A stretch of DNA of 64,000 nucleotides from positions 124,001-188,000 of the forward strand of contig VGVH01000001.1 in assembly GCA_016874095.1 (NCBI GenBank), written 5' to 3'. Below the pieces are notes generated by a model that did no database searches, had not been told where the DNA came from, and was given only the letters and a program-made list of their open reading frames with translations. Within the stretch, counting starts at the first letter, position 1. Each line of letters begins with the position of its first letter. This document shows positions 1-64,000 of the stretch, in pieces. This stretch comes from Gammaproteobacteria bacterium (GTDB lineage Bacteria; Pseudomonadota; Gammaproteobacteria; Steroidobacterales; GCA-2729495). The translations under genes and the position numbers were made by a program.

Positions 1-455
1 TGCATCAACGCACGGGCGATCATAAGCCGGCGCTTCATGCCGCCAGACAGCTCGCGCCCGGAATCACGGCGTCGATCCCAGAGCTGCAGCTGCTCGAGGC
101 AGGCCTCGGCACGCTCGCGCGCCTGCCGGGGCGTCATCCCGTAGAACCCGGCCTGGGTCGTCACGATGTTGTACACCGAGTCCCAGTAGTTGATGTTGAT
201 TTCCTGCGGCACCACGCCGACGTGTGCCTTTGCCTGCTCGAGAGCGGTGTCGATGCTCGAGCCGAACACCTCGACCGTCCCGGAAGTCTTGGTCACCAGC
301 GAGGTGACGATGCCGATCAGCGTGGTCTTGCCGGCACCGTTCGGCCCGAGCAGGGCGAAAAAATCGCCTTCAGGCACCTCGAGATCGACACCGCGCAGCG
401 CCTGTACGCCGTTCGGGTAGGTCTTGACGAGGTTACGAACGGCGAGCGCCAGCAT
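1..455 (-). CDS. ABC transporter ATP-binding protein, partial (YadG-like)
   Basis: This is the N-terminal half of an ABC-type ATPase that runs off the left edge. From the ATG at 455 the protein shows Walker A (LLGPNGAGKTT, about residues 33-43), a Q-loop (VVPQE) and, just before the edge, the ABC signature (ELSGGMKRRL). Walker B and the H-loop would lie beyond base 1. The sequence is of the ABC-2/DRA type that works with a separate membrane permease, like E. coli YadG with YadH; the substrate cannot be read. The start overlaps the 3' end of the upstream same-strand FlhD-like gene by 23 bases, so the two are probably co-transcribed. That would tie this exporter to the divergent regulator pair. 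Confidence 0.9.
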   Translation of the reverse strand, partial: MLALAVRNLVKTYPNGVQALRGVDLEVPEGDFFALLGPNGAGKTTLIGIVTSLVTKTSGTVEVFGSSIDTALEQAKAHVGVVPQEININYWDSVYNIVTTQAGFYGMTPRQARERAEACLEQLQLWDRRRDSGRELSGGMKRRLMIARALM

Positions 456-1107
456 GGCGCGTCATTGTGCATGGCAGCCGGTCGCGAGCCAATGCCACAG
501 TCCGGGTCGAGTCACAGGACTGGCGTGGTGGCCGTGGCGGACCGACGTCGGTAGTCGCCAGCGGAATCGCTGCAAGCTGCGCGAGACGCATTTCCTCGGC
601 ATGGCCGTCGCGCGCTGCCCGCACCAGATCCGGCCAGAATCGCGGATGCTCGTGGAAACGTGCCTCCACGCGCCTCAGGTCACCTCGCGCCAGCGCACGC
701 AGTTCGCCATAGCTCATGTCCGGGGAAATCACGTCGGCAGCAGGCCCGACGCAGAGCACCGCGTGTAGTGAGTCGCGGCGGGCAACCTGCCAGGCATAGG
801 TGAGCAGCCGCGCGGCAAACACGCGCGAGTCCTCCATCCAGCGCGGATCCGCCGCCACCGGCGGCTCCGCGAGGCGCGTCACACGCAAGCCACGCTCACG
901 CGCGAGACTGGCCAGCATGCACGGCGTCATCGCCATCGCCTCGAGCTGCGCGGCCGACAGCCTTGCGATGGATTCGATGGTAGGCCTGGCCAGCCCGAAT
1001 GCCGCGCCATGGCCAGCCTCCCGCGCAGCGGCGAGCAGTCCCAGGAACTCGAGATTGAAGTCCCTGATTTCCCGGTAAAACAGCGAATCTGGTGCTTCCC
1101 GTTGCAT
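433..1107 (-). CDS. FlhD-like transcriptional regulator with long C-terminal extension
   Basis: A 224-residue protein. Residues about 12-70 look like the FlhD family: IRDFNLEFL compares with the IxDxNLxYL motif of enterobacterial FlhD, followed by AAFGL and a LSAAQLEAMA segment. FlhD is normally about 115 residues and forms a hetero-oligomer with FlhC. Here a further 110-150 residues follow that I do not recognise; they include an arginine-rich helix-like stretch around FHEHPRFWPDL. A good ribosome site (GGGGAG) precedes the ATG at 1107. The FlhC-like partner is divergent across a 34-bp palindrome, whereas canonical flhD and flhC are co-transcribed. No flagellar gene is present in the window, so the regulon is unknown. 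The family call rests on pattern recognition, not a search. Confidence 0.6.
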   Translation of the reverse strand: MQREAPDSLFYREIRDFNLEFLGLLAAAREAGHGAAFGLARPTIESIARLSAAQLEAMAMTPCMLASLARERGLRVTRLAEPPVAADPRWMEDSRVFAARLLTYAWQVARRDSLHAVLCVGPAADVISPDMSYGELRALARGDLRRVEARFHEHPRFWPDLVRAARDGHAEEMRLAQLAAIPLATTDVGPPRPPRQSCDSTRTVALARDRLPCTMTRHAGARRS

Positions 1108-1149
1108 TTGTGGTCTCCCCAGCTACCCATCCCCGGCGGGTACTATAGT

Positions 1150-1183
1150 TGCCATATTAGGGAAATTTTTCCCTAATATGGCA
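1150..1183. promoter_or_regulatory. 34-bp perfect palindrome between FlhD-like and FlhC-like genes
   Basis: The left arm TGCCATATTAGGGAAA (1150-1165) and the right arm TTTCCCTAATATGGCA (1168-1183) are exact reverse complements around a 2-base spacer TT. The element sits 42 bases from the FlhD-like start and 59 bases from the preferred FlhC-like start, so it should overlap both divergent promoters. This is what a dimeric or tetrameric regulator's operator would look like; an RNA hairpin is the alternative. It is AT-rich against GC-rich surroundings. The binding protein is not shown by the sequence. Confidence 0.75.
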
Positions 1184-1242
1184 GTGAAACATCGAAAAAC
1201 CAGTCATAACAGCCATTTATGGGCATTTCGGAGGGATTTGCG

Positions 1243-1815
1243 ATGCGAGTGACCGACCACCGTTATGCGGGCGAGATCGACCGCTTCGACCTGGCGATCC
1301 GCCTGATTCAGCACGAGGCGCGCACGGGAACGATCCGCAGTTGCACAGGATTCAGCGAAGACCGGATCCGCAAGATCTACGTTTCCTATTTCAAGGCCGG
1401 TGGCATGCGCGGCGTGAAACGCCGCCGCGGCAAGTCGCCCCGGCGCGTCGGCCAATTCATCAATTCAGCGCCGCGACAAATCGAAGCGACGGTGCTGGCC
1501 GGCCTGTTCCTGCTCTGCGACGCCGGGCGTATCGGCGGCAACGGTCGGCTCGAACGCACGACCGATGGCGACCCGGTGGCTCTGGGCCAGCGGCTGTGCC
1601 AGGCCTTCGAGACCTACCAGGGCATGCATCCGGAACCTCGCTGGTCGTTCGAGTGGGCCTGGAATCTGTACCATTCGCTCGTCGAAAGCCGCGAGCTGTA
1701 TTTCGCCAGCTGCGACTCCTGCGCCGGACCTTATGTGCAGGATGCTTTCGCGCTGGATTACCGCCGCTGCCCCTTCTGCGAACTGCGGGACCAGCGACGG
1801 GATCGCCCGAGCTGA
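1243..1815 (+). CDS. FlhC-like transcriptional regulator
   Basis: A 190-residue protein matching the FlhC layout. The N-terminal helical part (FDLAIRLIQHEARTGTI, then FSEDRIRKIY) corresponds to the FlhC DIQLAMELI...LSRGRLIKLY region. A C-terminal zinc site has four cysteines, CDSC and CPFC, about 20 residues apart. It is preceded by SLVESRELYFASC, which parallels the VESGLLQLSSC of E. coli FlhC. FlhC is the DNA-contacting, zinc-binding half of the FlhD-FlhC activator. I prefer the ATG at 1243 because GGAGGG lies 7 bases upstream; an in-frame ATG at 1219 lacks such a site. The stop overlaps the nudC start (TGATG). The missing flagellar neighbours suggest it controls another regulon. Confidence 0.7.
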   Translation: MRVTDHRYAGEIDRFDLAIRLIQHEARTGTIRSCTGFSEDRIRKIYVSYFKAGGMRGVKRRRGKSPRRVGQFINSAPRQIEATVLAGLFLLCDAGRIGGNGRLERTTDGDPVALGQRLCQAFETYQGMHPEPRWSFEWAWNLYHSLVESRELYFASCDSCAGPYVQDAFALDYRRCPFCELRDQRRDRPS

Positions 1816-2783
1816 TGCCAACGAGCCACATGCCGCCACTTCACAGCCACTTCTCCGGGCCTTACATCGAGCGCGCCACGGCACTGCGCCGCAACCCGGC
1901 GCAGCTCGCGGCCGCCTGGCGGGCCGATGGCACGCGCTTCCTGCCCGTGTGGGAAGCGCAGTGCCTCATCCGTGAAGGCGCCGCTGCCCGGCTCCGGCGC
2001 GAAGAAATCGGCAGCGAGTTGCCAGATCCGGCGCAAGGCATTTTCCTCGGCCTCGAGCAGGGCGAGCACCGCTTCGCGTTCGCAGTCGAGTCACGCGAAC
2101 TGCCCGAACTGCCAGGGCAGTTCGGCGGTTTGCGCGACCTCGTCAGCAACGTCCCGGCAGACGATGCGGGCCTGTTGGCTTACGCCCGCGGCATGATCAA
2201 CTGGCACCGTCAGCACCGTCATTGTGGCCTCTGCGGGGCCCCGAACCGGGCGGATGAAGCCGGCTTCGTGCTCGCCTGCACGTCGGAACGCTGCGGCAGC
2301 CGCAGCTTCCCGCGGCTTGATCCGGCCATCATCGTGCTCGTCCACAGCGACCGGCACTGCCTGCTCGGACGCCAGCGGAGCTGGCCAGCAGACCGCTTCT
2401 CCACCATCGCCGGATTCGTCGAGCCGGGCGAGTGCCTTGAGGATGCGGTGCGGCGCGAAGTGCTGGAGGAAACCAACGTCGAGGTCACCCACTGCACCTA
2501 CCTCGGCTCGCAACCCTGGCCCTTCCCGGCGTCGCTCATGATCGGATTCCACGCTGCCGCGGCAGTCGGGGAAATCCGCCTGAACGATGGCGAACTGGCC
2601 GAGGCGCGCTGGCTCGACCGCGCGGCACTGGCCGATGGCGGCGTGGTTCTGCCGCCGCGGGCGTCGATTGCCTGGCAGCTGATCGAAGCCTGGCATGACC
2701 GTGTGCCGGGACCGGGCCTCGCCAGCTTCCACCGTGACGGCGCGTTCCTGCGACCGGCCAACCAACCCCCGGAGGCACGCTGA
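1815..2783 (+). CDS. nudC: NAD(+) diphosphatase / NADH pyrophosphatase
   Basis: A 322-residue Nudix hydrolase of the NudC type, which cleaves NAD(H) to NMN(H) and AMP and can remove NAD caps from RNA. Three NudC marks are visible: a zinc ribbon (CGLCGAP ... CTSERCG, residues about 135-160), the Nudix box (GFVEPGECLEDAVRREVLEE, about 200-220) and the NudC-specific SQPWPFPxS motif just after it. The box ends EETNV rather than the usual EExGU, so the last glycine is replaced by asparagine; the metal-binding glutamates are intact. The start ATG overlaps the FlhC-like stop by one base, and the next gene begins two bases after its stop, so these genes are probably co-transcribed. Confidence 0.92.
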   Translation: MPTSHMPPLHSHFSGPYIERATALRRNPAQLAAAWRADGTRFLPVWEAQCLIREGAAARLRREEIGSELPDPAQGIFLGLEQGEHRFAFAVESRELPELPGQFGGLRDLVSNVPADDAGLLAYARGMINWHRQHRHCGLCGAPNRADEAGFVLACTSERCGSRSFPRLDPAIIVLVHSDRHCLLGRQRSWPADRFSTIAGFVEPGECLEDAVRREVLEETNVEVTHCTYLGSQPWPFPASLMIGFHAAAAVGEIRLNDGELAEARWLDRAALADGGVVLPPRASIAWQLIEAWHDRVPGPGLASFHRDGAFLRPANQPPEAR

Positions 2784-2785
2784 CC

Positions 2786-3544
2786 ATGTGCCTCGTCGTC
2801 ATCGCCTGGCAGGCCCATCCCCGCTACCCGCTTATCGTCGCAGGCAACCGCGATGAGTTCCACGCGCGCCCAAGCACCGCTGCAGGCTGGTGGCCGGATG
2901 CGCCCGCGGTACTTGGTGGCCGCGATGAACTTGCCGGCGGCAGCTGGCTCGCGGTCAACCGCAACGGGCGCTTTGCTGTCGTGGTCAACGATCCCCGGCG
3001 CCCGCCTGCAGCCGAGCAGACCCTGAGCCGCGGCCAGCTCGTGCGCGACTACGTGGCCGGAGACCGGCCCAGCGGGCGGTTCCTCGATATGGTGGCCGTG
3101 AATGAGAACCGCTATGCGGGGTTCTGCCTGCTGCTTGGCACGCCCGTGCAGGTACGGGGCTTCGTCACGGCGAAGGGTGGCGCACCGCATCGCTGGACCA
3201 TGAAGCCTGGCGTAGCCGCCTACAGCAACGGTCCGATCGACGAACCGGCACCGAAAGTCGCCCATATGGAACGCGAGATCGCAGCGCTGCTTGCACGCGG
3301 CGAACCCGATCGCGAGGCGATGTTTGCCCTGTTGGCTTCGCGTGTGCCGGTAGCCGCCGCCGAGCCAGGCCTGTCGCCGCTGCGACTACTGCCCTTTGTA
3401 GCAGGCGAGGACTACGGCACGCGCGCAACGACGATGCTGGCCATCGATGAGCGGGGGCGCGGGGAATTCGAGGAACGCCGCTTCGGCCCTCGCGGAGTTC
3501 CAGGCGGCGTCACGCGCGAGCGATTCGAGATCAGCGGGAGATGA
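2786..3544 (+). CDS. NRDE family protein (TANGO2-like)
   Basis: A 252-residue protein with the family-defining N-terminus MCLVVIAWQ followed by the NRDE motif in AGNRDEFHARP (residues about 21-31), then a GGRDELAGGSWLAVN segment. The family is widespread and its vertebrate member TANGO2 is linked to lipid or haem handling; the biochemical role in bacteria is not settled. Length is normal. It starts two bases after nudC, and a hairpin follows its stop. Confidence 0.88.
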   Translation: MCLVVIAWQAHPRYPLIVAGNRDEFHARPSTAAGWWPDAPAVLGGRDELAGGSWLAVNRNGRFAVVVNDPRRPPAAEQTLSRGQLVRDYVAGDRPSGRFLDMVAVNENRYAGFCLLLGTPVQVRGFVTAKGGAPHRWTMKPGVAAYSNGPIDEPAPKVAHMEREIAALLARGEPDREAMFALLASRVPVAAAEPGLSPLRLLPFVAGEDYGTRATTMLAIDERGRGEFEERRFGPRGVPGGVTRERFEISGR

Positions 3545-3578
3545 AAAAGCCCGGGCCGGCATCCCTGCCGGACCGGGC
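3544..3578 (-). terminator. Rho-independent terminator
   Basis: A strong hairpin with GCCCGG pairing CCGGGC outside and GCCGGCA pairing TGCCGGA inside, loop TCCC. On the minus strand it is followed by five T residues (A-run 3544-3548 on the plus strand). It therefore terminates the secreted-protein gene at 3592-4002; the T-run is weak in the plus direction. Confidence 0.85.
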
Positions 3579-3591
3579 AATGGTTTTCGCG

Positions 3592-4002
3592 TCAGTGATT
3601 CCTGCGATCCCGGCGATTGCCGTCCCAGCGCCGGTCGCCGTGCTTCGACCAGCCGCGGTGCTTGCCGTGGTCATGACGGTAGGCGCGGTCGTCCCAGTGG
3701 CGGTGGTCGTGGCGATGATCGTGACGTCTGCCGTAACTGTAGTACTGCGGCGGGTTCCACTCCCAGTAGCCAGGACGGTAGTAGCCGCGGGGAGGCGGCG
3801 GGCAGTCGTCGTAATCGCCATAGTAGTGCCCGCCCCAGTACGGATGTGTGGCAAAGCGCGTCGAGAATCGCGGTGTGTTGATCTCGACGGCTATCTGCGG
3901 CGAGTCGTGGCTGGCCTGCGCAACACTGCCGGCCCCGAGCATCAGCACGGCCGCCGCCGACAACAGGCTGCGCCGCGCAATGGTCTGCCAATGGACGTTC
4001 AA
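3592..4002 (-). CDS. Secreted histidine/arginine/tyrosine-rich protein of unknown function
   Basis: A 136-residue protein with a clear Sec signal peptide (basic start, hydrophobic LLSAAAVLMLGAG, probable cleavage after VAQA near residue 30). The mature part has an aromatic, proline-rich centre (YRPGYWEWNPPQYYSYG) and a C-terminal third of repeated HDHR and HDHGKHRG units. Histidine clusters of this kind could bind metals in the periplasm, but no family is recognised. It is a single gene with its own terminator. The base on the minus strand ahead of ATG 4002 carries GGGGAA as a ribosome site. Confidence 0.75.
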   Translation of the reverse strand: MNVHWQTIARRSLLSAAAVLMLGAGSVAQASHDSPQIAVEINTPRFSTRFATHPYWGGHYYGDYDDCPPPPRGYYRPGYWEWNPPQYYSYGRRHDHRHDHRHWDDRAYRHDHGKHRGWSKHGDRRWDGNRRDRRNH

Positions 4003-4137
4003 GCGAGTTCCCCTTTCCTGTGACCGACACCCGACGCAGGCGCTGCGTCGTTCGCACCTGCGTCAGTCTTTACGACAGGGGTTGTCGCTCCGGGTTCCGG
4101 CACCCGGCGGAATCTGCTGCGAAGCGTCGGCTGAGAC

Positions 4138-5010
4138 CTATGCGGGTACGGCGCCGTCAGCGCTCGGACTGCCGCCGGGCGGATTGGCGAGGTAGACCAG
4201 GCCGCCCGCGTAGATCGCGCTGACGAACAGCGTCGTGACGGGGTAGTCGAACGGCTTCAGCCACATCTCGGGGTAGAAGCCGAGATAGGACGGCATTTCC
4301 ATCAGGCCCCAGCCGATGATGCCGACCGGGATCGCGTAGCGGAAGGCGGAACCTGCACGCGGGTACTTGAGCAGCTTGTAGAAAATGTAGGCGAACCACG
4401 TGGCCCAGACGCCGTAGGCCACCAGCATGGCCGTCTCGCTTGCCAGCAGGTACGAGACGTAGAGCCAGAACAGGTAGCAGAACCAGACGACGAACAAGGT
4501 CTCCAGCGCGACGATGCGGGCATAACTGCGGCCGCTGTTGTTGCCCGGCATGCCCGGCGACAATCCGACGGTGCGGTGCACCCAGCGCATGAGGTTGCAC
4601 TTGGTCTCGCGGTTGTAGAAGCCGTAGAACAGAAACATCATCAGCATGACCGGGAGCGTCGACATCAGGAACGTTACGGCGGGCGCTGCGATCAGACCGG
4701 GCACACCTGTGTCGTATTCGGGGAACCGGAAGAATTCCGAGTAAAACTCGAACATCAGTTCGAACCATCCGACCCAGACGAACTGGGCGCCGAGGAATCC
4801 CATCCAGGTGGCTGAGACCTCGTCGCGCCGCAGGCCGGCGCCAATGAGTGCTGCCCCGCCGAGGCCGACCAGGAATGAAGCCCCGTTGTGCCAGGTGCCG
4901 AAGACCTCGCGGATGAAAGTCCACAGGCTGTGGCCGAGCCACTGGCTCAGGAAGGCTACGCTGAAGGCCACGAGGCCGAGCACGGGTTGCCGGTAGAGAG
5001 CTGCAGCCAT
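4138..5010 (-). CDS. Polytopic membrane protein of unknown family (paralogue A)
   Basis: A 290-residue integral membrane protein with about seven or eight hydrophobic segments. It is clearly related to the protein at 15530-16501: both carry a TKCNLMRW/TRCNMFLW loop, an ETLFVVWFCY/ETFFVTWFCY helix and an AFRYAIPVG/ALRYAIPVG motif near the C-terminus. I do not recognise the family and assign no function. The start ATG at 5010 has a G-rich ribosome site (GGGGGG) upstream; an in-frame start at 5061 is possible. It is transcribed alone, divergently from argR. Confidence 0.8.
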   Translation of the reverse strand: MAAALYRQPVLGLVAFSVAFLSQWLGHSLWTFIREVFGTWHNGASFLVGLGGAALIGAGLRRDEVSATWMGFLGAQFVWVGWFELMFEFYSEFFRFPEYDTGVPGLIAAPAVTFLMSTLPVMLMMFLFYGFYNRETKCNLMRWVHRTVGLSPGMPGNNSGRSYARIVALETLFVVWFCYLFWLYVSYLLASETAMLVAYGVWATWFAYIFYKLLKYPRAGSAFRYAIPVGIIGWGLMEMPSYLGFYPEMWLKPFDYPVTTLFVSAIYAGGLVYLANPPGGSPSADGAVPA

Positions 5011-5187
5011 GATGCGATCCCCCCGCTTGCTGGTAAAGGGCACCACTCTATCCGTGCCCACTATCAGCCAGACAATGGCGGCGGATCAAGCACAGGTGGA
5101 GCGCAAGCCGCCGCGGCCCGCAACGTGGCTGGGGATTGCCCGAACCGACCCGGGCGAGACGACGGGCAGAAAACCTGCGCGCAGCCC

Positions 5188-5241
5188 TTGACATCCGGAC
5201 GCTCCTGCATACTATGCGCATCGTTAACCATGTATGCGCAT
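5188..5241 (+). promoter_or_regulatory. argR promoter with two ARG-box-like palindromes
   Basis: TTGACA (5188-5193) and TACTAT (5210-5215) sit 16 bases apart as -35 and -10 elements. Two copies of TATGCGCAT (5213-5221 and 5233-5241) follow, each holding the palindrome ATGCGCAT, with 20 bases centre to centre. The first overlaps the -10. Tandem operators about one to two helical turns apart are what ArgR hexamers use in other bacteria (paired 18-bp ARG boxes), although the base sequence differs from the E. coli consensus. I infer autoregulation of the argR-led operon by ArgR. Confidence 0.6.
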
Positions 5242-5249
5242 GAGCCGGG

Positions 5250-5714
5250 ATGCCTGTCGACACTGAATCGATGGAAAAGCGCCAGAAGGCGATTCTGGCG
5301 ATCGTGCGGGGCCGCCGCGTGGCCCGGCAGTCCGAACTCGTGCGCCTGTTGAAGGAGTGCGGCATCCGGGTAACGCAGTCGAGCATCAGCAGGGATCTGC
5401 GGCAGCTCGGCATCACCAAGCTCGAGAACGGCTACCAGCAGCTGGAGCAGCCGGATCCCGGCACGGACCGGGACGCAGCGATGCTCGCCGAGTTCGTGCG
5501 GGACATCCGCACCGCCGGCGGGAACCTGACGGTGGTGAAGACGGTCGAGGGGGCCGCCCAGCGCGTCGCCTTCTACCTCGACGGGAGCGGCTGGGCCGAG
5601 ATTGTCGGCACCGTTTCCGGGGACGACACGATATTCATCGCCACCCGCGGGGGTGGCGACCAGCGGCGGCTCCTGGCACGGCTGCGCGCCCTGTTCAGTG
5701 CCAGCGGTAATTGA
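5250..5714 (+). CDS. argR: Arginine repressor ArgR
   Basis: A 154-residue ArgR of normal length. The N-terminal winged helix (residues about 8-70) contains the recognition helix TQSSISRDLRQLG. The C-terminal trimerisation and arginine-binding domain contains GTVSGDDTIFIA, matching the GTxxGDDTI motif whose aspartates bind arginine in this family. It represses arginine biosynthesis when arginine is plentiful. It heads the operon, and its stop is 14 bases before the argG start. Confidence 0.95.
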   Translation: MPVDTESMEKRQKAILAIVRGRRVARQSELVRLLKECGIRVTQSSISRDLRQLGITKLENGYQQLEQPDPGTDRDAAMLAEFVRDIRTAGGNLTVVKTVEGAAQRVAFYLDGSGWAEIVGTVSGDDTIFIATRGGGDQRRLLARLRALFSASGN

Positions 5715-5728
5715 GGAAAGCGAACGAC

Positions 5729-6964
5729 ATGGCCACGCAGTCCACGAACTCCCCCATCATCCTCGGCTACTCCGGCGGCCTCGACACGTCGTTCTGCGTG
5801 CCGTGGATGAAGGAGCACTACGGCCGGCCGGTCGTGACCGTGACCATCAACACGGGCGGTATCGACGCAGCCGCTGCGCGCGACCTGGAGGAGCGGGCCA
5901 GGAAGCTCGGAGCGCAGGAGCATGTCCTGGTAGAGGCCCGGCAGGTGTTCTTCGACCGGGTACTCAAGTACCTGATTTTCGGCAACGTGCGCCGCGGGCA
6001 CCTCTACCCGCTGTGCGTCGGGGCCGAGCGCGGCATCCAGGCGACGCTGCTGGCCGAACTCGCCCGCGAGCGCGGCAGCCAGACGGTGGCGCATGGCTGC
6101 ACGGCCGCCGGCAACGACCAGGTGCGGTTCGAAGTCGCGCTGCGGACCATCGCACCCGGGCTCGAGGTGCTGGCGCCGGTGCGTGACCACGCCTTCGTTC
6201 GCACCGAGCAGCAGAAGTACCTCGAGGACGGCGGCTTCCCGGTGCCGGTCCGCGGTTCGTCCTATTCGATCAACCGCGGGCTGTGGGGTGTCACCATCGG
6301 CGGGCGTGAGACGCTCGACTCGCGCGAGTCGATCCCGGAGAGCGCCTGGGTGCTGTCCGCGAACGCGTTCGAGAAAAACCTGGCGGCGAGCCGGCACACC
6401 ATCGGCTTCACCCAGGGCGTACCGACGTCACTCGATGGCAAGACCATGAACCCGGTCGATCTGATCGAAGCGCTGGAAACCGTCGCGGGGCTCTACGGCA
6501 TCGGCCGCGGCATCCACGTCGGCGACACCGTGCTCGGCACCAAGGGTCGCGTGGCGTTCGAGGCGCCGGCTGCGGAAGTGCTGCTGTTCGCCCATCGCGA
6601 GCTCGAGAAGCTGGTCCTGTCCGGCCTGCAGCAGCGGATCAAAGACCAGGTGGCGACGCAGTACGGCGACTTCGTCCACGAGGGCAAGCAGCTCGACCCG
6701 GTCTGTCGCGATATCGAGGCGCTGCTGACCTCGGCCCAGCAGCGGGTGACGGGCGAGGTACGAGTCATGTTCCGGCCCGGCAATCTGTTCGTGGAGGGCG
6801 TGATCTCGCCGCATTCGCTGATGGCTGCCACCAAGGGCGTCTACGGCGAGAAAGCCGGCGAATGGACGCCTGCGGATGCGCTCGGTTACTCGCGCATCCT
6901 CTCGCTGCCGGGCATCCTGCAGACGCGGGCCGCCGGCACGAAATCCGGAGGCAAGCCGCAGTGA
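5729..6964 (+). CDS. argG: Argininosuccinate synthase
   Basis: A 411-residue argininosuccinate synthase, which joins citrulline and aspartate with ATP in the penultimate step of arginine synthesis. The ATP-binding PP-loop is at the N-terminus (YSGGLDTSFC, about residues 16-25), and the family motif CTAAGNDQVRFE appears near residue 130. The SGGLDTSFC form resembles what I recall of the group found with acylornithine carbamoyltransferase clusters. The ATG at 5729 is chosen because GAGGAAAG lies just upstream. The stop overlaps the next gene's GTG start. Confidence 0.95.
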   Translation: MATQSTNSPIILGYSGGLDTSFCVPWMKEHYGRPVVTVTINTGGIDAAAARDLEERARKLGAQEHVLVEARQVFFDRVLKYLIFGNVRRGHLYPLCVGAERGIQATLLAELARERGSQTVAHGCTAAGNDQVRFEVALRTIAPGLEVLAPVRDHAFVRTEQQKYLEDGGFPVPVRGSSYSINRGLWGVTIGGRETLDSRESIPESAWVLSANAFEKNLAASRHTIGFTQGVPTSLDGKTMNPVDLIEALETVAGLYGIGRGIHVGDTVLGTKGRVAFEAPAAEVLLFAHRELEKLVLSGLQQRIKDQVATQYGDFVHEGKQLDPVCRDIEALLTSAQQRVTGEVRVMFRPGNLFVEGVISPHSLMAATKGVYGEKAGEWTPADALGYSRILSLPGILQTRAAGTKSGGKPQ

Positions 6965-8022
6965 AGACCGTCATCGCCGACAAGATCGGTTCCGTGGCCC
7001 AGCATGCGCAGCTGTCGCGCGAGCTGCGCGTCACGGCTGACATCCCCTGCGAGGAAGGCGTGCTCGTCGCCGCCGAGATCCTCAACAACAAGGGCACATA
7101 CAACACGCTCGAGCTGACCAGCGGTCGCCAGGCCCAGGTCAAGCGTGGCGACGTGATCGTCGGCGCGCTCGGCCACCGCAAGGCGCTGTTCGGCTACTCG
7201 GGACACCTGCCCGAGAAAGTCGCCGTCGGCGACGTTTTGAACGTGCTCAACATGGGCGGGGTCATCGGCGTCTGCGACTCGATCAACGCGAGCTTCGGCC
7301 AGCCCTTCGAGGCGAAGATCCTCGGCGCGGTGCTCGACTTCCCGTTCCTCGGCGAGCGCATCGGCGTTCCCGCCCGCGCCGGTGCCGAGAAGCTCGACTA
7401 CGACGCGTCGCTCGAGGCGAACGGCGTGCCAGTGGTCGCGCTCGCCGGCACCTGCATGAATGCCGGCAAGACCGCGGCCGCCTGCGCGATAGTGAGCCGG
7501 CTGCGGCATCACGGACTAGTGGTCGATGCGTTCAAGTCGACGGGCGTCGCGCTCCGCCGCGACATCAATGCGATGGAGGACGCTGGCGCGCGCAAGACGA
7601 TGATCTTCAGCGACTTCGGCGTGGTCTGCACCACGGCGAAGAACGGCCCGGCGGTGACGCGCACCATGCTCACGCGGCTCGCCGCGACCAAGCCCGACGT
7701 CATCGTGTTCGAGCTCGGCGACGGCATCCTCGGCGCCTATGGCGTCGAGGCGATCCTGCGCCAGGCGGATATCCGCGCGGCGCTGACCTGCGTCGTGCTC
7801 TCTGCCAACGACCCGGTCGCGGCCTGGGGCGGTGTCGAGCTGCTGCGCAAGGAGTTCGGCATCGACCCGAAGGTCGTGACGGGCCCGTCGACCGACAACC
7901 AGGTCGGCCGCGACATCATCCGCGATCGGACCGGCGTGCCCGCGATCAACGCCGTCACGGATGCGCCGGAGCTCGGCGACGAGGTCGCGCGGGCGATCGG
8001 GCTGATGGTGAAGCCGTCGTGA
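6961..8022 (+). CDS. P-loop NTPase of unknown function within the arginine operon
   Basis: A 353-residue protein starting at a GTG that overlaps the argG stop by four bases and ending in a four-base overlap with argC, so it is translationally locked into the operon. The N-terminal ~150 residues look like a beta-rich domain (VKRGDVIVGALGHRKALFGY). It is followed by a nucleotide-binding loop, LAGTCMNAGKTAAAC (about residues 160-175), and later acidic strands VIVFELGDGILG. The layout recalls DUF1611-type P-loop proteins, but I cannot confirm that. Its position suggests a role in arginine synthesis or its control. Candidate missing steps are N-acylglutamate formation and deacylation, but a P-loop fold does not fit those well. 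Function unknown. Confidence 0.75.
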   Translation: MKTVIADKIGSVAQHAQLSRELRVTADIPCEEGVLVAAEILNNKGTYNTLELTSGRQAQVKRGDVIVGALGHRKALFGYSGHLPEKVAVGDVLNVLNMGGVIGVCDSINASFGQPFEAKILGAVLDFPFLGERIGVPARAGAEKLDYDASLEANGVPVVALAGTCMNAGKTAAACAIVSRLRHHGLVVDAFKSTGVALRRDINAMEDAGARKTMIFSDFGVVCTTAKNGPAVTRTMLTRLAATKPDVIVFELGDGILGAYGVEAILRQADIRAALTCVVLSANDPVAAWGGVELLRKEFGIDPKVVTGPSTDNQVGRDIIRDRTGVPAINAVTDAPELGDEVARAIGLMVKPS

Positions 8023-9074
8023 CCCGGACGCCCACGCTCATCCTGGGCGGCAGCGGCTACGTAGCCGGCGAGCTGCTGCGGCTGGTGCTAGGCCACCCGC
8101 AGCTCGAGCTCGCGGGCATCATGTCCGACAGCCAGGCCGGTGGCAGCGTCGCCGACGTGTTCACGCACCTGCGCGGCGCCGTCGGCGAGCTCAGGTTCGC
8201 CGCGAAGGACGAGCTGCTCGAGCGGCTCGCCCCGGGGCGGATGGCGCTCCTGTCCGCAGCGCCGCACGGCGCCAGCGCGGCATTGCTGGCGGAGTTCATC
8301 GCTCGCGCCAAGGCGCGGGGCACGGCGTTGACCGTCGTCGATGTGTCGGCGGATTTCCGCTTCGGCAAGGCGGAGGACTACGCGGCCGTTTACAAGCATG
8401 CGCACGGTGCCCCGGCACTGCTCGGCGACTTCGCCTGCGCCGTGCCCGAACATCTCGACGCCACCGACAAACCGCACATCGCCCATCCCGGCTGTTTCGC
8501 GACGGCCATGCTGCTCGCTTCGGTACCGCTGATGAGGCTCGGTCTCACCGGGCCGGACCTGCACGCCGTCGGCATAACCGGCAGCACCGGCGCGGGCCGT
8601 ATGCCTGTCGCGACGACGCATCATCCGGAACGGCAGTCGAATCTGTTCGCCTACCAGCCGCTCGCCCACCGCCATGCGCCCGAGGTCATGGGCATCACCG
8701 AGGCGCTGACCGGCAAACGGCCGCGACTGCATTTCATGCCGCAGTCGGGCCCCTTCGCGCGCGGCATCCACATGACGGTGCAGGCGACGCTTTCGAAGCC
8801 GATGACTGCGGACGCGCTGCGCGACACCCTGCGAGACTTTTACCGCGGTCGCCAGTTCGTCACCATCGTCGACGGCATGCCGAAGATGAAGGACATCGTC
8901 GGCAGCAACGATGCCCACATCGGTGTTGCGACCGATGCGAACAGCGCGGCTGTCGTGGTGGTCGAGGACAATCTGTTGAAGGGCGCCGCGAGCGGTGCCG
9001 TGCAGTGGCTCAACCGGCGGCTCGGGCTTGCGGAGAACGTGGGCCTCACGACGCCGGCGCTCGGCTGGGTGTAG
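8019..9074 (+). CDS. argC: N-acetyl-gamma-glutamyl-phosphate reductase
   Basis: A 351-residue ArgC that reduces N-acylglutamyl phosphate to the semialdehyde with NADPH. The N-terminal NADP loop is LGGSGYVAGELLR, and the catalytic cysteine lies in HPGCFATAML (about residue 160). It starts with GTG at 8019, overlapping the previous gene by four bases; argD follows two bases after the stop. Confidence 0.94.
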   Translation: MTRTPTLILGGSGYVAGELLRLVLGHPQLELAGIMSDSQAGGSVADVFTHLRGAVGELRFAAKDELLERLAPGRMALLSAAPHGASAALLAEFIARAKARGTALTVVDVSADFRFGKAEDYAAVYKHAHGAPALLGDFACAVPEHLDATDKPHIAHPGCFATAMLLASVPLMRLGLTGPDLHAVGITGSTGAGRMPVATTHHPERQSNLFAYQPLAHRHAPEVMGITEALTGKRPRLHFMPQSGPFARGIHMTVQATLSKPMTADALRDTLRDFYRGRQFVTIVDGMPKMKDIVGSNDAHIGVATDANSAAVVVVEDNLLKGAASGAVQWLNRRLGLAENVGLTTPALGWV

Positions 9075-9076
9075 CC

Positions 9077-10207
9077 ATGGCGAGCCATCTGCTCGACGTC
9101 TACCCGTACCTGCCGTTCAAGCCCGAGCGCGGCGAGGGCGTGTGCCTGTACGGCGGTGGCCGGAAGATCATCGACTTCTACGGCGGGCACGCCGTGGCAG
9201 GACTCGGTTACGGCCATCCCGACATCGTCCGTACCCTGCGCGAGCAGGCCGAAACGCTGTTCTTCCAGAGCAATGCGGTGGCGCTCGACGTACGCGAGGA
9301 CGCCGCACGCCGACTCGCCGGCTTCGCGCCGGCGGGACTCGACACGGTGTTCTTCGGCAACAGTGGCGCAGAAGCGAATGAGAATGCATTGCGTATCGCC
9401 TGCCGCATCAGCGGCCGCGGCAAGGTGCTCGCGATCGAGCACGGCTTTCACGGCCGGACCGCCGCCGCTGCAGCGGTGACCTGGTCCGCCGTCGGCAAGT
9501 GGTACGGCTTCCCGCGCACGCCGTTCGACGTCGGCTTCATTCCGCGCAACGACGTGGCCGCGGCAGAACGCCTGATCGACGACAGCGTCGCCGCCGTGAT
9601 CCTCGAGCCGGTGCAGGGCCAGGCCGGCGCATTCGACCTCGACCCGGCGTTCGTCCGCGCGATTGCCGCGGCCTGCCGCAGGCAGGGCGCGCTGCTCATC
9701 TCTGACGAGATCCAGAGCGGCATGGGCCGTTGCGGCAAGCCGTTCGCCATCGAACTCGCGGGCGTGACACCCGACCTCCTCACCATCGCCAAGGCGATCG
9801 GTGCCGGCTTCCCCTGCAGCGCCCTGCTGATGACGCGCGCGATCGCGGTCCAGTTGAAGCACGGGGACCTCGGCACGACCTTCGGGGGCGGACCGCTCGC
9901 GAGCGCGCTGATGAATACCGTCATCGAAGTCATCGAGCGCGACCGACTGATCGACAACGTGCGGGCGCGCTCGCAGGAGATACTCGACGCGCTGCCGCTC
10001 GGACCGGTCGAAGCTGCACAGGGCAAGGGCTTCCTGCTCGGCCTGCGTTGCAAGCGCCCGGCGAAGGAGATGCTGCAGGCCCTGCTCGACCGCGGCATCC
10101 TCGTCGGCACCAGCGCCGATGCGAACGTGATGCGCCTCCTGCCACCGCTGACGCTCGCGCGCGAGCACGTCGACCAGTTATTGAACGCCCTCGCGGACAT
10201 CCGCTGA
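9077..10207 (+). CDS. argD: Acylornithine aminotransferase
   Basis: A 376-residue class III aminotransferase that makes N-acylornithine from the semialdehyde. Typical features are GNSGAEANENALR, the aromatic-binding HGFHGRT, the PLP-contacting SDEIQSGMGR and the Schiff-base lysine in IAKAIGAGFP (about residue 240). The ATG at 9077 is two bases after argC. Class III enzymes are hard to tell apart by sequence; the operon decides the assignment. Confidence 0.92.
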   Translation: MASHLLDVYPYLPFKPERGEGVCLYGGGRKIIDFYGGHAVAGLGYGHPDIVRTLREQAETLFFQSNAVALDVREDAARRLAGFAPAGLDTVFFGNSGAEANENALRIACRISGRGKVLAIEHGFHGRTAAAAAVTWSAVGKWYGFPRTPFDVGFIPRNDVAAAERLIDDSVAAVILEPVQGQAGAFDLDPAFVRAIAAACRRQGALLISDEIQSGMGRCGKPFAIELAGVTPDLLTIAKAIGAGFPCSALLMTRAIAVQLKHGDLGTTFGGGPLASALMNTVIEVIERDRLIDNVRARSQEILDALPLGPVEAAQGKGFLLGLRCKRPAKEMLQALLDRGILVGTSADANVMRLLPPLTLAREHVDQLLNALADIR

Positions 10208-10246
10208 GGAATAGAACGTACGCCGCTGAAAAAAGGACCGACTGCG

Positions 10247-11260
10247 ATGCCCATGAAGGTATTCAATGATCTCGCCGACTTCTCCATACCGGAGGTCGAG
10301 GCGCTGCTGACGCTCGCCACGAGGCTGCAGCAGAAACCCGAGTCCACTGCCCTCGCCGGCAAGGTGCTTGCAATGCTGTTCCTGTCGCCGAGCCTGCGCA
10401 CGCTGTCGTCGTTCCAGGCAGCGATGGTGCGGCTCGGTGGCGGCTCGTTCGTCATCTCGCCCGACATGTCGATCCACGGTCTCGAAACCCGCTCTGGCAT
10501 CGTGATGGACGGTGTCGCCGCCGAGCACCTGCGCGAGGCGATACCGGTCATTTCCTCCTACGGCGATGCCCTCGGCATCCGCGCCTTCGCCAACCGCACG
10601 AAGCTCGCAGAAGACCTCGCCGACACCGAGTTCAACGCAATGCGCGCACTGGTGCCAAAGCCGCTCATCAACATGGAATCTGCCATCCAGCATCCCTGCC
10701 AGAGCCTGGCGGACTGGAAGACGATGGACGAGCTGAAGGTCCCGAAGAAGGGCGGCAAGTTCGTGCTGTCCTGGGCCTGGCACCCGAAGGCGCTGCCGCT
10801 GGCGGTGCCGTCGGCCACGCTGCACATGGCGGCGATGCGCGGCATGGATGTCACAGTCGTTCGACCGGATGGCTTCGCCCTGCCGCCGCAGATCATGGAC
10901 AAGGCCCGCAAGGCCGCGAGCCTGTCCGGCGGGAGCGTGCGCGAGACCAACGACCGCAAGCAGGCGCTCGAGGGCGCGCACATCATCTACGCCAAGGAGT
11001 GGATGTCGACGCAGCACTACGGCGACCGTGTCGCCGACCAGAAGCTGCGCGAGGAGCTGCAGGACTGGCGCGTCGACGACCCGTGGTTCGCGACGGCGCA
11101 CGGTGATTGCCGCTTCATGCACTGCCTGCCGGTGCGCCGTGGTGTCGCCGTGACGGACCGCGTACTCGACGGTCCGCGCAGCGTCGTGATCCACGAGGCG
11201 CAGAACCGTATGTGGGGCCAGATGGCCGTGCTGTACCAGATGCTGGGACCGGGAGCCTGA
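10247..11260 (+). CDS. argF': N-acylornithine carbamoyltransferase (acetyl or succinyl)
   Basis: A 337-residue carbamoyltransferase. The carbamoyl-phosphate loop is SPSLRTLSSFQ (the usual STRT is altered, as in acylornithine enzymes), with the HPCQSLAD motif and a C-terminal HCLPVRRGV in place of the classical HCLP. The segments SGIVMDGVAAEHL and SWAWHPKALPLAVP mark the acetyl/succinyl-ornithine transcarbamylase branch known from Xanthomonas and Bacteroides, not classical ArgF. I cannot say which acyl group is used; the residue at the acyl pocket needs a structural alignment. A ribosome site (AAAGGA) precedes the ATG. Confidence 0.88.
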   Translation: MPMKVFNDLADFSIPEVEALLTLATRLQQKPESTALAGKVLAMLFLSPSLRTLSSFQAAMVRLGGGSFVISPDMSIHGLETRSGIVMDGVAAEHLREAIPVISSYGDALGIRAFANRTKLAEDLADTEFNAMRALVPKPLINMESAIQHPCQSLADWKTMDELKVPKKGGKFVLSWAWHPKALPLAVPSATLHMAAMRGMDVTVVRPDGFALPPQIMDKARKAASLSGGSVRETNDRKQALEGAHIIYAKEWMSTQHYGDRVADQKLREELQDWRVDDPWFATAHGDCRFMHCLPVRRGVAVTDRVLDGPRSVVIHEAQNRMWGQMAVLYQMLGPGA

Positions 11261-11262
11261 CC

Positions 11263-12192
11263 ATGCAGCAGAACACGCAGAATCGCGACATCATCGTCGC
11301 GGCACTCCGCCACGCGGCGCCCTATGTGCGCCTGTACCGCAAGAAGATCTTCGTCATCAAGGCCGGCGGCGAAGTGTTCGCCGAGGCCGCCAGCACGCGC
11401 GCGCTGATCGAGCAGGTCGCCATCCTGCACCAGGTCGGCATCCGCACGGTGCTGGTGCACGGCGGCGGCCCGCAGAACACGAAGCTCGCCGATGCGCTCG
11501 GCGTCGAGACGCGCATGGTCGAGGGCCGCCGCGTGACCGACGAGCGCACGCTCGAAGTCGCGACGATGGTGCTGAATGGCCAGATCAACACGCAGATCGT
11601 CGCTGTCTGCCGCGAGCTGGGCCTGCCCGCCATCGGCATCAGCGGCGTCGACGCGGGCCTGATCCGCGCGAGGAAGCGCGCACCGGTGAAAGTGGCCGGG
11701 AGCGACGTCGACTACGGCTTCGTCGGTGACATCGACAACGTCGACTGCGACGTGCTGTCGACACAGCTCGAGAACGGCCTCCTGCCCGTGGTGAGCCCGC
11801 TGTCGGCGGACTCGAATGGCACGTTGCTCAATATCAACGCCGACACGGTGGCAGCTGCAATCGCCTCCGCACTAGGCGCCGCGAAGCTGATCCTCGCAAC
11901 CGGCGCGCCCGGCATCCTCGAAGACCGCAACGACCCGGCCTCGATCATCTCCTATGTCGACCTCGCTGGCCTGGAGAGGCTGCGCCAGAGGGGCTCGCTG
12001 GCCGACGGCATGCTGCCGAAGGCGAAGGCGATCGAGAGCGCGATCAAAGGCGGCGTCTCGCGCGTCCACATCATCTCCTACAAGGTGCCGGATAGCCTGC
12101 TGCTCGAGATCTTCACAAACGAGGGCACGGGCACGCTGGTGGTGAAAGACATCGCGATGCTGTCGAAGGCGGAGCAGGACTCCGGCAGCTGA
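11263..12192 (+). CDS. argB: Acetylglutamate kinase (N-acylglutamate kinase)
   Basis: A 309-residue amino acid kinase that phosphorylates N-acylglutamate. Key motifs are the phosphate loop KAGGEVFAEA at about residue 26, VLVHGGGPQN, and the late-domain LLNINADTVAAAIASALGA and KAKAIESAIKGGV. The length is close to that of stand-alone ArgB, so no N-acetyltransferase (GNAT) domain is fused to it as in some Xanthomonas enzymes. It starts two bases after argF'. Confidence 0.92.
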   Translation: MQQNTQNRDIIVAALRHAAPYVRLYRKKIFVIKAGGEVFAEAASTRALIEQVAILHQVGIRTVLVHGGGPQNTKLADALGVETRMVEGRRVTDERTLEVATMVLNGQINTQIVAVCRELGLPAIGISGVDAGLIRARKRAPVKVAGSDVDYGFVGDIDNVDCDVLSTQLENGLLPVVSPLSADSNGTLLNINADTVAAAIASALGAAKLILATGAPGILEDRNDPASIISYVDLAGLERLRQRGSLADGMLPKAKAIESAIKGGVSRVHIISYKVPDSLLLEIFTNEGTGTLVVKDIAMLSKAEQDSGS

Positions 12193-12201
12193 CCCCCCGC
12201 C

Positions 12202-12224
12202 GTAGGAGCGGCGCAAGCCGCGAC
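12202..12224. repeat. GTAG-headed REP-type palindrome (single copy)
   Basis: GTAGGAGCGGCGCAAGCCGC is followed by GAC. It begins with the tetranucleotide GTAG and then forms a small stem-loop (GCGGC pairs with GCCGC around GCAA). This layout matches the REP elements known from Pseudomonas and Stenotrophomonas (GTAG family). A shortened echo (AAAGCCGCGAC) follows at 12238-12248. It lies between argB and argH and may form an mRNA stem-loop there. No RAYT transposase gene is present in the window. Confidence 0.6.
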
Positions 12225-12260
12225 CGAACCCGCGACGAAAGCCGCGACAGGAGCAACCCG

Positions 12261-13451
12261 ATGAGCAGGCTCTGGGACAAAGGCGAAGCACTGGACACCA
12301 CGGTACTGCGCTACACGGCCGGCGAGGACCACCGCCTCGACGAGCGCCTCGTCGGCTACGACGTGCGCGGCTCGATCGCGCACGCGACGATGCTGCACCA
12401 GCAGAAGTTTCTGACCGACGCCGACTTCGACGCCATCGTCACCGGCCTCGAGGCCCTCGCCGTGAGCCACGCCGCCGGCGACTGGCACATCGGCCTGGAA
12501 GACGAGGACGCGCACACCGCGCTCGAGCGCCGGCTCACGGAGCGGATCGGCGAAGCCGGCAAGCGCGTGCACCTGGGCCGCTCGAGGAACGACCAGCTGC
12601 TCACTGCTCTGCGCCTCTACCTGCTCGATGCCAGCCAGCAGCTCGAAGGCGCCGCGAAGTCGGTCGCGGATGCACTAGACGCGCTGGCGAAGCGCGAGGG
12701 CAAGACCGCCCTCCCCGGCTACACCCACATGCAACAGGCGATGCCGAGCTCCGTCGCGCTCTGGGCCGGCGGTTTCGCGACGGAAATCCGCGACGATGCC
12801 GCCGGTATCGCCAGCGCACGCAGGCGCGCATCGAAGAACCCGCTCGGCAGCGCTGCCGGATACGGCGTGCCCGGCTTGCCCATCGACCGCGAGTCGACCC
12901 GTAAGCAACTCGGCTTCGACGAAGTGCAGGAGCCCGTGACGGCAGTACAGATCTCCAGAGGCAAGGCCGAAGCGACGCTGGTGTTCGAACTTACCCTGCT
13001 GATGCAGGACCTCGGCCGCCTCGCCGCCGACCTGCTCCTCTTCTATACGCAGGAGTTCGCGTTCGTCAGCCTGCCGAATAACCTCACGACCGGCTCGTCG
13101 ATCATGCCGCAGAAGCGCAACCCCGACGTGCTCGAACTCGTGCGCGGCGCCACCGCAACCCTGCAGGGCGCGCTCGTCGAGATCCTCGCGCTGCCGGCGA
13201 AGCTCCCCTCGGGCTACCAGCGCGACCTGCAGCGCATGAAAGGCCCGCTGTTCCGCGCCATCGACGTGGCGAACGAGAGCTGCGCCGTGATGGCGCACCT
13301 CGTCGACAGCCTGAAGTTCCGGCCGGAGAACATCCGGCTCGACGACGGCATCTACGCCGCCGAGCGGGCGAACGAGCTGGTGCTGAAGGAAGGGATCAGT
13401 TTTCGGGAGGCGTATCGGCGGGTGGGGGCGGAGATCGCGAAGCGCAAGTGA
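12261..13451 (+). CDS. argH: Argininosuccinate lyase
   Basis: A 396-residue member of the fumarase/aspartase superfamily that splits argininosuccinate to arginine and fumarate. The superfamily signature GSSIMPQKRNPD is at about residue 275, and HLGRSRNDQ is near residue 92. The enzyme is about 60 residues shorter than the E. coli form and seems to lack part of the C-terminal domain. It ends naturally at GAEIAKRK with no sign of frameshift, so this is probably a short subfamily. It is the last arginine gene. Confidence 0.93.
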   Translation: MSRLWDKGEALDTTVLRYTAGEDHRLDERLVGYDVRGSIAHATMLHQQKFLTDADFDAIVTGLEALAVSHAAGDWHIGLEDEDAHTALERRLTERIGEAGKRVHLGRSRNDQLLTALRLYLLDASQQLEGAAKSVADALDALAKREGKTALPGYTHMQQAMPSSVALWAGGFATEIRDDAAGIASARRRASKNPLGSAAGYGVPGLPIDRESTRKQLGFDEVQEPVTAVQISRGKAEATLVFELTLLMQDLGRLAADLLLFYTQEFAFVSLPNNLTTGSSIMPQKRNPDVLELVRGATATLQGALVEILALPAKLPSGYQRDLQRMKGPLFRAIDVANESCAVMAHLVDSLKFRPENIRLDDGIYAAERANELVLKEGISFREAYRRVGAEIAKRK

Positions 13452-13463
13452 TCAGCGCACGCC

Positions 13464-13469
13464 TATAAT
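13464..13469 (+). promoter_or_regulatory. Consensus -10 element just ahead of lptM
   Basis: A perfect TATAAT lies only six bases before the GTG of lptM, which would place the transcript start at or next to the start codon and make the mRNA leaderless. No convincing -35 element is found about 17 bases upstream, so this may be a weak or activator-dependent promoter, or chance. Confidence 0.4.
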
Positions 13470-13475
13470 CACCGC

Positions 13476-13637
13476 GTGCGCCAGTTCGCCCCGCTGCTGC
13501 TCGCCGCCCTTCTGCTCGCCGCCTGCGGCCTGAAGGACGACCTCTACCTGCCGGAGAAGAAGCCGGCCACGGTCGGCGCGCCCCAACAGGACGAAGAAGA
13601 ACCTCAAGCAGCCAGGTCTCCTCTGCCGCAACCGTGA
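13476..13637 (+). CDS. lptM: Small lipoprotein LptM (YifL-like)
   Basis: A 53-residue lipoprotein. A short hydrophobic signal (FAPLLLAALLLAAC) ends in the lipobox LAAC; the mature protein begins CGLKDDLYLPE. This closely follows the CGLKGPLYxP start that defines LptM, the lipoprotein that helps LptD fold with native disulfides in the outer membrane. The usual GP pair is DD here. After that comes a low-complexity Glu/Pro/Gln tail, as in the family. It starts with GTG 25 bases after argH. In many relatives it stands next to dapF, which here lies 33 kb away. Confidence 0.8.
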   Translation: MRQFAPLLLAALLLAACGLKDDLYLPEKKPATVGAPQQDEEEPQAARSPLPQP

Positions 13638-13762
13638 GGTAAATCGTCGGCGACACGCTGGTCGCGATTCCGCCGTGGCTCGCCATCGACTGGTCAGCTG
13701 ACGCGGCTCTCTCCTATACTCCGCCACGCTCGTGTTTCCGGTCGGGCGGGGTCCCCGTCTCT

Positions 13763-15130
13763 GTGCAGCGACTGACATTGTTGATCGGGCCTCTAGCCGG
13801 CGCCCTGCTCGGCGTCGCGCTGGCCGCCGCCGGCTTCGCCGCGCCGCTGTGCTGGACCGCCGCCATCACGCTCACCACCGCGACGTGGTGGGTTTTCGAA
13901 AGCCTGCCGATACCTGCCGCGTCGCTACTGCCATTCGCGGCATTGCCTGCCGTCGGCGTGCTCACGCATCAGCAAGCCTCCGCAGCGCTCGGCAATCCCG
14001 TGATCCTGCTGCTGATGGGCGGGCTGATGCTGTCGCGCGGGATGGAGCGCTCCGGGCTGCACGAGCGCTTCGCGCTCGCCATGATCCGGGCGCTCGGTGG
14101 CAATGGCGGGCGCGGTCTCGTGTTCGCGTTCGTGCTCACGGCTGCGCTCATCTCGATGTGGATCTCCAACGCGGCTACGGCCTTGATGCTGACGCCGATG
14201 GCCGTCGCGCTGATCGACCGCAGCCGCGATGCACGCCTTGCAGTACCGCTGCTGCTGGCCGTCGCCTATGGAGCATCGGTCGGCGGTGTCGGCACGCTGA
14301 TCGGCACGCCGCCGAACCTGATCTTCGCGGCGGCCTGGCAGCAGGCGACGGGCAGCGAGTTCGGGTTCCTGCGCTGGATGACGATCGGTGTTCCTGTCGT
14401 GCTGCTCGCTGCACCAGTCGTTGCCCTGTGGCTCGGCCGCAAGCTCGGTGCCGGTATGCGCGTCCCGCTGGAGCACGCCGGGCCGTGGCGCACCGCGGAG
14501 CGGCGCGTGCTCATCGTGTTCGGGCTCACGGTGCTCGCGTGGATGACGCGCGCCGAGCCGTTCGGCGGCTGGACGGCTCTCGCAGGCCTCACCGGCATCG
14601 ACGACTCCACCGTGGCGCTCGCGGGTGTCGTGGTGATGTTCCTGGTGAGCGACGGCAAGGGCGGGCAGCTGCTCGACTGGAACACGGCGGTGGGAATTCC
14701 CTGGGGCATGCTGCTGCTGTTCGCCGGCGGCATCTGCCTCGCCGCCGGTTTCACCGCCAGCGGCCTCGACCGTGTGATCGCCGAGGGCGTCACCGGGCTG
14801 GCGACGCTGCCGACCGCGCTCCTGATGCTAGCGATCTGCCTGATCGTGGTGTTTCTGACCGAGATCACCTCGAACACCGCGGTCGCGACATTGCTGATGC
14901 CGATCATGGTCGCCGTCGCAGCCGGCACGGGCACCGCGCCGGAGCTGCTGATGATTCCCGCCGCAATCGCCGCCACCTGCGGCTTCATGCTGCCGGTGGG
15001 CACCGCGCCGAACGCGATCGTCTATGGCACGGGCAAGGTGACGACGGCCGAGATGGCGCGGGAAGGCCTGATCCTGAACATCCTCGTGGCGTTGATCGTC
15101 GCGGGAGTCTGCTACACCCTGCTCGCCTGA
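13763..15130 (+). CDS. DASS/SLC13 family sodium-coupled anion symporter
   Basis: A 455-residue membrane protein with about 11-12 hydrophobic segments and the two-fold inverted repeats of the divalent anion:sodium symporters. Both repeat signatures are visible: ISNAATALMLTPMA (about residue 134) and TSNTAVATLLMPIM (about 375), each followed by a proline-rich helix hairpin (GTPPNLIFAA; GTAPNAIVYG). These SNT motifs hold sodium and the substrate carboxylate. Substrates in the family are dicarboxylates, citrate or sulfate; the sequence alone does not decide. It starts with GTG and stands alone. Confidence 0.88.
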   Translation: MQRLTLLIGPLAGALLGVALAAAGFAAPLCWTAAITLTTATWWVFESLPIPAASLLPFAALPAVGVLTHQQASAALGNPVILLLMGGLMLSRGMERSGLHERFALAMIRALGGNGGRGLVFAFVLTAALISMWISNAATALMLTPMAVALIDRSRDARLAVPLLLAVAYGASVGGVGTLIGTPPNLIFAAAWQQATGSEFGFLRWMTIGVPVVLLAAPVVALWLGRKLGAGMRVPLEHAGPWRTAERRVLIVFGLTVLAWMTRAEPFGGWTALAGLTGIDDSTVALAGVVVMFLVSDGKGGQLLDWNTAVGIPWGMLLLFAGGICLAAGFTASGLDRVIAEGVTGLATLPTALLMLAICLIVVFLTEITSNTAVATLLMPIMVAVAAGTGTAPELLMIPAAIAATCGFMLPVGTAPNAIVYGTGKVTTAEMAREGLILNILVALIVAGVCYTLLA

Positions 15131-15140
15131 GTTGCCCGCG

Positions 15141-15533
15141 TCAGCGTGCGACACCAAGATTCGCTGCGAGATCTCTCACCGCGTCCGCTGTCACGGCCTG
15201 CGGGTTCGCGGCGCAGTAGTCCACCAGGTGCGTCGTGAGGCGATCGAAGTCCCAGGGCCCCCCGGGCTGCCCCGGCGCCGTGGCGAGCGCGTGCAGGGTC
15301 TTGCCGGAAGTTGCCGCGTAGTAGCCTGCCGCCCAGGTCAGCAGCGACAGCCGCGAACCGAGTGGCCCGATGCGGATCATGTTGCTGTACACGCTGCACT
15401 GGATGGCACCGATATCCGACACGCCACCCATGCCGTCGGGCAGTGGCAGCAGTTCCGCCGCCGCATTGGTCGCACCGAGGGCGAGCATGCCAGCGCCGAC
15501 CATGCCGGCGATGCGCAGACGCAAGCTGGTCAT
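15141..15533 (-). CDS. Small secreted protein, HdeA-like pattern
   Basis: A 130-residue protein with a Sec signal peptide (RIAGMVGAGMLALGATNAAA, cleavage near residue 26). The mature part has two cysteines (IQCSVYSNM and VDYCAANP) and the end pattern YCAANPQAVTADAVRDLA. The latter resembles the C-terminal cysteine region of HdeA/HdeB or Rap1a-type small periplasmic proteins, but the match is too weak to name it. Its ATG overlaps the stop of the upstream membrane protein by four bases, so the two are translationally coupled and probably act together. Confidence 0.7.
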   Translation of the reverse strand: MTSLRLRIAGMVGAGMLALGATNAAAELLPLPDGMGGVSDIGAIQCSVYSNMIRIGPLGSRLSLLTWAAGYYAATSGKTLHALATAPGQPGGPWDFDRLTTHLVDYCAANPQAVTADAVRDLAANLGVAR

Positions 15534-16501
15534 GACACTCCCTCGCCCCGCTTCGCGCGGGCACCGACTTCCGACGGCTTCTTGGGGGCGAGGAGAATCG
15601 CCACCACCAGGGTCAGGAATGCGCCGAACAGTACCGACGCTTCGAAGGTGTGGGTCCAGGGATCGATGAAAACCTCGTGGCTCATCATGTCGAGCTTCTC
15701 GAGGATCTCGACGTTCACCCACGCGACATTCCCGACCGGGATGGCGTAGCGCAGTGCCGTGGCGGTGCGCTTGAACTGGATGAGCCGGGTCAGGCAGAAA
15801 CCGGCCCAGGTCGTAGCGATGAAGACGGACGCAAGGTTGATGCCGATGAAAAAGTCGCCCGAGCCCATGAGTGCCGGGTCGAAGGTGAGCAGGTTCCAGG
15901 CGTAGCAGAACCAGGTGACGAAGAACGTCTCCATGAAGGTGATGATGGCGTAGTTGCGGTCCTGCGCCTTCTTCGTCGTGGGGCCGAGCCCTTCCTTCAG
16001 CCCCAGCTTGTCCTGGAACCAGAGGAACATGTTGCAGCGGGTGTCCTTGTCGAAGGCATAGAGGCACAGCATCAGCAGCAGTGTGCCCACCGTCGATCCC
16101 ATGATCATGTACTCGGGATAGGTGCCGCTCACCTCGAGCGGACCCCCACTGCCTACGCCGTCCATGCGTGGCAGCATTCCCCAGTTCTCCCGCCCGTACC
16201 ACATGTAGAAGAACTCGACCCAGCACATCCAGACGATGATGCCGGCGAGGAAGCCGATCCAGGTCTGGAAGCTCTCGTTCTTCGACTTCACGCCGTACCA
16301 GAGCATCACGATGCCGATGAAGCCGAGCAGTGGCGATATGGCGAGCGTCGTCGGCCGGCCGAGGCCATGCTCGATGAGAACCATCAGCGTGTGCGCGAGT
16401 CCGACACCGACGAACATCAGCACGAAGGTGACAAGTCCGACGATTGGCGGCTGCCAGAGCTTGGAGCGGCCGACCGGTGGCGAAGCAGTTGCATCGGACA
16501 T
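15530..16501 (-). CDS. Polytopic membrane protein of unknown family (paralogue B)
   Basis: A 323-residue integral membrane protein with about eight hydrophobic segments, paralogous to the one at 4138-5010. Shared marks are TRCNMFLWF, the ETFFVTWFCY helix and ALRYAIPVGNVAW. It differs in having a longer loop after the third helix (WGMLPRMDGVGSGGP) and a charged C-terminal tail. The ATG at 16501 (MSDATASPP) is preferred over an in-frame start at 16582. It is coupled to the small secreted protein downstream, so it may be a membrane complex subunit with a periplasmic partner. The function is not recognised. Confidence 0.8.
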   Translation of the reverse strand: MSDATASPPVGRSKLWQPPIVGLVTFVLMFVGVGLAHTLMVLIEHGLGRPTTLAISPLLGFIGIVMLWYGVKSKNESFQTWIGFLAGIIVWMCWVEFFYMWYGRENWGMLPRMDGVGSGGPLEVSGTYPEYMIMGSTVGTLLLMLCLYAFDKDTRCNMFLWFQDKLGLKEGLGPTTKKAQDRNYAIITFMETFFVTWFCYAWNLLTFDPALMGSGDFFIGINLASVFIATTWAGFCLTRLIQFKRTATALRYAIPVGNVAWVNVEILEKLDMMSHEVFIDPWTHTFEASVLFGAFLTLVVAILLAPKKPSEVGARAKRGEGVS

Positions 16502-16645
16502 AAGCGGATCCCGAGGTAGGTTCGAAGGGCGGCATGATAGTGGCCCGCCGAGCCGCCCCGCTGCGGCTAATTGTCGCCACACGCGCTGTTGGGCGCGCCT
16601 TGAGTGCGGCGAATCACCGCACGACTGCTGCGGATCTCGGAATGG

Positions 16646-17791
16646 CTAGGCGGCAGACGCGGGCGGTCGCGCCGCGGCCTCCGCGAATACCGGTGCCTGC
16701 AGCCCCGCCTCCGACTCACTGCGCCGGGCGCGCTCGGCGCGATAGCCGTTCACCAGTTCGAGCGCCGTAGTGGTGAGCGGCGGCAGGTCCACGCTGCTCG
16801 CACCGAGCGGCGTCACGCGCGAACCCCAGCGGATGACATGCGAGCAGAGTGTCAGGCCGCCGCCGAAACCGGGCGTGAGCAGGGTCGCGCCGGGCTTGAC
16901 CCGCCCCTCCTCCAGCGCCTCGACCAGCGCCACCGGCACGGTCGCCGCCGACATGTTGCCGTAACGCTCGACGGTGAGAACCGCCTTCTCCATCGGGATC
17001 TTCGCGTACTTCGCGACCGACTCGATGATGCGCAGGTTCGCCTGGTGCGGCACGAGCAGGTCGATGTCGGTGGGCGTCAGCCCGGCCTTCTGCAGCGCGA
17101 TGTCGGAGGCCTGGCACATGCCCTTGACCGCTTTCTTGAAGATTTCCTGACCGTCGAAATCCCAGCGCGTGTCGCCGTAGCGCACGCCGCGGTTCGCGTA
17201 GGCACAGCCCATGCCGCGCACGCGCAGCGTCTGGCGGGCATCGGCATAGCAGCCGAGGTGCTCCGCGAGTACGCCGAGCTTCTCGTCGCTCGCCTGCAAT
17301 ACCACGGCGGCTGCACCGTCGCCGAACAGGACCGACACGTTGCGGTTGTCCCAGTCCATGTAGGGCGAGATCAGCTCGACACCGATCACCAGCGCATTTT
17401 TCACGACACCGGTGCGGATCAGCGCGGTCGCGGACGACAGGCCGTAGAGGAAGCTGGTGCAGGCCGTGTTCACGTCCATCGCGCCGGCGTTGTGCGCGCC
17501 GAGGATCACCTGCACGCCCGAGGCGCTGTTCGGCACCTGCTCGTCGTAGCTGCAGCTGCCGTAGACGATGAGCTGCAGGTCACCTGCAGCCAGGCCGGCG
17601 CAGGCGAGTGCGCGAGCGCTGGCGACGGCAGCCATGTCGGTTGCCGGCACGTGCGAGATGCGGCGCTCGCGCATGCCCGTGCGGCTCACGATCCAATCGT
17701 CGGTGGTGTCGAGGAAGGTAGCGAGATCGGCGTTGGAGAGGATGGCGGGCGGCATGCACTTGCCCCAGCCCGTGATCGCTGCGTAGCTCAT
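16646..17791 (-). CDS. FabH-like 3-oxoacyl-ACP synthase III
   Basis: A 381-residue ketosynthase III fold protein. The catalytic triad is present: Cys in NTACTSFLYG (about residue 113), His in PHQANLRI (about 249) and Asn in YGNMSAA (about 279). FabH enzymes condense an acyl-CoA starter with malonyl-ACP. This one is longer than E. coli FabH (317) and ends in an Ala/Glu-rich tail. It stands alone, not in a fab operon, and is divergent from a Rieske oxygenase gene. It could therefore serve a specialised lipid or ketone pathway instead of housekeeping synthesis. Confidence 0.85.
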   Translation of the reverse strand: MSYAAITGWGKCMPPAILSNADLATFLDTTDDWIVSRTGMRERRISHVPATDMAAVASARALACAGLAAGDLQLIVYGSCSYDEQVPNSASGVQVILGAHNAGAMDVNTACTSFLYGLSSATALIRTGVVKNALVIGVELISPYMDWDNRNVSVLFGDGAAAVVLQASDEKLGVLAEHLGCYADARQTLRVRGMGCAYANRGVRYGDTRWDFDGQEIFKKAVKGMCQASDIALQKAGLTPTDIDLLVPHQANLRIIESVAKYAKIPMEKAVLTVERYGNMSAATVPVALVEALEEGRVKPGATLLTPGFGGGLTLCSHVIRWGSRVTPLGASSVDLPPLTTTALELVNGYRAERARRSESEAGLQAPVFAEAAARPPASAA

Positions 17792-18012
17792 GACGGTGCC
17801 CCTGGCCCGGATGGCACCATTGTGTCACGGCAACGGCCGGTCCCCGCCGCCGGTTTTCGGCGCCAGCGCGCAGTACATGCGGTACCAGCGGCGCGTCGTG
17901 CGCGCCTCCGCCGTCGCTTCATCGACCATAGTGGTACACCGGAGCATCTGCGGTATACCCTGTGTCGGCAGCGCAACGGATGGCCTCGAGCCGGCGCCGA
18001 CGGGACGCATGA

Positions 18013-19107
18013 ATGTTCATCAATTTCTGGTATCCGATCTGCATGACCGACGAGCTTGGCGCCGCACCGCTGCGGGTCGAGTTGCTGGGCCTGAGGTTCG
18101 TCGCATTCCGTGACGGCGCCGGCCGTGCCCGTGTGCTGGCCGATACCTGCGTACACCGTGGCGGCTCGTTGAGCCGCGGCAAACTTCGCGACGGCTGCGT
18201 CGAGTGCCCCTACCACGGCTGGCGCTTCGACGGCGACGGACGTTGCGTGAAGATCGCCTCCCTGCCGGACCAGGCGCCTCCGGCCCGCGCGAAGGTCGAC
18301 AGTTATCCGGTCGAGGAACATTACGGCGTCGTATTCGCCTTCCTCGGCGACTTGCCCGAGGCCGAGCGGCCTCCCGTTTGTCCGGTGCCCGAATACGGGC
18401 AGCCGGGCTGGCGGGCGAGCCGGATCATGCTGCTCGACGTGCGCTGCTGGTACGAGCGGTCGATGGAGAACGGCCTCGATCCCGTCCACAACGAGTTCGT
18501 GCATCCGGGCCAGGGCTTTCCGCCGATGCTCATGGACACCTTCCGGATCGACGAGCGCGACTGGGGCAGCGGCTTCGAGGCGTACTTCGGCAACCCGAAG
18601 CTCGAGATGACGACCTTCGCGCGCGAGCGCAACCGCACCGGGGAGCTGCGCGCCGGCTCGTGGTTCCACGGGCCGAACAACCTGATCACGTCGATCTTCA
18701 TCAACGCCGACAGCAACCTGGTGCAGTACTTCTTCGAGGCACCGGTCGACGCGAACCGCACCCGCATCTATTTCCTGAACATGCGCAACTGCATGCTCGA
18801 GGAATCGATGGACGAGAAGGTGATGCAGGTCAACCTGAAGATCACCCGCGAGGATATCGGCATTCTCGAGGAACTGTGGCCGGTGCGCACGCCCGACAGC
18901 ACGACGCGCGAACTGCTGACGCCTTCGGATCGCGTGGTCATGCGCTACCGCGAGCGGCTGCAGGAATGGGAATCACGCGGCTGGCGGATCGACCGCAAGG
19001 CGATCGCCGCGAGCGCCGGTGATGTCGCCTGGGCGATTCCGGGCCCGGCGCGTCGGGAAAGCGGCAACTGGGTGATCGAGGCTGTGCCGACGGTCGCGGG
19101 CGGCTGA
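18013..19107 (+). CDS. Rieske-type non-haem iron oxygenase, alpha subunit
   Basis: A 364-residue oxygenase. The Rieske [2Fe-2S] centre is CVHRGG ... CPYHGW (about residues 37-60). The mononuclear iron site is in the NGLDPVHNEFVHPG stretch (two His about five residues apart, about residue 160), the usual layout for ring-hydroxylating or demethylating oxygenases. Substrates of this broad family range from aromatics to sterols and chlorophyll derivatives, and nothing here fixes it. It needs a reductase, which is not adjacent. polA follows four bases after the stop, an unusual neighbour that probably means shared transcription by proximity only. Confidence 0.88.
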   Translation: MFINFWYPICMTDELGAAPLRVELLGLRFVAFRDGAGRARVLADTCVHRGGSLSRGKLRDGCVECPYHGWRFDGDGRCVKIASLPDQAPPARAKVDSYPVEEHYGVVFAFLGDLPEAERPPVCPVPEYGQPGWRASRIMLLDVRCWYERSMENGLDPVHNEFVHPGQGFPPMLMDTFRIDERDWGSGFEAYFGNPKLEMTTFARERNRTGELRAGSWFHGPNNLITSIFINADSNLVQYFFEAPVDANRTRIYFLNMRNCMLEESMDEKVMQVNLKITREDIGILEELWPVRTPDSTTRELLTPSDRVVMRYRERLQEWESRGWRIDRKAIAASAGDVAWAIPGPARRESGNWVIEAVPTVAGG

Positions 19108-19111
19108 GCGA

Positions 19112-21823
19112 ATGACGCAGACAGCAGGTCCGCGCCTCGTCCTCGTCGATGGCTCGTCCTACCTGTACCGGGCATTCAATGCGCTGCCGCCGCTGGCCAC
19201 GTCGAAGGGCGAGCCGACGGGTGCAGTGCTGGGCGTGCTGAACATGCTCGCCAAGCTGATCCGCGAGGAACAGCCCGCGCTGATCGCGGTGGTCATGGAC
19301 GCGCCGGGCAAGACGTTCCGGGATGAACTGTTCGCCGAGTACAAGGCGCACCGGCCGCCCATGCCGGACGACCTGCGAGCGCAGGTGGAACCGCTGGTCG
19401 AAGCGGTGCGGGCGCAGGGCCTGACGCTGCTCAGGATAGAGGGCGTGGAAGCCGACGACGTGATCGGCACGCTCGCGCGGCGCGGCGAGGCAGCTGGCAT
19501 GCAGGTGCTCATATCCAGCGGCGACAAGGACATGTCGCAGCTCGTCGGGCCGAACATCACTGTCACCGACACCATGGCGGGCCGCACCTACGATCGTGCA
19601 GGCGTCATCGATAAATTCGCCGTTGCGCCGGAGCAGATCGTCGACTACCTGGCCCTGATCGGCGACAGCTCGGACAACATTCCCGGCGTGCCGAAGGTCG
19701 GACCGAAGACCGCGGCCAAGTGGCTGCAGCAGTACGGAACGCTCGACGGGATCGTGAGTCACTCGGGCGAAATAGAGGGCAAGGTCGGCGAGAGCCTGCG
19801 CGACAACCTCGCGACGCTGGAACTGGCACGCAAGCTCGCGACGATCGACTGCGCCCTCGATCTGCCTCTAGGGCCCGGCGACCTGTCTGCGCAGCCGCCC
19901 GATGTCGGGAAGCTGCGCGAGATCTACGGCCGGCTCGAACTGCGCAACCTGCTGAAACAGCTGCCGGCCGCGGAAGAGCAGGCTCAGGTCCCGGCGACCG
20001 CTCCGGCGGCGATCGACAAGCGCTATGAAACGGTGTCCGACGAGAAGGCTCTGCGGAGATGGCTGAAGCGCCTGGAGTCCGCGGAACTGACGGCCTTCGA
20101 CACCGAGACCACCAGCCTCGACTACATGGAGGCCCGACTGGTCGGGCTTTCCTTCAGCGTGGCTCCAGGCGAAGCGGCCTACGTGCCGGTCGGCCACCGC
20201 TATCCCGGTGCGCCGGAGCAGCTCGATGTGGCGCAGGTGTTGTCGCTGATGAAGCCCTGGCTTGAGAGCACACGCCACGCCAAGGTCGGCCATCACCTCA
20301 AGTACGACGCACATGTACTGGCCAACTACGGCATTGAACTGGGTGGCATGCGTTACGACACGATGCTCGAGTCCTACGTGCTGAATTCCACCGCGACGCG
20401 CCACGACATGGACTCGGTGGCGCGACTCTATCTTGGTGTCGAAACCATCCACTACGAGGACGTCACCGGGAAAGGCGCCAACCAGATCGGCTTCGAGGAA
20501 GTGCCGATCGAGCAGGCCACGGCCTATGCGGCCGAAGATGCGGACGTCACGTTGCGGCTGCACCAGGCGATCTGGCCCCGGCTCACGACCGTTTCCGCAC
20601 TCGAGCAGCTCTACAGCTGCATCGAGCAGCCGCTGGTCGGGGTGCTGCAGCGCATCGAGGAGCACGGCGTGCTCTTAGACACGGCGATGCTCAAGACCAT
20701 GAGCCGGGAGTTCACCGCGCGCATGGCTGCGATCGAGGCCGAGGCACACAAGGTGGCTGGACGAAGCTTCAACCTCAGCTCGCCGAAGCAGCTGCTGGAG
20801 ATCCTCTTCCAGGAGCAGCGGCTGCCAGTGATCCGCAAGACGCCGACCGGCCAGCCATCCACGGCCGAGGACGTGCTCGAGGAACTGGCCGAGGAGTATC
20901 CGCTGCCGCGGCTCATTCTCGATTTCCGCAGCATGCAGAAACTGAAATCCACCTACACCGACCGGCTGCCCGAGCAGGTCTGTGCGCGCACCGGTCGCAT
21001 CCACACCTCGTATCACCAGGCGGTGGCTGCAACGGGAAGGCTCTCGTCGACCGACCCGAACCTGCAGAACATCCCCATCCGTACCGACGCCGGCCGTCGC
21101 ATCCGCCAGGCGTTCATTGCGGCGAAGAACCACGTGCTGATCGCGGCCGACTACTCGCAGATAGAGCTGCGGATCATGGCGCACATCTCCGGCGACGCCG
21201 GGCTGCTGAAGGCGTTCGCCGCAGACCAGGACATCCACCAGGCGACGGCAGCGGAAGTCTTCGGCCTCGCCCCGGACCAGGTCAGCGACGACCAGCGTCG
21301 CTCGGCAAAGGCGATCAACTTCGGATTGATCTACGGCATGTCGGCTTTCGGGCTCGCGCGCCAGCTGGGCATCGGCCGTGACGAAGCGCAGAACTACGTC
21401 GACCTCTACTTTGCGCGCTACCCGGGCGTGAAGGATTACATGGACCGGATCCGTCGCGAGGCGCGCGAGCGCGGTTATGTCGAAACTGTTTTCGGACGCC
21501 GGCTTTACCTGCCCGAGATCGACTCGCGGCAGCAGGCGCGACGGCAGTATGCCGAGCGCAGCGCCATCAATGCGCCGATGCAGGGAACTGCGGCCGACAT
21601 CATCAAGAAAGCGATGATCGCGGTGGACGCGTGGCTGTCAGGACGCAACGTGCGTGCCCACATCATCCTGCAGGTGCACGATGAACTGGTGCTCGAGGTC
21701 CACGACAGCGCCGCAGGGTCCGTCAGGCAGGAGCTGCCCCGGCTGATGAGCGGCGCAGCCAGCCTGGCCGTGCCGTTGAAGGTCGATCTCGGTGAAGGTC
21801 GCAATTGGGACGAGGCGCACTGA
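19112..21823 (+). CDS. polA: DNA polymerase I
   Basis: A 903-residue full-length Pol I. The 5'-3' exonuclease domain (about 1-290) has VDGSSYLYRAF and VEADDVIGTLA. The 3'-5' proofreading domain keeps DTETTSLDY (about 330), so proofreading is probably active. The polymerase domain has motif A (DYSQIELRIMAH), motif B (KAINFGLIYGMSAFG) and motif C (QVHDELVLEVH). It fills gaps and removes RNA primers in replication and repair. It is convergent with engB, whose stop lies 14 bases away. Confidence 0.97.
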   Translation: MTQTAGPRLVLVDGSSYLYRAFNALPPLATSKGEPTGAVLGVLNMLAKLIREEQPALIAVVMDAPGKTFRDELFAEYKAHRPPMPDDLRAQVEPLVEAVRAQGLTLLRIEGVEADDVIGTLARRGEAAGMQVLISSGDKDMSQLVGPNITVTDTMAGRTYDRAGVIDKFAVAPEQIVDYLALIGDSSDNIPGVPKVGPKTAAKWLQQYGTLDGIVSHSGEIEGKVGESLRDNLATLELARKLATIDCALDLPLGPGDLSAQPPDVGKLREIYGRLELRNLLKQLPAAEEQAQVPATAPAAIDKRYETVSDEKALRRWLKRLESAELTAFDTETTSLDYMEARLVGLSFSVAPGEAAYVPVGHRYPGAPEQLDVAQVLSLMKPWLESTRHAKVGHHLKYDAHVLANYGIELGGMRYDTMLESYVLNSTATRHDMDSVARLYLGVETIHYEDVTGKGANQIGFEEVPIEQATAYAAEDADVTLRLHQAIWPRLTTVSALEQLYSCIEQPLVGVLQRIEEHGVLLDTAMLKTMSREFTARMAAIEAEAHKVAGRSFNLSSPKQLLEILFQEQRLPVIRKTPTGQPSTAEDVLEELAEEYPLPRLILDFRSMQKLKSTYTDRLPEQVCARTGRIHTSYHQAVAATGRLSSTDPNLQNIPIRTDAGRRIRQAFIAAKNHVLIAADYSQIELRIMAHISGDAGLLKAFAADQDIHQATAAEVFGLAPDQVSDDQRRSAKAINFGLIYGMSAFGLARQLGIGRDEAQNYVDLYFARYPGVKDYMDRIRREARERGYVETVFGRRLYLPEIDSRQQARRQYAERSAINAPMQGTAADIIKKAMIAVDAWLSGRNVRAHIILQVHDELVLEVHDSAAGSVRQELPRLMSGAASLAVPLKVDLGEGRNWDEAH

Positions 21824-21837
21824 CCCGGCAACAGCCG

Positions 21838-22425
21838 TCAACCTCGCTCGAGCAGTGCTTCCAGCTGCGCGCGGGCAGCCACCACGCCATCGCCGGTCTC
21901 GGCGGAGAACAGTTGCACGCTGGCGCGACCCTCGCAGGCAGCCGTCGCCTCACGCAGGACGCTGGCCGCTTCGCTGCGGCTGAGCTTGTCGGACTTCGTC
22001 AACAGCACGTGCGCCGGTCGACCGAGAGAACCCGTCCAGTCGAGCATCTGCAGGTCCATGGCGCCCAGGCCGCGCCGACTGTCGACCGCGAGCAGGAGCC
22101 CGCGCAGCGATTTCCGTTCCTCGAAGTAGGTCTCCATCAAGCGCTGCCAGGAATCGCGGACCTTGTCCGGTACCTGGGCGAATCCATAGCCGGGCAGGTC
22201 CACGAGCCTGCGGCCCTCTGCGAGGTGGAAGAAATTGATGAGCTGCGTGCGGCCCGGAGTCCGGCTCGTGCGCGCCAGCTGACGACGGCCGGTGATCGCG
22301 TTGATCGCGCTCGACTTGCCCGCATTCGAGCGGCCTGCGAACGCAATCTCGACACCTGCGTCGGACAGGAACTGCCCGGGCCGGGCGGCGCTGGTCAGGA
22401 ACCGGGCTTCTGTGTAGCCGGGCAT
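21838..22425 (-). CDS. engB: Ribosome biogenesis GTPase YihA/EngB
   Basis: A 195-residue small GTPase needed for large-subunit assembly. G motifs: G1 GRSNAGKSS, G3 DLPGYGFA, G4 TKSDKL. The ATG at 22425 (MPGYTEARF) gives the normal family length; a longer in-frame extension to 22584 is not supported. polA and engB adjacency is common in gammaproteobacteria. It is divergent from the cytochrome c4 gene, with a GC-rich hairpin around 22495-22520 between them. Confidence 0.93.
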   Translation of the reverse strand: MPGYTEARFLTSAARPGQFLSDAGVEIAFAGRSNAGKSSAINAITGRRQLARTSRTPGRTQLINFFHLAEGRRLVDLPGYGFAQVPDKVRDSWQRLMETYFEERKSLRGLLLAVDSRRGLGAMDLQMLDWTGSLGRPAHVLLTKSDKLSRSEAASVLREATAACEGRASVQLFSAETGDGVVAARAQLEALLERG

Positions 22426-22565
22426 GGGGTACTCGTGCTGGTCTGGCCGGGCAGCCGGGGCCCGCTTGGGCGCGGAGGCATGGTGTAGAATGCGGCGCCG
22501 CCGCGAGTTTAACACGCGCGGCGTGCATCCTTGAGTTTCCGCCTGAACAGAAAGCACACGAGCCC

Positions 22566-23198
22566 ATGAAGCGGTCGCGTCCATTCCCCTGTCTGCCGGT
22601 TATTGCCGGTGCCCTGCTCATCGCCGGTGCAATGAAGTCGACTGCAGCCGTCGCCGCCGGCTCTGCTGAGGCTGGCCAGGCCAAAGCGGTCGTCTGCTCG
22701 GCCTGTCACGGCGTGGACGGCAACAGCTTCAATCCGGAGTGGCCGACGATCGCCGGGCAGAACCCGGCCTATTTCGTCCGCTCGTTGCAGGCATTCAAGT
22801 CCGGTGAGCGACAGAACGTGTTGATGGCCGCGCAGGTCGCCACACTGACCGACGCGGACATGGACGATCTCGCCGCATTCTTCGTCGGCAAGCAGCGACA
22901 GGGCCGCGCAGCCGACGAGAAGTTCGTGAGGACCGGCGAGCGTATCTATCGCGGCGGCAACCTCGAATCAGGCATCGGCGCCTGCATCGCCTGCCATGGC
23001 CCGCAAGGCAACGGCAACGGCCCGGCAGGCTACCCGGCGATCGGTGGCCAGCATGCGGCCTACACTGCGGCGCAGTTGCGCGCCTACCGCTCCAACCAGC
23101 GCAGCTCCGACGTCAACCAGATGATGCGCAACAACACGGCGCGACTCACCGATGCCGAGATCGATGCTCTCGCTTCCTACATCCAGGGCCTGCGCTGA
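22566..23198 (+). CDS. Cytochrome c4 (dihaem)
   Basis: A 210-residue periplasmic cytochrome with a Sec signal peptide (ending near AAVAAG, about residue 32). Two class I haem sites are present, CSACHG (about residue 46) and CIACHG (about 139), one in each of two similar halves. The methionine axial ligands probably lie in the MAAQ and MMRN segments. Cytochromes c4 pass electrons to terminal oxidases or, in denitrifiers, to reductases. Confidence 0.93.
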   Translation: MKRSRPFPCLPVIAGALLIAGAMKSTAAVAAGSAEAGQAKAVVCSACHGVDGNSFNPEWPTIAGQNPAYFVRSLQAFKSGERQNVLMAAQVATLTDADMDDLAAFFVGKQRQGRAADEKFVRTGERIYRGGNLESGIGACIACHGPQGNGNGPAGYPAIGGQHAAYTAAQLRAYRSNQRSSDVNQMMRNNTARLTDAEIDALASYIQGLR

Positions 23199-23223
23199 AC
23201 GCGCGACTGCACGGAGTCCGGAC

Positions 23224-24081
23224 ATGGCTACCCCGCTGAATTCGAACGTCGGCACGCTGCGCGCAATGCTGCTTGCCATGTTGCTGGCAACCGTCACCGC
23301 CTGCGGCCAGCCCGCAGGCGGTGACAAGACGCCGGCCGCCGCGGCCGAAACAGCGCCGGCTGCTGCCGCACCGGCTGCGGAAAATCCCGCTGCCCCGGCG
23401 GCGACAACCCCGGCCGCTGATGCCACTACCGGTGCAGTGACGGAATCCACCACACCGGCGGATACGACCGGCGAACAGCTCAAGCTAGCCAGTGCTGCCC
23501 CGGCCACGGCCCGGGTCTGGCGCTTCCAGGAAGGCCAGGACTTCAAGGTACTCACCGCCGCCCAGGGAATCACCGGCGCGCCGGACAAGATCGAGGTCGC
23601 CGAAGCCTTCTGGTACGGCTGCGGCCACTGCTACCAGTTCGATCCCCGGATCGCAGACTACGCCGCGAAGCTGCCGGGCGATGTGCAGTTCGTGCGCATC
23701 CCCGTGATGTGGAACCCGACGAACCAGATCCATGCGCGCATGTATTACACGGCGCAGGCGCTCGGCAAGCTCGAGGAAATGCACACGGCGATCTTCCGCG
23801 AGATGCATGTCAACGGGAAAACGCTCTCGAAGGAAGAAGAGGTTCAGGCCTTTTTCGGGAAGTTCGGCGTCAGCGCCGCCGATTTCCAGAAGACCTTCCG
23901 CTCCTTCGCGGTCGAGGGACAGCTCAAGCGCGCGCGCGACCTGACCGAGCGCTACCAGATCAGAAGCGTTCCCCAGCTGGTGGTCAACGGCAAGTACACG
24001 ACCGATGCGCCGGGCATCAAGAGCTTCGACAACATGTTCGAGATCGTGACGGAGCTGATCGAGCGGGAGCGCGCCCGCTAA
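23224..24081 (+). CDS. DsbA-type thiol:disulfide oxidoreductase, lipoprotein-like
   Basis: A 285-residue protein. The thioredoxin fold carries the CGHC active site in AFWYGCGHCYQF (about residue 138) and the cis-proline in IRSVPQLVVNG. Between the signal and the fold is a low-complexity Ala/Pro/Thr linker of about 60 residues. The N-terminus ends in a lipobox-like VTAC at residues 24-27, so it is probably membrane-anchored, unlike free DsbA. It follows cytochrome c4 by 25 bases, an association seen in many proteobacteria and possibly linked to cytochrome c maturation. Its 3' end overlaps moaE tail to tail by four bases. Confidence 0.88.
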   Translation: MATPLNSNVGTLRAMLLAMLLATVTACGQPAGGDKTPAAAAETAPAAAAPAAENPAAPAATTPAADATTGAVTESTTPADTTGEQLKLASAAPATARVWRFQEGQDFKVLTAAQGITGAPDKIEVAEAFWYGCGHCYQFDPRIADYAAKLPGDVQFVRIPVMWNPTNQIHARMYYTAQALGKLEEMHTAIFREMHVNGKTLSKEEEVQAFFGKFGVSAADFQKTFRSFAVEGQLKRARDLTERYQIRSVPQLVVNGKYTTDAPGIKSFDNMFEIVTELIERERAR

Positions 24082-24500
24082 CGCGTGTCGCAATTGATCC
24101 AGCCAGAGTCGCCGCCCTCGTAGTATTCCTTCTTCCAGATCGGCACCCGGCTCTTCACCTCGTCGATGATGTAGCGGCAGGCGTCGAAGGCCGCTCCACG
24201 GTGACCTGACGTCACGCCGACCCATACCGCCAGGTCGCCCAGCGCGAGAGATCCGAGCCGGTGCACGCAGGCGGCGCCGGACACGCCGAAACGCGCAATC
24301 GCTTCATCGATGATCCGGCTTCCCTCCCTGACCGCGAGCGCCTCGTAGCCCTCGTAGTCGAGACGCAGCACGGGTCGCCCGTCGTTGTGATTGCGTACCC
24401 AGCCTTCGAAGGTCACGAGTGCGCCGCAAGCCTCTTCCGCGAGCGTCCGCGACAGCGTCGCCGGGTTAATGGCTGCTCGGGCGAATGCGAAACGCGCCAT
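24078..24500 (-). CDS. moaE: Molybdopterin synthase catalytic subunit
   Basis: A 140-residue MoaE that, with thiocarboxylated MoaD, converts cyclic pyranopterin to molybdopterin. Family marks include FEGWVRNHN, HRLGSLALGD and the catalytic lysine region KSRVPIWKKEYY near the C-terminus. It lies directly behind moaD (three-base gap). Confidence 0.94.
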   Translation of the reverse strand: MARFAFARAAINPATLSRTLAEEACGALVTFEGWVRNHNDGRPVLRLDYEGYEALAVREGSRIIDEAIARFGVSGAACVHRLGSLALGDLAVWVGVTSGHRGAAFDACRYIIDEVKSRVPIWKKEYYEGGDSGWINCDTR

Positions 24501-24503
24501 GGA

Positions 24504-24743
24504 TCAGCCGCCGGCCACAGGCGGAATGAATACGACAGAGTCACCCGGCGAGAGCGGCGCATCCCAGGGGCAGAACTCGTCGTTGATGGCTACCTTCACG
24601 CTGCGCAGCGCAGGGAATGAATAACGGCCCTCGAGTTCGGCATAGAGGGCGCCGGCAGTCGCTGCAACGGTGTCGATTTCCTCGCCGGCGCGCCCCGCTC
24701 GCTCGCGCAGGATGGCGAAATACTGGACGCGGATTTTCGCCAT
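24504..24743 (-). CDS. moaD: Molybdopterin synthase sulfur carrier subunit
   Basis: A 79-residue ubiquitin-like MoaD ending in PPVAGG. The C-terminal Gly-Gly is adenylated and thiocarboxylated by MoeB to give the sulfur donor for molybdopterin. The start FAILRERAG is typical. The other moa genes are not in the window. Confidence 0.93.
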   Translation of the reverse strand: MAKIRVQYFAILRERAGRAGEEIDTVAATAGALYAELEGRYSFPALRSVKVAINDEFCPWDAPLSPGDSVVFIPPVAGG

Positions 24744-24822
24744 GGCTTGCCACCACTCGCTGCCGGCGTGGTGCCGGGGGCGCCAAGTTACACCGCCCTT
24801 TCCGCGGGCGGCAAGCCGGCAT

Positions 24823-25419
24823 TCAGCGGGTTAGGCGCTCCAGGTCGGCGGGCGTGTCGATGTCGAATTGCGCCGCGGGCATGGCGACTGCCGACAGCTG
24901 CCCGAGGCTCGCCAGCAGTGCGCGCGCACCGCTGTCACCGCCGAGGCTGTGCAGTGCCGGCCAGGCCGATGCGGGCAGGATGGCCGGCGCGCCCCGCGCA
25001 CCGGCATAACTCGCTGCGGCGGGGACTTCCGGATTGCGCCGCCAAGCGTCGCGAAGGCGCTCGATATCTCCCTGCCCGACCGCAGCCTGGTCAGCCAGGA
25101 GGACGAGACAGGCCTGGCTGCCGGCGGGCAGTGCGCGGATTCCGCACAGCAGGGAACTGGCGAGGCCCGATTCCCAGCCCGGGTTGTTCGCGATCACGAC
25201 CGGCTCTGCGGCCAGCGCGAGAGCGACGTCTTCTGCAGCCGCGCCGGTGACTACGACGACCCGGCCCGGGCAGCATCCGGCGGCGAGGCGCGCGGCGCGC
25301 TCGACCAGGGTGACCCCGCCGACACGCAGCAACTGCTTGGGCGAACCGAAGCGGCGCGAGCCGCCCGCGGCAAGGACGACGGCGGCCAGCCCGAAGTCGG
25401 GCCCCGACGTCAGGCCCAC
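24823..25419 (-). CDS. MocA/MobA-like nucleotidyltransferase
   Basis: A 198-residue NTP transferase with the N-terminal nucleotide loop LAAGGSRRFGSPKQL (about residues 16-31) and metal-binding DQAAV. This is the MocA group, which attaches CMP (or, in MobA, GMP) to molybdopterin. The neighbouring moaDE support a molybdenum cofactor role, and the MocA-type loop suggests the cytosine dinucleotide form used by xanthine-dehydrogenase-type enzymes. The GTG start is used; 79 bases with nothing evident separate it from moaD. Confidence 0.8.
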   Translation of the reverse strand: MGLTSGPDFGLAAVVLAAGGSRRFGSPKQLLRVGGVTLVERAARLAAGCCPGRVVVVTGAAAEDVALALAAEPVVIANNPGWESGLASSLLCGIRALPAGSQACLVLLADQAAVGQGDIERLRDAWRRNPEVPAAASYAGARGAPAILPASAWPALHSLGGDSGARALLASLGQLSAVAMPAAQFDIDTPADLERLTR

Positions 25420-25544
25420 GCCGGCATTACCTCGGTATTTCCGCCTACTTCATCCGTCGGTACGCGGGGCGTACACTCGCTGAACAGAGTCGTGTCGTGC
25501 ATCAGGGCGCTAATGGCAGCGACGCACCGCAAGCGAGGTCCGAA

Positions 25545-25895
25545 ATGGAACGCAGCGAGCGTGAAACAGCCGAGATCCGCAGCCGCCTGCTGGGACTCAA
25601 AGCCGAGTTGCAGCGACGCGTCAGCACGATCCACGAACACGCGCGTGATCCGCTGGAGCAGGATTCCGCGGAGCAGGCCGCGCAACTCGGCCAGGTTGCG
25701 GTCGTTGCGGCGCTCGAGTCGGAAGCGATCCAGGAGATCGCCGGTATCGAAGCAGCGATTCGCCGCCTCGACGCGGGCACCTATGGCATCTGCGTGACCT
25801 GCGAGGAGCCCGTCGGTGACGCACGCCTCAGGGCACGCCCGGCAGCTACCCAATGCCGCGACTGCGCCGAGCTCGACGCCCGCCGTCATCAGTGA
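25545..25895 (+). CDS. DksA/TraR-type zinc-finger protein
   Basis: A 116-residue protein with a charged N-terminal coiled-coil-like helix (ERETAEIRSRLLGLKAELQRR) and a C-terminal four-cysteine zinc finger, CVTC and CRDC. Members bind the RNA polymerase secondary channel. DksA is about 150 residues, so this is a short accessory form. The ATG at 25545 has a GAGG-like site upstream; a GTG at 25497 is an alternative. Its stop overlaps the end of the pseudogene that follows on the other strand. Confidence 0.8.
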   Translation: MERSERETAEIRSRLLGLKAELQRRVSTIHEHARDPLEQDSAEQAAQLGQVAVVAALESEAIQEIAGIEAAIRRLDAGTYGICVTCEEPVGDARLRARPAATQCRDCAELDARRHQ

Positions 25896-26225
25896 CCCAG
25901 CCTCGCGAGCTGCCGGTCGTGCAGCCGCGACAACAGCGCGAGTGCCAGTATCGCGCCTGACATCGCCCAGGCCATGTCGGACTGCGTATCCCAGATATAG
26001 CCCTGCGTACCGAGGAACGACTCGGCCGCCTGCGCACTGACTATTGCTACCCACCACTCGATGAATTCATAGAAAGCGCTGGCTCGTGGCTGCCAGCACG
26101 AGCGCCGGCAGTACCTCGAGAAACCAGGTGACCACATCGTGCGGCCGGATCGCAGACCACACAAGCACGCCGGAGAAGACGGCGAGCCAGAGCAGGGCCG
26201 CGGCGCGTGTGCTGGTTTCCCTCAT
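25889..26225 (-). pseudogene. Remnant of a YjdF/DUF2238 membrane protein gene
   Basis: From ATG 26225 the protein reads MRETSTRAAALLWL ... LEVLPALVLAATS, matching the N-terminus of the YjdF (DUF2238) family, then stops at about 26067. In another frame the sequence continues FYEFIEWWVAIVSAQAAESF and WDTQSDMAWAMSGAI to SRLHDRQLARLGH, the family's C-terminus. The central helices, roughly 80-100 residues, are missing. An internal deletion with a frameshift at about 26080-26095 explains this. It can no longer make a functional protein. Confidence 0.8.
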
Positions 26226-26257
26226 GACCGAGTTATGCGCGCCAGTCCCGTCCCCCG

Positions 26258-27289
26258 TCAAGCGCGCGGTGGTCGCCAGTGGTAGGCGTCCCAGACCGGC
26301 GCCAGCGACAGCAGCCGCCGCCGCAATTCGCGCAGGAATTGCTCCGGCGAGAGTGACGACGGCTCGTTGCGCTCGCGATAAAGGCGCGGGGCCATTTCGA
26401 GCGGATCCTCCCAGATCCAGCGACCGCTGCACTCATGGCTGTTCAACCAGCGGCAGAAAGGCGCGAGGTCCACCCGCGGCGCCGGACGGCGCGACGGCAG
26501 CGCCAGCCAGGACTCATAGCGGATCTGCAGTTCGATTCTTCTCCCCTGCAGTCGCACGATGCGCGTAGCGCGCGTGGCGCTGTGGATGGTGAACGGATGC
26601 ACTACCGCCTGCTCGGGCCGCAGGTACCGCCATGCCGTTCGCGGCGCAGCGTTGTCCGGCAACCTGACCACTGCCAGATCCAGCGCGGGCTCCTCTTCGA
26701 TGACGAGCCGCCGCGACGCGAGCCACTCCTCCCCCGCGTCCAGATGCTGGTCCTGGTGCTGCCAGTAGCGCCGCAAGCGGCGGAATTCGCCGATCAGCCG
26801 CGGCAGGCGCGGCAGCATCGCGCGATAGAGTGCGGCGACCTGGCTGGCGCCGGTGGCATGGAGCACGGCCTGGGGCAGCGGCGAGAGTGCCGGATCGACA
26901 TGTGCCTCGATCGCGAAGCACAGTCGTGCCGCATCGCGATCGCGGAACACGCCGAAGTCGCCGGCGTGGGCGGCGTCGGCAAGCAGCCCGGCTGCGGCAA
27001 GGGCAGGGCCTGGCCGCATGACTGCATACATGGAGAACAGGCCGTCCTCGTCGAAGTGATTATTGGTAACGGCATCGGCCACGCGCCGCGGATCGTTGCG
27101 CGCGACCCAGGCCAGAGCCGTCTCGGTCGAGGTCTCGCGCCGATAGCGTTCCGGCGTCGTGTTGTTCGGCCAGTGTGACAGGGTGAGGACTGTGGTCGGC
27201 AGGGACGCGCCGTCGACCACGATATGAGGATGGCCGCGCGCCGCGCGCCACGGCAGGAACCGCACGCCCGGACGTTGCGAACGAGGCAC
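26258..27289 (-). CDS. Uncharacterised protein with an HFDEDG motif
   Basis: A soluble protein of about 343 residues rich in Arg, Trp and Leu. Distinct segments are VVDGASLPTTVLTLSHWPNN near the N-terminus, then NNHFDEDGLFSMYAV (acidic and histidine, possibly metal-binding, loosely recalling the DxD of DHH-type enzymes). C-terminal segments include IELQIRYESW and CRWLNSHECSGRW. I do not recognise it securely; a domain-of-unknown-function family is likely. The 5' end is uncertain: GTG at 27289 avoids overlap with the upstream gene, while TTG at 27295 or 27358 is possible. No ribosome site decides. Confidence 0.6.
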   Translation of the reverse strand: MPRSQRPGVRFLPWRAARGHPHIVVDGASLPTTVLTLSHWPNNTTPERYRRETSTETALAWVARNDPRRVADAVTNNHFDEDGLFSMYAVMRPGPALAAAGLLADAAHAGDFGVFRDRDAARLCFAIEAHVDPALSPLPQAVLHATGASQVAALYRAMLPRLPRLIGEFRRLRRYWQHQDQHLDAGEEWLASRRLVIEEEPALDLAVVRLPDNAAPRTAWRYLRPEQAVVHPFTIHSATRATRIVRLQGRRIELQIRYESWLALPSRRPAPRVDLAPFCRWLNSHECSGRWIWEDPLEMAPRLYRERNEPSSLSPEQFLRELRRRLLSLAPVWDAYHWRPPRA

Positions 27290-27311
27290 GCGCAAGAAGC
27301 TGACGGCTGCT

Positions 27312-27719
27312 TCAGCCCGACTTAGTGGCGCGGTAAACGCGCCCGCCGATCCAGGCAAGGATCCAGAGCGCGAATACCGACAGGATCAGCAACTGCGGGC
27401 CGGCGAGTGTCCATGCGCCAGGACCCACTTCCTCGGGGCTTACCGCACGGAAGAGGTACCAGAGGCTGCCGACCGCCGCCGGCACCACGGACGGAGCCAG
27501 GGCAATGGCTGAACCCGGCCCGCCCGCCTTGCGCGCACCGCGCAGGAGCAGCGCCGCGAACAGGCCGCCGAAAAGCGTCACGACCAGGTTCATCCCGAAC
27601 AGCCACGCCAGGGTGTCAGGGCGGCCCGGGCCGATGTCGGTGAACACAGCACCTGCAACGACCGCGGTAACCGGGAGCGCGATCATCGCGAGCAGGTTGA
27701 TCTTGCCGTAGAGGGTCAT
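27312..27719 (-). CDS. Small integral membrane protein of unknown function
   Basis: A 135-residue protein with four hydrophobic segments (INLLAMIALPVTAVVAGAV; LAWLFGMNLVVTLFGGLFA; ALAPSVVPAAVGSLWYLF; LLILSVFALWILAWIG). The ATG at 27719 (MTLYGKINLL) is chosen as the first that gives a normal membrane-protein start. No family is recognised. It lies head to tail with the HFDEDG protein and may share its transcript. Confidence 0.65.
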   Translation of the reverse strand: MTLYGKINLLAMIALPVTAVVAGAVFTDIGPGRPDTLAWLFGMNLVVTLFGGLFAALLLRGARKAGGPGSAIALAPSVVPAAVGSLWYLFRAVSPEEVGPGAWTLAGPQLLILSVFALWILAWIGGRVYRATKSG

Positions 27720-27778
27720 GGGTACAGCCTCGGGATCGGGTGCCAACGATAACCGAAACCGGCCTGGGATGGCGGCTC

Positions 27779-28162
27779 TCAGCCTCCGCCAGCCGGAACG
27801 ATCGCGAAGTGCCGTTCATCGGCCGGCCACAGTCCCGACCCGCAGAAGGCTTCGATGGCCAGGAGCCGACCGCCCTTCAATTGCAGGAGGAACTCCGCGG
27901 GTTCATCGAGTCCGGGATGGCTGGCGCGGACAGCGGTGATCCTCCGCGCAGTGGCGGGCGGAAGCGCGGGCGTTTCCACCGGCATGTCGATCCGGGTCAC
28001 GAAACCCACGCCGCTGTGGCTGCGCGCGATGACGCGGGCGGCCTGGCACTGCACCCGCCAGGCCGGGGCGTCCGCGCCGAGCCGCCGTGCGACCGCTTCC
28101 AGCACGGCCAGCTCGAGCGGCGACAGCACGAGGCCGGCCGGGGGGTCGGGCCCGAGTTTCAT
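27779..28162 (-). CDS. Hypothetical protein coupled to carbonic anhydrase
   Basis: A 127-residue soluble protein starting MKLGPDPPAGLVLSPLELAV and ending HFAIVPAGGG. It looks like a single small alpha/beta domain with LLQLKGGRLLAIEAF. No family is recognised. Its ATG overlaps the carbonic anhydrase stop by four bases, so it is made from the same message. Confidence 0.65.
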   Translation of the reverse strand: MKLGPDPPAGLVLSPLELAVLEAVARRLGADAPAWRVQCQAARVIARSHSGVGFVTRIDMPVETPALPPATARRITAVRASHPGLDEPAEFLLQLKGGRLLAIEAFCGSGLWPADERHFAIVPAGGG

Positions 28163-28800
28163 GCGAGCCGGTCGAGCGCGGCGTCGTAAGTAGCAACGAG
28201 TTCGTCCTGGCTTGCGACGCATACATTCAGGTCGCGGATGCGCCCGTCGGCCAGCCCGTAGATCCAGCCGTGAACGGCGACGGCCTGACTGCGCGCCCAC
28301 GCTTCCTGCACGACCGTGGTCTGGCAGACGTTGATCGCCTGTTCGATGACGTTCAGCTCGCAGAGCCGGTCGTGCTGGTCGGCATCCGCCAGCTCCTCGA
28401 GTCGCGCAGCATGCTTGAGTCGCACGTCCTGGATATGGCGCAACCAGTTGTCGATCAGGCCGAGACGCAGGTTGCGCAGCGCGGCAAGGACGCCGCCGCA
28501 GCCGTAGTGGCCGCAGACGATGACGTGCTTCACCTTCAGCGCGTCGACGGCGTATTGCAGGACCGAGAGACAGTTGAGGTCTGTGTGCACGACGACGTTG
28601 GCGACGTTGCGATGGACGAATATCTCCCCCGGCAGCAGGCCGACGATCTGGTTGGCAGGCACACGGCTGTCGGAACAGCCTATCCAGAGGTACTCCGGCG
28701 ACTGCTGCTGCGAGAGCTTGGAAAAGAAATCCGGGTCCTGCTGGTGGATCTTTGCCGACCAGATCCTGTTGTTCGCCAGCAGGTGCGCGAGTTTGCTCAT
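28159..28800 (-). CDS. can: Beta-class carbonic anhydrase
   Basis: A 213-residue beta-carbonic anhydrase that interconverts CO2 and bicarbonate. Zinc ligands are visible: Cys in GCSDSRVP (about residue 42), with its Asp-Arg dyad, and His and Cys in CGHYGCGG (about 98-101). The ATG at 28800 gives the usual length; further in-frame codons to 28875 are not needed. Confidence 0.95.
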   Translation of the reverse strand: MSKLAHLLANNRIWSAKIHQQDPDFFSKLSQQQSPEYLWIGCSDSRVPANQIVGLLPGEIFVHRNVANVVVHTDLNCLSVLQYAVDALKVKHVIVCGHYGCGGVLAALRNLRLGLIDNWLRHIQDVRLKHAARLEELADADQHDRLCELNVIEQAINVCQTTVVQEAWARSQAVAVHGWIYGLADGRIRDLNVCVASQDELVATYDAALDRLA

Positions 28801-28810
28801 CGGGTGATCG

Positions 28811-29020
28811 TTACTTCGGGGTGAGTTCGCAGACGCCGCCAGGAGCGGCGAAGCCGCTCTTCTTGTGGGCGCCATCGCAGAAGGGCTTGATCGCCGATGC
28901 GCCGCAGCGGCAGAAAGCCACCCTGTCGTTCGCCTTGTGCGAACTTGCCTCGCCGCTGTACTGCCACTCGCCGACCGTTTCGATAAGCAGCGGGCCGTTC
29001 GGAATCACCGTGACCTTCAT
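28811..29020 (-). CDS. CDGSH iron-sulfur domain protein
   Basis: A 69-residue protein with the CDGSH [2Fe-2S] site CRCGASAIKPFCDGAHKKS: three Cys and one His, with Ala in place of Ser in CDGAH. These small proteins carry a redox-active, releasable cluster. It stands ten bases upstream of the carbonic anhydrase gene, in the same direction. Confidence 0.9.
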   Translation of the reverse strand: MKVTVIPNGPLLIETVGEWQYSGEASSHKANDRVAFCRCGASAIKPFCDGAHKKSGFAAPGGVCELTPK

Positions 29021-29123
29021 GATTTCGCCTCGTTATGTCACCCAGCCGCGACGTTAGCCATAGGCAGCCGCGATGGCAACGGCTATATTTTCACGGTCGA
29101 CGCCAACAGCAAGAACCGCCGCC

Positions 29124-29321
29124 ATGCTGCCCCCGACAGACCCCTCGACCGTGCCCGGCCCGGACACCGACGACCTCGAGCTGCAGAGCGCCGGCTGGGA
29201 TCCCTACGTGGCTTTCCTGATCGCCGGCGAACCTGCGCAAGCCAGCCCGGTAGACGACGCTGACACGACGCGCGTCATGACCCTCGCGAGCACGGAGGCG
29301 AAACGAACGCGCGACCGGTAG
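29124..29321 (+). CDS. Possible small protein of unknown function
   Basis: An open frame of 65 codons from ATG 29124 ([12 protein letters not shown]) with an acidic middle ([23 protein letters not shown]). It ends just before a strong terminator at 29344, which supports transcription. A TATATT-like -10 is seen near 29085. No family is recognised and coding is not certain. Confidence 0.4.
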
Positions 29322-29343
29322 TCGCCGGAGGCAGGCTGGTTCG

Positions 29344-29372
29344 GAAAAAAAGGGGGCACTGCCCCCTTTTTT
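29344..29372. terminator. Bidirectional rho-independent terminator
   Basis: Seven A residues, a GGGGGCA/TGCCCCC hairpin and then six T residues make a symmetric terminator. It can stop the small plus-strand gene and the minus-strand tRNA, which ends three bases away. Confidence 0.9.
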
Positions 29373-29374
29373 GT

Positions 29375-29451
29375 TGGCGCGCCCGGCGAGATTCGAACTC
29401 ACGACCCCTGCCTTCGGAGGGCAGTACTCTATCCAGCTGAGCTACGGGCGC
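29375..29451 (-). tRNA. tRNA-Arg (anticodon CCG)
   Basis: On the minus strand a 77-base cloverleaf begins GCGCCCGTAGCTCAG and ends with an encoded CCA. The acceptor stem GCGCCCG pairs with CGGGCGC; the D arm has AGCTCAGCTGG; the anticodon stem CTGCC/GGCAG encloses CTCCGAA, so the anticodon is CCG, reading CGG; the T arm has GTTCGAATC. A single gene with a terminator directly behind. Confidence 0.96.
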
Positions 29452-29539
29452 TGAAAAGAACGGCCATGATAACGCCCGCCTACCCCACCTGCCATGACCC
29501 GGCTTGCCCCCTGCCGCGCCCGGTCCCATCCTTCATGCC

Positions 29540-30241
29540 ATGCCGGATTCGCCGCAACATGCCGACGTATTCCTCGCCGCCTTTGATCGGGCCGAGACAC
29601 GGGAGCTGGCGCCGGGCGACGTACTGATAGCCGCCGGCTCACCGGCCGACCACGTGTTCAACATCCTGGGCGGCACCCTGATGCTGAGTCGCACCGGGCG
29701 CGACGGCCGCCGCCAGGTGCTGAGCTTCCTGTTTCGCGATCATTTCGTCGGCTTAACCACGACCGATCGTTACTACTTCACCGTCGAGGCCGTGACGGCC
29801 GCGAAGGTCGCCTGTTGCTCGCGCGTCGCTTTCGACGCCCATCTCAGCCGCAATCCCGGTGCCGAACGGGCTTTCCTGCACATGACCTTCCGCGTGCTCG
29901 AGGACATGCTCGACGCGCTGTACAGCCTCGGCCAACGGACCGCACTCGAGCGGCTTGCTGTGTTCCTGCTCTACCTGCGGCACGCCCGGCGCCTGGCTGA
30001 AGGCCTGCCCGACAGCGACCGGTCGCTGGCGGAAGTCGCCCTGCCCATGACGCGCGAGGACATCGCGGACTTTCTCGGCCTGCAGAAAGAAACCGTCAGC
30101 CGCAGCTTCGCCCAGCTCGAGGAGCGGGGCCTGATTCAGCGCGCCGAGAACCACCGGATAACGGTGCGCAACCTGCCCGGTCTGCGCGAACTGGCTGGCG
30201 TCGTCGATTTCGCTTCGCCACGCCGGCTCGTGCGCCCGTAA
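29540..30241 (+). CDS. Crp/Fnr family transcriptional regulator
   Basis: A 233-residue regulator. The cyclic-nucleotide-type beta-barrel spans about 1-125 (GDVLIAAGSPADHVFNILGG), a long dimer helix follows, and the C-terminal helix-turn-helix has MTREDIADFLGLQKETVSRSF. The E-SR recognition pattern is that of FNR and FixK, so it probably reads TTGAT-like sites. The N-terminal cysteines of FNR are absent, so it is unlikely to sense oxygen with an iron-sulfur cluster and is closer to FixK or Dnr. The ATG at 29540 is chosen for length. Confidence 0.88.
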   Translation: MPDSPQHADVFLAAFDRAETRELAPGDVLIAAGSPADHVFNILGGTLMLSRTGRDGRRQVLSFLFRDHFVGLTTTDRYYFTVEAVTAAKVACCSRVAFDAHLSRNPGAERAFLHMTFRVLEDMLDALYSLGQRTALERLAVFLLYLRHARRLAEGLPDSDRSLAEVALPMTREDIADFLGLQKETVSRSFAQLEERGLIQRAENHRITVRNLPGLRELAGVVDFASPRRLVRP

Positions 30242-30246
30242 GCGGA

Positions 30247-33200
30247 CTACGGTCCCGTCTGCACCGCCCCGTAAGCCAGGAAGGTATCGCGCATCGACAG
30301 GTTCTGCGCGCGCACCCAGGCCGCCGAGCGGGCCGCGGGGTGGATGCGGATCTCGTCGATCGCGCCGTTCCAGGCCTCGCCACCCCAGGTCTGCTGACCT
30401 ATGCGGAAGCGCGTGGTGCTCGCCACCAGCGCGCCTACGGTGCCGTCCGTGGTGACATCGACGCCGTTCAGGTACACCCGGCCCGTGCCGTTGCCGTTGT
30501 ACACGGCGGTGAGGTAGTGCCAGTCGGTGTTGAGGTCGATCGGTTCCGCCCGCAGCAGATTGGATCCGCCGCCGAGTACGGTGATGTTGTTCTGGAGCGG
30601 CTTGTACTGCAGCGTGTAGCCGGCCGTCGAGCCCCAGGGCGAGGCCTTCTTGTCGAAGACGCGCGGGTTGCCGGCCTGGTTCGGGTCGTTGATCTTGATC
30701 CAGGCTTCCGTCGTGAGCGTGCCGGTGATCGCAAGGCCCACCGGCGTCAGCACGTCGACGTAGGAGCTGCCGTTGAAGTGCAGCGCGTTGCCCATGCGGC
30801 CCGCCACCGTCGTCGTGCCGGACTGGGTGCCGTTGTTGCCGTTGGCGGTCGAGTCGCTCGCCTGGCCGTTCAGGTGCCAGACCGCGCCGTAGCCGGACCA
30901 CACGGTATTCGGCGCATCGCCGGCAATGACAGACGGATTGCCGTAGTACATGAAGATGTGGCCGGTACCGGAGTTCGCCGGAACCGACGCCACCCGCACC
31001 CATACGTAGGACGTGCCGGCGGAATTCCAGGTCTCGATCTCGTGGGACAGCAGGTTGCCATCCGAATCCGTGAAGCGGATGTCGGCGCCGTCGGCCTGTG
31101 CGTCGGCGTAGTTGATACGCGAGCCGTTCAGCGTCACCAGCATCTGGAAGTTCACTAGATTCTCGGCCTGGCCGCTGTTGTTCATCGTGAGCTGCAGGCG
31201 CCGTGTCCAGGCCGGGTTGAACCAGGCCCCAGGCTGGTTGACGGTGACGTTGACCGGCGAGGACGTCGTGCTCGCGTCATCGTCGTCCACGGCAACGGCC
31301 GTCAGGGTGTGGGCGCCGAGCGTGGAGTTCCAGTTGACCGTCCAGGGCGCGCCGTTGGAGTCGGTGCCGATGAGTGCGGCGCCATCGTAGAACTCGACGC
31401 GTTGCAACGTGCCGTCACTGTCGGCGGCATTCGCCGTCAGCGTGACGCTGTCCGGCGATGCGAACACGGCACCGTTGGCGGGGCTGGTGATGCTCACCGT
31501 CGGCGGGACGTTCGGCACATTGATCGTGACGTTGACCGGCGAGGACGTCGTGGACAGGCCAGGCAGGTCGAACGCCTTCGCGGTCAGCGCGTGGCTGCCG
31601 GCGGTGGACGCCCAGAACGTGGTCCATGGCGAGTTGTAGTCGGTGGCGATCAGCGCACCATCGACATAGAACTCGACGCGGTTGATCGAACCCTCGCTGT
31701 CGCTGGCATCCGCGTCGATCTGCACCGGGCCGGGTGCCGCAAATACCGCACCGTCAGCCGGGCTGGTGATGCTGGCTGAAGGCGGCGTGTTGGGCGGGCC
31801 GGCCGCATAGGTTGCCGTGAGCGTGAGATTGGTCGTCGGCGCATTGAAGAGGTGCGTCGCGGCGCCGCCGTCTGACCAGCCGGTGAAGTTGTAGTCGACC
31901 ACGCCAGCGCTCTGCGTGATCGGTGCCGTCACCTGCTGCAGCGAATTGTGGATGACGGTCTGGGTGAACGGTGCGGCTTCGGTGCGGCTGCCGAGCGTCA
32001 GCGTGAGTCCCGAGGGCAATGTCGCCATCGTCATGTCCGAGGTGCGCGGCGCGAGTAACAGGGCGGTGCTCGCAGAAAGCGAGCTGCCGATGCCGGCACC
32101 CTCGGGCAGGCCGTAGGTGAGGTAGTTGTCGCGCATCGACAGGTTCTGCGCGCGCACCCAGGCCGCCGAGCGGGCCGCGGGGTGGATGCGGATCTCGTCG
32201 ATCGCGCCGTTCCAGGCCTCGCCACCCCAGGTCTGCTGACCTATGCGGAAGCGCGTGGTGCTCGCCACCAGCGCGCCTACGGTGCCGTCCGTGGTGACAT
32301 CGACGCCGTTCAGGTACACCCGGCCCGTGCCGTTGCCGTTGTACACGGCGGTGAGGTAGTGCCAGTCGGTGTTGAGGTCGATCGGTTCCGCCCGCAGCAG
32401 ATTGGATCCGCCGCCGAGTACGGTGATGTTGTTCTGGAGCGGCTTGTACTGCAGCGTGTAGCCGGCCGTCGAGCCCCAGGGCGAGGCCTTCTTGTCGAAG
32501 ACGCGCGGGTTGCCGGCCTGGTTCGGGTCGTTGATCTTGATCCAGGCTTCCGTCGTGAGCGTGCCGGTGATCGCAAGGCCCACCGGCGTCAGCACGTCGA
32601 CGTAGGAGCTGCCGTTGAAGTGCAGCGCGTTGCCCATGCGGCCCGCCACCGTCGTCGTGCCGGACTGGGTGCCGTTGTTGCCGTTGGCGGTCGAGTCGCT
32701 CGCCTGGCCGTTCAGGTGCCAGACCGCGCCGTAGCCGGACCACAGCGCCGCCGGGTTCGCCGTCGATGCAGCGCTGGCATTACCGTAGTACAGGAAGATA
32801 TAGCCGGTCGCCGAACTGGCAGCAATCGACGGTACGCGGACCCACACGTAGGACGTGCCCCCCGGATTCCAGGTCTCGATCTCGTGCGGGAGCTGGTTTC
32901 CTGCTGCGTCGATGAAACGAAGATCGGAAGCGTTGGCGCTGGCGTCCGTGTACGTGAAGCGCGACGTATTCAATGTGACGAGCAGCGGGAAGTTGGTGAG
33001 GTTCTCCGCCTGGCCCGCGTTGTTGATCGTGAGCCTGATGCGGCGGTTCCAGTTCGAGTCCCACCAGCCAGTCGGCAGCGGATTCGCCGTCAGTTTCAGG
33101 GCGAGGAAAGACGGGTACTCATGGTCCGGTGCCTCGAAGGAACCGTAGCTGACAGCGGGGAACGAGGTGATGGGGTGCGTGTGGCAGTTTTCCTCCGAGT

Positions 33201-35049
33201 AGCAGTGATGGAGGATCAGGTCCCAGGTGAGCACGGACGGCGGCAGCAGCACATTGTTGGAGTCACGCGCCTCGCCGGCGAAGTTGATGATGTCGCCTAC
33301 CGCCCAGGTCGTGCCTGGCGTGGGTGACGTGATCGTCACCGTCGGCGGCGAGCCGCCGGCGTTGATCAGCAGCGACTCGGTGTCGGTGAGGCTGCCGCTG
33401 TCGGTCACGCGCAGACTGACGCTGTAGACGCCCGCCTGCGTATAGGTCCATGTCGGCGACACGGCGGTTGAGTCGTCGAACTGGCCGTCACCGTCCAGAT
33501 CCCAGGCGAACGCCAGGTTCGTGCCGTCCTCGGGGTCGCTCGACGCGCTGCCGTTGAACTGCACGAGCAGCGGCACGATGCCGCTGGGTGGCGTGGCGGT
33601 GAACGCGGCACTCGGCGGCGCGTTCAGCGGGAAGTAGTCGATGCGATAGACGCGCCCGCCGTCGAAGTCGACGTAATAGAGCCTGTTGTCGGGACCCATC
33701 TGCAGGTCGACGATGCGGCCCGAGGTCTGGCTGATCAGCGGCTGGACGGTCGTGCGGTCGGGCACGCCCGTGCCGTCGGCAAACATGGTCCAGGCGCACC
33801 GGCGCTGGGAATCGGCGAAGAACAATGCACCGTTGTAGTTCGACGGGTACTGGGTACCGGTGTTGAAGGCGATACCGGTGACGGCGGAGCCGCCGACCGG
33901 GCAGCCATCGCCGGCGGCCACGCTCGCGGAATGCAGGTAGGCGTAGTGCGAGCTGCGCAACTGGATGCCTGCCGGGATATTGCCCGTGTAAAGGTTCTGG
34001 CACATCGCGAGCGTGCTGTAGCTGCCGAGCTGCGAGTTCACGCCATTGCCGCCCTCGTAGCAGGGCCAGCCGAAGTTCTCGACGGGCGCGGCCGGGCTCG
34101 GCAGCACGTTGATCTCTTCCGAGGTACCCCAGCCCACGTCGCTCATCCAGATTTCGCTGGTGCCGGGACGGCGGGCCATGCGGAACGGGTTCCTGAGGCC
34201 CATCGCGATGATGTAGTCGTCGTCGGCCACTGCATTGCCGATCAGCGGATTGCCGGGCGCGGCCACGACGCCGCCGCCGCTCACATCCAGGCGGATGACG
34301 GTACCGTCGAGGCTGGTCGGGTCGCCCGGCGTGAGAATGTCCTGCACACGCAGCGCGCCACCCTCGTTGAGGGGATCGCCGCAGGGGTTGCCGCCGAGCT
34401 GGCCGTAGTCGGCGATGCCGCCGGAGAAATTCGCGCCGTCGCCAGCACTCATGTAGAGGTAGCCGTCGCTGCCGAAAAGCAGGTCAGCGGTGGCGTGGCT
34501 CGGGAACTGCTGGCACCAGTGACCGGACAGCAGCACGGATTCCGTACCGGTCAGAGTGGATTGGCTGACCGTGACACTCGACAGACGACCGTTGACGACG
34601 CAGCCGTCGGTAGTCGGCCCGGGAGGTGTCGGGCAGTTGTCGGCCGTCTGGTCGGCCACACCCCAGCGCGGGAAGGACCCATTCGAATTCGCATCGAACG
34701 CGTAGGAAACGTAAATGCGCGGGTCGGCCGGATAATTCGGCGCCACTGCCAGGCCGAGCAGACCGCGGTCCCAGTAGTTGTGCGTCTGGGTGCGCAGATC
34801 CACGACCAGGGTCGGGGTCACGTCGGCAACGCCCTCGTACAGCCAGACCAGACCGCTCTTCTCGGCAATGAAAACGTGCCCGTTGGGCGCAAACCGGACG
34901 GCTGTCGGCTGGGTGCGGCCGGAAACGACCTCGGTCTCCTGGAAACCGGTCGGCAAGACGGCAGCGACGGCGTGGCCGGACCCTGCGACCAGCAACGCGG
35001 CTGCCGTCAAAAGACAGCGGATCGCTGTCCGGCGCGGGACGTCGGCCAT
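30247..35049 (-). CDS. Large exported protein: sorbosone-dehydrogenase-like propeller, PKD, DUF2341 and LamG modules
   Basis: A 1600-residue protein with a Sec signal peptide (about 1-30). Residues 31-470 form a glucose/sorbosone dehydrogenase-type beta-propeller (QPTAVRFAPNGHVFIAEK, GLLGLAVAPNY, MGLRNPFRMARRP). A PKD domain follows at 478-565 (DPEDGTNLAFAWDLDGDG), then a Cys/His segment (HHCYSEENCHTHP). Next are DUF2341 (661-760), LamG (770-970), two Ig-like modules opening ITSPA (about 1090 and 1190), a second DUF2341 (1275-1375) and a second LamG (1384-1585). The last modules usually bind glycans. The propeller family may use PQQ. No sortase, PEP-CTERM or type IX tail is visible, so release is presumed. 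The two LamG copies are encoded by identical DNA. Role in polymer attachment or oxidation is inferred only. Confidence 0.85.
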   Translation of the reverse strand: MADVPRRTAIRCLLTAAALLVAGSGHAVAAVLPTGFQETEVVSGRTQPTAVRFAPNGHVFIAEKSGLVWLYEGVADVTPTLVVDLRTQTHNYWDRGLLGLAVAPNYPADPRIYVSYAFDANSNGSFPRWGVADQTADNCPTPPGPTTDGCVVNGRLSSVTVSQSTLTGTESVLLSGHWCQQFPSHATADLLFGSDGYLYMSAGDGANFSGGIADYGQLGGNPCGDPLNEGGALRVQDILTPGDPTSLDGTVIRLDVSGGGVVAAPGNPLIGNAVADDDYIIAMGLRNPFRMARRPGTSEIWMSDVGWGTSEEINVLPSPAAPVENFGWPCYEGGNGVNSQLGSYSTLAMCQNLYTGNIPAGIQLRSSHYAYLHSASVAAGDGCPVGGSAVTGIAFNTGTQYPSNYNGALFFADSQRRCAWTMFADGTGVPDRTTVQPLISQTSGRIVDLQMGPDNRLYYVDFDGGRVYRIDYFPLNAPPSAAFTATPPSGIVPLLVQFNGSASSDPEDGTNLAFAWDLDGDGQFDDSTAVSPTWTYTQAGVYSVSLRVTDSGSLTDTESLLINAGGSPPTVTITSPTPGTTWAVGDIINFAGEARDSNNVLLPPSVLTWDLILHHCYSEENCHTHPITSFPAVSYGSFEAPDHEYPSFLALKLTANPLPTGWWDSNWNRRIRLTINNAGQAENLTNFPLLVTLNTSRFTYTDASANASDLRFIDAAGNQLPHEIETWNPGGTSYVWVRVPSIAASSATGYIFLYYGNASAASTANPAALWSGYGAVWHLNGQASDSTANGNNGTQSGTTTVAGRMGNALHFNGSSYVDVLTPVGLAITGTLTTEAWIKINDPNQAGNPRVFDKKASPWGSTAGYTLQYKPLQNNITVLGGGSNLLRAEPIDLNTDWHYLTAVYNGNGTGRVYLNGVDVTTDGTVGALVASTTRFRIGQQTWGGEAWNGAIDEIRIHPAARSAAWVRAQNLSMRDNYLTYGLPEGAGIGSSLSASTALLLAPRTSDMTMATLPSGLTLTLGSRTEAAPFTQTVIHNSLQQVTAPITQSAGVVDYNFTGWSDGGAATHLFNAPTTNLTLTATYAAGPPNTPPSASITSPADGAVFAAPGPVQIDADASDSEGSINRVEFYVDGALIATDYNSPWTTFWASTAGSHALTAKAFDLPGLSTTSSPVNVTINVPNVPPTVSITSPANGAVFASPDSVTLTANAADSDGTLQRVEFYDGAALIGTDSNGAPWTVNWNSTLGAHTLTAVAVDDDDASTTSSPVNVTVNQPGAWFNPAWTRRLQLTMNNSGQAENLVNFQMLVTLNGSRINYADAQADGADIRFTDSDGNLLSHEIETWNSAGTSYVWVRVASVPANSGTGHIFMYYGNPSVIAGDAPNTVWSGYGAVWHLNGQASDSTANGNNGTQSGTTTVAGRMGNALHFNGSSYVDVLTPVGLAITGTLTTEAWIKINDPNQAGNPRVFDKKASPWGSTAGYTLQYKPLQNNITVLGGGSNLLRAEPIDLNTDWHYLTAVYNGNGTGRVYLNGVDVTTDGTVGALVASTTRFRIGQQTWGGEAWNGAIDEIRIHPAARSAAWVRAQNLSMRDTFLAYGAVQTGP
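30287..30902. repeat. 616-bp internal direct repeat, copy 1
   Basis: This segment appears base-for-base identical to 32129-32744, 1842 bases away and in the same reading frame. It encodes the C-terminal LamG module (about 205 codons). Identity starts abruptly at TCGCGCATCGACAGG and ends at GCCGGACCACA. Confidence 0.9.
32129..32744. repeat. 616-bp internal direct repeat, copy 2
   Basis: This is the partner of 30287-30902 and encodes the first LamG module. The flanking DUF2341 modules are similar in protein but diverged in DNA, so identity is confined to the LamG unit. This points to recent gene conversion or duplication of just this part. Confidence 0.9.
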
Positions 35050-35378
35050 CGGGTGCAAAACCCTGTTTTATTGTGTTTACTGGGCGGCCTGCAGACCCCC
35101 CCGATGCCGCCCAATTTAGCACCCGGCAGCCCGCCAACCCATGGTTCTTGACATATTGTGGCGGTGGCAAGCCGAGGCTGTGATGGGAGTCCCAGCCGGC
35201 ACGAACCCGCGTCGCAGCAGCCGATGCGCCGCTGCGCAAGGCCAGCTGGAGGGGAAAAACGGCCAGGCTACTGAACTTGTGGACTGCGACCTCGGCGGGC
35301 TGAGGTTGCTTTGGCAGTATGTGCTGCAAAGAACGCAGCCTGAATTCAGGGGCATTGCGACCTCAAGGACAGCCCACC
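35050..35378. other. Divergent intergenic region with a short hairpin
   Basis: A 329-base region between the large exported protein gene and the dioxygenase gene. TGGGCGGC (35081-35088) can pair with GCCGCCCA (35106-35113) in the presumed 5' leader of the exported-protein gene. A TTGACA (35150-35155) faces the dioxygenase but has no clear -10. No gene is seen in it. Confidence 0.6.
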
Positions 35379-36323
35379 ATGACCGCCACCCACGCCATCC
35401 GCCAGTCCGCCGTTTCGCTCAGCTCCCTGCCCAATCACGCCGGCACCTTGGTCGTCGCCCAGGGTCGCCACTCGCTGATGGATCTGGAGCCCGACTACAT
35501 GCTGGGGCTACTTGCCCGCCACGGCTGCGTCATCCTGCGCGGCTTTTCCGCCGATCGGGGTTCTTTCGAGCGCTTCACACAGCAGTTCGCAGCCGACTTC
35601 GTGCTGCCGATGATGCGCGTTGCACGTCCCAAGGTCGAAGGCGACGCGGACGCAAAGACAGCGCATGTCGACGTGGGCTCGCACGCGATGGGGCTGCACC
35701 AGGAGCTGTCGTTTACCCCGATCCGGCCGGACGCCATCTGGCTGTTGTGTGAAAAGGTTGCAGGGCATGGCGGCGAAACGACGATCGCCGATGGCGTGCG
35801 CATCTACGAGGCGATGACCGCAGCGCTCCGGCAGATTTTCATGACGAAGCGCCTGAAGTTCCGCTTCGGCAGCACGCTCGACGGTGTGGCGGAACTGTTC
35901 CATGTAGCGCCCGAGCAGCTGCACGCCACGCTGGCGCGCCATGCACCCGCACTGACCTACACGCAGAACGGCAATGCCCTGAGCTTCACCTACCTGACGC
36001 CGGCGTTCCAGAAGACGAAGTTCGGCAATGCGACAGCTTTCGCGAACTTCCTGCTGTTCTCCCAGACGTCGGCCGCCTGCGGGCATCCGGAGGCGCCGCG
36101 CGTCATGGGCATGTTGCGCTTCGAGGACGACACGCCGATTCCAGCGGGACTGGTCGCCGAGCTGCAGGCGATCGCCGAGCCGCTGGTCTACCCGATTCCC
36201 TGGGAGGCAGGCGACCTGGCCTTCATCGACAACACCCGTATGATGCACGGGCGGCGCGGCTTCGAGGCGCAGTCGGATCGCACGGTGTATTACCGCGCCG
36301 CGCGTTCGCTTATCGCGATTTAG
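35379..36323 (+). CDS. TauD/TfdA family Fe(II)/2-oxoglutarate dioxygenase
   Basis: A 314-residue enzyme with a double-stranded beta-helix fold. The iron site is His-x-Glu in GLHQELSFTP (about residue 110) and a distal His in DNTRMMHGRRGF (about 289). An arginine a short way after it probably holds 2-oxoglutarate (SDRTVYYRAARS). Using Glu rather than Asp in the HxD/E motif occurs in some clavaminate-synthase-like members. The substrate is unknown. The ATG at 35379 is preferred to an in-frame start 60 bases upstream. It is a single gene. Confidence 0.85.
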   Translation: MTATHAIRQSAVSLSSLPNHAGTLVVAQGRHSLMDLEPDYMLGLLARHGCVILRGFSADRGSFERFTQQFAADFVLPMMRVARPKVEGDADAKTAHVDVGSHAMGLHQELSFTPIRPDAIWLLCEKVAGHGGETTIADGVRIYEAMTAALRQIFMTKRLKFRFGSTLDGVAELFHVAPEQLHATLARHAPALTYTQNGNALSFTYLTPAFQKTKFGNATAFANFLLFSQTSAACGHPEAPRVMGMLRFEDDTPIPAGLVAELQAIAEPLVYPIPWEAGDLAFIDNTRMMHGRRGFEAQSDRTVYYRAARSLIAI

Positions 36324-36329
36324 CGGCCG

Positions 36330-37244
36330 TCAGTTGCGGCGAACGAGCGCCATGAGCGATCGTTCGAAGAGCACCAGACTCACGCCCCCCAGCACCAGCG
36401 CGGCGCCGGCCAGGCCCGCACTGGTAATCCGCTCGCCGAGGAAAGCAGCCCCGAGCAGCATCGCGATGGCGGGGTTGATGATGGCGTAGGAAGTCACTTT
36501 TTCCGCAGGGTAGCGCGCGAGCAGCCACAAGTAGGCCGACTGGGTGAGCACGCTGCCGACGAGCGTGAGGTAGGCCAGTGCAAACCAGCCGCGTGGCGTG
36601 ACCCCGGCCAGATCTATTTCACGCCACTCGCCGGCAAAGAGTCCCAGCAGGCAGAGAAACACCCCGGCTGCCGCAAACTGCACGCAGCAGAGTGATTGCA
36701 AGCGGTCGCGCGACACCAGATCGCGCTGGATCAGCGTTCCGATGCTCCAGGCCACGACGGCGAAAGCCATGGCTGCGACGTAGGCTGCGTCACCAGGCCC
36801 GGACCAGGCTTCGCCGCCGACGACGAGCACGACGCCGCAGAATCCCGTCAGCAGCCCGACTGCAGTGACAATGACCGGGCGGCGCCTCTCGAAGAACGCC
36901 CAGGCGAGCAGCGTTACGCAGATTGGAATGGTCGCGTTCAGCAGCGCAGCGACACCGGAGGCCATGCCGAGCATCGCCACACCGGTGAATCCGGTGCCGC
37001 AACCGCCCATGAGCACACCGCTCAGCATTGCGCGCGAGGTGACGATGCCCTCGAGCGGCCGCGGCGACTGCCGACGCGCCAGCGCGTACATCACCGCCGC
37101 TGCGAAGAAAAACCGCGCCCCGAGCGACGTGAACACCGGCAGGTCGGCCAGCATCCAGGCGACCGCGAGATAAGTCGTGCCCCATACGACGAGCACGCAG
37201 GTGAATGCGAGCGCGGCGCGGGCGCCTGGGGCTTCGTCTGACAT
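36330..37244 (-). CDS. EamA family transporter (drug/metabolite exporter type)
   Basis: A 304-residue membrane protein with ten hydrophobic segments arranged as two EamA repeats. Typical marks are WGTTYLAVAWML in the first helix, LNATIPICVTLLAWAFF and, in the second half, YAIINPAIAMLLGAAFLGE. Members export metabolites or amino acids. Convergent with the dioxygenase gene (six-base gap). Confidence 0.88.
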   Translation of the reverse strand: MSDEAPGARAALAFTCVLVVWGTTYLAVAWMLADLPVFTSLGARFFFAAAVMYALARRQSPRPLEGIVTSRAMLSGVLMGGCGTGFTGVAMLGMASGVAALLNATIPICVTLLAWAFFERRRPVIVTAVGLLTGFCGVVLVVGGEAWSGPGDAAYVAAMAFAVVAWSIGTLIQRDLVSRDRLQSLCCVQFAAAGVFLCLLGLFAGEWREIDLAGVTPRGWFALAYLTLVGSVLTQSAYLWLLARYPAEKVTSYAIINPAIAMLLGAAFLGERITSAGLAGAALVLGGVSLVLFERSLMALVRRN

Positions 37245-37280
37245 CGCGGGGCGGTGCTCGAGGAACGGTGTGATCGCAGT

Positions 37281-38813
37281 TTAAATGGATTGCGGGTTGC
37301 CGGTGCCCTCCCGCAGATCGCGCCCCAGCCCACGCCGCAACCCCAGCGCCTCTGCGACGGCCGCGCGCCCGACAGCAGCGTGGCTGGCGAGATCGGCAAC
37401 CGTCCGCGCCACGCGCAGCACGCTGTCGCAGGCCCGCCGCGACAGGTGCAGTCGACGCGCCGCATCCTCGAGCAAACGCACGCCATCGGCATCGGGCAGG
37501 CAGCAGTCGCGCAGGGCGGCCGCCGGCAGCTGGGCATTGATGTGCCCCTGGCGCGCGAGCTGCGACGCCCGCGCCGCGGCAACCCTCGCTGCCACCGCGG
37601 CAGATGCCTCGCCCGGGGTTTCTGCGTGGAGACGGTAGTCGGTGCGCGGCACTTCGACGCGGATGTCGATGCGGTCCAAAAACGGGCCGGAGAGCCGTTC
37701 CTGGTAGCGATGGATCTGGTCGGGTGTGCAGCGGCACTGCCTGCGGGTATCGCCATGGAAGCCGCAGACGCAAGGGTTGAGAGCGCCGATCAGCTGGATG
37801 CGCGCCGGAAACTCGAGCGTGCGCGAAGCGCGGGCAATGGCGATACGACCGGTTTCGAGCGGCTCGCGCAGCGACTCGAGCACCGGTCGTGCGAACTCCG
37901 CGATCTCGTCCATGAACAGGACGCCGTTGTGCGCCAACGAGATCTCGCCCGGTCGCGGCCAGGTGCCGCCGCCGACGAGTGCGCTGGCCGAGGCGGTGTG
38001 GTGCGGCGCGCGGAACGGCGGCAGTCGCCAGCCCTGGGTGGGCAGGACCCCGGCAACCGACGCGATCGCAGCCGATTCGACCGCCTCATCCTCGGACAGC
38101 AGCGGAAGGATGCCGGGCAGGCGCCGCGCCAGCAGGCTCTTGCCGCTGCCGGGCGGGCCGATCATGAGCAGGTTGTGGCCGCCGGCCGCCGCAATCTCGA
38201 GCGCCCTGCGCGCCTGCGGCTGGCCCTGCACGTCGGACAGGTCCTCGAAGGGCCCTGGTGCTTTCCGTGCGCTGGCGCCGGCCGCCACCAGCGGCAAACG
38301 CTCCACCTGGTGCAGGTGACGTGCGACGGCAGCAAGATCACGAGCCACTCGCAGATCGAGACCGGTCACCAGCGAGGCCTCTGCCTCGCAGCCGGCAGGA
38401 ACGATCGCGGTGCGCCCTGCCGCCCGTGTGGCGAGCAGGGCCGGCAGCAGGCCCGGCACCGGTCGCAGCGCGCCGCTCAGCGACAGCTCGCCGAACAACT
38501 CGCAGCCGGCGAGATCGCCGACCGGCACCTGCCCCGACGCCGCGAGCACGCCGATCGCAACGGCCAGGTCGAAGCGGCCACCGGCTTTCGGCAGATCGGC
38601 CGGTGCCAGATTGACCGTGATCCTGCGGCCCGGGAACTCGAAGCCGCTCTGCCCGATAGCGGCGCGCACCCGCTCGCGGCTTTCCTTCACCGTGGTCTCG
38701 GCGAGCCCGACGATGCCGAGACCGGGAAGGCCGCCGCCGAGGTGGACCTCGACGCCGACTTCAGGCGCAGCAAGGCCCAGCTCACCGCGCGTTTGAACGC
38801 AGGCGAGACGCAA
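37281..38813 (-). CDS. comM: ComM/YifB-type AAA+ ATPase
   Basis: A 510-residue Mg-chelatase-like AAA+ protein. An N-terminal Lon-type domain (GLPGLGIVGLAETTVKESRERV, VNLAPADLPK) is followed by an ATPase core with Walker A GPPGSGKS (about residue 217), FRAPHHTAS, Walker B VLFMDEIAEF and the zinc-like CVCGFHGDTRRQCRC. ComM is a hexameric helicase that extends branch migration during natural transformation. It starts at TTG 38813, supported by GAGGAG six bases upstream. Confidence 0.93.
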   Translation of the reverse strand: MRLACVQTRGELGLAAPEVGVEVHLGGGLPGLGIVGLAETTVKESRERVRAAIGQSGFEFPGRRITVNLAPADLPKAGGRFDLAVAIGVLAASGQVPVGDLAGCELFGELSLSGALRPVPGLLPALLATRAAGRTAIVPAGCEAEASLVTGLDLRVARDLAAVARHLHQVERLPLVAAGASARKAPGPFEDLSDVQGQPQARRALEIAAAGGHNLLMIGPPGSGKSLLARRLPGILPLLSEDEAVESAAIASVAGVLPTQGWRLPPFRAPHHTASASALVGGGTWPRPGEISLAHNGVLFMDEIAEFARPVLESLREPLETGRIAIARASRTLEFPARIQLIGALNPCVCGFHGDTRRQCRCTPDQIHRYQERLSGPFLDRIDIRVEVPRTDYRLHAETPGEASAAVAARVAAARASQLARQGHINAQLPAAALRDCCLPDADGVRLLEDAARRLHLSRRACDSVLRVARTVADLASHAAVGRAAVAEALGLRRGLGRDLREGTGNPQSI

Positions 38814-38856
38814 ACAGGTCTCCTCGATGTGCCGCCCGGCAGCGGCGTTGGTTCGA

Positions 38857-39683
<827 letters not shown>

Positions 39684-39700
39684 GAAAAAAGGACCCCCGC

Positions 39701-41080
39701 GTGAAAACCAGAACCCTTCCGCTAGTCGCGGCACTGCTGCTGGCTCCACTCACCGCAATGGCCGAGACGGCGGCTGCCGTCGACAAGGGCGATACGGCCT
39801 GGCTGCTCACCTCCACGGCTCTGGTCATCCTCATGACGATCCCGGGTCTCGCGCTCTTCTACGGCGGCATGGTGCGCTCGAAGAACGTGCTGTCGGTGCT
39901 GATGCAGGTGTTCTTGACGTTCTGCGTCATCGCGATCGCCTGGGCCGTGTATGGCTACAGCTTGGCCTTCACCGCCGGCAACGCCTTCGTCGGCGGCGCC
40001 GACCGCCTGTTCATGTCCGGCCTGACGGTGGAGTCCATCGCGGCGACCTTCTCCAAGGGCGTCTACGTGCCGGAGATGGCCTACTTCGTCTTCCAGCTCA
40101 CCTTCGCCTGTATCACGCCTTGCCTGATCGTCGGCGCCTTCGCCGAGCGGCTGAAGTTTTCCGCCGTACTCGTGTTCCTGCTCTTCTGGTTCACGTTTTC
40201 CTACGTGCCGGTGGCCCACATGGTGTGGTTCTGGGCCGGGCCCGACGCTTATACCGACGCCGAGGCCGGTGCGGCCGCGGGCGCAATGGCCGGCTTCATC
40301 TTCCAGAAGGGCGCGCTCGACTTCGCGGGCGGCACGGTCGTGCATATCAACTCGGGCATCGCGGGACTCGTCGGCGCGATCTTCGCGGGCCGGCGTGTCG
40401 GCTACGGCCGCGCACCGATGCCCCCGCACAACCTGCCGATGGTGATGATCGGCGCGTCGCTGCTGTGGGTGGGCTGGTTCGGCTTCAACGTCGGCTCCAA
40501 CCTCGAGGCCAACGGCCTCGCCGCGCAGGTGTTCGCCAACACGCTGCTGGCCACGGCGAGCGCCGCGGTCGCCTGGTCGTTCGCGGAGTGGATCTGGCGC
40601 GGCACGCCGACGGTGCTGGGCGCAGCCTCGGGAGCGGTCGCAGGACTGGTCGCCATCACACCGGCCTGTGGCTGGGTGGGTCCCATGGGCGCGATCGCCA
40701 TCGGCGTAATCGCCGGACTCCTGTGCCTGGCAGCCGTCACGAAACTCAAGGCGCGGTTCGGCTATGACGATTCGCTCGATGTTTTCGGGGTGCACTGCGT
40801 CGGCGGCATCGTCGGCTCGTTGCTGACGGCCGTGTTCTGCTCCCCTTCGCTGGGCGGCACCGGCGTTTATGACTACGTTGCCAACGCAGTTGCGCCGTAC
40901 TCGATCGGCGGCCAGCTGGTCGCGCAGCTCTGGGGGGTGGGCGTCACGATCCTCTGGTCGGGTGCCGTCTCGGTCGCCGGCTATGCCCTGGTCCGTGCGT
41001 TGATCGGGCTGCGGGTCAGCGAGGACGAGGAGCGCGAAGGTCTCGACACGAGATCCCACGGCGAAAGCGCCTACACGTGA
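39701..41080 (+). CDS. amtB: Ammonium transporter
   Basis: A 459-residue Amt channel with a signal peptide (LPLVAALLLAPLTAMAETA) and eleven helices. Conduction residues are visible: the twin histidines in TVVHINSG and FGVHCVGG, and the phenylalanine gate in YFVFQLTFAC. The GTG at 39701 has AAAGGA upstream; a TTG overlapping the glnK stop is less likely. It is under the same sigma-54 promoter as glnK. Confidence 0.95.
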   Translation: MKTRTLPLVAALLLAPLTAMAETAAAVDKGDTAWLLTSTALVILMTIPGLALFYGGMVRSKNVLSVLMQVFLTFCVIAIAWAVYGYSLAFTAGNAFVGGADRLFMSGLTVESIAATFSKGVYVPEMAYFVFQLTFACITPCLIVGAFAERLKFSAVLVFLLFWFTFSYVPVAHMVWFWAGPDAYTDAEAGAAAGAMAGFIFQKGALDFAGGTVVHINSGIAGLVGAIFAGRRVGYGRAPMPPHNLPMVMIGASLLWVGWFGFNVGSNLEANGLAAQVFANTLLATASAAVAWSFAEWIWRGTPTVLGAASGAVAGLVAITPACGWVGPMGAIAIGVIAGLLCLAAVTKLKARFGYDDSLDVFGVHCVGGIVGSLLTAVFCSPSLGGTGVYDYVANAVAPYSIGGQLVAQLWGVGVTILWSGAVSVAGYALVRALIGLRVSEDEEREGLDTRSHGESAYT

Positions 41081-41210
41081 CCGGGCGCCGGGCGAGCCGG
41101 CCGGATTGAACAAGACGCAGGGTTTTGCGTGACCAGGATCACCCTCCCCGGCACAGCCCCGGTGGCATAATTGCCAGTCATTCCCCCATGGAATCCAAGG
41201 GTTGTCGAAC

Positions 41211-41690
41211 ATGAAACGCCCCTGCCTGGTCGCCGTCGCGGCGCTGTCCACGACACTCGCGATGCTGACCGCCACCGCCCAGGACGGGGTGGTGTACCGC
41301 TGGGTCGATAAGGACGGCACGCCCCACTACCAGGACCGGCCGCCGGAAGACGACAGCGATGCTGCCGAACTGAGCCTCCGCTACCGGACGACCGACCCCG
41401 AGGTGATCGCCGCAGCCAGGAAGAAGAAAGCCGAGCAGGCCTCGGTCGCCGGCCTGCGCGAGGACCAGCAGGCTGCCGACGCCATCGACGCGGCTGCCGA
41501 TCGCCAGAGGGTGATCGACGAGCGCAGCGAAGGATGCCGCAAAGCTCAGGAGCGCCAGAAGAAGTACGAGACTGCGCATCGGCTGTACAAGCCCGGCCCC
41601 GACGGACAGCGCAACTACCTGAGCGACGCTGAACTCGACTCCGCCCGACTGCAGGCTCGCAGCGATGTCGCCGAGTGGTGCGGCGGCTGA
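41211..41690 (+). CDS. Secreted DUF4124 domain protein
   Basis: A 159-residue protein with a signal peptide (cleavage near TATAQ), then the short DUF4124 motif VVYRWVDKDGTPHYQDRPPED. A charged helical, coiled-coil-like part follows, with one cysteine pair (EGCRKAQERQ; EWCGG). DUF4124 proteins are common in the periplasm of gammaproteobacteria; the role is unknown. Confidence 0.82.
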   Translation: MKRPCLVAVAALSTTLAMLTATAQDGVVYRWVDKDGTPHYQDRPPEDDSDAAELSLRYRTTDPEVIAAARKKKAEQASVAGLREDQQAADAIDAAADRQRVIDERSEGCRKAQERQKKYETAHRLYKPGPDGQRNYLSDAELDSARLQARSDVAEWCGG

Positions 41691-42777
41691 CGCCGCGCTG
41701 CCGGTGAGCGATTCGCCGGACAAGCCGCGCACCGAGACCTGCAGCTACCTGCCCGACCTCTGTGCACCGATGGCGGTGCTAGGGGTCATACTCGTCGCGG
41801 AGCTGGTGGCGATCGCCCTGGCGCTTGCGCGCCAGAGCGAGTGGGTCAGTTTTTTCGCTGACCTCGGCCGGACCTCGATCGCGCTGCAGTGGCTCAGCCT
41901 CACCTCGGCCGCTGTGCTGTGTGTCGTCCGGCCGTTGCTGGCCGGGCAGCCGGTCGCCCGCGGAACGGCTCTCGCACTGGGCGCCGTGGCCGTGAACCTG
42001 CTGGTGATCTCCGAAGCGCTCTACTGGGCTGCCGACTGGCTGGCGCCGGACGGCGCCAGGAGCGGTTGGCTGCCATCCGACCACCTCTTCTTTGCGACGC
42101 GCAATCTCGCGATAGGCGGCATCGCCGCCGGCGCGCTGCTGCGGTATTTCTACATCTCGGACCAGTGGCAGCGGAACGTGCGCCGCCAGGCCGAGGCCCG
42201 CGTCCACGCGCTGCAGGCCCGCATCCGGCCGCACTTCCTGTTCAACAGCATGAACACGATCGCGAGCCTCACCCGCAGCAACCCTGCTGCAGCAGAGCAG
42301 GCGGTCGAGGATCTGGCCGACCTGTTCCGCGCCTCGCTGGCCGAGTCCCGGCAAAGTATCCGGCTGGGGGACGAACTCGGGATCGCGCGCGTATACGAGC
42401 GCATGGAGCGGCAGCGCCTCGGCGAGCGCTTGCGGATCGAGTGGCAGCTTGACGCTCTGCCGGCCGATGCGATGATACCGAGCCTGACGATCCAGCCGCT
42501 GCTCGAGAACGCGATATACCACGGAGTCGAACGGCTGGCGGATCCCGGCACGGTGCACATCAGCGGCCAGCGCGACGGCGACATGCTCGAGATCACGCTC
42601 ACCAATCCCGTTCCTGCCAACCGCATGGCGGGCGAACGCACCGGCAACCAGATCGCGATCGACAACATCCGCGAAAGGCTGGTGCTCGCGTTCGGCGCCG
42701 ACGCCGGGCTGCGGCTCGATCCCGGATCCGGCCAGTTCCGCGTCACCTTGCGCTTCCCGTACCGGCGATCCCAGTGA
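41665..42777 (+). CDS. LytS/AlgZ-type sensor histidine kinase
   Basis: A 370-residue sensor with four or five N-terminal transmembrane helices and a His_kinase domain: phosphoacceptor RIRPHFLFNSMNTIASL (about residue 190) and an ATPase domain with SLTIQPLLENAIYHGVE. This is the AlgZ/FimS layout. It is coupled to the AlgR-like regulator by a four-base overlap. The ATG at 41665 lies inside the end of the previous gene; GTG at 41704 is an alternative start. Confidence 0.88.
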   Translation: MSPSGAAADAALPVSDSPDKPRTETCSYLPDLCAPMAVLGVILVAELVAIALALARQSEWVSFFADLGRTSIALQWLSLTSAAVLCVVRPLLAGQPVARGTALALGAVAVNLLVISEALYWAADWLAPDGARSGWLPSDHLFFATRNLAIGGIAAGALLRYFYISDQWQRNVRRQAEARVHALQARIRPHFLFNSMNTIASLTRSNPAAAEQAVEDLADLFRASLAESRQSIRLGDELGIARVYERMERQRLGERLRIEWQLDALPADAMIPSLTIQPLLENAIYHGVERLADPGTVHISGQRDGDMLEITLTNPVPANRMAGERTGNQIAIDNIRERLVLAFGADAGLRLDPGSGQFRVTLRFPYRRSQ

Positions 42778-43529
42778 GCGAACCGGCGCGCAGCGTGCTG
42801 ATCGTCGACGACGAGGGACCGGCCCGCGCGCGGCTGCGGCAGCTGATCGAGGACATCGGCGACTGGCACATCGCCGGCGAAGCCGTCCACGGCCGCCAGG
42901 CTCTCGACCTCTGCAACAGCCTCGATCCGGATGTCGTGCTGCTCGATATCCGCATGCCCGAGATGGACGGCTTGCAGGTGGCTCGTCATCTCACCGGTCT
43001 CGCCGATGGACCGGCGGTCATTTTCACGACGGCCTACAGCGACTACGCGATCCAGGCCTTCGAAGCCCAGGCGATCGGCTACGTGGTCAAGCCGGTCCGG
43101 CGCGAGCGGCTGGAACGTGCGCTGCAGCAAGCGGTGCGCCTGACCCGGGGCGACATGGCAGCTCTGGCCGCGGCTGGCGCCCAACCCGGGGCACGCAGCC
43201 AGATCTGCGTGAAAAAAACCAAGGGACTTCGGCTGGTGCCGATAGCCGAGATCGTCGCTTTCCAGGCAGCCCAGAAATACGTGACGCTGACGCTAGCCGA
43301 CGGCGAGGAAGTCATCGACGAAACCCTGAAGGACCTCGAAGCGGAATTCGCCGACCAGTTCGTGCGGATCCACCGCAATACGCTGGTCGCCGTGCGCAGC
43401 ATCCAGCGGATCGAGACCACCGAGGACGGGCGCTCGTTCGCCTGGATCGGGCACCACAGCGATCCGCTGCCGGTCAGCCGCCGGCTCGTCGCGGATTTGA
43501 AACGCCGCCTGGTGAGCCGCGCCGGCTGA
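42774..43529 (+). CDS. LytTR response regulator (AlgR-like)
   Basis: A 251-residue response regulator. The receiver domain has acidic VDDEGPAR, phosphoacceptor Asp in VVLLDIRMPEMDG (about residue 57) and KPVRRERLERAL. The C-terminal LytTR DNA-binding domain is about 145-245 (VKKTKGLRLVPIAEI, FVRIHRNTLV). AlgR controls alginate, pili and other surface traits in Pseudomonas; the targets here are unknown. The GTG start overlaps the kinase stop. Confidence 0.9.
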   Translation: MSEPARSVLIVDDEGPARARLRQLIEDIGDWHIAGEAVHGRQALDLCNSLDPDVVLLDIRMPEMDGLQVARHLTGLADGPAVIFTTAYSDYAIQAFEAQAIGYVVKPVRRERLERALQQAVRLTRGDMAALAAAGAQPGARSQICVKKTKGLRLVPIAEIVAFQAAQKYVTLTLADGEEVIDETLKDLEAEFADQFVRIHRNTLVAVRSIQRIETTEDGRSFAWIGHHSDPLPVSRRLVADLKRRLVSRAG

Positions 43530-43591
43530 CACGACGCGTCCGCCGCCACGCACCGTGGCAGAATGGCGCCAACCCCGCGCCCCTGCCGCCC

Positions 43592-44584
43592 ATGACCGAC
43601 ACCGCGCCCGCAGCGTCTCCAGTTACCCGACACCCGCGCCGTGCCACGCTGGCTCTGGTGGCTGCGCTGGTCGCGCTCGCTATTGCCGTTGCCAACTGGC
43701 TGGCAGGAGCCGACAGGGAACACGACCGGCCGCAGGCTGCAGAGATCGCGAAACTGCAGCAGGCACTGCAGGCGCTGGACCGCCGCGTGGAGGATGGCCG
43801 CAGCGACGACACGGTCGCGGAACCGCTGGCGGCCCGGCTCGACCGGATCGAGGACACGATCGCCCGCATGCCAGGTGGCGGTGAAGCTCGCTTCCTGCGG
43901 GCGGCCGAACAGGCCGAGGAATACCTGCGGGCCGCGAACGCCCGCGAAAACCTCGCGGGCGACACGGCCGGCGCACTCGTGGCTCTGTCACTCGCTGACG
44001 CCCATCTGCAGGCAACCGGCGACCCACGATTCGCCGCGGTCCGCCGGTTGATCGCGCAGGAACAGGCGGCATTGCGCGCCGTGCCAACCGTGGACAGCGA
44101 GGGACTTGCGCTGCGGCTGGACTCGCTTGCGCAGGCACTTCCTGCGCTGCCGCGAAAGCAGTCGGCACCGGCTTCGTTCCGGGCAGAATCCGGCACCGTG
44201 GACGAGTCACTCGCCGGCCTCGATCGCGCACGCGCGGCCGTGTCGCGGGCGTTTTCGAGCATCGTCACGATCCGTCGCACTCCCGAACCGGCCGCAACCC
44301 TGCTGCCGGACGAAGCAGCCACAGTGCTCGTCCGCAGCCTCGAGCTGGAATTGCAGATCGCGCGCCTGAGCCTGTTGCGCGGCGAAGCCGCGGGTTTTCG
44401 CGCGGCGCTGGCAGCCACGCGGCGGGGCATCGTTCAATACCTCGATACAGGCAATGCCGGCGTCATCAGCGCGCTCGATGAGCTGGACAGGATCGCAGCC
44501 ACCCCGCTGCCCGAGCAGCTGCCGGACATCTCCGGCTCGCTGGCGGCCATGGTACGGCTGCGGGAAAGCGGCGACCAGCGATGA
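43592..44584 (+). CDS. hemX: HemX-like membrane protein
   Basis: A 330-residue protein with one N-terminal transmembrane helix (TLALVAALVALAIAVANWLAG), a coiled coil (EIAKLQQALQALDRRVEDG) and a helical periplasmic domain. This is the HemX family, annotated as uroporphyrinogen-III methyltransferase-like but lacking the catalytic domain. It usually lies after hemC-hemD; here it follows the algR-like gene directly. Its stop overlaps the hemY start. Confidence 0.83.
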   Translation: MTDTAPAASPVTRHPRRATLALVAALVALAIAVANWLAGADREHDRPQAAEIAKLQQALQALDRRVEDGRSDDTVAEPLAARLDRIEDTIARMPGGGEARFLRAAEQAEEYLRAANARENLAGDTAGALVALSLADAHLQATGDPRFAAVRRLIAQEQAALRAVPTVDSEGLALRLDSLAQALPALPRKQSAPASFRAESGTVDESLAGLDRARAAVSRAFSSIVTIRRTPEPAATLLPDEAATVLVRSLELELQIARLSLLRGEAAGFRAALAATRRGIVQYLDTGNAGVISALDELDRIAATPLPEQLPDISGSLAAMVRLRESGDQR

Positions 44585-45771
44585 AAACCGGCGTATTGCT
44601 CGTTGTCGTCCTGGCACTCGGCGCCCTGGCCGGGCATTTCCTGCTGGAAGACAACGGCTACGTGCTGGTGAGTTTTCGCGGCGTGGTGGCAGAGATGTCG
44701 GTGCCGGTCGCGGTTTTCCTCCTGGTGCTGGCCTACCTCGCTGTCCGTTTCGCGGCCTGGCTGTGGCGGGTCCCGCGGGAGCTGGGCGAGGCGACCGCGC
44801 GGGCCCGGGTGAGATGGGCTGGTCGCCAGGCAACCCGCGGCTACATCGCGATTGCGGAGGGCAAGCTCGCCCATGGCGAGCGCCTCCTGACGCGCGGCGC
44901 CCGTCGCAGTGGCGCACCCCTGATGAATTACCTCGCGGCCGCGCGCCTGGCGCACCAGCAGAACGACGCCTCGCGCCGCGATGGCTGGCTTGCACTGGCC
45001 GCGCAGCAGGAGCCGGCGGCTCAGGACGCCGTCTTGCTGGCCAAGGCGGAAATGCAGATGGACGACCAGGCATTCGACGCCGCGCTCGACACTCTGACCC
45101 AGGTACGGGAACGCAATCCGAAGCACCTGCAGGCATTGAAGCTGCTCGCGGCCCTGCACTGGCGGCGCCAGGACTGGCGCGCACTGGTAGCGCTGTTGCC
45201 GACGTTGCGTTCCATGCCACCGCTCCCGGTGGAAAAGCTCAATCGCTGGACGGGCGACGCGTTCGCGGGACTGCTCGACGATCCGACCCTGGACGAACGC
45301 GCCGTCGGCGCGCTCTGGGACGAAGTGCCGAAGGGCCAGCGCGGCGATCCCCGGCTGGTGCTCGCCCGCGCCCGCGCCCTGGCAAGGTGCGGGGCGGTAT
45401 CGTTCGCCGAGAACGAAATCCGCCGAACGCTGGGCGATACCTGGGACCCCGGCCTCATCCGTTTCTACGGCGAACTGCAACTGCCCGAGGTTTCCCAGCA
45501 GCTCAAGAATGCCGAGGCGTTCCTGAAGGAACGGCCAGAGGATCCCGACCTGCTGCTGACCGTCGGGCGGCTGTCCTACCGCAACCAGCTCTGGGGCAAG
45601 GCGCGCAGTTACCTCGAGAAGAGCCTGGCAATAAGGCCATCCGCGGAGACCTGGGAGGCCCTGGGGCAGCTTTTCCAGCGCATCGACGACAGGGACAGCG
45701 CGGCCCGCGCCTTCCAGCGCGGGCTGGCGCTCGGCAATGGCAGCGGCCGGGCCCTGCAGCGGGCCGGCTGA
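44581..45771 (+). CDS. hemY: HemY-like TPR membrane protein
   Basis: A 396-residue protein with two N-terminal transmembrane helices (LLVVVLALGALAGHFLL; VAVFLLVLAYLAVRF), then the HemY_N region and tetratricopeptide repeats (FDAALDTLTQVRERNPKHLQAL and several more). It belongs to the proteobacterial HemY family, not the protoporphyrinogen oxidase of the same name. The role is thought to be in haem or envelope assembly but is unproven. It forms an operon with hemX. Confidence 0.85.
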   Translation: MKTGVLLVVVLALGALAGHFLLEDNGYVLVSFRGVVAEMSVPVAVFLLVLAYLAVRFAAWLWRVPRELGEATARARVRWAGRQATRGYIAIAEGKLAHGERLLTRGARRSGAPLMNYLAAARLAHQQNDASRRDGWLALAAQQEPAAQDAVLLAKAEMQMDDQAFDAALDTLTQVRERNPKHLQALKLLAALHWRRQDWRALVALLPTLRSMPPLPVEKLNRWTGDAFAGLLDDPTLDERAVGALWDEVPKGQRGDPRLVLARARALARCGAVSFAENEIRRTLGDTWDPGLIRFYGELQLPEVSQQLKNAEAFLKERPEDPDLLLTVGRLSYRNQLWGKARSYLEKSLAIRPSAETWEALGQLFQRIDDRDSAARAFQRGLALGNGSGRALQRAG

Positions 45772-45786
45772 GGGTCCCGTCGAGTC

Positions 45787-46428
45787 CTAGTTGGGGCGGC
45801 TGCGGCGGCTGCCCAGCCAGTCGATCAGCGGCTCCCACTGCTCCCAGTCGGGCCAGGCCAGGTATTCCGGCAGTTCGAACAGGCCCAGGCCGCGCGTGTA
45901 GGCACGGATGTAGTTCTGCGCCTCGCGGAACCTGGCGACATAGGGCGTCTTCAACCCGTCGAGGTATTCGTCGAGCTCGCCGGCGATCAGCGTGTTGTCC
46001 CGCACGCGGTTGCCGACGACGGCGATCCGCACTTCGCGGCGTTGCACCCGCCCGACCTCGCCCAGCTTGGCGAGGAACCCCGAGGCAGCCTCGATGTCGA
46101 TCGTGGACGGGAGCACCGGCACGATGACGGTCTCGGCGTGGCGCACCATCTCGGTCAGCTCGGCGCCGTGGGTGCGCGCGGGAGCGTCCATGATCACGAT
46201 GTCCGCATCGCGGGAAACGTGGCGCAGCCCGTTGCGGCTCGCGTCGATGCCCTCGATGACCGGCCGGCCCTCGGGACGCTTGGAAAGCCACTCGAGGCTG
46301 GAGTGCTGGGGATCGTAGTCCGCCAGCACAACCTTCTTGTCCTGAGTCGCGAAATAGCTCGCGAGGTTGGTGGCGATAGTGCTTTTCCCGCACCCGCCCT
46401 TGGCGTTCAACACCATGATGTGCCGCAT
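45787..46428 (-). CDS. ParA-family ATPase
   Basis: A 213-residue MinD/ParA-type ATPase with the deviant Walker A KGGCGKSTIATNLAS, switch I DYDPQHSSLEWL and Walker B ADIVIMDAPA. There is no ParB partner nearby, so chromosome partitioning is unlikely. Orphan forms position protein complexes or plasmid-like cargo. Divergent from dapF. Confidence 0.85.
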   Translation of the reverse strand: MRHIMVLNAKGGCGKSTIATNLASYFATQDKKVVLADYDPQHSSLEWLSKRPEGRPVIEGIDASRNGLRHVSRDADIVIMDAPARTHGAELTEMVRHAETVIVPVLPSTIDIEAASGFLAKLGEVGRVQRREVRIAVVGNRVRDNTLIAGELDEYLDGLKTPYVARFREAQNYIRAYTRGLGLFELPEYLAWPDWEQWEPLIDWLGSRRSRPN

Positions 46429-46610
46429 CGTCGTTCTTCCTGGTTTTGGGTCGGCGCCGGCAGCGATCCTGGCGGACCGCTGCAGTCGTTTTCGTTGTCG
46501 CTACCCGGCTCCGCATGCCGGGGGGGCTAAATTACCCAGCCGTCGTTCGCTTGTCCATGGCGATTGGTGGCCGCCGTTATAATCCGCCGCCAGAAGCGGA
46601 TGATTGCTGC

Positions 46611-47426
46611 ATGCGACTCGCCTTCACCAAGATGCACGGCCTCGGCAACGACTTCGTCGTTGCCCGCGGCAATGGCGCGCCGCCCGATGTGGAGGTAATC
46701 CGCGCGCTGGCCGATCGCCGGACAGGAATAGGCTTCGACCAGCTGCTTTGGCTGGAAAAGCCGCGAATTTCGGGTTCCGCCGTGTTCTACCGGGTTTTCA
46801 ACACGGACGGCAGCGAGGCCGAGCAGTGCGGGAACGGCGCCCGCTGCATCGCGCGCTTTCTGGGCGGCGCTCCGGGCGACTCCCTTCTGCTCGAGCACAG
46901 GACCGGCACGTCCCGCGCCCGCATCGAACGCGACGGACTCGTCGCCGTCGAGATTGCCGTCCCCCGGTTCGAGCCGGCATCGCTGCCTTTCGTAGCCGAC
47001 GCGCCGGCGGACTCCTACGACGTGAAGGTGGAGCGCCGGACTGTCGAACTCCGCGTGGTCTCGCTCGGCAACCCGCATGGCGTGCTCCGCGTCGACGACG
47101 TCGACGATGCGCCGGTGAGCGAACTCGGACCGCTGCTCGAGTCGCACGATCGTTTTCCAAACCGTGCTAACATCGGTTTCATGCAGGTGCTCGACCCGGA
47201 GCACATCCGGCTTCGCGTTTTCGAACGCGGCGTCGGCGAAACCCGGGCCTGCGGCACCGGCGCCTGCGCTGCGGTCGTGGTGGGCAAGCGTGCAGGCTGG
47301 CTGACGGAGCGGGTGATCGTCAGTCTTACCGGCGGAGAGCTGCTCGTCAGCTGGTCCGGCCCGGGCACTCCCGTCTGGCTCACCGGCGAAGCGGTCAAGG
47401 CTTTCGAGGGGACAGTCGAGATATGA
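46611..47426 (+). CDS. dapF: Diaminopimelate epimerase
   Basis: A 271-residue epimerase that converts LL- to meso-diaminopimelate for lysine and peptidoglycan. Both catalytic cysteines are present: EQCGNGARC (about residue 73) and RACGTGACAA (about 218). The start MRLAFTKMHGLGNDF is typical. A TATAAT lies at 46578-46583, about 28 bases before the ATG. DUF484 follows with a four-base overlap. Confidence 0.96.
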   Translation: MRLAFTKMHGLGNDFVVARGNGAPPDVEVIRALADRRTGIGFDQLLWLEKPRISGSAVFYRVFNTDGSEAEQCGNGARCIARFLGGAPGDSLLLEHRTGTSRARIERDGLVAVEIAVPRFEPASLPFVADAPADSYDVKVERRTVELRVVSLGNPHGVLRVDDVDDAPVSELGPLLESHDRFPNRANIGFMQVLDPEHIRLRVFERGVGETRACGTGACAAVVVGKRAGWLTERVIVSLTGGELLVSWSGPGTPVWLTGEAVKAFEGTVEI

Positions 47427-48121
47427 GCACAGTCAGCCAGCAGGTCGTCTATCCCGAAGTCTCCGAAGACACCATCGCCGACTACCTCAGGTCCCACCCC
47501 GATTTCTTCGAGCGCAACCTCCAGCTGCTGTCCGCATTGAAGCTCACGCACCGCACGACGGGCGGGGCGATTTCGCTCGTGGAGCGCCAGCTCGACGTCC
47601 TGAGACAGCGTAATGGCGCGGTCGAAGGCAAGCTGCACGAACTGGTCGAAGTCGCGCGCTCGAATGACAGGCTCGCCGGCCGCATCCATGCGCTGGCGCT
47701 GATGCTCATGCGCTCGAAGAGCCGCGAAAACGTCATCGATATCCTCGACGAGCAGCTGCGCGAGGGGTTCTCGGTCGACCAGGCGGCGCTGGTGCTGTTC
47801 GACAGCGTGCCGGGGCTGGTGCAGGGGCATTCCCGCTTCGTGACCATCGTGAACCGCGAAGACCCCGCGGTCGGTCCGTTCAAGTCCTTCCTGCAGAGCT
47901 CGGCGCCGCGATGCACCCGGGTGCGCGACGCGCAGCGCGACTTCCTGTTCGGCGCCGCCTCGACCATGCAGTCGATGGCGCTGGTGCCGATCGGGCCGCG
48001 CTCCGAATACGGCTTCGTCGCTATCGGCAGCCGCGATCCGGACCACTTCCAACCGGCGAAGAGCAGCGACTTCCTGCAGCGGCTCGGCGAACTGATCGCC
48101 TGCGCCCTGAGCCTGCACTGA
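47423..48121 (+). CDS. DUF484 family protein
   Basis: A 232-residue GAF-like protein of the DUF484 family, which almost always stands between dapF and xerC in gammaproteobacteria. Visible marks are VADYL-type IADYLRSHPDFFERN near the start, then SLVERQLDVLRQRN and a C-terminal GAF-like half ending FLQRLGELIACAL. Function is unknown. Confidence 0.9.
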   Translation: MSTVSQQVVYPEVSEDTIADYLRSHPDFFERNLQLLSALKLTHRTTGGAISLVERQLDVLRQRNGAVEGKLHELVEVARSNDRLAGRIHALALMLMRSKSRENVIDILDEQLREGFSVDQAALVLFDSVPGLVQGHSRFVTIVNREDPAVGPFKSFLQSSAPRCTRVRDAQRDFLFGAASTMQSMALVPIGPRSEYGFVAIGSRDPDHFQPAKSSDFLQRLGELIACALSLH

Positions 48122-48138
48122 CGGAGCAAGGGCGGCCC

Positions 48139-49065
48139 GTGGCCTCGCCTGCGGCGATGCGGGACGGCGAGTGGCAGCAGGCCGAGCGCTTCCTCGATCA
48201 TCTCGCCCACGTCCGCCGCCTTTCCGTCCACACGGTCGTGAGCTACCGCCGCGACCTCACCTGCCTCGCCGAGTTCTGCGCGAAGGAAAAGATCAGCCGC
48301 TGGTCTGATCTGCGCAACCATCACCTGCGTCGCTACGCCGCCAAGAGCCACGGCGGCGGGTTGAATCCGTCCAGCGTGCAGCGCCGGCTGTCTGGAGCGC
48401 GCAGTTTCCTCAAGTACCTTGTCAAGGAAGGCACGATCGAGCTGAACCCGGCCGTCGGCGTCTCGGCCCCGCGCGCCGCGCGACGCCTGCCGACGACGCT
48501 GGACGTCGACCAGATGGCGAGCCTGCTCAAGATCGACGGCGACGATGCGGTCACCGTCCGCGACCGGGCCATGCTCGAACTGCTGTACTCCTCGGGTCTG
48601 CGTCTCGGCGAGCTGACGGGTCTCGACCTGGCGGACGTGGACCTGAGCGACGGTGTGGTGCGGGTCACCGGCAAGGGGCGCCGCACCCGGCTGGTTCCCG
48701 TCGGCAGGCAGGCACGCGAAGCACTGAAACGCTGGTTGCGCCTGCGGGCCAACCTGGCCGACGTCGAGAAAGCTGCCTTCTTCATCGGCGTGCGCGGCGA
48801 ACGCATCAGTCCGCGGTCGGTGCAGGCGCGGGTCAACCACTGGGCAAAGCGCTCGGGGCTCGGGCTGCGGGTGCATCCGCACCTGTTCCGGCACAGTTTC
48901 GCGACCCATGTGCTCGAGTCCAGCGGCGACCTGCGCGGCGTACAGGAGATGCTCGGTCACACCAACATCAGCACGACGCAGATCTACACGCACCTGGATT
49001 TCCAGCACCTGGCCCAGGTCTATGACAAGGCGCATCCGCGCGCCAGGCGGCGACGCAAGGGTTAG
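48139..49065 (+). CDS. xerC: Tyrosine recombinase XerC
   Basis: A 308-residue tyrosine recombinase that with XerD resolves chromosome dimers at dif. The N-terminal SAM-like domain has [13 protein letters not shown]. The catalytic set is complete: Arg in SSGLRLGEL, Lys in TGKGRRTR, HxxR in HLFRHSF, His in LGHTNIS and the Tyr nucleophile in IYTHLD. It starts with GTG 48139, with AAGGG upstream. Its place after dapF-DUF484 marks it as the housekeeping gene, not a mobile integrase. Confidence 0.94.
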
Positions 49066-49140
49066 CGGCGGCGCGAATTCCCTTTAAAATCTCCGCCCCG
49101 CCCCCAGATCGAACCGGCCAAGACCGGTCAGGCCCAGGAC

Positions 49141-49683
49141 ATGCAGCAATTCGACGGAACCACCATCGTCTCCGTCCGCCGTGGCGGCATCGTCGCCATC
49201 GGCGGCGACGGCCAGGTGACGATGGGCAACACGGTGGTGAAGGCCAACGCCCGCAAGGTGCGCAGGCTTGCCGAAGGCAAGGTCATCGCGGGCTTTGCCG
49301 GCGGAACGGCCGATGCCTTCACGCTGTTCGAGCTTTTCGAGGCCAAGCTCACCCAGTACGGCAACCTGAGCCGCGCAGCGATCGAGCTCGCCAAGGACTG
49401 GCGCAGCGACCGGCGCCTGCGCCGCCTCGAGGCGCTGCTGTGCGTGGCGGATGCGCAGAAATCACTGATCGTCTCCGGCAACGGCGACGTGATCGAGCCC
49501 GAGGACGACCTGATGGCGATCGGCTCCGGCGGCCCGTTCGCTCAGGCGGCGGCCCGTGCCCTGCTCGACGACACGGCGCTCGGCGCGGCCGACATCGTGC
49601 GCCGCTCGCTCGGCATCGCAGCGCGCATCTGCATCTATACCAACGACAACATCACCATCGAGACGCTGCCGGAAGGCGGCTGA
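49141..49683 (+). CDS. hslV: HslV (ClpQ) protease subunit
   Basis: A 180-residue proteasome-like peptidase. The mature N-terminal threonine is probably the first Thr in [12 protein letters not shown]. Family marks are [22 protein letters not shown] and [20 protein letters not shown]. It forms the ATP-dependent HslUV protease. hslU starts five bases later. Confidence 0.96.
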
Positions 49684-49688
49684 ACCCC

Positions 49689-51026
49689 ATGTCGATGACC
49701 CCGCGCGAGATCGTCCAGGAACTGGACAAGCACATCGTCGGCCAGGATGCCGCGAAACGGGCGGTGGCGATTGCGCTGCGCAACCGCTGGCGGCGCATGC
49801 AGGTCGCCGAGCCCCTGCGCGGCGAGATCACGCCCAAGAACATCCTCATGATCGGACCGACCGGTGTCGGCAAAACGGAGATTGCCCGGCGCCTCGCCAA
49901 GCTGGCGAATGCGCCGTTCCTCAAGGTCGAGGCCACCAAGTTCACGGAGGTCGGCTACGTCGGGCGCGATGTCGACAGCATCGTCCGCGACCTGATGGAG
50001 GCGGCGGTAAAGCTCGCGCGGGAGACGGAAACGACCCGGGTGAAGCACCGGGCAGAGGACGCCGCTGAGGAACGGATACTCGACGCGCTGCTGCCGCCGC
50101 CGGCGAGCGGCTTCGGCTTCAGCGGCCAGCCGGCACAGGAACCGCGCGACGGCGACACGCGACAGAAATTCCGCAAGATGCTCCGCGAAGGCAGGCTCGA
50201 CGAGAAGGAGATCGAGATCGAAGTGCGCGCCATGACGCTGGGCGTCGAGATCATGGCGCCGCCCGGCATGGAGGAAATGACCAGCCAGCTGCAGAGCCTG
50301 TTCCAGAACATGGGGAACCAGCGGAAGAAAACCCGCAAGGTGAAAGTCTCCGAAGCGAAGAAGCTGCTCCTCGAGGAGGAGGCGGCACGCCTCATCAACG
50401 ACGACGAGCTGAAGCAGGCGGCGCTCGCCAACGTCGAGCAGAACGGCATCGTGTTCATCGACGAGATCGACAAGGTTGCCCGCCGCAGCGAGACAGTGGG
50501 TGCCGACGTTTCGCGCGAGGGCGTTCAGCGTGACCTGCTGCCGCTGGTCGAGGGCTGCACGGTCACGACGAAATACGGTTCCGTCCGCACCGATCACATC
50601 CTGTTCATCGCCTCCGGCGCGTTCCACGCAGCGAAGCCGTCGGACCTCATTCCGGAGTTGCAGGGACGTTTTCCGATCCGGGTCGAGCTCGACTCGCTGA
50701 CAGCCGCCGATTTCGAGCGCATCCTCACCGAACCGGATGGCTCGCTGTGCACGCAGTACCGCGCCCTGCTCGCAACGGAAAACGTGCAGCTGTCCTTCGA
50801 ACCGTCCGGGGTGCGCCGGCTCGCCGAAATCGCTCACCAGGCCAACCAGCAGATGGAAAACATCGGCGCGCGCCGGCTTCACACCGTGCTCGAGCGGCTG
50901 CTGGAGGCCATGTCCTTCGAGGCCGCCGACCGCGGCGGCCAGGTCATCGCGGTGGACGGGGCCTACGTGGACCAGCACCTGGCTGCACTCGCGAAGAACG
51001 AGGACCTTTCGCGCTACATCCTCTGA
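49689..51026 (+). CDS. hslU: HslU (ClpY) ATPase subunit
   Basis: A 445-residue AAA+ unfoldase. Walker A is GPTGVGKTE (about residue 58), then the pore loop EVGYVGRDV, an intermediate domain (about 110-240), Walker [11 protein letters not shown] and a C-terminal tail ending DLSRYIL, which docks into HslV. The ATG at 49689 gives the normal length. Confidence 0.96.
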
Positions 51027-51070
51027 CCGGTGGGCGGGCGGCGCTGCTCTGGCGCCGGTGCGGGATCGGG

Positions 51071-51151
51071 ATCAGACTGAAGAGCGCGGGCGGTCCTGGT
51101 GAGGAGTTAAAAAACCGACGAGCCAGGACCGCCCGCGCCCTTCAGTCTGAT
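51071..51151. repeat. Long hairpin 1 (shared loop motif)
   Basis: Arms 51071-51099 and 51123-51151 (29 bases) are complementary except for one A/C pair at 51083. The loop is TGAGGAGTTAAAAAACCGAC plus GAG. Hairpin 2 has an unrelated stem but nearly the same loop. It lies 45 bases after hslU and 28 bases before the UbiD-like gene. No T-run follows, so it is not a standard terminator. Confidence 0.8.
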
Positions 51152-51178
51152 CGTCAGCGCCCGAACCGGAGTACCACC

Positions 51179-52831
51179 ATGACCTACGATCAAAGTGAAT
51201 CGAAGGAAATTCCAGCCATTTCGCGGCGCGGGTTCATCGTCACGACTGCGGCGGGTGTCGCGGCGGCGACGGCGGGCTGTGCGGCAGGCACCGGCAACGC
51301 CCGATCCGAGGCGGCGGCGACGACGGCGACGCTGGGCCCCTACGACGATTTTCGCGGCGCGATCGCGGCGTTCGAGGCGCGCGGCCGGGTGGTGCGCATT
51401 GCCCGTGCCGACCAGGACGCGTTCGAGGCGAGCGCGCTGATGTATCGCCTCGTCGACCGCTACGGCGCCGAGGGTGCTCCGGTCGTGGTCTTCGAGGAAG
51501 TGAAGATCGAGGGTGAGTGGATCAAGGGCCCGGTCGTCGGCAATTTCATCGGGCACTGGGATGCGGAGGCACTTGTCTTCGGCGTCGAGCCCGATCCGGC
51601 CGGCGGCGCCGCGACGCTGCGCAAGGCGCGCGATCACCTCGTCGGGCTCGCGCAAGCCAACGGCGGCCGCTTCCCGGAGATTCCGCCGGTCGTGATCCCG
51701 AGGGAGAAGGCTCTCTGCAAGGAGGTCGTGCTCCAGGGCGACGCCATCGACATGACCCGCTTCGGGTTCCTGAAGGTAAACCCGGGCGATGGCGGTCGCT
51801 ACGTCAACACCGCCTCGGTGTTCACGGTCGACCCAACCGCCGGCATCAACTTCGGCACCTATCGCTGCCAGCTGAAAGGACCGCGCAAGATCGCGGTCAG
51901 CCCGGGCGAAGGCCAGACGGGATGGATCATGCTCGACGCGGCGCGCAAGCGCGGCGAGAAGGTGGTGAAGGTCTCCCTGGTGCTGGGCCAGGATCCGATC
52001 GTCTATCTGGTGAGCGGCTCACGCGTCGCCAACCGCACCGGGAATCGTCCGGTCGACGAACTCGCCGTCGCCGGCGGATTGCGCGGCCGCGCCGTGGAAG
52101 TGGTGAAGAGCGACACCAACGACTTCCTGGTGCCGGCCCACGCCGAGATGATCATCGAAGGCGAGATCCCGCTGGATGACACGGAACCGGAGGGCCCCTA
52201 CGGCGAAGGCCTGGGCTACCAGGGCGGCGGCGAAACCGCGTGGTACATGAACGTCACCACTGTCACGCATCGGCGCAACCCGTGGATGCACAACAGCTTC
52301 ACCGGAATCGACCGCGGCCCGGTTTCGGCAGCCGGCCTCGCCTCCTCGCTGCTGTTCACGCAGAAGTTCGCGCCAGAGGTGGTCGACATGCACTACCGGA
52401 GCAAGGCGAACAACATCATGTACGTCAGCATCCGCAAGACGGCTGCGGGCCAGGCCATGGCCATAGGTGAGCGGCTCGGCAAGTTCAACCCGGTCGCCAA
52501 GGTCGTGATCATGCTCGATGACGACGTCAACCTCATGGACATGTCGCAGGTGATGTTCGCCATCAGCTCGCGCTGGCAGCCCCACCCGGCCGCGAAGATC
52601 TTCGAGCAGCTTCCAGGCCTGCCGCTCGACCCCAGCCAGCCGAACCGCAACAAGACCAGCAAGATCATCATCGATGCCACCCGCCAGTGGCCCGGCGAAG
52701 GCGGCCCGGAGTCGTTCCCGCGCACGAATCGCTCGATCCTGATCGAGAAGATGCCAAACGCATTCACGCAGGTCGACGAAAAGTGGGGCGCGATCATTTC
52801 CGGCTGGGAGGCCGGCGAGCTACGCGGCTGA
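51179..52831 (+). CDS. UbiD-family decarboxylase with twin-arginine, lipoprotein-like signal
   Basis: A 550-residue protein. Residues about 15-36 are SRRGFIVTTAAGVAAATAGC: a twin-arginine motif, a hydrophobic stretch and a lipobox-like cysteine. The rest is a full UbiD-type enzyme: INFGTYRCQLKGPRKIAV (the region holding the prenyl-FMN-contacting arginine), PEGPYGEGLGYQGGGE (with the conserved glutamate) and a C-terminal metal/subunit region. UbiD enzymes decarboxylate or carboxylate aromatic and unsaturated acids using prenylated FMN from UbiX. They are normally cytosolic, so an export signal is unexpected. It is not the housekeeping ubiD, whose protein has no such leader. Hairpins with a common loop flank it on both sides. 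Confidence 0.82.
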   Translation: MTYDQSESKEIPAISRRGFIVTTAAGVAAATAGCAAGTGNARSEAAATTATLGPYDDFRGAIAAFEARGRVVRIARADQDAFEASALMYRLVDRYGAEGAPVVVFEEVKIEGEWIKGPVVGNFIGHWDAEALVFGVEPDPAGGAATLRKARDHLVGLAQANGGRFPEIPPVVIPREKALCKEVVLQGDAIDMTRFGFLKVNPGDGGRYVNTASVFTVDPTAGINFGTYRCQLKGPRKIAVSPGEGQTGWIMLDAARKRGEKVVKVSLVLGQDPIVYLVSGSRVANRTGNRPVDELAVAGGLRGRAVEVVKSDTNDFLVPAHAEMIIEGEIPLDDTEPEGPYGEGLGYQGGGETAWYMNVTTVTHRRNPWMHNSFTGIDRGPVSAAGLASSLLFTQKFAPEVVDMHYRSKANNIMYVSIRKTAAGQAMAIGERLGKFNPVAKVVIMLDDDVNLMDMSQVMFAISSRWQPHPAAKIFEQLPGLPLDPSQPNRNKTSKIIIDATRQWPGEGGPESFPRTNRSILIEKMPNAFTQVDEKWGAIISGWEAGELRG

Positions 52832-52832
52832 C

Positions 52833-52907
52833 GGCTCAGGCGTGCCGGCAGCACCAGGCGAGGAGTGCAAAATCCGACGAGCCGGGTGCTGCCGGCACGC
52901 CTGAGCC
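52833..52907. repeat. Long hairpin 2 (shared loop motif)
   Basis: Perfect 23-base arms 52833-52855 and 52885-52907 begin two bases after the UbiD-like stop. The loop contains GAGGAGTGCAAAATCCGACG followed by AGCC, with a further GGC/GCC pair inside. Compare hairpin 1: the stems are unrelated, while the loops agree at about 18 of 22 positions. No T-run follows. Confidence 0.82.
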
Positions 52908-52954
52908 CACCGCGATTGCTCTAAACTGTCGGCCACAGAAGAGCGAGCAGCGCC

Positions 52955-53698
52955 TTGTCCGACACGACCCACTTTGGATTCGACACCGTCGCGACTGCCG
53001 CGAAGGCCGGGCGCGTGCGTGCCGTGTTCGATTCAGTGGCAGGCCGCTACGACCTGATGAACGACCTCATGTCAGCAGGCCTGCACCGGCTCTGGAAGCG
53101 GTTCGCGATGGAGCGTACCGGTTTGCGGCCCGGGCAGATGGCGCTGGATGTTGCAGCTGGCAGCGGTGATCTGACGTCGGCCATGGCACGGCAGGTCGGG
53201 CGCGACGGTCATGTATGGCATACGGACATCAACCGGGCGATGCTCGAGGTGGGGCGCGATCGCCTGCTCGACGAGGGGATCTTCGGCAACCTGAGTCACG
53301 CGCTCGCCAACGCCGAGCATCTGCCGTTCCGCGATGCCAGCTTCCACTGCATCGCGATCGGCTTCGGCCTGCGCAACGTGACCGACAAGCCCGCGGCGCT
53401 GCGCGAGATGGCCCGCTGCCTGAAGCCGGGGGGCCGGCTCCTAGTACTCGAGTTCGCGAAACTCGTCGTGCCTGTCCTGCAGGGGCTGTATGACCAGTAC
53501 TCGTTCCGCGTCCTGCCCGCGCTCGGCGGCCTCGTCGCGAACGACGAGGCCAGCTACCGTTACCTGGCAGAGTCGATCCGCATGCATCCCGACCAGGCGG
53601 CGCTCGCCGGGATGATGCGCGAATCAGGGCTCGAGGATCCGCACTGGTTCGACCTGAGCGGCGGCATCGTGGCGCTGCACGTCGGCTACCGGTACTGA
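52955..53698 (+). CDS. ubiE: Ubiquinone/menaquinone C-methyltransferase UbiE
   Basis: A 247-residue class I methyltransferase for the C-methylation step in quinone synthesis. Family marks: [21 protein letters not shown] at the N-terminus, SAM motif [11 protein letters not shown] (about residue 65), and [10 protein letters not shown]. It starts at TTG 52955. It heads the ubiE-ubiJ-ubiB set. Confidence 0.95.
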
Positions 53699-53703
53699 AC
53701 TCC

Positions 53704-54318
53704 GTGTTCGCCGAACTGCTGTTGCGCCCGTTCGAGCAGCTGCTGAATCGCGGCCTGGCGCAGTCGACATCTGCTGCACGACTCGCCACCCAGCTGGAGG
53801 GCCGCGTACTGGCGCTCACGATCGAGGCATCGCCGCTGGACTTCCGGCTCGCCATACGCGGCGGACGCTTCGCACTGTCGCTGCCCGACGGCGCCGCGCC
53901 GGATGCCTCCATCAGCGGTACGACCCTGGGTCTCGCGCGGCTCCTGCGCGAGGACCCGCAGACCGTTATCCGCCAGGGCGCCGTGCGCCTCGCCGGCGAC
54001 AGCGAGATGGCCGAGCGGTTCCGCGCCCTGCTCGGCTTCGCCGTACCCGATTTCGAGGAAGAACTGGCAAAGCTCTTCGGCGACCCGCTGGCGCGGCAGA
54101 TGGGCAACGCCGCCCGCGGCTTCGCGGCCTGGAGCGAGGCAGCCGGCGAATCCATCGCGCGCAGCGCGGCAGAGTACGCCCAGCACGAAGCACGGGTGAC
54201 CCCGACAGCCGGCGAACTGCGGGAGTGGGCGTCGGCCGTGGATGCGCTCGTCGACGATGTCGCCCGCGCCGAGGCCCGGCTCGCCAGGCTCGGCGAGCGG
54301 CTGCGTCCGCGCGGCTGA
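53704..54318 (+). CDS. ubiJ: Ubiquinone biosynthesis accessory factor UbiJ
   Basis: A 204-residue protein with an N-terminal SCP2-like lipid-binding domain (LTIEASPLDFRLAIRGG; INGT-type ISGTTLGLARLL) and a helical C-terminus. UbiJ holds polyprenyl intermediates for the ubiquinone complex and pairs with UbiK (38857). It starts at GTG, five bases after ubiE. Confidence 0.9.
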   Translation: MFAELLLRPFEQLLNRGLAQSTSAARLATQLEGRVLALTIEASPLDFRLAIRGGRFALSLPDGAAPDASISGTTLGLARLLREDPQTVIRQGAVRLAGDSEMAERFRALLGFAVPDFEEELAKLFGDPLARQMGNAARGFAAWSEAAGESIARSAAEYAQHEARVTPTAGELREWASAVDALVDDVARAEARLARLGERLRPRG

Positions 54319-54332
54319 ATGCCCAACTGCGC

Positions 54333-55958
54333 ATGAACCGACGCCTGTTGCTTCGCCTGCTGACGATTCAGCGCGTGCTGTTCCGGCACGGGCTCGACGA
54401 GTTCATCGTCAGGACACACCTGTTCCGACCGTTCCGGCATCTGCTGCGGCTCTGGCCGTTCTACTGGGTCGGTCGCGATACGCAGAGGCCCCGCGGCGTG
54501 CGTATCCGCGAGGCATTGCAGGAACTCGGTCCGATCTACGTGAAGTTCGGCCAGTCCGTGTCGACGCGCCAGGACCTGCTGCCACCGGACATCGGTGTCG
54601 AACTCGCCAAGCTGCAGGACCAGGTCCCGCCGTTTCCGGCCGAGCAGGCGCTCGCTGCCGTGGCAGCAGCCTTCGGCAAGCCGGTGCAGGAAGTCTTCGC
54701 CACCTTCGACCGCGAGGCGCTGGCCGCCGCATCGATAGCGCAGGTCCACGTGGCGCGACTGCCCGGCGGTGAGGAAGTCGCAGTCAAGATCCTGCGTCCG
54801 CAGGTCCGCGAACAGGTCGAGCGCGACCTGGAAGTGCTCTACGCCATCGCACGACTCGCCGAGCGCTGGTGGCCGGAGAGCCGCCGGCTGAGACCCGTGG
54901 AACTCGTGGCGGAGTACGAGAAGACGATCCTGAACGAGCTCGACCTGCTGCGCGAGGCAGCGAATGCAGCCCAGCTGCGGCGCAATTTCGACGGCGACCC
55001 GAAGATCTATGTGCCGAAGGTCCACTACGACTGGTGCCGGCCGGACGTGATGGTGATGGAGCGGATCCACGGGGTGCCGATCGACAACATGGACGCGTTG
55101 CGCGCGGCTGGTGCGAACTTCAAGCGGCTGGCGGCGAACGGCGTGGCGATCTTCTTCACCCAGGTGTTCCGCGACAACTTCTTCCACGCCGACATGCACC
55201 CTGGGAACATCTTCGTCGACGTGACGAATCCCGACGAACCGAAGTACTGCGCTGTCGACTTCGGTATTGTCGGCACGCTGGACGACGGCGATCGCCGCTA
55301 CCTGGCCGAGAATTTCCTCGCCTTCTTCGACCGCGACTACCGCCGTGTCGCCCAGCTGCATGTCGATTCGCGCTGGGTGCCGCCCGGCACGCGCGTAGAT
55401 GAATTCGAGTCGGCGATCCGCTCCGTCTGCGAGCCGGTGTTCCAGAAACCGCTGAAGGACATCTCCTTCGGTCTGTTGCTGCTGCGGCTATTCCAGACGG
55501 CGCGGCAGTTCAACATGAGCGTGCAGCCGCAGCTCATGCTCTTGCAGAAGACGCTCGTGCAGATCGAGGGGCTTGGCCGCACCCTCTACCCGGACCTCGA
55601 CCTCTGGGAGACGGGCCGCCCGGTGCTCCAGGCCTGGGTGCGTGAGCAGCAGGGCCCGCGCGCAACCTTGAGGCGCCTGCGCCGCGATCTGCCCGACCTG
55701 CGCTACACGATGGAACGGCTGCCCGGCGCGCTGCGCAATTTCGTGGAGCGGAATTCGGCGACACCTGCAGCACCGTCGCCGCCATCAGAGCCGGACAACA
55801 ACTTGCCTCGCTCGCGGTACGCCGCACTCGCCGGCGGCGCGATGCTGATCGCTGCGGCGCTCATGATCGGTCTTGAGTCGCGGCCGCGCTGGGCCGGCTG
55901 GCTGCTGGCGATCGCCGGCCTCGTGACGCTATGGCGCGGCCGGCCGCAGCAGCAATAG
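54333..55958 (+). CDS. ubiB: UbiB/ABC1 atypical kinase
   Basis: A 541-residue UbiB. The family KxGQ motif is in YVKFGQSVSTRQDL (about residue 72). The alanine-rich loop AAASIAQVHVA, catalytic HADMHPGNIF and DFG-like VDFGIVGTL follow. Two transmembrane helices at the C-terminus (AALAGGAMLIAAALMIG; AGWLLAIAGLVTLW) anchor it. It is an ATPase that supports ubiquinone assembly, perhaps by extracting lipid intermediates. Confidence 0.95.
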   Translation: MNRRLLLRLLTIQRVLFRHGLDEFIVRTHLFRPFRHLLRLWPFYWVGRDTQRPRGVRIREALQELGPIYVKFGQSVSTRQDLLPPDIGVELAKLQDQVPPFPAEQALAAVAAAFGKPVQEVFATFDREALAAASIAQVHVARLPGGEEVAVKILRPQVREQVERDLEVLYAIARLAERWWPESRRLRPVELVAEYEKTILNELDLLREAANAAQLRRNFDGDPKIYVPKVHYDWCRPDVMVMERIHGVPIDNMDALRAAGANFKRLAANGVAIFFTQVFRDNFFHADMHPGNIFVDVTNPDEPKYCAVDFGIVGTLDDGDRRYLAENFLAFFDRDYRRVAQLHVDSRWVPPGTRVDEFESAIRSVCEPVFQKPLKDISFGLLLLRLFQTARQFNMSVQPQLMLLQKTLVQIEGLGRTLYPDLDLWETGRPVLQAWVREQQGPRATLRRLRRDLPDLRYTMERLPGALRNFVERNSATPAAPSPPSEPDNNLPRSRYAALAGGAMLIAAALMIGLESRPRWAGWLLAIAGLVTLWRGRPQQQ

Positions 55959-55965
55959 CACGACT

Positions 55966-56486
55966 CCAGTGGGTGCCGAAGGCGCCGTCCTGCTGGTCAA
56001 CAACCCGCCCTAAGTCGATTTCGCGCGCAAGGAACTCGACGCGCGCTTCGCCAATGGCCGGCTCGGCAGCGTGAAGCAGTCCGTGGTCGAGCCGCCCGCC
56101 ATGAAGCTCGGCGTGGCGACACTCGACGCCGCGATCATCGTGATGTCCTACCACGACCTCTACCACGTAGACGAGAAGAACGGCTGGCCGGCCATCAACG
56201 CATCACAGTTCCTCGAGCAGATCCGCACCGCGCTGAAGCCCGGCGGCGTGTTCCTGGTCATCGACCACTCGGCCAAGCCCGGCACCTGGGCCAAGGCCGC
56301 GCAGGACCTGCACCGCATCGACGAGGAATACGCCAGGCGCGACATCGCCCGCCACGGCTTCGTCCTCGAAGCCACCTGGGACGGCCTGCGCAACCCGGGC
56401 GACACGCGCTCGAAGCTCGTGTTCGACAAGGCGGTGCGGGGAAGACGGACCGGTTTGTGCAGTTTTATCGGCGGGTGGGTCAGTGA
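55966..56486 (+). pseudogene. Remnant of a SAM-dependent methyltransferase gene
   Basis: The reading frame from about 55966 encodes AEGAVLLVNNPP, then a stop (TAA 56011-56013), then VDFARKELDARFANGRLG and on to AIIVMSYHDLYHVDEKNGW, LKPGGVFLVIDHSAKPG and LRNPGDTRSKLVFDKAVRG. A one-base slip near 56440 is needed to reach KTDRFVQFYRRVGQ and the stop at 56486. These are the C-terminal parts of a periplasmic-type methyltransferase family. The signal peptide and SAM motif I are missing. So there is a 5' truncation, a nonsense codon and a frameshift. It ends one base before the trpA stop on the other strand. Confidence 0.82.
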
Positions 56487-56487
56487 G

Positions 56488-57273
56488 CTAGTGCCGCCGA
56501 CTCCTCAACGCCCCCAGATACCCCCCGACCTGCCTGCCTGCCTCCACCTCCTCCACCAGCGCCGATCCGACGATCACGCCGTCGGCGTGACCGCTCAGGC
56601 CGCGCACCTGCTCCGGCGTGCGGACGCCGAAGCCGGCGCAGACCGGGAGTGAGGCGCTGGCGCGGATGCGGTCGAGGTAGCGGGTGACGTCGGTGGGCAG
56701 GGCGCTGGCGCTGCCCGTGGTGCCCTTGCTGGTCACGGCATAGATGAAGCCGCTGGCGGTCGCGCTGAGTCTCCTGGCGCGATCTTCGGGTGTCGATGGG
56801 GTGATGAGGTTGATCAGCGCCAGGCCGCGGGCGTCGAGCCTGGTCCGGAAGTCGTCGCTTTCCTCCAGCGGCAGGTCCGGCACGATGAACCCGCTCACAT
56901 GCGACTCTGCTGCCGCGGCGGCGAGCTGCTCGTAGCCGAAGGCGTAGAGCGGGTTCAGGTAGGACATCAGCACCACCGGTGCCGGCATCTCCCCTGCTTT
57001 TTTCAGTTCGGCGAGGATCCACTTCAGCGACACGCCCTGCTGGATGGCCGCGTGGCTGGCGCGCTGGATCGTCACGCCGTCGGCCATCGGGTCGCTGAAG
57101 GGAACGCCCACTTCGACCACGTCGGCGGCTTCCGCGACCTCGCGGAGCGTCTTGATGAAGTCGTTCTTCTTCGGGTAACCGGCCACGACGTAGGCAATCA
57201 GGGCGACGCCGTGCTCGCGCGCGGCGTTGCGGATCGTGGCGGTCAGCTTTTCGTGCGGAGAAATCTGGGGCAT
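56488..57273 (-). CDS. trpA: Tryptophan synthase alpha chain
   Basis: A 261-residue TIM barrel that splits indole-3-glycerol phosphate. The catalytic Glu is in VEVGVPFSDPMADG (about residue 54), and Asp is in VPDLPLEESD. It is the last gene of the trp operon, three bases after trpB. Confidence 0.95.
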   Translation of the reverse strand: MPQISPHEKLTATIRNAAREHGVALIAYVVAGYPKKNDFIKTLREVAEAADVVEVGVPFSDPMADGVTIQRASHAAIQQGVSLKWILAELKKAGEMPAPVVLMSYLNPLYAFGYEQLAAAAAESHVSGFIVPDLPLEESDDFRTRLDARGLALINLITPSTPEDRARRLSATASGFIYAVTSKGTTGSASALPTDVTRYLDRIRASASLPVCAGFGVRTPEQVRGLSGHADGVIVGSALVEEVEAGRQVGGYLGALRSRRH

Positions 57274-57276
57274 GGC

Positions 57277-58536
<1,260 letters not shown>

Positions 58537-58539
58537 GGT

Positions 58540-59142
58540 TCAGTCCTGTTGCGCCCGTCGCGCGGCAGCAACGAAGGCCGATATCAGTTTCGGGTCTTTC
58601 TGGCCGCGGCCCGACTCGACGCCGCTCGAGACGTCCACGCCCCAGGGTCTCACGGCCGCGACGGCTGCGCTAACGTTCGCGGGCGTGAGGCCGCCGGCCA
58701 GCATCAGCTTCGTACCGCACGCCAGGTTGCGGGCGCGGTTCCAGTCCGGCGCCTGCCCGACGCCGCTCGCTGCGGCCTCGAACAGCACGCGATCTTCGCG
58801 GGCGACGGCGGCCGTGTCCAGCGCCGGGGTGTCGCGGTATACCGGCAGTCGGGCAACGCTGGCGGGCAAAGCAAGGCTCGTGTAGTCGGCGGCGTCCGTC
58901 TGCAGCCAGTCGGGCTCGAAGGCGGCCAGCACGGCCTGCCAGTCCTGCTGAGCCGGGTGGCGCATCACGGCCACGCGCAGCACGCCAGGCGGCACGCGCT
59001 CGGCAAGCGTCGCGGCAGCTGCCGGCGTGACCCGCCGCGGCGACTCGGCGAACACGAAGCCGACGGCATCGGCGCCGGCATCGATCGCTGCGGTCAGCGC
59101 GTCGGCCGTCGTGATCCCGCAGATCTTGATGAATAGGCGCAT
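58540..59142 (-). CDS. trpF: Phosphoribosylanthranilate isomerase
   Basis: A 200-residue TIM barrel. The catalytic Cys is in IKICGIT at the N-terminus and Asp in LQTDA; the phosphate-binding end is VDVSSGVESG. The ATG at 59142 is right after the trpC stop. The palindromic insert at 59151-59184 lies in the end of trpC just upstream. Confidence 0.94.
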   Translation of the reverse strand: MRLFIKICGITTADALTAAIDAGADAVGFVFAESPRRVTPAAAATLAERVPPGVLRVAVMRHPAQQDWQAVLAAFEPDWLQTDAADYTSLALPASVARLPVYRDTPALDTAAVAREDRVLFEAAASGVGQAPDWNRARNLACGTKLMLAGGLTPANVSAAVAAVRPWGVDVSSGVESGRGQKDPKLISAFVAAARRAQQD

Positions 59143-59143
59143 A

Positions 59144-59986
59144 TCAACCGGTGCCAGGTACGTATCCGGATACGTGCCTGGCACGTTTCAGGAATGCTGC
59201 GGTGGTGGCGGTCGGGTCGGCGCAGCGCATCAGCGCGGTGCCGACGAGGGCGAGCCGGTAGCCGAGCCTCGCGACGGTGGCGGCGTGTTCAGGCGTATCA
59301 ATACCGCTTTCCGCAACCCAGGGCAGCTCGCGCGGCAGCGCGGGCGCCATCGCCGCGAAGCGGTCGAAATCGACTGCAAGCGTGCGCAGGTCGCGGCAGT
59401 TCACACCGAGCAGCACGCGGCCAGGGTCGGCGGCGGCGGCCTCGAGGACGACGCGCTCGCAGAGCGCGAGGTCGTCGCAGCCGAAGACCTCGACCAGCGC
59501 GAACATCCCGAGCCGTCGCGCGGTTGCCAGCATGTCGGCGAGCGCTCCAGGCTCGAGCATCGCCGCGATCAACAGCACGCCCGCGGCGCCGGCCACGCGC
59601 GCCTCGATCACCTGGTAGGTATCGACGAGGAAATCCTTGCGCAGCACCGGCAGCGCCGGCAGCGCGCGATGCACCTCGGTGACATGCAACAGATCGCCCT
59701 CGAACTCATCAGGCTCGGTGAGTACGGAAACGGCGAGCGCGCCGCCGAGCGCGTAGAGCCGTGCCTGCTCCGCGGGCTGCAGCGACTGCCCCGCCAGCCG
59801 GCCTGCTGCAGGCGAGCGGCGCTTCACCTCGGCGATGAGGTGAAAGGCCTGCGACGAGAAAACCGTAGCGGCTGCCGGTGGCAGGCCGGAAAGCCGCACT
59901 TCGAGCTCGCGCTCGGGCACGGCGGCACGGGCGGCCGCGGCGCGCGCAGCGCTGGACGCAGCCATCCGCGCGAGAAAATCGCTCAC
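59144..59986 (-). CDS. trpC: Indole-3-glycerol phosphate synthase
   Basis: A 280-residue TIM barrel. Catalytic residues lie in AEVKRRSPAAG and LRKDFLVDTY; NCRDLRT and WVAESGID follow. It is stand-alone, not fused to trpF as in E. coli. The last ten or so residues (RHVSGYVPGTG) are encoded by a palindromic element, so the natural C-terminus seems to have been altered or extended by an insertion. The GTG start overlaps trpD by four bases. Confidence 0.94.
   Translation of the reverse strand: MSDFLARMAASSAARAAAARAAVPERELEVRLSGLPPAAATVFSSQAFHLIAEVKRRSPAAGRLAGQSLQPAEQARLYALGGALAVSVLTEPDEFEGDLLHVTEVHRALPALPVLRKDFLVDTYQVIEARVAGAAGVLLIAAMLEPGALADMLATARRLGMFALVEVFGCDDLALCERVVLEAAAADPGRVLLGVNCRDLRTLAVDFDRFAAMAPALPRELPWVAESGIDTPEHAATVARLGYRLALVGTALMRCADPTATTAAFLKRARHVSGYVPGTG
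59151..59184. repeat. 34-bp nested palindrome in the trpC 3' end
   Basis: The left half GTGCCAGGTACGTATCC and right half GGATACGTGCCTGGCAC are complementary except for one base. The halves contain smaller palindromes (GTATCCGGATAC, CGTGCC/GGCAC). It supplies the last trpC codons and ends nine bases before trpF. The look is that of a REP- or MITE-like insertion. Confidence 0.7.
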
Positions 59987-61011
59987 GCCCGAGCCTTGGC
60001 GAATGCGCGCAGCGCTGCGAGCAGCTTGGTGCCGGCGCCGCCGGCGAGCGCCTCGCGCGCCCTGGCAATGCCCCGGCGCAGGCCATGCGCGCGACCCGTC
60101 ACATCCAGCACCAGGCCGGCACCCAATACGAGCGCCTCGGCATGCGGGCCACGGTCGCGACCGGTCAGCACGGCTTCGAGCGCACGAGCGTTGTCGGCGG
60201 CATCACCGCCAGCCAGGTCGGCGGCGCTGCAGGGCGCAATGCCGTAGTGAGCCGGGTTGCGCTTCTGCCGGCGCACGCTCCCGGGCCGCACGTCAAACAC
60301 CGTGAACGGGCCGACCGGCGTCGCCTCGTCCCAGCCGGGTTCGCCGTGCACGACGAAGTAGTGCCCGATCGGCAGGCCGGCGAGCGCGTCTGCCATCAGC
60401 CTGGCGGTGTCGAGGTCGAAGGCGCCGAGCAGGCCGTAGCGCGGTGCAGCAGGATTGGTGAGCGGCCCGAGCAGGTTGAATACCGTCCGCGCGCCCAGCG
60501 CGCGGCGCACGGGCGCGATCGCCTTCATCGCCGGATGGAAATTGGGTGCGAACAGGAAAGCGAAACCACAGGCTTCAAGCGCGGCGCGGGCGTCGGCTGC
60601 ATCGCGCGCCAGCGGCACGCCGAGCGCTTCGAGCACGTCCGCACTGCCCGACTTCGACGACACCGAACGATTGCCGTGTTTCATGACCGGCACGCCGCAG
60701 GCCGCCGCGAGCAGCGCGCTGCCGGTCGAGAGGTTGAGGCTGCCGGAACCGTCGCCGCCAGTGCCGACGACATCGGCCGCCGCGATCTCCTCCGGCAGCG
60801 GGACCGGCACCGCGAGCGCCCGCATCGCCCCGGCAAAGCCGCGCAACTCCTCCGCCGTCTCGCCCTTCATGCGCAGTGCCGCGAGCAGTGCGCCGGCCGC
60901 TGCGGGCGGCAGGTCCGGATGCGTCAGCGAGCGCAGCAGATCCGCCGCCTCGGCCTCTCGCAGGTCTTCGCGACCCAGCAATCTCTCGAGTACCGCGCGC
61001 GTGTCCGTCAT
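59983..61011 (-). CDS. trpD: Anthranilate phosphoribosyltransferase
   Basis: A 342-residue stand-alone TrpD. The PRPP loop is [15 protein letters not shown] (about residue 81), followed by [21 protein letters not shown] and the anthranilate-binding region [28 protein letters not shown]. It overlaps trpG and trpC by four bases at each end. Confidence 0.95.
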
Positions 61012-61592
61012 CGCCGTGGCTCCAGCCTGAGAAAATTCTCGATCAGCCGGCCGCCCTCCGGCGTCAGCACGCTCTCCGGGTGGAACTGCACGCCCTCGAG
61101 TGGCAGCTCGCGATGGCGCACACCCATGATCTCGCCCCGCTCCGTCCGGGCCGTGACTTCCAGTACCGGCGGCATCGTTCCGTCCTCCGCGGTGAGGGAA
61201 TGGTAGCGACCGGCCTCGAAGGGCTGGCTGACAGTCTTATATATGGTGCGCCCGTCGTGGCTCACCATCGAGGTCTTGCCGTGCATCAGCCGGGGTGCGG
61301 AAACGATGCTCCCGCCGAAATGGTGCACGAGGCTCTGGTGCCCGAGGCAGACGCCGAAGAGCGGCACGCGGCGCTCGAAGGCAGCGATTATCGCCAGCGA
61401 GACGCCGGCATCTTCGGGTCGTCCCGGCCCCGGCGAGATGCAGACGTGGGTGGGCGCCAGCGCCAGCGCCTGCGCCACCGTGATCTCGTCGTTGCGATGC
61501 ACGTGCACGTCGGCACCCAGCACCAGAAATGCCTGCACCAGGTTGTAGGTGAAGGAGTCGTAGTTGTCGATCAAGAGCAGCTTCGGCGTCAC
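61008..61592 (-). CDS. trpG: Anthranilate synthase glutaminase component
   Basis: A 194-residue class I glutamine amidotransferase. Triad: Cys in GVCLGHQ (about residue 79), His and Glu in QFHPESVLT (about 170). It provides ammonia to TrpE. Similar proteins serve folate synthesis (PabA), but the operon fixes the role. It starts at GTG. Confidence 0.95.
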
Positions 61593-62980
61593 AGCCCGTC
61601 CTCCGCCATGGCCAGCGCGCGGCGCAGGACCGCGCTCTTGGCCAGCACTTCTTCGTATTCGGCCTGCGGCAGGCTGTCGGCGACGATGCCGGCACCGGCC
61701 TGGTAACTGAAGCGCCCGCCGCCGAACACCAGCGTGCGGATCGCGATCGCCTGGTCCATGTCGCCCGAGGAGGCGAAATAGCCCACGGTACCGGCGTAAA
61801 TCCCGCGGCGCACCGGTTCGAGTTGGTCGATCAGCTCCATCGCGCGGACCTTGGGTGCACCGACCAGCGTGCCGGCGGGAAACGCCGCGGCGAAGAGATC
61901 GAACGCATCCCTGCCGGACGCCAGCTCGCCCTGCACGCCGCTGACGATATGCATCACGTGGCTGTAGCGCTCGATGGCCTTGTAGGGATCGACGTGGACG
62001 GAACCCGCCTGCGCCACGCGGCCGATATCGTTGCGGGCAAGGTCTACCAGCATGACGTGCTCCGCATTTTCCTTGGCATCGGCGCGCAGGCTCGCCTCAT
62101 GGGCTGCGTCTGCCGCAGCATCCTCGCCGCGCGGCCTCGTCCCTGCGATGGGGCGCAGCGATGCCTTGCCGTTGCGCAGTTTCACCAGCGCCTCTGGCGA
62201 GGAGCCGGCAACCTGCACGTCCCCCAGGTCGAGATAGAACATGTAAGGCGAGGGATTGAGCAGTCGCAGCGCGCGATAGGTTTCGAATGGCGACAGCGTA
62301 TGCGCGCCGCTGAACCGGACGGAAAGCACGAGCTGGTACACGTCACCGAGAGAGATGTAGTGCTTCGCGCGGCCGACGGCTGCGAGGAACTCAGCTTCCG
62401 AGAAACTCTGCGCCGTCGCGCCGACGGTCGGTGTCGCGGCAGCGGCCGGCAGCGGGCCACGCAGGAGGCGCACGACCTCCGCGCGCAACCGGCCGCGCTC
62501 CTGCGCGCTGCCTGCGTGCAGCAACGCCATGCGTCGGGTGAGGTGGTCGAAGACCAGGAGCGATTCGGTAGCAACGTAGGCGGCATCGGGCACCACCGGA
62601 TCGGCCACGGCGGCAGCGGGCACAGGCAGTTTCTCGAAGCGTCGGACGATGTCGTAACCTGCCACGCCGACGAGACCGCCCCCGAAGGGCAGCGTGTCGA
62701 TCTGCGGTTCGAGCCGCGGCGCCCGCGCGAGCGCGGCCCGCAGTTCGGCCAGCAGTGCGGCGCCATCCGCCAGCATCGGCTTGCGTTGGCCATCCACACG
62801 CAGGCCGCCGGCATCGAGGCGGAATTCACCAGCCGCGCCGAACCCGAGGAACGAATAACGCGCGAGCTGCAGGCCGCTCTCCACGCTCTCCAGCAGGTAC
62901 CGCGGTTGTAGCGGTCTCAGCTTGAGGAACGTGGACACGGGCGTGTCCAGATCAGCCGCGATGTCGAATGGTCCCTGCAT
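61589..62980 (-). CDS. trpE: Anthranilate synthase component I
   Basis: A 463-residue chorismate-using enzyme. The N-terminal feedback site shows LLESVESG and ARYSFLG, so inhibition by tryptophan is likely. The catalytic domain has PSPYMFYLD, the SSPEALVKL region, [23 protein letters not shown] and AGAGIVADS. It follows the leader peptide and attenuator, and its 3' end overlaps the trpG start by four bases. Confidence 0.96.
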
Positions 62981-63012
62981 GTGTCCTCATGACGGGCGCT
63001 CGCTGTCGCCCA

Positions 63013-63052
63013 AAACAAAAAACCCACCGTCGCTCCCCGCGAAGGTGGGTTT
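63013..63052 (-). terminator. trp attenuator terminator
   Basis: On the minus strand AAACCCACC pairs with GGTGGGTTT around a 15-base loop and is followed by a T-rich tract (TTTGTTTTG). It lies between the leader peptide stop (63077) and trpE (62980), the place of a classical transcription attenuator. Confidence 0.88.
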
Positions 63053-63076
63053 GTCGGCCGGATCCTGAAACGTGCG

Positions 63077-63142
63077 TTAGCCGAGAACCCCCTCCACGGA
63101 GAGGGCCCACCACCAGCGCGCGTCGATCAGGGCCTTGTTCAT
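63077..63142 (-). CDS. trpL: trp operon leader peptide
   Basis: A 21-residue leader peptide, MNKALIDARWWWALSVEGVL plus a final glycine. Three consecutive tryptophan codons (63107-63115) sit in the middle. A ribosome stalling there when charged tRNA-Trp is scarce should prevent the downstream terminator. A promoter lies so close (-10 ends six bases before the ATG) that the transcript seems to start at or next to the A of ATG, leaving no ribosome site. Confidence 0.9.
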   Translation of the reverse strand: MNKALIDARWWWALSVEGVLG

Positions 63143-63148
63143 GCGGGC

Positions 63149-63177
63149 AGTATCCCGGCGGCTTCGCGACTCGTCAA
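63149..63177 (-). promoter_or_regulatory. trp operon promoter
   Basis: On the minus strand TTGACG (63177-63172) and GATACT (63154-63149) are separated by exactly 17 bases. This is a near-consensus housekeeping promoter. No TrpR operator can be recognised by eye. Confidence 0.82.
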
Positions 63178-63179
63178 GT

Positions 63180-63287
63180 GAGGCCGACCGCATTCGTGGA
63201 TTGGTCGAGGATGACCCCGGAGCCGAGTTAAAGAGCCGAGGCGAAGGGGTCGATCCTCGGCCGGTCCACGAATGCGACCGCTGCCTC
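63180..63287. repeat. Long hairpin 3 (related loop motif)
   Basis: Outer CGCATTCGTGGA (63189-63200) pairs with TCCACGAATGCG (63265-63276). TTGGT pairs with GCCGG through three G-U wobbles on the plus-strand RNA, then CGAGGAT/ATCCTCG, a one-base bulge and GACCCC/GGGGTC. That makes about 30 pairs. The 27-base loop holds GAGTTAAAGAGCCGAGG, related to the loops of hairpins 1 and 2. It begins at the stop codon of the SLC13 gene and ends by the trp promoter. Confidence 0.75.
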
Positions 63288-64000
63288 AAAACCGGAGCCA
63301 GGACACGTCGTATGCCAGTCCGTAGTACGCCGGCAGGATGATCGAGAACGCCGCCCACATGAGGATCGCCAGTGGCAGTCCGAAGCGGACGAAGTCGACG
63401 AAGCGGTAGCCGCCCGCCGTCATGATCATGACGTTCGTCGGGTGGCCGATCGGCGTCACGAAGGTCAGGTTCACTGCGAAGATCACGCCGACGACGAACG
63501 GCTCAGGCGCGACACCGAGCTGGTGCGCGATGCTGATCGAGATCGGCGTGCCGAGTGCGGCTGCAGGCTTCGCCGAGACCACCTGTGTCAATGCGGTGAC
63601 GACCGCCATCAGGATCGAGAGTACCGCTGCGGGCGAAAGGCCCGCAGTCGCGGCCGTCACGAGATTCGCGATGTACTCCGCGGCGCCGGTATCGAGCATT
63701 GCCGTGCCGAGCGCCAGGCTCGCGACCATGATCATGACCACGCCGGGATCGAGCGCTTCGCCGACATGGCGCCAGCGCAGGCAGCGCGTGCCGAGCATCA
63801 GTGCAACACCCAGCAGTCCCGCGATTGACATCGGCAGGATTTCGAATGCACCGAGCAGGACGACCAGCGTCATGATGGCGAGCGCGCCGCGGGCGCGTTC
63901 TGTGTCCGGCAGGTCGACGGTGCCGTCCAGCACGGGCGTCGTGCCGGCGGCACGCAGCCCGGTGATGGCGGCGCGAGTACCCTGCACGAGGATCACGTCG
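63286..64000 (-). CDS. SLC13-type permease, C-terminal part
   Basis: The C-terminal 237 residues of a large membrane transporter cut by the right edge. The visible part opens with the end of a TrkA-C (RCK-C) domain, DVILVQGTRAAITGLRAAG. It then has about six or seven hydrophobic segments, with LTFVTPIGHPTNVMIMTAGG and YRFVDFVRFGLPL typical of the YfbS/SLC13 family with internal RCK domains. Where relatives have SNNAAAALMTPI, this protein reads SAKPAAALGTPIS, so a key sodium/substrate motif is altered. Substrate unknown; sulfate or organic anions are possible. Confidence 0.82.
   Translation of the reverse strand, partial: DVILVQGTRAAITGLRAAGTTPVLDGTVDLPDTERARGALAIMTLVVLLGAFEILPMSIAGLLGVALMLGTRCLRWRHVGEALDPGVVMIMVASLALGTAMLDTGAAEYIANLVTAATAGLSPAAVLSILMAVVTALTQVVSAKPAAALGTPISISIAHQLGVAPEPFVVGVIFAVNLTFVTPIGHPTNVMIMTAGGYRFVDFVRFGLPLAILMWAAFSIILPAYYGLAYDVSWLRF

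Follow-up and report, generated by a model that had tools for sequence, protein, structure and literature searches.

The UbiD-type gene and its surroundings

The window analysed here is a stretch of 64,000 nucleotides (contig C1, positions 124001-188000) from a genome of 2.80 Mb in 75 contigs (G000). At 51179..52831 on the + strand (stop codon included) it carries a gene of a UbiD subfamily, encoding a protein of 550 amino acids and lying between two genes that we take to be hslU and ubiE; ubiJ and ubiB are presumably also among the neighbours. To judge from the sequence, the GGAG at 51168..51171 (+), 7 nt before the ATG, is a possible ribosome-binding site. All three domains of the family score above their Pfam cut-offs: UbiD_N at residues 62-139 (51362..51595, +; 31.2 bits, cut-off 24.3), the UbiD core at residues 175-376 (51701..52306, +; 168.3 bits, cut-off 23.3) and UbiD_C at residues 394-500 (52358..52678, +; 73.1 bits, cut-off 24.2). 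This confirms both the complete UbiD-like core claimed in an earlier note on this DNA and the coordinates of the reading frame. The NCBIfam models TIGR00148 (UbiD family decarboxylase; 226.7 bits, cut-off 244.85) and NF041204 (VdcC; 203.8 bits, cut-off 650) matched below their cut-offs, and an AlphaFold2 model made from two alignment rows was unusable (mean pLDDT of 32.4).

We compared this locus with its counterparts in related genomes. At 25 of 30 hslU loci, our own included in the 30, ubiE follows within 1.5 kb downstream of hslU with no subfamily UbiD in between, whereas one such UbiD occupies this position in the window and two do so in G023, and in G016 a UbiD follows hslU. Since most loci have no UbiD before ubiE, the gene is, on this comparison of sequences, an addition at the hslU-ubiE site, found in no fewer than two genera, and does not belong to an ancestral ubi operon. 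The interval in G023 (L061, 187-15176) contains other genes besides its two subfamily UbiDs and may be a site of repeated insertion.

The gene is flanked by two hairpins, which are linked to it by position only. The one before it (51070..51152, no strand assigned) has arms of 30 bases and the loop TGAGGAGTTAAAAAACCGACGAG; the one after it (52833..52907, no strand assigned) has arms of 27 bases and the same loop motif on a different stem. These are the longest arms in the window, the four other hairpins found having arms of 16-17 bases. A third long hairpin, with arms of 30 bases, lies at about 245.7 kb of contig C1 (L011:1468-1554), inside a reading frame that we take to resemble dprA. The three stems are unrelated and share the loop motif GAGGAGTnnnAAnnCCGACGAG, of which the genome holds three perfect copies. 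Allowing two mismatches, a search of 39 other genomes returned 10 matches, the same number as the reversed control. Rfam gave 14 matches in the window, all below the gathering scores and all to microRNA families except isrG, a small RNA.

A Tat-type signal with a lipobox-like cysteine

The N-terminus of the protein reads MTYDQSESKEIPAISRRGFIVTTAAGVAAATAGC, with a twin arginine at residues 16-17 (51224..51229, +) and a cysteine at residue 34 (51278..51280, +). From this sequence and the subfamily comparison we assign residues 1-34 (51179..51280, +) to a Tat-type signal with SRRGFI at 15-20 and TAGC at 31-34. An S/T-R-R-x-F/L-hydrophobic motif near the N-terminus and a moderately hydrophobic stretch after it are both present, as in Tat-exported cofactor enzymes and Tat lipoproteins, where S-R-R-x-F-I and such a stretch are likewise followed by a cysteine. 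The sequence SRRGFIVTTAAGVAAATAGC, which the earlier note read as an apparent Tat lipoprotein signal, is present; its span is residues 15-34 and not 15-36. The bacterial lipobox consensus is L-[ASTVI]-[GAS]-C; T31-A32-G33-C34 fits it at three of four positions, with Thr where Leu is usual.

The same note had held that a start of translation downstream of the signal would count against its reading. Near the start, the in-frame ATG, GTG and TTG codons are a GTG at 50747, within the upstream gene, the ATG at 51179 and a GTG at 51389. The last is codon 71, already within UbiD_N, and the scan found no further in-frame codon of these three kinds between M1 and that codon. A start between signal and UbiD_N was accordingly rejected, and the signal belongs to the protein unless the GTG inside UbiD_N is used.

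The signal is conserved where the other parts of the N-terminus are little so. In the relative L024 (72% identical), S15, R16, R17 and C34 are all retained. The five Tat-bearing paralogues of the same genome are 22-30% identical to the window protein over residues 1-54, as against 48-56% over the core. For the subfamily as a whole, we read 130 of 147 matches; of the 17 that were not fetched, 11 cover only part of the query. These 130 members score at least 630 bits against a profile of the eight proteins from our own genome; six UbiDs of other kinds on the same stretches of DNA reach 190 at most. A twin arginine (in every signal-bearing member, by definition of the test) and a hydrophobic stretch with an upstream start codon were found in 100 of the 130, a count made by picking start codons with the motif in view. 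Among these 100 signals the residue before the twin arginine is S in 62, D in 21, T in 12, N in three and G in two. Counted from the first arginine, the third residue is L in 49, F in 34, V in eight, M in five, I in three and A in one, and the fourth is L in 65, I in 18, M in nine and V in eight. A lipobox-like cysteine occurs in 32 of the 100, including all five rows of the branch to which the window protein belongs.

When start codons were chosen by one neutral rule, which clips N-termini, a strict Tat test was passed by 58 of the 134 UbiD-cluster genes and by 21 of the 1245 remaining genes of the regions retrieved. For comparison with UbiDs from outside the family, we took the 29 best of those retrieved from the phylum sample, which, like the class sample, was scored on the best three candidates per genome; none passed the motif test. 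On these two comparisons a chance twin arginine was rejected.

On the tree, which came from a quick search, has SH-aLRT values as its sole support and shows long branches to the outgroup, 27 of the 30 signal-less rows form one branch (support 100) amid signal-bearing rows. The remaining three are L131, L099 and L141; the last is cut by a contig end and could not have shown a signal, but the 100/30 split places it among the signal-less rows. With L141 and L156 left out, at least three changes of signal state are needed. The genome itself has one TatC match (E 4.1e-70). Taken together, the comparison makes export by Tat well supported for this predicted signal, and lipid anchoring of the window protein is probable. 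Of the claim that a folded, cofactor-loaded prFMN enzyme takes this route, the part on export is supported; the loaded, active enzyme is still our inference, and the loop of the metal-binding histidine is changed, as described below.

Expansion of the subfamily in one bacterial family

The earlier note had proposed to look for ubiX and further UbiDs in this genome, and we found both. PF01977 matches at 11 places, eight of which belong to one subfamily and three to other UbiD types. The seven subfamily paralogues are 40-52% identical to the window protein. Six of the eight members carry the twin-arginine signal (the window protein, two on C9 and one each on C19, C16 and C1 at 118.9 kb); those on C47 and C23 are without it. 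One of the three places of other types, on C27 (L020, 1-800), holds a UbiD fragment that runs across several frames, from a paralogue in decay or from an error of assembly. Two frames match PF02441: one of 418 amino acids, which is probably, in our estimate, CoaBC, and one of 215 amino acids on C8, the single UbiX-type gene, 2.2 kb from the UbiD match on that contig.

At E ≤ 1e-60 the 147 subfamily matches fall in 36 of 60 related genomes. Of these genomes, 34 belong to the window's family, for which 37 genomes (our own included) were compared, and two are among the 23 that represent the remainder of the order. An even sample of the class showed the subfamily in two of 369 genomes, both of the window's family, and the phylum sample in one of 398, our own, with the best three candidates per genome scored in each case. 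A contig scan returned a single relative, L024, from a MAG labelled 'uncultured Gammaproteobacteria bacterium'; we took it and G020:C66 as one record, counted once (as L059). In a plasmid collection 387 records matched, all below 60% identity and the 25 listed at 28-30%. As read from these matches, drawn from the phylum and the plasmid collection, the subfamily is a lineage-specific radiation of Tat-tagged UbiD proteins.

A UbiD match above 250 bits was seen in one of the 37 genomes of the family (G018), compared with 10 of the 23 other genomes of the order. This difference may mean that the window's family has lost the usual UbiD of the ubiquinone pathway.

Catalytic residues and the metal loop

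The alignment places N224 and R229 (N..G.YR; 51848..51865, +) at Fdc1 N168 and R173, and both residues are present in all 130 members. E338 and E343 (EGPYGE; 52190..52207, +) fall at Fdc1 E277 and E282 and are conserved in 124 and 130 of the 130, respectively, with Asn replacing Glu at the first position in six. The equivalences of R229, E338 and E343 were drawn through R168 of ShVdcC and the motif EGPFGE. According to the accessible part of one study, these positions form a Glu-Arg-Glu/Asp network in which acidic residues at Fdc1 277 and 282 are required for activity, Fdc1 E277Q is nearly inactive and R173 variants show a radical feature at 550 nm (PMC5818171). An absence of key prFMN residues, which would have spoken against the reading of the earlier note, was not seen for this network.

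The metal site is less simple. In UbiD enzymes an Asn, a His and a Glu ligate the Mn2+ that holds the phosphate of prFMN. We take these ligands to be Asn168, His191 and Glu233 in Fdc1, with N224 and E323 (52145..52147, +) as the counterparts of the first and the last; both are present in 130 of 130 members. In the window protein, Q246-T247 (51914..51919, +, by alignment) lie in the loop where other UbiDs carry the His that binds the metal. At the position of Q246, +22 from the Asn, VdcC and HmfF have His, whereas 125 of the 130 members have Gln and five have His. The next residue, +23, is Thr after Gln in 74 of the 100 rows with a signal; 24 of the 30 signal-less rows have His there. In 29 E. 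coli-type UbiDs of the phylum sample the His stands at +21, in a WL.HRGG loop. As the His of other UbiDs is found at either +22 or +21, the alignment of the loop is uncertain by one residue, and the His of the subfamily is either replaced by Gln or shifted. Presuming Gln at Fdc1 190, we see two predicted alternatives: a Gln has taken the place of the His ligand, or the Gln corresponds to the one at Fdc1 190 and most exported members have lost the His.

In the portions available of two studies, UbiD enzymes depend on Mn2+ to bind prFMN or to be active (PMC10865409, PMC7976604), and on this ground the altered loop counts against a simply functional site. For another member of the family, the available text of a further paper places Mn2+ and Na+ at the phosphate (PMC8988006). 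Asn or Gln contacts to the O1 position of prFMN are linked with oxygen tolerance in the accessible part of PMC8379154; speculatively, the conserved Gln could be of use in a periplasm that is oxic.

Through L425 of ShVdcC, position 483 corresponds to Fdc1 L439; it is Leu in 75, Thr in 30 and Pro in 12 of the 130 members. This variability suggests that the paralogues differ in their substrates.

Comparison with known UbiD enzymes

The best solved relative is VdcC of Sedimentibacter hydroxybenzoicus, a phenolic acid (vanillate) decarboxylase whose structure (PDB 7ae4) matches residues 55-511 at E 1.6e-43. It shares the Arg, both Glu and the Leu at the catalytic positions, but it has no signal in the matched chain start and carries His at +22 where the window protein has Gln. 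E. coli UbiD (PDB 5m1c, 2idb; E 3.6e-40 over residues 54-536), the enzyme of the ubiquinone pathway, has the same domains; it differs in the His of its WLSHRGG loop, and the signal is absent from all 29 such UbiDs of the phylum sample. Ferulic acid decarboxylase Fdc1 of Aspergillus niger (PDB 4za4; E 6.5e-26 over residues 162-491) has the same E-R-E network, although at low identity; it is a fungal enzyme of the cytosol and binds its metal through His191. Unlike the window protein, VdcC works with a further subunit, VdcD, according to the part of PMC8379154 at hand.

UbiD enzymes are, to our knowledge, regarded as cytosolic. We know of no UbiD working in the periplasm, and of no prFMN enzyme among the Tat passengers. 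A literature search for exported or expanded UbiDs found none, which is weak evidence, most subscription papers lying outside its coverage. In the accessible portions of PMC12323627 and PMC13406360, Tat proteins or periplasmic transporters are mentioned apart from UbiD, and in that of PMC8269228 the signal peptides belong to hydrolases.

Genes adjacent to subfamily members

We examined neighbourhoods within four genes for 129 of the 130 loci, with genes called by our own codon score instead of a gene finder and with orthologues not collapsed. The neighbours include a Rieske/VanA_C oxygenase (13 loci), a dienelactone-hydrolase-family protein (10), an alpha/beta hydrolase (10), a TonB receptor, a luciferase-like monooxygenase and an MFS transporter (nine each) and DUF1838 (seven). 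They indicate no single pathway. As raw locus counts, the Rieske/VanA_C, dienelactone-hydrolase-type and TonB neighbours would fit catabolism of aromatic or natural-product acids. At its 10 loci, all signal-bearing, the dienelactone-hydrolase-family gene is always directly upstream on the same strand, and the two genes are a possible operon; the pair is seen at L128, whose tree neighbours are L130, L139, L142 and L105. The alpha/beta hydrolase occurs only beside signal-less members. DUF1838, a family without known function, has 15 matches in our genome, is found in 41 of the 60 related genomes and in none of 14 control genomes, and is expanded in G000 and 36 further genomes of its family. With 15 matches in one genome, seven of 129 loci is about the expected background, and we draw no inference from it. 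Three DUF1838 members beside UbiDs (L103, L111 and L112) also start with a Tat-like signal.

Proposed function and alternatives

We consider it reasonably likely that the gene encodes an exported, probably lipid-anchored prFMN (de)carboxylase of the UbiD type, which would be loaded in the cytosol and exported folded. The protein would fold in the cytoplasm and take up prFMN made there by the single UbiX-type enzyme. The folded holo-enzyme would then leave through the Tat translocase, be cleaved before Cys34 and become anchored to lipid, facing the periplasm. Its substrates there may be carboxylic acids, aromatic or unsaturated, that enter through the outer membrane. The protein is one of eight diverged paralogues in this genome, six of them with a Tat signal, and their substrates probably differ. 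Tat carries folded, cofactor-loaded proteins, and a route of this kind fits a flavoenzyme whose cofactor comes from a cytosolic UbiX. Aromatic UbiDs are often hexameric, as stated in the available part of PMC8379154, and a hexamer may be too large for Tat unless it is assembled after export; dimers or assembly after export would resolve this difficulty.

The altered metal loop gives some weight to a different reading, namely that the exported protein keeps the UbiD fold and is no longer a prFMN decarboxylase, holding plain FMN, another metal or no cofactor and serving another chemistry or a binding role. The Asn at the Glu277 position in six members and the location of the sole UbiX-type gene beside another UbiD, on C8, point the same way. 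However, the equivalents of Arg173 and Glu282 in every member and of Glu277 in nearly all are more than the fold alone would need, and five members have His at the Gln position. We regard this reading as doubtful.

That the protein is instead a cytosolic UbiD enzyme whose N-terminus merely resembles a Tat signal is improbable. The studied UbiDs are regarded as cytosolic, and the signal-less clade, 27 of the 130 members, retains the catalytic residues. Against this, the motif persists in 100 diverged proteins whose N-termini are otherwise little conserved, a lipobox-like Cys is found in 32 of them, and few genes outside the UbiD cluster passed the strict Tat test.

A UbiD of the ubiquinone pathway beside ubiE, ubiJ and ubiB is very improbable: the position between hslU and ubiE and the scarcity of high-scoring UbiDs in the family would favour it, but adjacency to ubiE was rejected as a ground by the comparison of hslU-ubiE loci and by the score of 147.8 bits (cut-off 788) with PRK10922, the NCBIfam model of the 4-hydroxy-3-polyprenylbenzoate decarboxylase (ubiquinone UbiD), the relatives L059 and L060 have no ubiE match on the fetched stretch, and a periplasmic place would be unsuited to this pathway.

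For the exported prFMN (de)carboxylase that we favour, the features of the protein can be read as follows: the fold and the catalytic network speak for a UbiD, the predicted signal points to export, and the metal loop indicates a change of some kind. The broader proposition, that one bacterial family has expanded a set of periplasm-facing, often lipid-anchored UbiD (de)carboxylases with a modified cofactor-metal site and export of the folded holo-enzyme, seems to us evenly poised. In the accessible parts of two papers, prFMN is made in the cytosol and is sensitive to light and in many cases to oxygen (PMC5818171, PMC8379154). Export of a prFMN enzyme, if true, would therefore widen the reach of the cofactor and add a kind of Tat passenger. 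The subfamily is large, and its signal-less clade offers a natural control for export, cofactor loading and the metal site. The many tagged copies kept by the relatives suggest that UbiD chemistry also takes place outside the cytoplasm; if so, some bacteria would decarboxylate or carboxylate acids before taking them up.
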